Origin: Candidatus Zhuqueibacterota bacterium
GTDB lineage: Bacteria; Zhuqueibacterota; Zhuqueibacteria; Zhuqueibacterales; Geothermadaptataceae
DNA length: 32,681 bases
Assembly (NCBI GenBank): GCA_030950365.1
Contig: JAUZRQ010000134.1
Span: forward strand, 1-32,681
Reading direction: 5' to 3'
Positions 1-32,681 of the stretch are shown here, piece by piece; position 1 is the stretch's first letter, and each line of letters begins with the position of its first letter. Made by a program: the position numbers and the translations under genes. The notes beneath the pieces are model-generated. The model saw only the letters and a list, made by a program, of their open reading frames with translations. It was not told the origin of the DNA and searched no databases.

Positions 1-30
1 AAAAGATGAAGTGATGTCGGGAGCGCGCGT

Positions 31-996
31 TTACGTCGAACTTCTTGAAATACTTGCCGGTAGTACGCCATTCGCATTGTGAAAAAGCTGACTGTGCTTG
101 TCTTTATGGCTGCATTGCTTCAGAATATTTTGTATGGTTCTCCAGGCCAACTCTCGAATGTTCTTCAGTTCATTTTCGGAAAAATATAGTCGAATTAAAT
201 CCACGAGGTCATCGCAGTTCCCCTGCGCATACAGATTGTGTAATGCACTGATTCGTTCTTCTTCAATATTGGAGTAAAGTGCCAGCCGAAAGCCAGTGAG
301 GTAAATATCTTTCAAAAACTTCTCGGCCTTCTCTCTTTCGATAATGTCCAGATTCAGCAACTGTTCCAGATGATTGCCGACGAGCCAGATCATATCCATG
401 CTCTTGTAAATGGCATCGCTTAAACGCCGGTTGGCTCCCTCGGCTTTTTGTTCAAATTCCTGCTGACTTTGTTCGAGCTTTTTCAGATATTCTGTTCTCA
501 CCATGGTCAGATCACTGCGCATCTGTTTCAACTGATCGCGATATTGCAGCGTAGCAAAAATGCCAAAGCCGCCAAAGATCAGCGCCACCACGGCTACCAA
601 CATCGAGAACCGTTCAAAGATGTTATCCAGGCTATTGGAGCGGTCTGCAATGGCCACATCGGTCAAATGCGTGGCGAGTGTAATTAGCCGTGCGTTTAGC
701 GAATCTAGCGCGGCCTGAAGTTCCTTTTGATGACTCGATCGCTCCAGCAATACATATTCAATTTTGGAAGTAATCTGCTGGAGGTCGTTTCTGACTCGAT
801 CGAGCATGAATTGGCGCGTTTCCGTGTGCCGTGGCTCAAAGATGTTGTGGTAAAGCATGGACTGGACAACCACAAAAGCCCCTATAGTAAAAAGGAAAAT
901 GATACTCAAAGGCCAGAATCCGACCTTCTGAGAGGCTAACCAGCGAAATAAGCGCTTTAGAATGAAGTCCTGTCCGGATTTATGTTCTTCATTCAT
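31..996 (-). CDS. Two-TM coiled-coil membrane protein of unknown function, last gene of a two-component operon
   Basis: I do not recognise this 321-residue protein. It has a basic N-terminus, a hydrophobic segment at about residues 27-47, a polar and probably periplasmic helical stretch (about 55-125), a second hydrophobic segment at about 130-150, a Gln/Glu/Lys-rich coiled coil at about 155-195, and a helical C-terminal part that looks weakly HEAT-like (inference). Its ATG overlaps the stop of the receiver gene in an ATGA arrangement (993-996), so the two are probably translationally coupled. Being cotranscribed with a histidine kinase and a receiver suggests a membrane output or signalling partner. 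The topology (two TM, periplasmic loop, cytoplasmic coiled coil) resembles chemoreceptor-type sensors, but no HAMP or methyl-accepting signature is visible. The boundaries are secure; the function is unknown. Confidence 0.8.
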   Translation of the reverse strand: MNEEHKSGQDFILKRLFRWLASQKVGFWPLSIIFLFTIGAFVVVQSMLYHNIFEPRHTETRQFMLDRVRNDLQQITSKIEYVLLERSSHQKELQAALDSLNARLITLATHLTDVAIADRSNSLDNIFERFSMLVAVVALIFGGFGIFATLQYRDQLKQMRSDLTMVRTEYLKKLEQSQQEFEQKAEGANRRLSDAIYKSMDMIWLVGNHLEQLLNLDIIEREKAEKFLKDIYLTGFRLALYSNIEEERISALHNLYAQGNCDDLVDLIRLYFSENELKNIRELAWRTIQNILKQCSHKDKHSQLFHNANGVLPASISRSST

Positions 997-1415
997 TGCT
1001 CCACCTCTTTGCTATTGCGCAATTTTTCAATCGTGGCTTTCAACTGCCCGTAGGCCACGGGTTTTACAAAAAAGTGAGCCACTTTGCCTTCTAATTCCTC
1101 TTCATAAGCCGCATTTGCCGTCAGCACGATGATAGGAATCTGGAATTCAGGGATCTGCTTAAGCCGTTCAAGTAAGAGAAATCCTGTACGCAATCCGAGG
1201 TCCGCTTCCGGAACATCGAAATCACCATCGGCGGGCATCATGATATCCAAAATGATGATTTCGCAGATATCCGGTTCTTCCCGCAGCAGATCATAGGCTT
1301 TTTGCACGCTGGAGATTTGTTCTACTTTGTAATTATCCGACCGCAGCATATCGATCGTTGCGCGCATGCGTCTCACTTCGTCATCGATCAACAAGATGTT
1401 ATATCGCTCTTTCAT
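993..1415 (-). CDS. Stand-alone response regulator receiver (CheY-like) protein
   Basis: This 140-residue protein is a single receiver (REC) domain with no output domain. The acidic pair D11/D12 lies at the end of beta-1, the phosphoacceptor D57 is in the motif ILDIMMP, and the switch Thr/Ser position is T99 in VLTAN. The conserved Lys is K118 in FFVKP. There is an insert after D57 (residues about 61-75, rich in Asp, Pro and Gly) that is longer than in CheY. It lies 20 bp after the histidine kinase gene, behind a strong purine stretch (AAAGGGGGG about 6 nt before ATG), and its stop overlaps the next start. It is probably phosphorylated by the upstream kinase and acts through protein contacts, possibly with the coupled membrane protein (inference). 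Confidence 0.93.
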   Translation of the reverse strand: MKERYNILLIDDEVRRMRATIDMLRSDNYKVEQISSVQKAYDLLREEPDICEIIILDIMMPADGDFDVPEADLGLRTGFLLLERLKQIPEFQIPIIVLTANAAYEEELEGKVAHFFVKPVAYGQLKATIEKLRNSKEVEQ

Positions 1416-1435
1416 GAATACCCCCCTTTCTTTGG

Positions 1436-4378
1436 TCAGAGGTTAGTGTGGTTGTTTTTGGGCAAAAACACCGTAAATTCGGTTGGATTTTCGAGTTGGG
1501 TCAGCCGCAGGTCGCCGTTCATGTTTTTCATGATTTTTTTCGAAATATAGAGGCCAAGTCCGGTCCCGGTCACTGCTCCCATGTGCGCATTCATTCCCCG
1601 GGCAAACATTTCAAAAATGCGCGCGGACTCATCTTTGCGCACGCCAATGCCCCAGTTTCGAAAAATCAAAAGAATCTCATTGGCATTTTCCTGGCAGATG
1701 ATTTCAATCGGATTGCCCCCCGGGTGCGAATATTTGATGGCATTGACGAGCAGATTGAACACCACCTGTTCCAGATGAAACCGATCTGCGTGGATGTTCG
1801 GGAACTGGCCTTTCAGCTTGATGTCCAACCGTTTTTCCTTTGCCTGCCCTTTCAAAAGCGTTTGTATGCGCTCAACCAATTTAAACAGCGAAATCTCCTG
1901 TTTCGGCATTTGTTGAAAGGCTGCCTCATTGCGTGTGAATTCTTCGCGAATATTCGAAATCAGGTAATTCAGAAAATCCACTTCATCCAAAAGGAAATCG
2001 AACTGCGCTTCGGGGTCTTTCAAATGCTTTTTATCTTTATGATACTTGCGCAAATACTCCACGGTGGTACGAATGCCCTGCAGCGGCGAGGTGAATTCAT
2101 GCGCCACGCTGCCGAGGAAATTCATGCGCTTTTTATTCAGCTCTTCCAGTTTGCGGATATTGAACCGGTTTTCGATCAGCGCGCCGATGATGCCCAGCGT
2201 AATCTCGAGCAGCTCCAGGTCGGCTTTGGTGAACGCACTGGTAACCAGACTGCGCTCCTGCACTTTATTGATGCACCGCACCACGGCGATGATCTCGCTG
2301 GACGAATTCCGAATGGGAGCCGCGATCATGGCACGCGGCGGTGTTTTCGTCGTCTCCAAAAAGTGATTCGATTCGCTGATGCGCTTGCCATCCCCGTAAA
2401 TCATTACCGGCCGCTTATCCAGAAACACCCGGCCAAGCGTGGTATTCCACACGGAAAAAATGGATTTATTCAATTTCCTGGCTGTCTCCGGGGAATCATC
2501 CGTGGTGCCTTTTAGCACCAATTCGGTTTTCTTTTCGTTCAGTTCAAAAATCGAACAGGCCTCGGTGCGGATGACTTTCCTGACCAGCTTGGCCACGTTG
2601 TGGTAAAACTCGGTTTCGTCACGCACAAGCAATTGATCCAACCCCTTTCTCAACATGGTCAGTTGGGTGTAGCGGCGACGGTACCGCGCATTTTCCAGGC
2701 TCACTGCGGCCAGATCGGCAAATTCCAACAACTGATTCCGAATTCCTGTATCGTTCACAAAATCTTCATCCGGATGCAGGCAGACCACACCCATGATTTC
2801 TTTACGCCGTCGTAGCGGAATCGCCATGAATTTGTGAGTTTCAAACCGATCGATGAATTCATGCCAGGCATAGCCTTTTTCCTTGCGAATATCCTCGCGA
2901 TAAAAGATCTCTCCACCATTTTTGCTATTCAGGACCAACTCGCGACCAATGACGCTATTTTCCACATCAATACACCGTTTTTCCTCCGGGATTCCTTCTG
3001 CGAAATGGCCTTCTTCCGGATGATAGGCACGCAGGATCAGTTTGGGTTTGGCTTCAAAATCATCCTCAAACGGAATCCAGAGTTCGGCATATTTGCATCG
3101 CGTCATGGCCGCGATGCTCTCCAAAATATCGCCGACAATCTCGTTCAGATCGTCTTTCAAGGCCAATTCACGCAGGCGGCGCTCAGTATCGGCGATTTTT
3201 TTCAACTGAATTTGCAATTGATAATTGGCAATGGCTCCGGAAATCTCCTTGGCCACGGTTTGAACAACATCCTCGTCTTCTTCGGTGAAGCCGCTCAGAT
3301 GCAAGGTCTGATCGCTATCCAGCCGGTTGCTCACGCGAATGATTCCAATAGGCGCCATTTCGCCGGGTTGAATGCGCTTTAAAATCAGCGTGAACAAACA
3401 ATTGCGGATTTCTTTTTTTTCGCAGAATGGCTCCATACACCGCCCAAGGGGGGTATCGGGCACGTTTTGATTCGCTAAGTTATCGTAGCGCCCCACACGC
3501 CAGGAACGATCCTGGCCTTTTTTGATGATGAACTCGTGGTGGGAATCAATCACGGTCTCGTCTTTCAAGAGCGACATGATGGACTGGTTTCGATACTGCT
3601 CATGCACCCAGAGGCCCCGGCGCTCGAACACGTGGTTTTCCAGACCGACAAACACCTCACAGGCCATGGCCGACAGGTTTTTCCCGATCGCTGCCGCCAG
3701 ATCCTGAAAATCCACTTGCATGATCGACTGCTTACCATCCGGAGCCGTTAATTGATTTACGCGTTCGATGATGCTGCGATACAGAGTGGCCAGCTCATTG
3801 GAACGCCGCAATCGCCGGACGTTCTCGCGGTCCTGATTGCGCAAAAACGAAGCCGTCATGGTCAGAATGAAAGCGAATACCGTGCTGACCAGAAATTGGA
3901 ACCACTCGAATTGATTTCGCTCCAGGCTGAGAATCAGATAAATGCCGATGAACACCAAAAAGCTGCTCACCGCTCCATATGTCACCGGAATATTTCTGCG
4001 AGGGTGCTTTGCACGGATGAGATACGGAAAATAATAAGCATGAAACACGATCAGGACAAAGCTGGCATGGTAAAACGGGCTGTTGATCCCCCCCGTCGGG
4101 CCGGCTGCGTATATAATAAAGCCAGCATCGATGGGCAGCGAGGCGGCGATTAGAATCCGTTTTAATCGCCTATTTTGGGGCGTGGGATTCTTGTCATCTC
4201 TGCGTATGGCCCAGATCAATATGAGCGACCAGAGGAGGAACAGGGAAAACATCCAGCCTAATCCGCGGAAGTGCAGCGGCAAATAGCCCAGTTGTAGCAA
4301 AGCGTAAAAAACGAAAGTCCCAATCAGCAGGATGATGCGAGCCAGACAAAAGACCCGGTCGTCGATTTTTCGTTGCAT
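1436..4378 (-). CDS. Membrane-bound multi-GAF sensor histidine kinase
   Basis: This is a hybrid-free sensor kinase of about 980 residues. The N-terminus has six hydrophobic segments (about residues 8-210), followed by a short coiled coil, then about 500 residues that look like three GAF-type sensory domains, a HisKA domain and a HATPase_c domain. The phosphoacceptor His is in VAHEFTSPLQG (residue 769 counted from the ATG at 4405, 760 from the start used here). The N box (NLLVNAIKYS), G1 (NWGIGV) and G2 (GTGLGLYIS) are intact, so it should be an active kinase. I prefer the ATG at 4378 because GGGGGG lies 9 nt upstream; the ATG at 4405, nine codons earlier, lacks a comparable ribosome site. The receiver and membrane-protein genes follow in one probable operon. 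The signal sensed is unknown; GAF domains often bind small ligands or haem. Confidence 0.93.
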   Translation of the reverse strand: MQRKIDDRVFCLARIILLIGTFVFYALLQLGYLPLHFRGLGWMFSLFLLWSLILIWAIRRDDKNPTPQNRRLKRILIAASLPIDAGFIIYAAGPTGGINSPFYHASFVLIVFHAYYFPYLIRAKHPRRNIPVTYGAVSSFLVFIGIYLILSLERNQFEWFQFLVSTVFAFILTMTASFLRNQDRENVRRLRRSNELATLYRSIIERVNQLTAPDGKQSIMQVDFQDLAAAIGKNLSAMACEVFVGLENHVFERRGLWVHEQYRNQSIMSLLKDETVIDSHHEFIIKKGQDRSWRVGRYDNLANQNVPDTPLGRCMEPFCEKKEIRNCLFTLILKRIQPGEMAPIGIIRVSNRLDSDQTLHLSGFTEEDEDVVQTVAKEISGAIANYQLQIQLKKIADTERRLRELALKDDLNEIVGDILESIAAMTRCKYAELWIPFEDDFEAKPKLILRAYHPEEGHFAEGIPEEKRCIDVENSVIGRELVLNSKNGGEIFYREDIRKEKGYAWHEFIDRFETHKFMAIPLRRRKEIMGVVCLHPDEDFVNDTGIRNQLLEFADLAAVSLENARYRRRYTQLTMLRKGLDQLLVRDETEFYHNVAKLVRKVIRTEACSIFELNEKKTELVLKGTTDDSPETARKLNKSIFSVWNTTLGRVFLDKRPVMIYGDGKRISESNHFLETTKTPPRAMIAAPIRNSSSEIIAVVRCINKVQERSLVTSAFTKADLELLEITLGIIGALIENRFNIRKLEELNKKRMNFLGSVAHEFTSPLQGIRTTVEYLRKYHKDKKHLKDPEAQFDFLLDEVDFLNYLISNIREEFTRNEAAFQQMPKQEISLFKLVERIQTLLKGQAKEKRLDIKLKGQFPNIHADRFHLEQVVFNLLVNAIKYSHPGGNPIEIICQENANEILLIFRNWGIGVRKDESARIFEMFARGMNAHMGAVTGTGLGLYISKKIMKNMNGDLRLTQLENPTEFTVFLPKNNHTNL

Positions 4379-4569
4379 GTATCCATGCCCCCCATGTTGG
4401 TGCATCCGACTTTTTTCGACGCTGTGACGTGCGAGGAAGGAAAGTGCGAGAGGCCGTAATCCTGAGCTGCGGCGAAGATGCAGGTTACTTTATTGTATTA
4501 TTTTTCTTGCGATATGGTTCCGCCTAGTGGAATAAAAATGCAAACCGAAAGGCTCATCCCCCAAATTTC

Positions 4570-4598
4570 TTGCATTTGAATGAGATTCTTGCTAAAAT
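4570..4598 (+). promoter_or_regulatory. Sigma70-like promoter of serS
   Basis: TTGCAT (4570-4575) and TAAAAT (4593-4598) are separated by exactly 17 nt, in the AT-rich gap between the divergent kinase gene and serS. The predicted start point leaves a leader of about 65 nt before the serS ATG. A T-box is not evident in so short a leader. The assignment rests on consensus matching only. Confidence 0.5.
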
Positions 4599-4659
4599 AA
4601 AGACTCAAAATTTGGCACTTTGTTCAATCATTCCGGCAGCAACTCAGGATTTAACATGA

Positions 4660-5940
<1,281 letters not shown>

Positions 5941-5967
5941 GCATTGTGTTTGGAAAAGATATTCTTT

Positions 5968-6050
5968 CACGGAGGCGCTGAGCGCGCAGAGGGGAGTCAG
6001 GTGAAGCTGTGTTTTTAAAACTCAGCGATCTCTGCATGCTCTGCGAGAGA
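5968..6050. repeat. Imperfect inverted repeat in the serS-aldolase gap
   Basis: The 204-bp gap after serS holds two related arms, 5975-5991 (GCGCTGAGCGCGCAGAG) and 6030-6046 (CTCTGCATGCTCTGCGA). They are inverted relative to each other, with about 14 of 17 positions matching. This style of GAGNCGCAGAG palindrome is a common dispersed element in environmental genomes (recollection, not tested). It has no T-tract, so it is not a canonical terminator. The rest of the gap (6051-6144) is AT-rich and shows nothing else I can name. Confidence 0.4.
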
Positions 6051-6144
6051 TTTTCTTTGTGCTTTTCTTTTCTTATGTCAGGGCAGTACCTTCTATTAAG
6101 TTAAACATTCATTTATTCCACATTCGCACAAACCCTTAAATTGC

Positions 6145-6960
6145 ATGATCCCATCGACCTATAAAATCCGGCAGACCATCTGCGAGGTCGGGCAGCGGCT
6201 ATACCGTTTCCGCATGGTGGCGTCCAACGATGGCAACATCAGCTACCGCATCGACGATGGCCACATCATCGCCACGCCCACCGGAGTGTGTAAGGGCGAT
6301 ATGACCCCCGAACGGCTGGTGACCGTGGATATTCACGGCCGGGTGAAGGGCGGCGGCCGGCCGTCCAGCGAGCTCGCCATGCATCTGTTCATCTACCAAC
6401 AGCGCCCGGATGTGTCTGCCGTGGTGCATGCGCATCCGATTTACGCGACGGCGTTCGCCACCGCCGGGCTGGCGATGAATGAATGCGTGCTGCCGGAAAT
6501 CGTGCTCACCCTGGGCGCCATTCCACTGGCGCCGTATGGCACCCCCAGCACGCACGAACTGCCGGATAGTTTGCGGCCCTATGTACAGGATCACGACGCC
6601 ATTCTGCTGGCCAATCACGGTGCGGTCACCTTCGGCCGCGATTTGTGGGATGCGTATTTCAAAATGGAGCGGCTGGAGCACTACGCGCAAATTCTCTTCC
6701 TGGCGCGCCAGCTCGGCGGCGAACGGGGACTGGCCTCGCCGGAAGTGGAAAAGCTGCGCGAAATCCGGCAAAAATTCGGTCTGAGCGGCCCGGCACCGGA
6801 ATGCATCGTGACCGATATGCGCCAGCACCACGGCGACGATTGCCAGTGCGGCAAACGCACGCAGGCATCCGGAACCGATATCAAGCGGCTGATCGACGAC
6901 ATTTACCAGGAAGTCAAACACGATTTCTGGCCGGAGCGGCGTTCCGGTCGCAGCAACTGA
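6145..6960 (+). CDS. Class II aldolase/adducin family protein (sugar-phosphate aldolase-like)
   Basis: This 271-residue protein is a Zn-dependent class II aldolase/epimerase of the FucA/AraD type, which cleaves or epimerises phosphorylated sugars. The family signature is complete: SNDGNIS in the phosphate-binding region, a catalytic-type Glu (E76 in SSELAMH), the metal ligands H95 and H97 in HAHP, and H158 in ANHGAVTFG. The exact substrate cannot be deduced. It is followed 48 bp later by an NhaC-type transporter and then a glycosidase, which suggests a carbohydrate-use operon. The C-terminus beyond the usual fold (about residues 215-271) is extended and carries His-His and a CxC pair (CQCG), unusual for FucA-like enzymes; a second metal site is possible but unproven. 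Confidence 0.9.
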   Translation: MIPSTYKIRQTICEVGQRLYRFRMVASNDGNISYRIDDGHIIATPTGVCKGDMTPERLVTVDIHGRVKGGGRPSSELAMHLFIYQQRPDVSAVVHAHPIYATAFATAGLAMNECVLPEIVLTLGAIPLAPYGTPSTHELPDSLRPYVQDHDAILLANHGAVTFGRDLWDAYFKMERLEHYAQILFLARQLGGERGLASPEVEKLREIRQKFGLSGPAPECIVTDMRQHHGDDCQCGKRTQASGTDIKRLIDDIYQEVKHDFWPERRSGRSN

Positions 6961-7008
6961 TCCTGTGGAATCATCTCAGAACTGGAATTTGAATGCGGAG
7001 GGAAACGC

Positions 7009-8424
7009 ATGCCGAACCCGGGCTGGCTTTCGGTTTTACCACCGGTTCTCGCCATCGTGCTCGCCATCTGGACCAAGCAGGTATATCTTTCGCTGTTTCT
7101 CGGTATCTGGCTCGGCTGGACCATTCTCGCCGACGGCAACCCCATTCTCGGCCTTCGCGATGCGCTGGAAGCCTGCATCAACGTGTTTCAGGATCCCGGC
7201 AACACCAAGGTGGTGGCCTTTAGCGCGCTGGTGGGTGCCTTGCTGGCGTTTACGCAGCATTCCGGTGGCGTGCACGGCTTCATCAACTGGATCAGCCGGC
7301 GGGGATTCATCACCACGCGGCGCCGGGCCGGATTGCTGGCCATGAGCATCGGCCTGGTCATTTTCGTCGAATCCTCCATCACCGCATTGGTGACCGGCGC
7401 GGTGTGCCGCCCCATTTTCGACAAACTGAAAATCTCGCGCGAAAAGCTTGCCTATTTTTGCGATTCGACCTCGGCCCCAATCTGCATCCTCATCCCGCTT
7501 AACGCGTGGGGCGCGTACATCATCGGCCTGCTCCAGAATCAGGGCTACGAGGCGCCGCTATCGATGATGCTCAGCGCTCTGCCGCTGAATTTTTACGCTA
7601 TTCTGGCCTTCGCGTTTGCGGTGTACATCGCCGTCACCGGCCGGGATTTCGGCCCGATGGCGCGAGCGGAGCGCCGCGCCCGCGAAACCGGACAGGTGTT
7701 GCGGCCCGGCGCCGAGCCGCTGGTTTCCAAAGAGCTCACCGAGCTGCAGCCGAAACCCGGCGTTCCGCACCGCATGCGCAACTTCATCGTGCCCATCGCG
7801 GTCATGGTGGCCATGATGCCCGTGGGGCTGTACCTCACCGGCGACGGCAACATCATGCAGGGCTCGGGCTCCACGTCGGTGTTCTGGGCCGTGCTGGCCG
7901 CCACCGGCATCGGCGCGATCATGTACCTGTGGCAAAACATGTTCACCCTGCACGAAATCACCGATCTGTTTTTCAAAGGCTTTGGTGGGCTCATGCCGCT
8001 GGCGCTCCTGATGATGTTCGCCTTCGCCATCGGCAAAACCACCGGCGAACTGAAAACCGGCCATTACGTCGCCGGCCTTGCGGATCAGTTTCTGCATCCG
8101 TCGCTGGTGCCGGCCATTTTATTCCTGATTGCCTGTTTCATCGCGTTTTCCACCGGCACCTCCTGGGGCACCTTCGCCATCATGATTCCCATCGCCGTGC
8201 CCATGGCCAAACTGCTGGGCACCGCCGAACCCCTGGCCATCGCCGCGGTGCTGGGTGGCGGCATTTTTGGCGATCACTGCTCGCCGATTTCCGACACCAC
8301 CATCATTTCGTCCATGGCCTCGGCTTCGGATCACATCGATCATGTGAACACGCAATTGCCATACGCTCTGACCGTGGCTGCCGTGACCCTGGTGTTGTAT
8401 CTCGTCGCCGGAATCATCAGCTAA
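7009..8424 (+). CDS. Na+/H+ antiporter, NhaC family
   Basis: This is a polytopic inner-membrane protein of 471 residues with about 11-12 hydrophobic segments. The diagnostic NhaC/malate-lactate antiporter motif GDHCSPISDTTI is present near the C-terminus, preceded by GTSWGTFA, and the N-terminal half has FVESSITALVTG and the conserved CDSTSAPICILIPL region. Family members exchange Na+ for H+, or couple Na+/H+ to small organic acids. The ATG at 7009 follows GGAGGG with 8-9 nt spacing. Its position between an aldolase and a glycosidase gene suggests a possible organic-acid or product exchange role, but pH/Na+ homeostasis is equally compatible. Confidence 0.93.
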   Translation: MPNPGWLSVLPPVLAIVLAIWTKQVYLSLFLGIWLGWTILADGNPILGLRDALEACINVFQDPGNTKVVAFSALVGALLAFTQHSGGVHGFINWISRRGFITTRRRAGLLAMSIGLVIFVESSITALVTGAVCRPIFDKLKISREKLAYFCDSTSAPICILIPLNAWGAYIIGLLQNQGYEAPLSMMLSALPLNFYAILAFAFAVYIAVTGRDFGPMARAERRARETGQVLRPGAEPLVSKELTELQPKPGVPHRMRNFIVPIAVMVAMMPVGLYLTGDGNIMQGSGSTSVFWAVLAATGIGAIMYLWQNMFTLHEITDLFFKGFGGLMPLALLMMFAFAIGKTTGELKTGHYVAGLADQFLHPSLVPAILFLIACFIAFSTGTSWGTFAIMIPIAVPMAKLLGTAEPLAIAAVLGGGIFGDHCSPISDTTIISSMASASDHIDHVNTQLPYALTVAAVTLVLYLVAGIIS

Positions 8425-8441
8425 TCAAACGGATCCTGCCC

Positions 8442-10733
8442 ATGAAACGGCTCGTTCTGCCATCCCTGTTCGTGTTGGCGTTGATCATTGTGCTCGGGCT
8501 CCAGCAATTCGAGGGAGATCGGCAGACTTCCACGGCGCGCCGCCCGGCGGCCAGCAGCCGTTTTCTGGCCGTGATCTATCCAGAGCGCTCGCCGCTGCGC
8601 GACGATTATCTGCGCATCATCCACGAACTGCAATTGCGCTCGCGCTACTGGCGCGTACGGGCCGTGCCGGATCGCGCGCTGGACACCCTGTCCGCGATCG
8701 CGCGACGGATGGCCGTCGGCCCGCCAGAGTGGCTGATGCAGCACCGCCTGATTGCCCCCTCGCGCCTGCCGGTACGATTTGACAAAAACGGCTTCTCCAT
8801 CGCTGGCCGCGGGTACCGCCAGCCCGCGGATGTATTGTTGCTACGCGTCCCGCGCGCATCCGAAACGGATCCGCCAGTGACCGTGATCACCGGAAACGAG
8901 GAGCGCAAGCTGCTGCGCTTTCTGGAGACCGGCTACCGGTTCTGGCGCCGTCCCGGCGACTACTCGATTTACCGCGGCCAGGCGCTCATCGCCTGCGGTT
9001 TCGTCGATCCCAGAACCGGAAGGGTGATCGCAGAGACGAATTTCGTTTCCGACCGGCGGCGGGTGTTTGCGGATTCGTTTTTTATCGTCGAGGCCATCGG
9101 CGCCATTGCCGAGGACCGGCTGCCGAATTTTCTGCAACGCCAGCGCCAGGCCCTCGCTCGACTGTTTTCGCGGCTGCACATCCCGCAGCGGCAACGGGCG
9201 CGACTGCTCCCCATCCGGCTGCGACTGTATGGCAGCGCCGAGGCCAAAACCCTGGGCACCCGGAATCCGGAGTTTGCCAGTTGGTCGCCCGGGGACTCGC
9301 TGGTGCATATCGTGTTTCATGACGATTACCAGGGCGAGGATTTCGCCGCCATTGCCGAGCGCGTGCTGGATCGCTGGACGGGCGGCATTCAAAACCGCCT
9401 GGTGCGCCGGGGGGCCGGCATCGCGTTCTCTCACAACTGGGGCGGCGAAGGCTATCGCGTGTGGGCCGGGCGATTGTTTCATGCCGGGCTATTCCGACCG
9501 TGGGCAGATGTGATGCGTTCGTCGCGCTTCAACCGGCCTTCGCCGCTCCTGGCCGGGCCGCAACTGGCCAGCTACATCGAGTTTCTGCTGCAATCCGAGG
9601 GCCCCGACCGTTTGCGCCGGTGGTTGCATTCGGTGCCCTCCGCACCGTCAGAAAAAGCACATTCGGCGTATTTTCCGGCGCAGCGGCAGCGGGCCTGGCA
9701 GGCGTGGTGCGAACGCGCCCTGCCCGAAATTCCGCCTTCAAAGCTCCCTCCGCCAACAGAGTTCATTCGCGGATTTTGCTTTGCCCACGAGGGCTATTCG
9801 GTGTACAATGGCTACATGGGCCGCACCGCCTTCGCATCCCTGCGGCGGCTGCGCGAGCTGGGTGTCAACGGTATCTCGATCACGCCGTTCGGCTACATCC
9901 GTGATCCGCACCGGCCAATGCCGCTGATCCGCAGTGAATCCGCCGGCTCCGAAAACGACGCCAGTCTGGTAGCTTCGGCCGCCTTTGCGCGCCGTCTCGG
10001 CATGTCGGTGATGCTGAAACCGCACATTCTTCTGGCCGGTGGCGGCCACTGGGGCTGGCCGGGCGATGTGGTGATGAAAAATCCGGACGACTGGCCGGCC
10101 TTCTTTCGTCATTACCGCGACTGGATCACGCATTACGCCATGCTGGCGCAGATGTACCGTTTCGACCTGTTGTGCATCGGCGTGGAGCTGACGCAGGTCA
10201 CGCGTGGCCATGCAACTGAATGGCGCGAGCTGATTCAGCACGTGCGCCGCTTTTACGGTGGCCCATTGACCTACGCCGCCAACTGGGGCGAGGAGTTTGA
10301 AAACGTGGCGTTCTGGGAGGCGCTGGATTTCATCGGCGTCAACTGCTATTATCCGCTTTCGGCAGATTCCAGCGCCAGTCTCGGCGAGCTGAAACAGGGC
10401 GCCAGGCGGGTGGTTCAAAAAATTGAAGCCGTGGCGCGGATACACGGAAAGCGCGTGCTCATCACCGAAATCGGCTTTGCCAGCCGGCCCACGCCATGGG
10501 TGCAGCCGCACCGCGATGGCCGCGGGGCCCCGCCCGATCCGCAGGCGCAGGCGATGGCCTATGAAGCCATGTTCGAGGCGCTGTATGACCGCCCCTGGTT
10601 GGCGGGCCTTTACTGGTGGAAATGGCCTACCGTTTTATCGGATGGCGGCCCCGGCCATGCCGGTTTCACTCCCAATGGTAAGCCGGCGGAGGAAGTGGCA
10701 AAAACATGGTTCAGCCGCCGCTGGCCTCATTGA
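8442..10733 (+). CDS. Membrane-anchored GH113-like glycoside hydrolase with unusual N-terminal region
   Basis: This is a 763-residue protein with an N-terminal signal/anchor (MKRLVLPSLFVLALIIVLGL) and so probably extracytoplasmic. Residues about 440-760 form a TIM-barrel glycosidase of the GH113 type, known mainly as beta-mannanases: RGFCFAHEGYS at the barrel start, acid/base candidate E582 in GVELTQ, nucleophile candidate E676 in ITEIGFAS, and YWWKWP near the end. Residues about 40-430 match nothing I can name firmly; their last part has the look of a gluzincin (peptidase MA) C-terminal half but no HEXXH. The start at 8442 is 17 bp after the antiporter stop and yields a proper signal peptide; the same frame is open much further upstream, but that region is the antiporter gene. 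Confidence 0.85.
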   Translation: MKRLVLPSLFVLALIIVLGLQQFEGDRQTSTARRPAASSRFLAVIYPERSPLRDDYLRIIHELQLRSRYWRVRAVPDRALDTLSAIARRMAVGPPEWLMQHRLIAPSRLPVRFDKNGFSIAGRGYRQPADVLLLRVPRASETDPPVTVITGNEERKLLRFLETGYRFWRRPGDYSIYRGQALIACGFVDPRTGRVIAETNFVSDRRRVFADSFFIVEAIGAIAEDRLPNFLQRQRQALARLFSRLHIPQRQRARLLPIRLRLYGSAEAKTLGTRNPEFASWSPGDSLVHIVFHDDYQGEDFAAIAERVLDRWTGGIQNRLVRRGAGIAFSHNWGGEGYRVWAGRLFHAGLFRPWADVMRSSRFNRPSPLLAGPQLASYIEFLLQSEGPDRLRRWLHSVPSAPSEKAHSAYFPAQRQRAWQAWCERALPEIPPSKLPPPTEFIRGFCFAHEGYSVYNGYMGRTAFASLRRLRELGVNGISITPFGYIRDPHRPMPLIRSESAGSENDASLVASAAFARRLGMSVMLKPHILLAGGGHWGWPGDVVMKNPDDWPAFFRHYRDWITHYAMLAQMYRFDLLCIGVELTQVTRGHATEWRELIQHVRRFYGGPLTYAANWGEEFENVAFWEALDFIGVNCYYPLSADSSASLGELKQGARRVVQKIEAVARIHGKRVLITEIGFASRPTPWVQPHRDGRGAPPDPQAQAMAYEAMFEALYDRPWLAGLYWWKWPTVLSDGGPGHAGFTPNGKPAEEVAKTWFSRRWPH

Positions 10734-10783
10734 GTTTGGGTCATTGGCACAGCTAAGCACACAATCGATTCAATAAATTTTTC

Positions 10784-10812
10784 TTGACAATGCAGTTTTT
10801 TATTTTTTAAAT
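10784..10812 (+). promoter_or_regulatory. Candidate sigma70-like promoter in the 527-bp gap
   Basis: A perfect TTGACA (10784-10789) is followed after 17 nt by TTAAAT (10807-10812), in AT-rich DNA just downstream of the glycosidase gene. Transcription from here would run through two stem-loops and reach the first SPOR gene about 440 nt later. Either a long structured leader or a separate small RNA could result. The call rests on consensus matching only. Confidence 0.4.
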
Positions 10813-10935
10813 AGTTAAAAAGCCATTTCATCATGCCTATCTCCAATCGCTTTTTACCGTAGCAGCCAATTTTCAATTCATTGGAAGCGTTGTTAATTAT
10901 TCAGCCTTGCCTAAAATTTCGATATTTGTTTTGAC

Positions 10936-11046
10936 ATTCCGGTTCTGATAACTGGCGGATACTGGAATCTCTTTCGCCAGCCTGAACCGGAATATGAGAT
11001 TTCGGCATTTCAGCGGCGCCCATTGGGTCGCAACTGAAAGCCCGAA
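10936..11046 (+). other. Two adjacent stem-loops; structured RNA or palindromic element candidate
   Basis: The first hairpin has a perfect 10-bp outer stem (ATTCCGGTTC at 10936-10945 with GAACCGGAAT at 10984-10993) and an inner 6-bp stem (CTGGCG at 10952 with CGCCAG at 10975). The second, 7 nt later, pairs TTCGG (11001) with CCGAA (11042) and TTTCAG (11008) with CTGAAA (11034) around a 2x2 internal loop, and it has a further GCG/CGC plus CC/GG tip. Neither is followed by a T-tract. No coding frame explains them. Whether they act as RNA or as a DNA repeat is undecided. The remaining gap sequence (10813-10935 and 11047-11260) shows no gene. Confidence 0.4.
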
Positions 11047-11260
11047 TGACAAAGCTTGCTTCATGGTAGATGGTTGACGTAATTATCCATAGAAACAGAT
11101 ATCATAAATGCAATCTTTTTTTTGACGCTCATCACGTCTTTCATTCAGGCATCCCATGTAAACCAAATATACGCCAACTTAGGAGATGCTCCTGCTACCT
11201 TAATGGATTGTGAACAATAAAACCTTATTTTTTATAACAAAGCCAATAAGGAGGGGGGAC

Positions 11261-11779
11261 ATGTGTCTTTTTTCTTCTTGTTGTGACAAGCCCAAGCCGG
11301 AGGCCAAAGAGAAAAAGTGTTCCTGCCACCCGTGCTTGAAATGCATCCAGCTTCTAATCACATATGTGATTATCGCATTCATTGTGCTTTCCACCATTCA
11401 TGGGCTTGCTGTGGTGGGGTATTCTTTTATTTCTCCAGCGCCGCTGGATCAGGATTTTGAAACGGTTTATCGGGCGTTTGCCGGGCTCATCGGCGGTCTG
11501 CTCACCGGCGCTGGTGGAGGCAGGATATCCCCCGGAACGGCCCTTCCCGTGAAAACAATTGCGATCCTGATCGATTCATTTTCATCTCGAGAGCCCGCTT
11601 ATGCTCTGCGTTCCGAGCTCAGGCGAAAACGGTATTATGCTCAGGTAGTTGATTTCAATAATCGGTTCTACGTGGTTATTCAAGGAATCAGGTCTTTTCG
11701 TTTAGCGCAAAAATATGTGCGTGATTTGCGCAGAGATGGCTATAGAAAAGCCAGTATCATTATGGAAACGATTTCTTAG
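11261..11779 (+). CDS. Single-TM SPOR-like domain protein with Cys-rich N-terminus (cassette member 1)
   Basis: This 172-residue protein starts at an ATG preceded by an excellent AAGGAGG with 6-nt spacing; an upstream GTG at 11210 lacks this. The N-terminus is Cys-rich (C2, C7, C8, C20, C22, C25, C28) and is followed by one TM segment at about residues 29-55. After a Gly-rich linker, residues about 98-172 form a SPOR-like repeat: a beta strand (TIAILIDSF), a helix, then FYVVIQGIRSF, a helix and a final strand (ASIIME). SPOR domains bind denuded septal peptidoglycan, which places the C-terminal part in the periplasm. Two related SPOR proteins follow. The fold call is by pattern and is not certain. 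Confidence 0.78.
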   Translation: MCLFSSCCDKPKPEAKEKKCSCHPCLKCIQLLITYVIIAFIVLSTIHGLAVVGYSFISPAPLDQDFETVYRAFAGLIGGLLTGAGGGRISPGTALPVKTIAILIDSFSSREPAYALRSELRRKRYYAQVVDFNNRFYVVIQGIRSFRLAQKYVRDLRRDGYRKASIIMETIS

Positions 11780-11990
11780 AATACCTTATATCGATCGAGA
11801 ACTATCAAGTTGCAGTTTCGACTCGTCCTATTATCATCCTTTTTCAGCGAAAAATTCTTCTCACATGCTCTCCAACGTGTGCTTATAAATTTATAGCTCC
11901 TATTGCATTCCCACCGAATTTCCTTGCTTTTTTCTTTTTGATTTTTTAGCATTTATCAAGACCAACCTTTCACCCAAATCGGGGGGATGA

Positions 11991-12143
11991 ATGGCGGAAG
12001 AATGGAACGCAACCGTGAAACTTGTGAAGGGTCCACCAAAGCCCCCGCCAAAAAAGCCCGTTGACAAACTCATTGATTTTTTGTGTAAGTTCGGGCTTGG
12101 TTTACTGGTGTTCCTCTTTTGGAAGCAATGTTCCGGAGGCTGA
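11991..12143 (+). CDS. 50-residue small membrane protein in the SPOR cassette
   Basis: A short frame lies between the first and second SPOR genes. It starts at ATG 11991, 3 nt after a GGGGGGA run (11981-11987), a close-spaced but purine-rich site. The product begins MAEEWNATVK and has a Pro/Lys-rich middle (KGPPKPPPKKP). It ends in a short hydrophobic helix (about residues 31-44, CKFGLGLLVFLFW) with a QCSGG tail. The protein would be a tail-type single-span peptide. The KPPPKKP-then-TM layout and its place in the cassette make chance less likely, but there is no homology evidence. The 211-bp gap before it (11780-11990) shows no other gene. Confidence 0.5.
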   Translation: MAEEWNATVKLVKGPPKPPPKKPVDKLIDFLCKFGLGLLVFLFWKQCSGG

Positions 12144-12198
12144 GGAAAACGTGAGGAGGTGACAAACAGGAAGTTGAATCAAACGACAGGAAAGCACC

Positions 12199-12621
12199 GT
12201 GTGGGATAAGCTTGGCAAGGCCATCGCAAAGTTTCTGCAGTTCTCGTGGGAAGTCCTGAAGTGGGCCCTGATCATCGGCCTTGGGTATGTCATCTATGAA
12301 CTGGGCGGAATGGAAGGTACATGGCCAGACAAATTGAAAGCCATTCCGTCCATTATTTTACGGGAATACGCCGCGACCGGCGCTCGCGGCGCGCCCAATG
12401 TCAATTTCATGACCATTCTAATCGGCTCGTCCCGAAATGTTCAAACCGCACAGCGCCTGATGGATGATATGCGGCAAAAGCGGATCAGTGGGCGTATATT
12501 ATCACAAAAAGGACAGTACTACGTTATCACCGGCTCCTATGGTTCGCGCAGTCAGGCTGAAGCCGACCTCAAACGGATCCGGGACAAAGGCTTTTCCAGA
12601 GCCAAAATCATCACACCGTAA
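12199..12621 (+). CDS. Single-TM SPOR-like domain protein (cassette member 2)
   Basis: This 140-residue protein begins at GTG 12199, with CAGGAAAG a few nucleotides upstream. An amphipathic N-terminus (residues 1-17) leads into one TM segment (about 18-37, KWALIIGLGYVIYELGG). Residues about 68-140 are SPOR-like: FMTILIGSS, a helix, then QYYVITGSYGSRSQAEADL, with the final strand AKIITP. The C-terminal plan is the same as in the proteins on either side, so the three are probably diverged duplicates. A role at the division septum or envelope is what SPOR biochemistry would predict; no amidase or transglycosylase domain is attached. Confidence 0.78.
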   Translation: MWDKLGKAIAKFLQFSWEVLKWALIIGLGYVIYELGGMEGTWPDKLKAIPSIILREYAATGARGAPNVNFMTILIGSSRNVQTAQRLMDDMRQKRISGRILSQKGQYYVITGSYGSRSQAEADLKRIRDKGFSRAKIITP

Positions 12622-12676
12622 AATCCAGATCAGGCCCTTTTAATCAAGTGGCACCGTAGTCGAGAGGACATGGCCC

Positions 12677-13135
12677 GTGCCTCCGAGTGAAAAATCGGAC
12701 AAATTCTATCTCATTGTTGGCAAAATCGTCGTCTTCATTGCAAGATGGCTTTTTTATATCGCCCTGTTTTATATTGCCTTCATGATGGGCAGCAAGCAGG
12801 GTACCCTCAAAGAACGAGCCAAACAGGTCGAGTTCCCGAAAATCAAAATCATTTTTCCGGGAGCCAACCAGCCATCCGGTTCACCGCCGGACGAAAGCCC
12901 GAGCCCGGGCGCCTACCTCATCTGGGCGGGGAGTTTCGATAACTATAGCCATGCCGAAGCGCTGCTGGCCGAATTGCACAGCAAGCGCATCAACGGTTAC
13001 ATCAGCGAAGAAGCCGGCCAGTATCATGTGTATGTCGGAGAATTTCACTCCGAACACCGCGCCCAGGCGGTCCTGCAGCAGGTGCATCAGCAGGGCTTCG
13101 ATGAGGCTACCATCATCACCCCCGCTACCTTTTGA
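12677..13135 (+). CDS. Single-TM SPOR-like domain protein (cassette member 3)
   Basis: This 152-residue protein uses GTG 12677, with GAGAGGA about 8 nt upstream; an ATG at 12670 is out of frame and stops after six codons. One TM segment covers about residues 14-37 (rich in Phe, Ile and Tyr). It is followed by a charged and then Pro/Ser-rich linker (55-77) and a SPOR-like domain at about 78-149: AYLIWAGSFDNYSHAEALL, a helix, QYHVYVGEFHSEHRAQAVL, and the strand ATIITP. This is the most canonical SPOR of the three (GSF...A..L...YHVYVGxF). It converges with the endonuclease V gene, with only 12 bp between stops and no obvious terminator. Confidence 0.82.
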   Translation: MPPSEKSDKFYLIVGKIVVFIARWLFYIALFYIAFMMGSKQGTLKERAKQVEFPKIKIIFPGANQPSGSPPDESPSPGAYLIWAGSFDNYSHAEALLAELHSKRINGYISEEAGQYHVYVGEFHSEHRAQAVLQQVHQQGFDEATIITPATF

Positions 13136-13147
13136 CCGGTTACCGGC

Positions 13148-13846
13148 TTATTGAGGTTCTGTCACCTTTTTCTCCTGTTTCCGTCTTGCCTCATTGACCA
13201 GCAAGTGCGCCTGCCGCACCGGCTCGGGCAACCGGAAACGATCGGTCGCCTGCAGCACCAGCCGTACGCTGTCTTCCACACTAATCCAGTGACCGGGTGA
13301 AACGAACACCGGCTTAACTCCGCTACGCGTGCGCACCACCGCGCCGATAACCTCGCCGTGATACCTCAGCGGCGAGGAGGCCCCTTTCACTTTGCCAACG
13401 GGTTCATATTCACCGACCAGCCGGTTTTTGGCGCAGCCCGCCGTGGGCAACCGCAGCCAAAGTCCCATGTGACTGGCAATGCCCATCCCCCGCGGGTGCG
13501 CAATGCCCTGTCCGTCAAAAATCACAGCATCGGGCACCGTGTGGAGTTTTTCGAATGCGGCCAGCAGAGCTGGCCCTTCGCGGCAAGTCAATAGTCCGGG
13601 GATGTAAGGAAAATGCACCTCCGCCTCCACTGTGACAGTCTCGACCACCTGGAGGTCATCCAGTTTCATGACCACCACGCCGGCAAACGCCGTACGGCTT
13701 TCCCGACGGTAGGCTACATCCGCACCGGCGATCAGCCGTACGGAATGCCGCAAGGGCCGGATGATCACCTGCTGACGCAATTCCTGCTGCAGCCGAATCG
13801 CTTCTTGCGGCGTCAGGTCCCAGGCATGGAGTGGATGAATGATCAT
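13148..13846 (-). CDS. nfi: Endonuclease V (deoxyinosine 3'-endonuclease)
   Basis: The enzyme cleaves the second phosphodiester 3' to deoxyinosine to start repair of deaminated adenine. All family landmarks are present in the 232-residue product: D43 in AGADVAYR, the segment PYIPGLLTCREGPAL with E90, D111 in FDGQGIAHPRGMGIASHMG, and KNRLVGEYEP. D43/E90/D111 match the metal-binding triad known from Thermotoga maritima and E. coli. I start at ATG 13846; a TTG at 13867 seven codons earlier is also in frame but is a weak initiator with no ribosome site. It stands alone on the minus strand, divergent from yggX. Confidence 0.96.
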   Translation of the reverse strand: MIIHPLHAWDLTPQEAIRLQQELRQQVIIRPLRHSVRLIAGADVAYRRESRTAFAGVVVMKLDDLQVVETVTVEAEVHFPYIPGLLTCREGPALLAAFEKLHTVPDAVIFDGQGIAHPRGMGIASHMGLWLRLPTAGCAKNRLVGEYEPVGKVKGASSPLRYHGEVIGAVVRTRSGVKPVFVSPGHWISVEDSVRLVLQATDRFRLPEPVRQAHLLVNEARRKQEKKVTEPQ

Positions 13847-13959
13847 GGCATTGTTATTCTGAAGCAAATTGCTAAAACATCAGCATGCGTGGCCGTCAGG
13901 GCCGTTCTTGAATCCGCTAACCCGGTTGGCGCCGCAATTATTGTTAGGCGTGAGCCTCA

Positions 13960-14055
13960 TTGGGATCGTTAAATTGGGATCGTTGAAAAAAGTTTTTCAG
14001 TTTGCCTTCTTTTATCCCTCTTTCCCGGGCGACCTTCTTGCCAGGTTTAACCTGG
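13960..14055. promoter_or_regulatory. Cluster of small repeats/palindromes between nfi and yggX
   Basis: The 354-bp divergent gap has two direct copies of TTGGGATCGTT (13960-13970 and 13974-13984), an inverted repeat TGAAAAA-AG-TTTTTCA (13984-13999), and the palindrome CCAGGTT-T-AACCTGG (14041-14055). They lie in the space expected for operators of the divergent genes. No known regulator site is recognised. The stretch 14056-14200 is AT-rich and shows no gene. Confidence 0.3.
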
Positions 14056-14200
14056 TAAAAAGGTCAGGAGGAATAAATAAAAACTATAAACATGTTTTTT
14101 CTTGTGAAATTAATAAAATATTATTATTGTTTATGCAAATGAAATCGACGAAACGGCCGATGGTAACGGCTTTTGGAATCATAAATCCACAGAGGGCATT

Positions 14201-14482
14201 ATGGCAAGAACGGTATTTTGCGTCAAGCTTAAACAAGAGTTGGAAGGTCTGGATGAACCGCCCCAGCCGGGCGAACTGGGCCAACGCATTTTCGAGAACG
14301 TCTCCAAAGAAGCCTGGAAAATGTGGATACAGCATCAAATCATGCTCATCAACGAATATCGCCTGAATCTGGCCGATCCGAAAGCACAGGAATTTCTGGA
14401 TCAGCAAATGGAAGCCTATTTTTTTGGCGAAGGTGCAGAGCTGCCGCCCGGATACGTGCCACAGGCCCCTTCGAAAAAATGA
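14201..14482 (+). CDS. yggX: Fe(II) trafficking / oxidative damage protection protein YggX
   Basis: This 93-residue cytoplasmic protein helps protect and recycle iron-sulfur clusters under oxidative stress. It aligns along its whole length with enterobacterial YggX: it begins MARTVFC with the conserved C7, then [17 protein letters not shown], the [14 protein letters not shown] helix and a C-terminal GYVP. The size is typical. It sits divergent from nfi and just upstream of the ATP-grasp gene. YggX is best known from beta- and gammaproteobacteria, so its presence beside GWxTD genes could reflect transfer or simply wider distribution. Confidence 0.93.
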
Positions 14483-14521
14483 TGCGTGAACCGCAACCGT
14501 GTTTTGGTCGAGCTGTTCCTG

Positions 14522-15787
14522 ATGCCTAAGTCGTCGAAGCGGATTCTCCTGTTTGCGCCGAAACACACCTATCGGTTGCACGATTTTCTGCAGGCCGCCC
14601 GCAAGCTGGGGATCGGGGTCGTGCTGGCCTCGGACCGGTGCAAGGTGCTGGCGGAGATGTATCCGCAAGAGAACGTCATCGCGGTCTCGTTCACGCATCC
14701 TGACCGCGCGGTGGCCAAAATTCAGGAGCAGCTCGAGGTTCGTTCCATCCACGCCGTTCTGGCCGCGGATGACGCCGCGGCCATTCCTGCGGCGAAAGTC
14801 GCCCGGGCTCTGAACCTGCCGTTCAATCACCCCGCGGCCATTCGCAAATCCCGCAACAAATTCATGTTCCGGCATGCCATGGTCAAAGCCGGTTTGCCGT
14901 CACCGGGATTCCGCCTGGCTGGCATCGAGCTTGAGCCGGAATCGCTGGCAACGGGAATGCGGTACCCTTGCGTGCTGAAACCGCTCATGTTGTCCGGCAG
15001 CCAGGGGGTCATCCGCGCCGACCATCCGGCCGAATTCATAGCGGCTTTCCGGCGTATTCGCCATTTATTGCAACAGCCCGAGATGGCCCACCCCTGCAAC
15101 CGCGCGTTTCGCTACCTTCTCATCGAAGATTACATCCCCGGGCAGGAATATGCCATCGAGGCGATTCTGACCCGCGGCCGGGTGCACCTGCTGGCTATTT
15201 TCGATAAGCCCGAGCCGCTGGAGGGGCCGTTTTTCGAAGAAACCATTTACGTAACGCCATCTCGGCTACCGGCTGACAGGCAGCGCAGGCTGAAAACCGA
15301 GCTCGAATCCGCCTGCCGCGTGCTGGGATTGCACCACGGCCCCATTCACGCCGAAGCGCGCATCAACGCGAACGGCATTTTTCTTCTGGAAATTGCGCCG
15401 CGCACCATTGGTGGGCTGTGCTCGCGCGCGCTCCGATTTGCCAGCGGTATGAGTCTGGAGGAGCTGGTGCTGCGGCATGCGCTGGGCGATTCACCGGCGA
15501 ATCTGTCGCTGCAGCGGCAGGCCAGCGGCGTGATGATGATCCCGATTCCGAAAAAAGGCGTTCTGAAACAGGTGCACGGCGTCGAACAGGCGCGCGCCGT
15601 ACCCGGCATTGTCGATGTGCAAATCACCTTCCCCCTCAACCACGAATTGATCCCGCTTCCCGAGGGCTCCAGCTATCTCGGCTTCCTGTTTGCGCGCGCG
15701 GAAACACCGGAAGCCGTGGTGGCCGCGCTGAGCTCCGCGCACGCCTACCTGCAATTCGACATCCTGCCGACTCTGGCGGTAGTGTAA
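14522..15787 (+). CDS. ATP-grasp domain ligase (amino-acid/peptide ligase-like)
   Basis: This 421-residue protein has the three-part ATP-grasp plan: a Rossmann-like pre-ATP domain (about 1-100, KRILLFAPKHTY), the ATP-grasp core with lysines in CVLKPLMLSGSQGV, LIEDYIPGQEYAIEAIL, and the Mg-binding segment GIFLLEIAPRTIGGLCSRAL. The C-terminal part (GMSLEELVLRHALG onward) resembles the tail of L-amino-acid ligases of the BacD type. Such enzymes join a carboxylate to an amine through an acyl phosphate; the substrates here are unknown. I start at ATG 14522; GTG 14486, directly after yggX, is possible but lacks a ribosome site. It converges with the radical-SAM selenoprotein gene at 5 bp, which suggests, but does not prove, a shared pathway. 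Confidence 0.85.
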   Translation: MPKSSKRILLFAPKHTYRLHDFLQAARKLGIGVVLASDRCKVLAEMYPQENVIAVSFTHPDRAVAKIQEQLEVRSIHAVLAADDAAAIPAAKVARALNLPFNHPAAIRKSRNKFMFRHAMVKAGLPSPGFRLAGIELEPESLATGMRYPCVLKPLMLSGSQGVIRADHPAEFIAAFRRIRHLLQQPEMAHPCNRAFRYLLIEDYIPGQEYAIEAILTRGRVHLLAIFDKPEPLEGPFFEETIYVTPSRLPADRQRRLKTELESACRVLGLHHGPIHAEARINANGIFLLEIAPRTIGGLCSRALRFASGMSLEELVLRHALGDSPANLSLQRQASGVMMIPIPKKGVLKQVHGVEQARAVPGIVDVQITFPLNHELIPLPEGSSYLGFLFARAETPEAVVAALSSAHAYLQFDILPTLAVV

Positions 15788-15792
15788 TTCAA

Positions 15793-17220
15793 CTAAATTC
15801 CCGGCACGGGATCGACTTCAGAGACCAACTGGTCTCGACGCGGCTCCGCTCAGCAGAACCAATCTTCGGTGAGCCGCGGTGGTGGGATATCCGGTTCCAG
15901 GACCACCGGCGCTTCTCGAAATTCCCCGTGGGCGTACTCGCTGGCGATGTCCCGAATGCGCGCGAAAATGGCCGCATTGGCGTGGCCGTCTGCCAGCATA
16001 CGTTCCACCGTGTCCCACACCCGTTGTTGCAGCTCGTCGGCTTCCGGCTCAGGATGATGCCATTCGTAGGAGAACTTTTCCTCATCGAACGCGCAGAGGT
16101 AGGGCGCCAGCTCGGGCAAATCGAGCAGCGGCGATTCCGGCGGCAGCAGCAACCGGATGCAGTACTGAATGGGATCGATGTTGGGCACAAGGCCGTTTTC
16201 GGCCACGAAATCCAGCAGCTCGATGAAATCCTGCACGCCGGTCCAGGGCGTAAACGGCATCAGCGATGGCCGCAGCACGATACCGGCCCGCTGCATGATG
16301 TCCAGCGCGGCTTCCACATCCACGCGCGTGTGACCCTTGTCCAGCAGCGCCAGGGTGCGATCCTGAATGCATTCCACTGCGGATACCACAAACAGGCAGC
16401 CAAGCCGTCGCAGTTCGGGCAAAAGTTCGCGGTATTCGAGAAGATGCTCGATTTTAGCGGTGAAATCGAACGTGAGCTCCGGCCAGCGGCGATGCAATTC
16501 CCGCACAATAGCCACGGAATGCCGCACGCCATTCAAAAAATCAGGATCGCCGAAGGTAATGTGGCGCGCCCCCATATCCACGAGCTGTTCAATATCGGCC
16601 AGCACCACCTCCCGCTGTACGATGCGCACGCGGCCGCTGTAGGCTGGGGTAATTGGGCAATGCTTGCACTTGTGCGCGCAGCCGCGGCTGGCTTCAACGT
16701 AGCCCACCCGATATAGCTCACCGCGGTAGCTCAGCCGGGTGTACTGATCCAGAGGCGGCAGCAGATGACGGGCAGGGCGCAGGAACCTCTGGCGGGGATA
16801 CAGGATCTGACCGCCGGTCTGCGTGACCACGCCCGGCACTTCATCGCGTCGGCCCGAAACCAGTGCTTTCAGCCATTGGATCAAAAAATGCTCGTATTCG
16901 CCGCCGATCACCGCATCGGCGATGGTATCCAGCAGGTAGCGCGCATTCAGGCCGGCGTACAGGCCGTAAAATACCCGATGCGCTTCGGGATTCAGGGATT
17001 TTACACGCCGCGCTACTTTCAGGCCAATGCGCAATGCGGTGTGCATGGGGGTGGAAATCGCCACCACATCGGCGTTTCGAACCAACGATTCGTCTAGCGG
17101 TTGTACAGCCAGATCAAGACAGTGCACCTCGTAGCCGGCCTCGAGCAAATACGCCGCTGGCGAGGCCAGATTGAACGGCTGATGACCGAGTTCGTATGTG
17201 GAAATCAGCAATATGGTCAT
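15793..17220 (-). CDS. CUAEP-tail B12/radical SAM selenoprotein (UGA read as Sec at codon 457)
   Basis: The conventional frame (15850-17220) encodes 456 residues: an N-terminal cobalamin-binding-like Rossmann domain (1-130) and a radical SAM core with the CX3CX2C cluster C181/C185/C188 (RGCAHKCKHC). It ends ...DWFC at TGA (15850-15852). The same frame then continues Ala-Glu-Pro-Arg-Arg and runs to TAG at 15793-15795, giving 475 residues with Sec457. Cys-Sec-Ala-Glu-Pro is the defining tail of the CUAEP/CCAEP-tail radical SAM family, where Cys can replace Sec. A hairpin starting 13 nt after UGA fits a bacterial SECIS. The ATG at 17220 has AAGGA 8 nt upstream. The reaction is unknown. The radical SAM call is near certain; Sec insertion is a strong inference. 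Confidence 0.88.
15821..15836 (-). ncRNA. SECIS-like hairpin downstream of the UGA (in-frame)
   Basis: On the minus strand GAGACC-AGUU-GGUCUC forms a perfect 6-bp stem with a 4-nt loop. The stem opens 13 nt after the UGA, and the loop G is about 21 nt from it, within the 16-37 nt window described for bacterial SECIS loops. The GU in the loop matches the type of contact made by SelB in fdhF SECIS. No T-tract follows on either strand, which argues against a terminator. Confidence 0.6.
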
Positions 17221-17412
17221 AATTCATCCTTTTGGCAAAAATCAATTGGACGTGTAGGTCAAAAGTCCGATTCTGGACAGGCCAAAACATAACAATTTGT
17301 TGGCAGGATTGCAATGGAATGTTGCAGCGGACTTGTTTTTGCACCGGAAAACTCTGTTTTTTTTGGGGGGGGGACAACCGCCAAGGGGGCAAAGGGAGCG
17401 GAGTAGACGTGC

Positions 17413-17480
17413 CACCGCTACGCGGTTTCATGGATGAGGTGTAACCTGAGGGCTACAAACATATCACCGCTACGCGGTTT
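17413..17480. repeat. Two copies of a hairpin repeat (CACCGCTACGCGGTTT)
   Basis: CACCGCTACGCGGTTT occurs at 17413-17428 and again at 17465-17480. Each copy folds on itself (ACCGC-TAC-GCGGT), and they are separated by 36 bp containing GTAACCTGAGGGCTACAAACAT. This looks like a dispersed intergenic element. The 379-bp gap between the radical SAM and DUF3108-like genes holds these copies plus a T8/G9 homopolymer run at about 17348-17364; no gene is visible in it. Confidence 0.6.
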
Positions 17481-17599
17481 TTCTTGCCGCGATCGATCCC
17501 ACACGGTCTTTGCCCCTGTGTTAACACATGTTGTTTCGCTGGAAAGAAACACCGTCGAAGATGGTATTGGATAAATTTTCTTCATCTTCTTCGGATGGT

Positions 17600-18310
17600 T
17601 TATTTAACCAGACGGATATCCACATCCACGGCGGGAAAAATTTGGCGCACCAGCCGGTGCGGCGGACGCGCCTCAATGAAATCGATCTCCTGCGCCAGGC
17701 CCGTGAACATCTCCACCCGGTAGCAGCGAAATGTGCCGGCCGGTACCTGCACATCCACAAGACGCGACACCCAGCCCTTGCCCGAAACCACACGTCCTTC
17801 GCGCACATCCAGAACCGGAAATTTCACCACCCTGTTTACCGCCAACGGTGCCAGCCGCACCGCCAACCGAACCAGGCCGATATCCACCACCGTATCCGGC
17901 ACGCTGATACCAAACCGGCGTGGCTTCGATTTCGAGGGTTTCCGAACGATCGTGCCCTGCGCTTTGCCCTGCCGATATTGCGTCGTTACCGATGTGCGAA
18001 TGGTGCCGCGCTGTGAATGGAACTTCGACCACAGGGGCTTTAGATTAGGAGCGCGCAAAAAGGCCACGCGGATGTCCTGTTGAAACAGTCCCTCGGTTTT
18101 CCACCGGAACAGCAGCGTATCCAGACTGCCGGGCCGCTGCGGCCGAATGATCAACGAGGCCTCGCCGATGAGCCGGTTACCGACATAGATTTCATACTGC
18201 GCGGCTTGTGGCATGATTTCGAGATAGCGGAATTGGCCCTGGACCAGCGCCGGAAAGAGGATCGCCGCCAGCAAAAATGGGACAGGCTTTGTTCGTGCAT
18301 TGGTCTTCAT
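17600..18310 (-). CDS. Secreted DUF3108-like protein
   Basis: This 236-residue protein has a clear signal peptide (MKTNARTKPVPFLLAAILF, cleavage near VQG-Q). The mature part is all-beta in style: YEIYVGNRLIGEASLII near the start and PAGTFRCYRVEM toward the end, the latter typical of DUF3108 proteins, which are periplasmic beta-rich proteins of unknown function. I start at ATG 18310, which has GGGGTGAG directly upstream; a GTG at 18373 overlapping the previous stop (GTGA) would add 21 residues before the signal peptide. It is the last gene of a three-gene minus-strand operon with a metalloenzyme and a flippase-like protein. Confidence 0.75.
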   Translation of the reverse strand: MKTNARTKPVPFLLAAILFPALVQGQFRYLEIMPQAAQYEIYVGNRLIGEASLIIRPQRPGSLDTLLFRWKTEGLFQQDIRVAFLRAPNLKPLWSKFHSQRGTIRTSVTTQYRQGKAQGTIVRKPSKSKPRRFGISVPDTVVDIGLVRLAVRLAPLAVNRVVKFPVLDVREGRVVSGKGWVSRLVDVQVPAGTFRCYRVEMFTGLAQEIDFIEARPPHRLVRQIFPAVDVDIRLVK

Positions 18311-18369
18311 CTCACCCCAATCATCGACGAAAATGACGATTTTTTGAACATTCGATAAAAGCAACTTTA

Positions 18370-19254
18370 TCACGAATCGAGCCAGTGCAGAATGGCCGGC
18401 GTGATCTCTTCGATGGTTCGGATGCGCTCGGCGAAGGCGTGGCGGCCGGCTCCCCAGATCATCGTGGGGACCGGATTGTGGGTATGCGTTTTCACGGACA
18501 GGTCTTCCATATTGCCATGATCGCTGGAGAGAAGGACCGTCGTGGTGTCGAGATCGAGAATGGGCAGCAATTGCTGCAGCAGCGTGCTCAGCTTGTGGAT
18601 CACCTGTTTGGCCGCACCGAAATCCTGCTGGTGCCCGGCCCGATCACTGAGAATGAATTCAAACAGGCAAAAATCCACCTCCTCGAGCATGCCGGCGAGG
18701 ATTTCCGCACTCTGCGGCACGCTGAACCGCGGCACCTGATATCCCATGCCGGTCAGAAACTCATTGGTGAGATCGTGCGACACGGCGCGCTGCTGTCGCA
18801 GGGCATCCAGCATGCGCGGCGGAAAGCCGCCGGCGAGCAACGAACGCGTAGTGGCCGAAATCCGTTCGCCACGCATTTGAAAGTATTCCTCAGTTAGCGC
18901 ATTGGCGAACGTGCCGGTTTTGCCGCGCTGTTTCAATTGCAAAAAAATGCTGTTGGCGTCGATCAATTTCCGTAGCGTGGGCGTCGGGAACCCGGCGATG
19001 TGCCGCCCCACCGCCTGCGCGCTGTTGACGCCGCAAAACAGGGCGGTCTGCCCGGTAGCACTCTGGGGCAGGCCGGGAACGCCCATATCCACACGAGTCG
19101 GCACAACCGTGCCTTCGTGCGGCGCGCCCTCCTGCCATCGCGACTGTGTCAGGGGCAAAAAGGCTTCGGCAAAGCGGGCGAACGGATTCACCTCCGGATC
19201 ATCGGCGCCAATGCCGATGCCATCCACGAACAAAAGAAGCACACGTTTGCGCAT
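18370..19254 (-). CDS. Phosphoglycerate-mutase-like metalloenzyme (alkaline phosphatase superfamily)
   Basis: This 294-residue protein begins with the superfamily metal motif VDGIGIG (D11). It continues with PQSATGQTAL (candidate nucleophile S65 or T67), SDRAGHQQD and SDHGNMED, followed by THTHNPVP. These are the metal-ligand segments of the cofactor-independent phosphoglycerate mutase, phosphopentomutase and alkaline phosphatase group. It is much shorter than iPGM (about 510 residues) and lacks the transferase insertion, so it belongs to the small uncharacterised metalloenzyme branch. It starts 11 bp after the flippase-like gene, and its stop touches the next gene. A phosphate- or phospholipid-headgroup hydrolase linked to the flippase is a reasonable guess only. 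Confidence 0.85.
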   Translation of the reverse strand: MRKRVLLLFVDGIGIGADDPEVNPFARFAEAFLPLTQSRWQEGAPHEGTVVPTRVDMGVPGLPQSATGQTALFCGVNSAQAVGRHIAGFPTPTLRKLIDANSIFLQLKQRGKTGTFANALTEEYFQMRGERISATTRSLLAGGFPPRMLDALRQQRAVSHDLTNEFLTGMGYQVPRFSVPQSAEILAGMLEEVDFCLFEFILSDRAGHQQDFGAAKQVIHKLSTLLQQLLPILDLDTTTVLLSSDHGNMEDLSVKTHTHNPVPTMIWGAGRHAFAERIRTIEEITPAILHWLDS

Positions 19255-19265
19255 ATGAAATCCGG

Positions 19266-20312
19266 CTACTCGCTTTTGGCGTCCGTTTCTTCCGCAGTGG
19301 TTGGCTCCAGCGGTGCAACAGGCTCGATGGTTTCCGATTCTTCCAGAGCGTCACGGAAGTGCATGTTTTCTTTCCAGAAATAGTACAGTCCAACCAGAGT
19401 GATGGGAATGTAATTGGTGATATGCAGGATGATGGCAAAGCTCAGGGCATCGGCTTCGGGCACACCAAACAGCGCCAACCCCTGCATGGCTAGATAGTGA
19501 TACGTGCCCACGAATCCCGGCGAGGAGGGAATCATGATGCCGATGCTGATCATCACCAGAATCACCAGACTGGCCACGAAGATGGTATCGTTTTCGAGAT
19601 GAATATCAAAGGCGAGAAACGTGACGTAAATGATGCCGGCATACAGCACCCAGAGCACCAGGCTCTGCAAAATGATGGCCACGTAATGATGCGTCTGCCG
19701 AAAAACCTCAAAGCCGGTCAGGAAAGACCGCAGCAACTTCTGAATGAACTGCTTAGCGCGGTTGGGCAACGGAGACGTCAAAACGCCAACCCAATGCAGG
19801 GTGACTTCGGTCTTTTCCATGAGGAACACGATAAACGCGACCACGGCCAGAGCGCCAAAAAAAATAATAAGCCCGGCGTTTTGGATTTCCGGTGGGAAAT
19901 CATGAAAAAACACAGTGAAACCGAGGATCACCAGCAGCGACAGGATATCGATGATGCGCTCGACAATGATGGTGGCAAAAGCGGCAGCGCGCGACATTTT
20001 GGCCGATCGGCCGATGGCCAGCGCGCGCATCACTTCGCCCAGGCGCAGCGGGAACACATTGTTGGCCATGTAACCGATCATCATGGCCGAAAACAGCGGC
20101 CGGAAAGGCACGTTCTGAATCGGTTGCACGAAATAGCGCCAGCGGTAGGCACGAATGACGAGGCTGATGAACATGAAAACGATGCCCGGGAGAAGCCACC
20201 AGTAGTTGGCCTGTCCAAGAGCAGCAACGACCTCTGGCAGATCGACTCTGCGAAAGGCCAGGTAGAGAAAAATCGCACTGATGAGAATGCCTATGACGAA
20301 CTGTTTTTTCAT
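19266..20312 (-). CDS. Flippase-like (LPG synthase TM / AglD2-type) integral membrane protein
   Basis: This 348-residue protein has about eight TM segments and the plan of the lysylphosphatidylglycerol-synthase TM domain family (UPF0104). It has an N-terminal TM (VIGILISAIFLYLAF), the conserved WRYFVQ, MIGYMANNVFPLRLGEVMRA and VERIIDILSLL segments, and the C-terminal SSPGFVGTYHYLAM and ITNYIPITLVGLYYF. These proteins are thought to flip or transport lipid-linked substrates in the cytoplasmic membrane. The last 30 residues are acidic and low-complexity (Glu, Thr, Ala, Pro). It is first in the operon; upstream (20313-20654) I see no gene. Confidence 0.9.
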   Translation of the reverse strand: MKKQFVIGILISAIFLYLAFRRVDLPEVVAALGQANYWWLLPGIVFMFISLVIRAYRWRYFVQPIQNVPFRPLFSAMMIGYMANNVFPLRLGEVMRALAIGRSAKMSRAAAFATIIVERIIDILSLLVILGFTVFFHDFPPEIQNAGLIIFFGALAVVAFIVFLMEKTEVTLHWVGVLTSPLPNRAKQFIQKLLRSFLTGFEVFRQTHHYVAIILQSLVLWVLYAGIIYVTFLAFDIHLENDTIFVASLVILVMISIGIMIPSSPGFVGTYHYLAMQGLALFGVPEADALSFAIILHITNYIPITLVGLYYFWKENMHFRDALEESETIEPVAPLEPTTAEETDAKSE

Positions 20313-20654
20313 GGAAAATAAACGCCGATGCTTCTATCCATTCCCGTTCCAGGTCCTGCAAATCCGTCATCAACCGGTTCGTTCATCCTCACGCATCCAA
20401 ATTCGCCGGACCCGCGCAATTAATGTCTCAATTCGATGTATCGTCACTCATTCCAGAAAGCCATATCGGTACCCCGCGATCCGGTATGTGGTTTCGAGTT
20501 CCAGCCTCGGAAATCGGCTACAGCCGGCCATTTCCAGAAAAGGATTGCCCGGAGACAGCATTGCGGTCTCCGGGCCACCAATGATCGTATCCTGTTGCGA
20601 CAAAGGATGCCACGGCATCTGCTCGTAAGGAAAATTGCGCGAAGCGCCCCAAAC

Positions 20655-20682
20655 AAAAAAAGCGAGACGGGGATCTCGCTTT
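20655..20682 (-). terminator. Intrinsic terminator of the HMA-domain gene
   Basis: Read on the minus strand, AAAGCGAGA and TCTCGCTTT pair perfectly (9 bp, 6-nt loop) and run into a T tract interrupted only by one G. It begins 25 nt after the HMA gene stop. This is the clearest rho-independent terminator in the window. Confidence 0.85.
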
Positions 20683-20707
20683 AAACCATCACAAAGCCCA
20701 CACCGAA

Positions 20708-21094
20708 TCAGGTTTTGGTCTGCTCTTTGCTCTTGGAGCAGCTCTCCCCGCTGTCGCTGCAGGAACCATCTTTCTCTTTTTCCCCGTCACATTCGGCTTT
20801 GGCCTCAGCCGATTTGCCGTAGCCGGCCTGATGGATCGCCTGCAGAAGCGCTTCCTCGTCGGTCATCTTGGCATTATACACCACGCGCGCCGTTTTCGTT
20901 TCCAGGCTCACCGCGGTTTCCTGTACGCCTTCCACCTTCACCAGCGCCGCCTTTACATGTTCGACACAGTTTTCGCACATCATGTCTGGAACGCTAATTT
21001 CTGCCACTTTGGTGCTCGAAGAGGCCGGATAATACATGACCCCAATCGCCACAAGCGCCGCTACGACGACCAAAACTGGAATAACCCGTTTCAT
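20708..21094 (-). CDS. Membrane-anchored HMA (MerP/CopZ-like) metal-binding protein with Cys-rich tail
   Basis: This is a 128-residue protein starting at ATG 21094, which has GGAGG 4 nt upstream; an in-frame ATG at 21127 has no such site. Residues 1-22 form a signal/anchor. Residues about 28-95 form a heavy-metal-associated ferredoxin-like domain with the metal pair C40/C43 (DMMCENC; Met before Cys as in MerP/CopZ). The tail (about 100-128) adds four more Cys in a Lys/Glu/Ser-rich context (CDGEKEKDGSC, then SGESCSK). It probably binds soft metals at the outer face of the inner membrane. No transporter gene adjoins it, so it appears to act alone. Confidence 0.88.
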   Translation of the reverse strand: MKRVIPVLVVVAALVAIGVMYYPASSSTKVAEISVPDMMCENCVEHVKAALVKVEGVQETAVSLETKTARVVYNAKMTDEEALLQAIHQAGYGKSAEAKAECDGEKEKDGSCSDSGESCSKSKEQTKT

Positions 21095-21418
21095 AAAGCC
21101 TCCATCCGTTAATTTTAGCACGTACATGGTCTTGCGGCTCGATTAAAATCGCTGTCATCTCCCAGCGAGCCGATTTTGCCAAATATACAACAGCCCCGCG
21201 AACAAGTCAAGCAATTTGTCCGACAATACCTCCGCCAAATACACTGATTTTTCGGATGTTAATAGCAAAATTGGGACCTCGGGCGTCCGGCACCTGACAA
21301 AAATGAAACCTGGCATGGCGCAGAAATCGGTTTTCCGGACTGCCTGAAAAATTTGGCGGGGCTTCTGATTTCGAAAGGGGCAATCGTGATGATTCATCTT
21401 GGGGCAACATTTGGTTCA

Positions 21419-23152
21419 TCATCGCAGCTCAAATTGCCGCTGAATGGTGGCCACTGCGTTTGTATCCGGTACCCGCACCGTGATGTCCATTTGGTAGCGG
21501 CCGGACTTCAGTTGCCCCAAATCGAGCATCAGGAGCTCATGAGCGGTGTCTTGCACAATCGGGCGCTCATAGCGCACGCTGATGGATGTTTTCCTGCCGC
21601 TAAACACATTCAAAAACCGCCTGAGCAGGTTGGGCGAGCCGCCCGCATAGCTAATTTTGTATTCGACTTCATAATGGGCACCGCCGCTTTCGGAAAGATG
21701 GTAAACTTCAAAATAGGTGGAAACCGGCAGCAAGCGCCGAAGCACGCGATACGGATAGGGAATCAGGCGTTGATTCTGGATGTCGCTCACCGGGAACAGG
21801 TCCTGTGGCCACTTTTCGGCATCGGCCAGAAATTTGACATCACTGAGCAAGAGCACCTGCTGCCGGAAATCGCGAAGCCGGAATTCGATCCGCCGGAATC
21901 CGAGCTGGTTTAGCACCTCATCCCGCACCTGCACCGTAAGCTCGCCCGTTTGTGGCGGTGCCGTAAGCCGGGCCTCGCCAACCACATACCTTAGCTTCCG
22001 CGACTCAACCGGCGCCAGAGGCAATCGGCGGCGGACCTCTTGCCGGTCCACGCTATCGAAGGCCCGGTTGCGAAACAGCGCACTGAAAACCACCCTCATT
22101 GAATCCTGATTTTTATCGATCATTTTTTCGATGGTTCTGGATGAAACCGGCCACAGGAAAACGATATCGATTCGCGTGGAATCAACCCCGGCCCTGAATT
22201 GGCTGATCCGGGTATAAAACTTCAGCCGGTTCACGGCATCGACCGGATCATAGGCCACATGCGGCGCTTCCTTGATCGCCAGACGACGCCGTTTCTCATA
22301 CGCTTCTTTGATAAAAAATGGCTGGGCCAGCACCTGATCGTACCCGAATCGCAAATGCTCCCGCCCTTCGTTGATCCAGCGTAATTTATCCTCGGCCACC
22401 AGAAAGTCATGCGAAAGATACGAACGCTGTTTCACCAGCGCAAACCAGATTTGCGCCATGACATTCGGATCGTATTTTCGTCGACCTTCGACGGACTCAA
22501 CAATCTCAAACAAGTCATCGATTTCTCTGAAACCCTCGCCTTCTTTTAGAAAATGGACAACGAATCCCCGATGAATATTCTCGTAAGACCAACTTTCATT
22601 CATACGGAGATTGATGTAGCGGTTTGTGGTTTCTCCGACGCGGATTTGCTGAATATTATCCATATCAACCTTCTTATAGCCTGCCGGATCCACATATTTT
22701 CGAAACGGTTTGCCGTATTTCAAATAGTATTTGCCCCGGTCATCAAAAAAAGGCGGTCGGCTGATGGCATAATGGGTTCGCACGTATCGCCGGCGCTGCA
22801 AAAAATCTTTCAACCAGTCGTTTTCCTCCAGCAAAGGATTTGGATTGGTCGCTTTCCAGTAGTTAAGGATATATTGCTTTTTAGCGAGCAGAGAAGGTTG
22901 CTGTTGATACTCTTGCCATTGAGCATCATCCAGCAGCAAAAGAAATTCGGTTTCGAATTGATACTTGAAGGTGATTGAATCGGCAGCGACGAGGTTCTGA
23001 AAGTACTGCGTTTCCGTGGTGATGGAATCGGTCTCAAAATGCGACCGGGTTTGATAAAATGGTGTATGGTTCGAAGGCTGCATCCCTCCGACCATGAACG
23101 GGAGCAGGCCGGCCATGAAGACCGGTAGGCGCCATACCCCATTTCGTGACAT
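21419..23152 (-). CDS. GWxTD-type secreted protein (copy 1)
   Basis: This 577-residue protein has a signal peptide (hydrophobic about 8-24). Residues about 95-160 match the GWxTD-domain pattern: NYWKATNPNP, then FFDDRGKYYLKYGKP. The family hallmark GWxTDRG is degenerate here (PFFDDRG, residues 134-140). The remainder includes an NYxLxxxx-rich middle and a C-terminal beta-rich half with PYPYRV, TYFEVYHL and VEYKISY, shared with the second GWxTD protein in this window. GWxTD proteins are frequent in KSB1, Ignavibacteria, Acidobacteria and relatives and have no assigned function. A GAGGG site precedes the ATG. The gap to the HMA gene (21128-21418) shows nothing I can name. Confidence 0.85.
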   Translation of the reverse strand: MSRNGVWRLPVFMAGLLPFMVGGMQPSNHTPFYQTRSHFETDSITTETQYFQNLVAADSITFKYQFETEFLLLLDDAQWQEYQQQPSLLAKKQYILNYWKATNPNPLLEENDWLKDFLQRRRYVRTHYAISRPPFFDDRGKYYLKYGKPFRKYVDPAGYKKVDMDNIQQIRVGETTNRYINLRMNESWSYENIHRGFVVHFLKEGEGFREIDDLFEIVESVEGRRKYDPNVMAQIWFALVKQRSYLSHDFLVAEDKLRWINEGREHLRFGYDQVLAQPFFIKEAYEKRRRLAIKEAPHVAYDPVDAVNRLKFYTRISQFRAGVDSTRIDIVFLWPVSSRTIEKMIDKNQDSMRVVFSALFRNRAFDSVDRQEVRRRLPLAPVESRKLRYVVGEARLTAPPQTGELTVQVRDEVLNQLGFRRIEFRLRDFRQQVLLLSDVKFLADAEKWPQDLFPVSDIQNQRLIPYPYRVLRRLLPVSTYFEVYHLSESGGAHYEVEYKISYAGGSPNLLRRFLNVFSGRKTSISVRYERPIVQDTAHELLMLDLGQLKSGRYQMDITVRVPDTNAVATIQRQFELR

Positions 23153-23511
23153 AAATCCCTCTCATCAGCTTTTTTACGAATGCATACAGTTTCTACTTAT
23201 CCCCTTTCCGATGGTTCCCGATTTCTCAAAGCAAATCGGCCTTACGGATATTGAATTCGTTCCCCTCTTGCTCAGACTACAGGTTTCCTGGAATGCTTTT
23301 GCTTCAACATCGTTTTTATCAGACACGCCAGCGCATCGACGTTCTTTGCATTACGCCTGGCGCAGAAGACCTTTCGCGGCCAGGCGAAGCATCCGTAACA
23401 GGCTCCCTTTTGAACATATTGCCAAAATGGCTGTCCATTGCTTAATGGAAACAAACTGGCTCAAAGGGGCTGAAAACGCAACTCATGTGAAACCTAAATT
23501 GAGGAAGGACG
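23153..23511. other. Divergent intergenic region, no gene recognised
   Basis: These 359 bp lie between the divergent GWxTD and alpha/beta-hydrolase genes and should hold both promoters. I could not pick a convincing -35/-10 pair or operator. Short open frames exist on both strands but lack ribosome sites and recognisable products. Confidence 0.4.
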
Positions 23512-24405
23512 ATGGTGACGCTGCTCTGGATTTTCGGTGGATTGATAATATTTCTGATGCTGGTCACGTACGGGATTTCGCAATCATTTAAAAATGCCCG
23601 TTTCCCGCATCAAAGCACGCCGGCCGATCACGGCATTGCCTTCCGCGAGGTGCGATTCCCGGCCATCAACGGGCGCCAGCTTTATGGCTGGTGGATTCCC
23701 GCCAGGTCCATCAATCCCGCATCGGACAAAAAAGCGCCGACGATCATTCTGGTGCATGGCTGGGGACGCAACCTGGAACGCACCATGCCGTATATCCAAC
23801 ATCTATATCCGCAGAGCTATAATCTTTTGGCGTTCGATTCCCGTAATCACGGCAGCAGCGATCCGGAAAAGATTTCATCCATGCTGAAGTTCGCCGAAGA
23901 TATTCTGGCGGCGGTGAAATTCGTGGCGCAGCAGAAGGAAGCCGAGCCGGATAAAATCGGCGTGGTGGGCCTCTCGGTGGGCGGCGCAGCGGCTATTTAT
24001 GCCGCTGCTCGCGATCCGCGCATCGGTTGTGTGGTCACGGTCGGCAGCTTTGCCCATCCGGTGGATGTCATGTCCTACGAACTGAAAAAGCGCCACATTC
24101 CTTTTTATCCCATTGGCTGGATGGTGCTGAAATACGTCGAGTATCTTATCCAGGCGCGTTTTGATGACATCGCCCCGGTCAACAACATTGGCCGCGCAAA
24201 GGCATGCATCCTGCTGGTGCACGGCGATGCCGATACGGTGGTTCCCGTCCAACAGGCCGACAAACTGCACCAGGCTGGGACTCCTGAAAAGGTGGAAAAA
24301 TGGATTTTGCCGGGGCGCGGCCATTCGGACTGCCATGAGGTGGAAGGATATTGGGAGCGATTGCGGACGTTTTTTGCGAAATGTCTGAATGCTTCTCCAT
24401 CTTAA
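23512..24405 (+). CDS. Membrane-anchored alpha/beta hydrolase
   Basis: This 297-residue serine hydrolase has an N-terminal TM anchor (about residues 4-24). The alpha/beta-hydrolase core shows ILVHGWGRN (oxyanion strand), the nucleophile elbow GLSVGG with S155, the acid D241 in HGDADTVVP, and H271 in GRGHSD. The order and spacing are those of the serine aminopeptidase/esterase-type (S33-like) families, and the FDSRNHGSSD segment is typical of them. The substrate is unknown; esterase, lipase or peptidase activity is possible. The ATG at 23512 has GAGGAAGGA at good spacing. It converges with the CAP gene at 42 bp. Confidence 0.92.
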   Translation: MVTLLWIFGGLIIFLMLVTYGISQSFKNARFPHQSTPADHGIAFREVRFPAINGRQLYGWWIPARSINPASDKKAPTIILVHGWGRNLERTMPYIQHLYPQSYNLLAFDSRNHGSSDPEKISSMLKFAEDILAAVKFVAQQKEAEPDKIGVVGLSVGGAAAIYAAARDPRIGCVVTVGSFAHPVDVMSYELKKRHIPFYPIGWMVLKYVEYLIQARFDDIAPVNNIGRAKACILLVHGDADTVVPVQQADKLHQAGTPEKVEKWILPGRGHSDCHEVEGYWERLRTFFAKCLNASPS

Positions 24406-24447
24406 AAGACAAAAATTGTAAGAAAACACAACACCGGGAACGCGGGT

Positions 24448-25647
24448 TTAGAAAAGGAACCGAAACCGCAGACCTATTCCCGCCCCCATGCTGATTTGAT
24501 AGTATTTGAGATCCAATCCTCCCATCATTTCGTAGCGGATGTAAAAAAATATGGGGTCACAATGGCCATAGCCTCCGATAGTGCCTATATAATAATCGAT
24601 CCTGGTATCAACCCCATCCGCCTGCCGGATGGTTTGCTGGCCCTTGCCAAAACTTGCTCTAATGTAATCCCCGAACAAAAAGCCAATCTGAAATTCCTTG
24701 TAAGGAAAGGCATGCATACTTGTATCGGGGAAAACTTGCGTTAGCTCTTGTTGGCGGATCAATTCGCCGATACGGTACTGGTTGTGAACGCCCCATCGCG
24801 AAAAAACAGCTATCGTAATATATCGCCAGAACGTAAACCCTACAAAGGCGCTCGTTGGAAATCCCATACGAAGATACTCTTGTTCATCAGGCGTTCTGAA
24901 CATCTCCGTCCCCCAATAATACTGCACCTCCCGAGCGATGCCAAGGACAAGGGCTTTCGAAAAAGGGCTGGATGCGAATTTTCTGGGGATCTTAGAATGA
25001 TATTCCCACCACGGATAGGAATAACCTCCTGGCAACAAATCTTCCGGTGCTCGAAGCTGAGCCCCCTCGTAATGCTGGAAGTTTTGAGTGGCAATCAGAA
25101 ACTGGTTTTCTAAATAAGCACCGCAACCCAATTGCACAGCCCCACGGCTCAGGATGTTTTGTCGGTGGCCCTTTGAGTTCATCCAGGCTTGCAAAGCCGC
25201 CTCTGCTACCTGTAAATAGGTTTGCCCGGGAGTTACAAAAAGCCGAATGATGTTTTCAGCGACATACGGGTTCGTGATGCCCGCCAGGCTGGCCCGCTTC
25301 TGAGGATTTTTTCGTTCAGGGTCAACCGGATCGCGGTGAGAAAAGAAAACCCATTTTGTCATGCGTTTGGAGTGCTGAAAGGCCATGATCTCCAGCGCAG
25401 GCAAATATTCGAGAGGGGCCCGGTCATGGTTTTTCCGTTGCTCATTGGTGACATAAAACAAGGCGGCGTTTAATAGCGGGATATCCGGATTTTGCAGGTC
25501 GATCGGTTGATGGAAAGGTTCAAATTGGCGAAAATCGGATAGCGAAATTTGCTTGTATAATTCCAGGTTCCAATGGCTTTGGGCCCTGAGAACAATGGGG
25601 GTAAAAAACAATGCACAAGCAACAACGGCCGGAATCCTCGAATTCAT
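24448..25647 (-). CDS. Secreted CAP (SCP/PR1)-domain protein with probable beta-barrel tail
   Basis: This is a 399-residue protein. The signal peptide is about residues 1-22 (PAVVACALFFTPIVLRAQ). The CAP domain, at about 50-185, shows YVTNEQRKNHDRAPL, FFSHRDP, AENI, AWMNSKGHRQNIL and GCGAYL, the standard CAP landmarks. The remaining 200 residues are rich in alternating aromatic/small strands and end in GIGLRFRFLF, with a terminal Phe as in outer-membrane barrels. ATG 25647 has GGGA 6 nt upstream; ATG 25653 overlaps the mobB stop (ATGA). CAP proteins are extracellular; bacterial ones have unclear roles. Coupling to mobB is odd and probably positional. Confidence 0.85.
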   Translation of the reverse strand: MNSRIPAVVACALFFTPIVLRAQSHWNLELYKQISLSDFRQFEPFHQPIDLQNPDIPLLNAALFYVTNEQRKNHDRAPLEYLPALEIMAFQHSKRMTKWVFFSHRDPVDPERKNPQKRASLAGITNPYVAENIIRLFVTPGQTYLQVAEAALQAWMNSKGHRQNILSRGAVQLGCGAYLENQFLIATQNFQHYEGAQLRAPEDLLPGGYSYPWWEYHSKIPRKFASSPFSKALVLGIAREVQYYWGTEMFRTPDEQEYLRMGFPTSAFVGFTFWRYITIAVFSRWGVHNQYRIGELIRQQELTQVFPDTSMHAFPYKEFQIGFLFGDYIRASFGKGQQTIRQADGVDTRIDYYIGTIGGYGHCDPIFFYIRYEMMGGLDLKYYQISMGAGIGLRFRFLF

Positions 25648-25649
25648 GA

Positions 25650-26144
25650 TCATTCCCTTTGAATGTTTACAATAAAATCCACTATCCCTCGAATGTCCCG
25701 CGGGCTGAAAACCGGCAGGTCCACATCAATCTCGCTCTCGGTGACCACTGCCCGCACCTGATCGCGCGATTTGGCCAGCAGCTCCCGACTGACCGGCGGC
25801 CGGTACACCTCGATGGCCGGATACGCCCGGCTCCGGTAGCCCTCGGCCAGCACCAGATCGATGTCCATTGGCACATGCGAAAGGATGGCCTTCAGCGACA
25901 GCTCTTCTTCCACATCGCGGAACAACGCAAACATGGCCGGCGACGCCACCAGCACCACTTCGGCGCCGGCTTTGCGCATGCGGTAGCTGTCCTTACCCGG
26001 CCGATCGAACTCATGCCGGTGACTCGTGTGCTTGATCACCGCCAGCCGCAACTGGCGCTGGCGGATCTCGGGGATAATCCGCTCAATGAGCGTGGTTTTG
26101 CCGGATCCGGATTGTCCGATAATTTCCACAACCGCCGGTTTCAT
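25650..26144 (-). CDS. mobB: Molybdopterin-guanine dinucleotide biosynthesis adaptor MobB
   Basis: This 164-residue P-loop GTPase-like protein binds GTP and MobA during bis-MGD cofactor formation. The Walker A motif GQSGSGKT is at residues 10-17. It is followed by the MobB-typical VIKHTSHRHEFDRPGKDSYR segment split over strand and loop, and LVLAEGYRSRAYPAIEVYR. A strong AGGAG sits 8 nt before ATG 26144. It is transcribed divergently from the pfkB gene. No other molybdenum gene is in view. Some formate dehydrogenases that use this cofactor are selenoproteins, a loose thematic link to the selenoprotein above. Confidence 0.95.
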   Translation of the reverse strand: MKPAVVEIIGQSGSGKTTLIERIIPEIRQRQLRLAVIKHTSHRHEFDRPGKDSYRMRKAGAEVVLVASPAMFALFRDVEEELSLKAILSHVPMDIDLVLAEGYRSRAYPAIEVYRPPVSRELLAKSRDQVRAVVTESEIDVDLPVFSPRDIRGIVDFIVNIQRE

Positions 26145-26186
26145 GGTCGTTCTCCTGCCCGTTCGCGTATTCTTGCTTGCATTTAA

Positions 26187-26201
26187 TAGACGATGCGTCT
26201 A
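26187..26201. promoter_or_regulatory. Perfect dyad in the mobB-pfkB divergent gap
   Basis: TAGACG-ATG-CGTCTA is a perfect 6-bp inverted repeat with a 3-bp centre, midway between divergent starts, and an extra CGTCT half-site lies 10 bp to its right (26211). This is the size and place of an operator for a dimeric repressor. The regulator is unknown. Confidence 0.35.
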
Positions 26202-26299
26202 AATTCCAGCCGTCTGTTGAGCGAATAATAAAACATTTCCGGCAAAAATGCAAACCGCATTTCGGCTTGGTAACCCCGAACGGATACACGCTTCTTGCC

Positions 26300-27226
26300 A
26301 TGATTCTAACGGTTACAACCAATCCCTTGCTCGACCGCATGCTGGACATTCCAGCCCCCCGGTGGGGACACATTCACAGGGCTCGACATGTGTACGAGCT
26401 GGCCGGCGGCAAGGCCGTCAATGCTTCGCGCGCCATCGTCCGGCTTGGACGGCAAACTTTGGCCACCGGTTTTCTGGGCGGCTACACGGGGCAGCGCATT
26501 CTCGAACTTCTGGCGGCCGAAGCCGTCCCGGCGGATTTCGTGACAATTGCTTCCACCACACGCTCAGGTGTGACGCTCAAGGGCACGCCGTATCCGCTGA
26601 CCGCATTTTACGATCCGCCGCATCAACTCCGGCTCGGAGATATCGGCCGATTTATCGACAAATTTATGACTCTGCTGCGCAAAGCGCGTTTTTGCCTGAT
26701 TGCGGGCAGCATGCCCGGAGATGAGTTCCCGGACTTTTACCGCGACCTCATCCAGCGCTGCAAAAATGCCGGTGTGCCGGCGCTGCTGGATAGCTACGGT
26801 CCGCCACTCAAATTCGGTGCGCTGGCTGCTCCGGATGTGGTTAAAATCAATCGTCACGAGGCCTCGGACACGTTTGACTTTGATGCCGATGACGAGTCTG
26901 CGCTCCTGGACTGGATGATCGCACAACACCGGCTCGGTACCCGGTTGGTCATCGTCACGGATGGAGGAAATCCGGGCAGGGCTCTGTGGGATGGCCGCAT
27001 CCATGCAGTGCATCCGCCGCGAGTGACGCCGGTCAACTCCCTGGGCTGCGGCGACTGTGTGGACGCCGGCGTGGCCATCGGTCTGACCGAAGCCTGGCCG
27101 ATGGAGCGCTTGCTGGCCTTTGCCTTTGCCGCGGGCAGCGCCAATGTCGAAATCTGGGATCCGGCCATGATCGATCTGCCGCGGGTGCAGGAGCTGGCCG
27201 AAACGGTGACGATCGAACCTGTCTAA
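26300..27226 (+). CDS. PfkB-family sugar-phosphate kinase (1-phosphofructokinase/tagatose-6-P kinase type)
   Basis: This 308-residue cytosolic kinase starts at ATG 26300, where the family's N-terminus TVTTNPLLDRMLDI begins; the frame is open 41 codons further upstream, but without homology. The substrate segment is GGKAVNASRAI (FruK/LacC normally have GGKG, so one Gly is Ala here). KGTPYPLTAFYDPP, IAGSMPG and the catalytic GCGD (D252, anion hole G249-G251) follow. The group phosphorylates fructose-1-P, tagatose-6-P or related ketose phosphates. It precedes a DapA/NanA-type aldolase gene by 21 bp, so a kinase-aldolase sugar route is likely; the actual substrate is not decided. Confidence 0.9.
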   Translation: MILTVTTNPLLDRMLDIPAPRWGHIHRARHVYELAGGKAVNASRAIVRLGRQTLATGFLGGYTGQRILELLAAEAVPADFVTIASTTRSGVTLKGTPYPLTAFYDPPHQLRLGDIGRFIDKFMTLLRKARFCLIAGSMPGDEFPDFYRDLIQRCKNAGVPALLDSYGPPLKFGALAAPDVVKINRHEASDTFDFDADDESALLDWMIAQHRLGTRLVIVTDGGNPGRALWDGRIHAVHPPRVTPVNSLGCGDCVDAGVAIGLTEAWPMERLLAFAFAAGSANVEIWDPAMIDLPRVQELAETVTIEPV

Positions 27227-27247
27227 CGTTAAATCGAGGGATGATTC

Positions 27248-28141
27248 ATGCAAATCCATAGTCTGGCTAAACTCGTGGTGCCCCTCGCCATGCCGCTCAC
27301 CCGGGACGAACGCATCGATGCGGCGGCGCTGGAGCGCTGCGTTCAGCACGTCATCGACGGCGGCGTGCAGGCGATCTTTGTGAATAGCACCACGGGGGAG
27401 TATCTGGCGCTGACCGATGCCGTGCGCCGGGAAGCGGTGCAGCGCGTGCACGAGCTCATCGCTGGCCGCGTACAGCTCTTTGTGGGCATCAGCGATATCG
27501 CCACGGAGCGGGTGCTGCAGAATCTGGACTTCGCCGCCCGGTTCGAGCCTCAGGCATACGTACTGTTGCCGCCGCTGTTTTATCCGGCCTCGACCAACGC
27601 CCTCATCCGATTTTTCGAACGCATCGCCGAGGCGGCGCCGGCACCAATCGTTCTGTACAACAATCCGCCGCTCATCCGCAATGCGCTGGACCTGGACACG
27701 GTGAATCGGCTGATCGAGCATCCCAACATCGTGGGCATCAAAGACAGCTCCGGCGATTTTCGCGCCATGCTACGGCTGATCGCGCTGAAACAAAAACGGC
27801 CGGATTTCCTCATATACGCCAGCAAGGCCTATTTGTGGAGCGCCGGGCTCCGCGCCGGCGCCGATGGCATGATCGACGCCATGCTGAATGTGATTCCTTC
27901 ATGGGGCGCCCGGTTATTCGACTTGCTGGCCAGCGGACGCCAGCAGGAGGCGCAGATGTTGCAGCAGCGCATTCTGGAGCTGCTGCATATTCTGGATATC
28001 GCGCCGGCCATCCCGGCCATCAAGACGGCCATGCATCACATGGGACTTTGCCAGCCTTATGTGATCCACCCCTTTACCGTTCCCGATGCCGCAACCGTCA
28101 CGGCCATCCGCCACCTTCTGGAAACGCACGAGCTGATATGA
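27248..28141 (+). CDS. DapA/NanA-superfamily aldolase (dihydrodipicolinate synthase family)
   Basis: This 297-residue class I aldolase has a TIM barrel with the Schiff-base lysine K165 in GIKDSSGD and the catalytic tyrosine Y137 in LYNNPP. The GTTGE-type loop is NSTTGEYL (residues about 43-50), where Ser replaces the usual Gly. Members include DapA, NanA, KDG aldolase and hydroxyproline-pathway enzymes; the Ser-Thr-Thr-Gly-Glu form and the pairing with a PfkB kinase point to a sugar-acid aldolase rather than lysine synthesis (inference). GAGGGATG precedes the ATG. It is probably cotranscribed with the kinase. Confidence 0.93.
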   Translation: MQIHSLAKLVVPLAMPLTRDERIDAAALERCVQHVIDGGVQAIFVNSTTGEYLALTDAVRREAVQRVHELIAGRVQLFVGISDIATERVLQNLDFAARFEPQAYVLLPPLFYPASTNALIRFFERIAEAAPAPIVLYNNPPLIRNALDLDTVNRLIEHPNIVGIKDSSGDFRAMLRLIALKQKRPDFLIYASKAYLWSAGLRAGADGMIDAMLNVIPSWGARLFDLLASGRQQEAQMLQQRILELLHILDIAPAIPAIKTAMHHMGLCQPYVIHPFTVPDAATVTAIRHLLETHELI

Positions 28142-28272
28142 AAAATGAGAAACTTTGTTTAAACCTTTGGCGAATCGGCGGAAATTTTTTATATTAATGC
28201 GGTATGTTGGTGGAGATGGCAGCAACATCCTATCAATTGCTTGTTCCTGGCAGACGTTGCCCAGAACCGGAT

Positions 28273-28278
28273 TATAAT
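28273..28278 (+). promoter_or_regulatory. Candidate -10 box of the PIN toxin gene
   Basis: A perfect TATAAT ends 11 nt before the PIN-domain ATG. No good -35 is found at 16-18 nt, and there is no ribosome site, so the message could be nearly leaderless. This is weak evidence. Confidence 0.25.
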
Positions 28279-28289
28279 ACAATGCTAAG

Positions 28290-28730
28290 ATGAAAATTTA
28301 TCTTGATGTTTGCGCAATTCAAAGGCCGCTAGATACCGCTAATCAATTACGAATTATGCTCGAAAGTGAGGCGGTCTTGGGCATTCTTTCACTTTGTGAA
28401 AATGGACAAATTGAATTGATTTCGTCCGATGCATTGCGCTATGAAATTTCTTGTAATCCAATGCCAATTCGCAAAGAATTTGCTTTAACCGTTTTATCCA
28501 AAGCTCAGCACGACATAAAACTTTCGAAGCGTACTCGACTCCGAGCTGAAAAGTTAGTTGAATATGGTCTAAAACCAATGGATGCATTGCATATTGCCTT
28601 AGCAGAAGCAGCAAAAGCAAGCTATTTCTGTACATGTGATGACCGGCTACTGCGCAAAGCTAAGCAATTAAAAGAGTTAGGAACAAAGGTCGTATCACCC
28701 ATCGAATTCGTTGAGGAAATTGAAAAATGA
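28290..28730 (+). CDS. PIN-domain protein, probable VapC-like RNase toxin
   Basis: This is a 146-residue PIN domain. The conserved acidic residues are D6 (YLDVC), a mid-protein Glu (E52, RYEI), D98 (MDALHIA) and D117/D118 (CDDRLL), the four-acid metal site of the nuclease. PIN toxins cleave specific RNAs. The gene is AT-rich relative to its neighbours, consistent with horizontal acquisition. Its stop overlaps the ATG of the 67-residue partner (ATGA, 28727-28730), so the two are translationally coupled with the toxin first, opposite to the usual vapBC order. Confidence 0.88.
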   Translation: MKIYLDVCAIQRPLDTANQLRIMLESEAVLGILSLCENGQIELISSDALRYEISCNPMPIRKEFALTVLSKAQHDIKLSKRTRLRAEKLVEYGLKPMDALHIALAEAAKASYFCTCDDRLLRKAKQLKELGTKVVSPIEFVEEIEK

Positions 28731-28930
28731 CTGTAGATGCCAAACCATTAATTGAAATCAATCAGCTTGCTGTAAAGGTCCTTTTTCAGCAACTGGGAGC
28801 AGTTGATGCCGTTCGATTTTTGCGCCAGTTTATAACAGGATTTGGTGATTATACTCAGGAACGCGAGAAATTCTTTGAAAGCAAATCGCTTGCCGACATT
28901 ATTCAAGAAATCGAAAATCAGCGAAAGTAG
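28727..28930 (+). CDS. Small PIN-partner protein, probable antitoxin
   Basis: This 67-residue protein shows a helical N-terminal half (AVKVLFQQLGAVDAVRFLRQF) and a C-terminal TQEREKFFESKSLADIIQEI. I recall the GYGDYTxEREx(L/F)F pattern from small ORFs paired with PIN genes in cyanobacteria and other bacteria; they are taken as antitoxins. No ribbon-helix-helix or AbrB motif is obvious. It overlaps the toxin stop by 4 bp, supporting a functional pair. Confidence 0.75.
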   Translation: MTVDAKPLIEINQLAVKVLFQQLGAVDAVRFLRQFITGFGDYTQEREKFFESKSLADIIQEIENQRK

Positions 28931-29492
28931 CTATGCGCTGCAATTTGGATAAGTCGGCGATGAAGGCAATCAACTGCACAAAGTATAAAGTTCTGCCTGA
29001 AAACTAAAATTAGCATAAAAAGCCACGGATGAAACACGGATGTTGGATATTGTGAACGTTTTTCATGAATCGATACCATGCTCCTCTGTATCACCGGGCT
29101 TATCCATGTTCGATTTTGGAAGCTTCGCATCCATTTGCTGGGACGCATACATTTGAAAATGTTGAAACGCCAGCAGCGCGTAACTATTCAGGTATTCCCG
29201 TTTGCTGAAATTTTGCCCGTCATCGCGAGCAGCCGCCGCAAGGCGGGTGCGCCTGTCCGACTGCTGGCGGACGGCGATCACTTTGTAAATAGAACAATGA
29301 GATCGCTTCGTCGCCCCGCTCCTCCCGATGACGGGTAGGAGACTGAACAGTAACAGTAGCGCACTCAGCGGCTCTGCGAGAATGCTTTTCCAATTTATGC
29401 TGGTTATATCAATCATACCGATTGAAACGAATATCCATTTGAAAACCGTTGCCCATCAGGAGTTTAGAACCCCGAAATTGCAAGGAGTGGCT
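28931..29492. other. 562-bp non-coding stretch with repeat elements
   Basis: No gene is recognised between the antitoxin and clpP. It contains GCCACGGATGAAACACGGATG at 29021-29041, a tandem-like element of the kind dispersed in many genomes, and the 120-bp inverted repeat listed separately. Open frames here are fragments of the repeat and lack ribosome sites. Confidence 0.4.
29216..29335. repeat. 120-bp palindromic dispersed-type repeat
   Basis: The ends are inverted: CCCGTCATCGCGAGCAGCCG at the left and, read on the other strand, CCCGTCATCGGGAGGAGCGG at the right, with 3 mismatches in 20. Inside are GATCGCCGTCCGCCAGCAG-like (minus) and GAGATCGCTTCGTCGC segments. The pattern (GTCATxGCGAGxxGC...GAAGCxATCTCATTG) is one I recall as a multi-copy intergenic element in many Bacteroidota/FCB and deltaproteobacterial genomes. 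There is no transposase. Copy number cannot be seen in this window. Confidence 0.7.
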
Positions 29493-30074
29493 ATGTTTGA
29501 TCTGGCAGCCCATAAGGGCGAATCCTGGGATCGCACCAAATTCATGGAGAAACTGTTCGAAGCCCGCACGATATTGATCTGCGGCGAGATTAATCAGGAC
29601 CTGGCTCGCGATGTGATGATGCAGCTCATCGCCCTGTCGGCCGAGTCGGATGATCCGATCACCATTTATCTGAATTCACAGGGCGGTCATGTCGAATCCG
29701 GCGACACCATTCACGACATGATTCGCTTTGTCAAACCCCGGGTGCGCATCGTGGGCACTGGCTGGGTGGCCAGCGCCGGCGCGCTCATTTACGTATCGGT
29801 GCCGCGCGAAGACCGCTTTTGCCTGCCCAACACGCGCTTTTTGCTGCACCAGCCCAGCGGTGGCGTGGGTGGCCAGGCCGTGGACATCAAAATCGAGGCG
29901 CACGAAATCATCAAAATGCGGCGGCGATTGAATAAAATTTTTGCCGAAGCCACCGGCCAGCCGCTGGAAAAAGTGGAAAAAGACACCGACCGCAATTTCT
30001 GGATGTCCGCCGGAGAAGCGCTGGAATACGGCCTGGTGGGGAATATCATCCAGACCGTGGATGAGTTGAAATGA
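29493..30074 (+). CDS. ClpP-family serine protease (ATP-dependent Clp proteolytic subunit-like)
   Basis: This 193-residue protein starts at ATG 29493, with AAGGAG 5 nt upstream; the frame is open further upstream through repeat DNA, which I exclude. The fold landmarks are [19 protein letters not shown], the nucleophile S94 in [11 protein letters not shown]119 in FLLHQPSGG, and [19 protein letters not shown] at the end. The S-H spacing (25) equals E. coli ClpP. The position of the catalytic Asp (H+49) is Asn168, because the motif is DTDRN instead of DTERD. It could be an auxiliary ClpP like Listeria ClpP1, which also has Asn. No Clp ATPase gene is nearby. Confidence 0.92.
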
Positions 30075-30093
30075 TTTGCATTTGATCTAATAC

Positions 30094-30124
30094 GACACCG
30101 GGCGCCTTGAAGGTGCCTGGTGTC
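30094..30124. repeat. Palindromic hairpin between clpP and the DUF2283 gene
   Basis: GACACCGGGCGCCTT and the matching AAGGTGCCTGGTGTC form an almost continuous stem (two G-U pairs) between convergent genes. No T-tract follows on either strand. It shares the core AGGCACCT/AGGTGCCT with the hairpin at 32387-32419 (here as AGGCGCC/AGGTGCC). It may act in transcript ending or be a dispersed repeat. Confidence 0.6.
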
Positions 30125-30167
30125 ACCTTGTTGACGATTCAATCAGCTTGAATTTTATCCCCTTATC

Positions 30168-30392
30168 TCACGAATTGTCCATCACCACAGGCGAAATCTC
30201 AATATTGACCTTTTTTAGCGCATCGCCAAGAACCGCCGAGGCATCTAATACCTCAATGCCAGCTAATTTACCATCGGGACCGTAATTTGCCACAATATCT
30301 TCCGATATCTCCCGTGCCTCCACAGTTCCCGGTTCTAAAGCGCGAAACTCAATATAGAGAGCGTCAACAGAGGCATCATAATAGATTTTCAT
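30168..30392 (-). CDS. DUF2283-domain small protein
   Basis: This 74-residue protein has the compact DUF2283 pattern: MKIYYDASVDALYIEF, a Glu-rich loop, then ISEDIVANYGPDGKLAGIEVLDAS. Such proteins are often encoded beside small DUF4258-type proteins and may belong to toxin-antitoxin-like pairs (recollection). Immediately upstream is a frame-disrupted ORF that could be the former partner. Confidence 0.85.
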   Translation of the reverse strand: MKIYYDASVDALYIEFRALEPGTVEAREISEDIVANYGPDGKLAGIEVLDASAVLGDALKKVNIEISPVVMDNS

Positions 30393-30596
30393 GAGTTTTC
30401 CTCTTGGTTGTGATAATATACCTTTACGGTTATGACGATGATTCTTTCCGTTTCTTCAACAAAGATAGCATCAATTATTTCGTGAATTCAAGTAACAAGT
30501 GCAGGCTCCCAAGATCGTAGCGGGATACAAAGTGATTATAATAAAACCTGCTGCTTCTCCTGGCAATTGACCATGCAACACACAGTCCGCGACCTA
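30390..30596 (-). pseudogene. Frame-disrupted ORF upstream of the DUF2283 gene
   Basis: Conceptual translation on the minus strand reads ...RFYYNHFVSRYDLGSLHLL... to a TAA near 30478. A second frame continues with IIDAIFVEETERIIVITVKVYY and ends at the TGA overlapping the DUF2283 ATG. The two join naturally with one frameshift. The second part looks like the C-terminus of DUF4258-like or related small partner proteins (inference). There is no intact start. It may be a decayed toxin or partner; chance is not excluded. Confidence 0.35.
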
Positions 30597-32312
30597 TTGA
30601 ACCAGCTTGAACTTTATCTTCTTCTCTACACCAACTCCGGCCACTAAATCTTCTACCCGCACCACCAGCCTATGCTCCCCGGGCTCCAGGCCGGAAAAAT
30701 CCAGCGATGTGTACTGCGGCACGTAACGGTCATCGGTCGTGTATTCGTACGACAGCGACAGACTGGATTTTTTGCCACCGAACGGATTGAGCGCCGACAG
30801 CAGCGCCAGTACGCCGGAGGGCCCCTTTTGCTCCACCTCATACGTCACCCGGTAGCGCGCCGTGCCACTTTCGTCTAAAAACAGGCCGTAGATCTCGAAA
30901 TACACAAAAATGGGCTGCTGCCGAACAATCACGCGGTACGGATACGGCCGCACGTACAGTCCGTTTTTGATGAAGCCCTTTTCCCTGTCTTCAGGCGCAG
31001 CCGGGCGCACAATGGAAGCCAGCTCGATATCGCTCATGCTCAGCCGGTCTTTCGGAAATTCCGGCACTGCCACCAGCATCTGCATCATCCCCCGCTGGTT
31101 GGTCTGCGGGCTACGGATATCCAGAGCGATACGGTAGGTATCGGGCTGGAGAAAGAACGTGAGTTGACTGACATAATCTTTTTGTGACAGCACAGCAGCA
31201 AGGTCTAACTTGAGGCTATCTTCCTTTTGCAGAAGCAAGTCATGGACTTTATTGTAAACCGCAAAATCCCAAAAAACATATGGTGGACGGCTGCCATCAA
31301 ATAGTTTGTTAGCGATTAATTCTTTTAACAATATTGCATAGTATAACTCCAGGCGCGAGGTATTCTTTTCCCTTAAGACGCCTTTTTCTTTACTTTTAAT
31401 TCTCTCTAAATTTTCAAACTCGGGCCCGAAAGAAGCTAAGGAAATCACAAATTTCAATGGTTTCTCTCGAGGGCGGTAAGTACTGGCATGTGCTGGTAGT
31501 GATTGTTTTACGCGATCAATTCGAGCAATATAATCTTGCCGAATGATATCTCCGACACGCATTGCTGGCGCGGCCTGTCCACTTCTAATACTTTGCAAAA
31601 CCATTCTCAGATTTGCAGCTGTGACCTGATATGCCAAATTAAGATTGGAACGCTCCTCAAATAATTGCACGAGGCTAAAAAGTTTATTTTCATTAGGAAC
31701 AATTGCTTTGCTAATATCATCGACCAGGTAAAACAACCCTCCATATTCTATGAAGTCAAAGCTTACGTCTCCCAATCGGTGATAAACCCATGATTCGTTA
31801 TCTCTGGTAAATTCTCCCATTGAGGAAATAAATCTATCGTCCGGAGGACCATATCTCACATAAATGACGCCGCGGTCATCATACCCGCGCGGCTGCGGGG
31901 AACGGTAGCGTGTACGGGCCACCTGCAATCGCAGATAATGCTCAACCAGACGTTCATTGGCCAGCGTCGCCGGTGTCGGATCATGGCGGAGCCAGAACCG
32001 CCGCAGCCATTGGCTCTTATCTGAAGCCGATTTGTAAGAGGCGATTTCTGATGGGATGAGAAGGTCTTTGATGTCGGTAAACAAAGCGTTCGCCAGCGAG
32101 TCATTTAGCGGCGACTCCAAAGCTTGATAATATCGCTGCGTGGCCTGCTCGGCATCGTTTTGAAGGGCGAGCTGAATCGCCTCGCGGATGAGTCTGGCCG
32201 GTGAAACGGATTCTTGCGGGAGGGCGGTGCGAACGCCTGTGATCATCGGAACGCAATAGAGCAGATCGACCAGCCACAAAACGCAAAGGAACCGACCAAA
32301 TTGTAGAACCAT
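30594..32312 (-). CDS. GWxTD-type secreted protein (copy 2)
   Basis: This 572-residue protein has a signal peptide (about residues 6-26) and GWxTD-like region: FWLRHDPTPATLANERLVEHYLRL split over helix and loop, followed by RGYDDRGVIYVRYGPPD (residues 142-158; hallmark degenerated to GYDDRG). The C-terminal half has the same PYPYRV, VYFEIYGL and YRVTYEVEQ segments as copy 1. The last 100 residues are beta-rich (YTSLDFSGLEPGEHRLVVRV), like a carbohydrate- or Ig-type module. The function is unknown. ATG 32312 has GGGGGAC upstream. The middle of the gene (about 31200-31850) is more AT-rich than its ends. Confidence 0.85.
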   Translation of the reverse strand: MVLQFGRFLCVLWLVDLLYCVPMITGVRTALPQESVSPARLIREAIQLALQNDAEQATQRYYQALESPLNDSLANALFTDIKDLLIPSEIASYKSASDKSQWLRRFWLRHDPTPATLANERLVEHYLRLQVARTRYRSPQPRGYDDRGVIYVRYGPPDDRFISSMGEFTRDNESWVYHRLGDVSFDFIEYGGLFYLVDDISKAIVPNENKLFSLVQLFEERSNLNLAYQVTAANLRMVLQSIRSGQAAPAMRVGDIIRQDYIARIDRVKQSLPAHASTYRPREKPLKFVISLASFGPEFENLERIKSKEKGVLREKNTSRLELYYAILLKELIANKLFDGSRPPYVFWDFAVYNKVHDLLLQKEDSLKLDLAAVLSQKDYVSQLTFFLQPDTYRIALDIRSPQTNQRGMMQMLVAVPEFPKDRLSMSDIELASIVRPAAPEDREKGFIKNGLYVRPYPYRVIVRQQPIFVYFEIYGLFLDESGTARYRVTYEVEQKGPSGVLALLSALNPFGGKKSSLSLSYEYTTDDRYVPQYTSLDFSGLEPGEHRLVVRVEDLVAGVGVEKKIKFKLVQ

Positions 32313-32386
32313 AAAACGTCCCCCATGTCATGATCCCGGTTTTTAATCCATTGTACCCGCCAACATGAAATGGGTTGCTCTTTTTT

Positions 32387-32419
32387 AACCTCCAGGCACC
32401 TTAGAGGTGCCTTGAGGTT
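32387..32419. repeat. 15-bp-stem hairpin upstream of GWxTD copy 2
   Basis: AACCTCCAGGCACCT pairs with AGGTGCCTTGAGGTT around a 3-nt loop, with one mismatch. It is flanked by T6 on the left, so it is not a terminator for either strand. It shares its core with the hairpin at 30094-30124, the other side of the gene. The rest of 32313-32587 shows only a weaker GGGGCTG/CAGCCCC pair (32455 and 32489). Confidence 0.6.
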
Positions 32420-32587
32420 GATGACGATGACAGTGCGCTTCATAGCCACATATCGGGGCTGTTTCTTCAATGCCGAGCGACCATGGGGCAGCCCCTGATT
32501 CTTTTAGCGCGGTTTTTTTGCCTGCTCATATCAACGCAAAACGAAAGCCTCAAAATTGAAATAGAAAAAATCTGGCTTATTAGCTGA

Positions 32588-32680
32588 CTATTGCGCTATT
32601 GTCTCAAAGGAGAAATGCAACTCTTTATCTTTGGCTAATGAATAATTCAGTTTTTCGAAGCCAATAACCTTACCAGATTT
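32588..32680 (-). CDS. Partial DUF2283-like gene running off the right edge (C-terminal 30 residues)
   Basis: The minus-strand frame entering at the edge reads SGKVIGFEKLNYSLAK, then KELHFSFETIAQ and TAG at 32588-32590. GKVIGFEKLN matches the C-terminal DGxVVGxEILNAS segment of DUF2283 proteins such as that at 30168. The N-terminal part lies outside the window, so this is tentative. Confidence 0.5.
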   Translation of the reverse strand, partial: KSGKVIGFEKLNYSLAKDKELHFSFETIAQ

Positions 32681-32681
32681 A

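Follow-up and report, generated by a model that had tools for sequence, protein, structure and literature searches.

RESULTS

A radical SAM gene that continues through an in-frame UGA

The window, by which we mean the whole 32,681-nucleotide stretch of DNA analyzed, carries a radical SAM (rSAM) gene whose conventional reading frame stops at a UGA directly after a cysteine codon. The features at the locus are as follows.

15793..17220, minus strand: radical SAM selenoprotein gene of the CUAEP-tail family, encoding 475 residues including Sec457, stop TAG at 15793-15795 (NF040546, 640 bits)
16657..16680, minus strand: radical SAM motif C181-x3-C185-x2-C188 (translation and alignment)
15850..15852, minus strand: UGA, selenocysteine codon 457 in our reading, directly 3' of Cys456 (TGA/Cys alignment, tree)
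15793..15849, minus strand: 18-residue extension AEPRRDQLVSEVDPVPGI plus stop (read-through translation; AEP in all relatives)
15821..15836, minus strand: predicted bacterial SECIS apical hairpin GAGACC-AGUU-GGUCUC (folding, covariation, published constraints)
14522..15787, plus strand: convergent ATP-grasp gene of the L-amino acid ligase type (PF13535 and LAL_C2); the ORF is listed from 14486, with the likely start at 14522
14201..14482, plus strand: yggX, oxidative damage protection/Fe(II) trafficking protein (NF003817, 143 bits; cut-off, 74)

Under translation table 11, the ORF spans 15850-17220 on the minus strand and encodes 456 amino acids ending in ...LTEDWFC, followed by TGA. When TGA is translated as U, the frame remains open through Sec457, AEP, and 15 further sense codons to the TAG at 15793-15795, giving 475 residues with the C terminus WFC-U-AEPRRDQLVSEVDPVPGI. 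Only 5 bp (15788-15792) lie between this TAG and the stop codon that ends the convergent ORF (14486-15787, plus strand). An earlier note made from the DNA letters had described the same ORF end, in-frame Ala-Glu-Pro with 15 codons, and 5-bp gap, and retranslation reproduced all of these exactly. It had also considered a chance match to Ala-Glu-Pro improbable; with equal codon use, we put the chance of GCN-GAR-CCN directly after a stop at about 1e-4, and the comparison with relatives described below points the same way.

The protein belongs to NF040546, the NCBIfam family of CUAEP/CCAEP-tail radical SAM (seleno)proteins, as had been proposed: it scores 640 bits over positions 1-466 of 468 (cut-off, 500), and the C-terminal Cys-(Sec/Cys)-Ala-Glu-Pro is present as WFCUAEP. 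The UGA is therefore the Sec codon of an already known family, which together with its seleno-form is already in NCBIfam and in annotation use; in Thermomicrobium roseum, for instance, the family name appears in the annotation and the gene also has a TGA. In other words, the selenocysteine was hidden, as the earlier note had put it, in the window and from naive ORF callers, but not at the level of the family, which is in NCBIfam and whose name stands on a plasmid record. In the literature searched we found no paper under the names CUAEP, CCAEP, or RCCLKC, nor did we find the CUAEP family among the 119 prokaryotic selenoprotein families and subfamilies of a 2026 inventory (PMC13188914, Table 1).

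The three cysteines of the radical SAM motif are kept in at least 97% of the CUAEP rows of our alignment and in both ArsL-like rows. Among Pfam domains, Radical_SAM (PF04055) scores above its cut-off, and B12-binding (PF02310) reaches 39.5 bits against a cut-off of 32.1. An AlphaFold model of modest confidence (mean pLDDT, 62), built at low depth from three input sequences, has TsrM, AprD4, and OxsB as its best matches among solved structures; the C-terminal tail is disordered in it (pLDDT below 50), so that the model does not place it. The enzyme shares a B12-binding-type N-terminal domain and the radical SAM barrel with TsrM and OxsB (PDB 6wte and 5ul3) at 17-18% identity, whereas the CUAEP tail is absent from both. 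It has the B12-binding domain and, in the model, the fold of cobalamin-dependent radical SAM enzymes, and may bind cobalamin.

Relatives exchange selenocysteine and cysteine within a conserved tail

Codon 457 is TGA in 40 and TGC or TGT in 27 of 67 distinct relatives, and all 67 encode Cys-x-Ala-Glu-Pro, a count to be read with the fact that the pattern used to extract the tails itself required AEP. The pattern matched in all 30 best Chloroflexota loci and in all 40 larger neighborhood loci, however, so no exception is hidden among those. Further along the tail, one Thr and one Gln are common to the Sec and Cys forms. In the phylum of the window, the gene occurs in 8 of 82 genomes, with TGA in every copy that has a complete 3' end; in Chloroflexota it occurs in 99 of 400 genomes, some with TGA and others with Cys. 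On a maximum-likelihood tree, parsimony requires 12 Sec/Cys changes, and branches with strong support make 7 or more of these unavoidable. The tree included the tail columns with Sec written as Cys, so that the trait itself had no influence on it.

One candidate tail-less relative (L019) was dismissed when its tail was found in another frame, probably owing to a frameshift in that draft. In a Sec-form locus (L083; G430:C4:135145-136533), a TAG follows directly after UAEPA, and a SECIS-like hairpin extends past that stop. Several Cys-form Chloroflexota (L068, L069, L070, L072, L073, and L077) have longer tails with extra Cys-Cys pairs (e.g., SSCCGVGG), as if thiols had replaced the selenol. Judged from their sequences, these added pairs (e.g., in L069 and L072) would fit an arm that binds a soft atom or has a redox role.

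A SECIS hairpin that covaries in the selenocysteine forms

Published constraints on bacterial SECIS elements comprise a loop of 3-9 nt with a G within its first two positions, an upper stem of 4-16 bp, a spacing of 16-37 nt, and a minimum free energy of -7.5 kcal/mol or lower (PMC13188914). The hairpin in the window lies within all of these, with a 4-nt AGUU loop whose second base is G, a 6-bp stem, the loop 19 nt past the UGA, and an energy of -10.7 kcal/mol. Taking the better of two loop registers for each gene, we count four or more of the five stem pairs in every Sec gene (40/40) but in only 7/26 of the Cys genes; the loop G is found in 40/40 and 18/26, respectively. Among 24 sequences of one register, 100% of cells are paired, the covariation score is 0.52 versus 0.25 after shuffling (0/500 shuffles), and 14 double-sided stem changes are seen versus 2.9 in shuffles; these sequences were picked for that register, which favors the full pairing, and the shuffles leave relatedness in. 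Mean folding energies in the Sec genes are -10.2 kcal/mol observed versus -6.5 in synonymous shuffles, as compared with -6.4 versus -5.2 in the Cys genes. By base-pair count against synonymous shuffles, single genes, including that of the window, do not individually reach significance.

The selenocysteine machinery of the genome

The source genome is a draft of 4.98 Mb in 136 contigs, 95% complete. It contains a tRNA-Sec with anticodon TCA, a SelB that scores over its cut-off, and a SelD that itself has an in-frame TGA (CAG-U-ASK). A second tRNA-Sec-like match (L004; G000:C111:3022-3099) scores 48.2 bits against an Rfam gathering threshold of 47 and is probably another tRNA. SelA was not found in this draft assembly; it was detected at E<=0.001 in 19 of 20 relatives, 18 of these over the cut-off. 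In a genome of the same genus, selA is flanked by a serB-like gene and groEL, and the 9.2-kb selA-groEL stretch of that sister genome has no counterpart in our assembly beyond short repeats. Any genome of this kind should have groEL. Since it is likewise missing from the draft together with selA, we favor an assembly gap as the likely cause of the absence of SelA; a true loss of selA was set aside, the adjoining groEL being gone as well and the whole stretch unmatched.

The earlier note had named homologous tails, a SECIS element, and sel genes as checks on its reading. In relatives, the UGA is indeed followed by the same tail, or Cys stands in place of Sec, and the hairpin is present, within published constraints, and supported by a covarying stem. 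The genes are found only in part, namely, selB, selC (tRNA-Sec), and selD in the draft, but selA only in the genome of the same genus.

An ATP-grasp ligase accompanies the CUAEP enzyme

Within the window, yggX (93 amino acids, below the ORF listing limit used) lies directly upstream of the ATP-grasp gene, and both are convergent to the rSAM gene. Of the 400 Chloroflexota genomes considered above, 131 have a member of the ATP-grasp family, and these include 97 of the 99 rSAM-bearing genomes (Fisher p of about 1e-60, uncorrected for relatedness); in the 2 exceptions (G278 and G356), the rSAM gene itself is matched only in part. The two genes are at most 5.5 kb apart in 51 of the 97 genomes, farther apart on the same contig in 12, and on different contigs in 34, so that their co-occurrence goes beyond what linkage by itself would account for. 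YggX, the ATP-grasp ligase, and NfuA-like Fe-S carriers are found repeatedly near CUAEP genes of several phyla, as is a formyltransferase-like gene in Chloroflexota. Given the 97/99 co-occurrence and the shared gene neighborhood, we are fairly confident that the rSAM enzyme and the ligase belong to a common pathway. This context of the CUAEP enzyme seems to have been undescribed previously.

The ATP-grasp gene occurs without the rSAM gene in 34 of the 131 genomes, implying either that the ligase can work alone or that the drafts are incomplete. At many of these loci (L132-L151) it still lies beside NfuA-like or YggX/formyltransferase genes, and no replacement enzyme is evident beside it in the genomes that lack the rSAM gene. 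Because the ligase keeps these neighbors, the rSAM protein looks as though it had been added to a broader module. We found no viral relatives of the CUAEP enzyme. Elsewhere in the window, a heavy-metal-binding, MerP/CopZ-like protein whose tail contains Cys is encoded at 20711-21127 (minus strand); it scores below curated cut-offs, and the gene is conserved near the rSAM gene in the sister genome.

DISCUSSION

From the pattern of sequence conservation, we consider it very likely (probability of roughly 0.97) that codon 457, the UGA, specifies selenocysteine. Naive ORF calling ends at this TGA, and SelA was not found in the draft, as would suit a true stop, in which case the protein would end at Cys456 and the downstream similarity would be a remnant of a Cys-containing ancestor. 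Such a remnant would decay, yet Ala-Glu-Pro after the UGA is kept while third codon positions vary. Furthermore, the tail is kept in all relatives, Sec and Cys have been exchanged repeatedly, the SECIS is mostly confined to TGA forms, and tRNA-Sec, SelB, and SelD are present, all of which makes a true stop highly improbable. Insertion of some other residue, by near-cognate suppression or under a reassigned code, appears even more far-fetched: an open frame under TGA as a sense codon is in itself silent on which residue is inserted, but the genome has tRNA-Sec and SelB, the gene has a SECIS hairpin, and the position alternates with Cys and nothing else.

The nearest characterized relative of the enzyme is ArsL (NF040542), the RCCLKC-tail radical SAM enzyme of arsinothricin biosynthesis. 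It is the next-best family at 346 bits, the enzyme is 36-38% identical to two ArsL-like proteins and has 43 of the 63 most conserved positions in common with them, and the vicinal Cys pair at the C terminus of the ArsL family is shared at C456-C457; we base the kinship on this score, this identity, and the shared pair. The enzyme is not itself an ArsL, in that its score lies below the curated cut-off of 450 bits, its tail is CUAEP rather than RCCLKC, and the pair is Cys-Sec instead of Cys-Cys. An arsenic gene context was considered for the CUAEP enzymes and rejected, as ArsL-operon partners are essentially absent: BLAST searches against the ORFs of 52 CUAEP neighborhoods gave no ArsN1 or ArsR and essentially no ArsM, the only matches being one weak ArsM-like protein, three permeases at roughly 31% identity, and an ArsC at a distance of 11 kb. 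RCCLKC (ArsL-like) clusters on plasmids of Alicyclobacillus and Priestia (L130/L131) contain an ATP-grasp gene, a carboxymuconolactone decarboxylase family gene, and arsenic-related genes.

The reaction of the CUAEP enzyme can be approached from its relatives only by inference. Transfer of an aminocarboxypropyl group, as in ArsL, is a tentative assignment that we would not call probable. It is quite possible, if short of probable, that the enzyme is instead a cobalamin-dependent methyltransferase or similar, of the TsrM/OxsB type, in which the Cys-Sec tail would be a redox or ligand arm. In favor of this are the B12-binding domain recognized by Pfam and the best solved-structure matches; AprD4 has the same fold and is a dehydratase, however, so the fold is not decisive, and the closest sequence family remains ArsL, for which transfer of the SAM aminocarboxypropyl group to As(III) is reported (PMC8552651). 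A role in the synthesis of a natural product of arsenic or another metalloid, by analogy with the arsinothricin clusters, seems rather unlikely. The vicinal C-terminal pair shared with ArsL and the ATP-grasp within the Priestia and Alicyclobacillus RCCLKC clusters would be in line with it, whereas the near absence of ArsL-operon partners and the low identity between the ATP-grasps of the CUAEP and RCCLKC clusters (21-28%) argue against it.

Following the selenocysteine reading, the hairpin 19 nt downstream of the UGA would guide SelB, which would bring the Sec-tRNA to the ribosome. Translation would then continue to the TAG at 15793, yielding the 475-residue radical SAM enzyme with a C-terminal Cys-Sec-Ala-Glu-Pro. 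Conceivably, the tail is a mobile arm by which a vicinal thiol and selenol reach the active site, and the Cys-Cys pair in the RCCLKC tail of ArsL may act likewise. The enzyme might use SAM to build an amino acid-like product, either by passing the 3-amino-3-carboxypropyl group of SAM, in the manner of ArsL, to a soft acceptor or through methyl transfer. This product could be coupled by the co-occurring ATP-grasp ligase, with the NfuA-like and YggX proteins possibly supplying or protecting the Fe-S cluster. As a whole, we regard selenocysteine decoding, with the tentative function outlined here, as very probably the best explanation of the locus.

In summary, what looked like a truncated ORF becomes a full selenoprotein, and the covariation of the SECIS and the repeated Sec/Cys exchange provide independent support for the CUAEP family. 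More speculatively, the CUAEP rSAM enzyme and the ATP-grasp ligase, with YggX, NfuA-like, and formyltransferase-like proteins, may constitute an undescribed and widespread biosynthetic pathway in which the Cys-Sec arm would perform the key chemistry on a soft-atom substrate, as a selenium counterpart of ArsL. The near-perfect co-occurrence with one ATP-grasp ligase offers a handle on the reaction of the enzyme.
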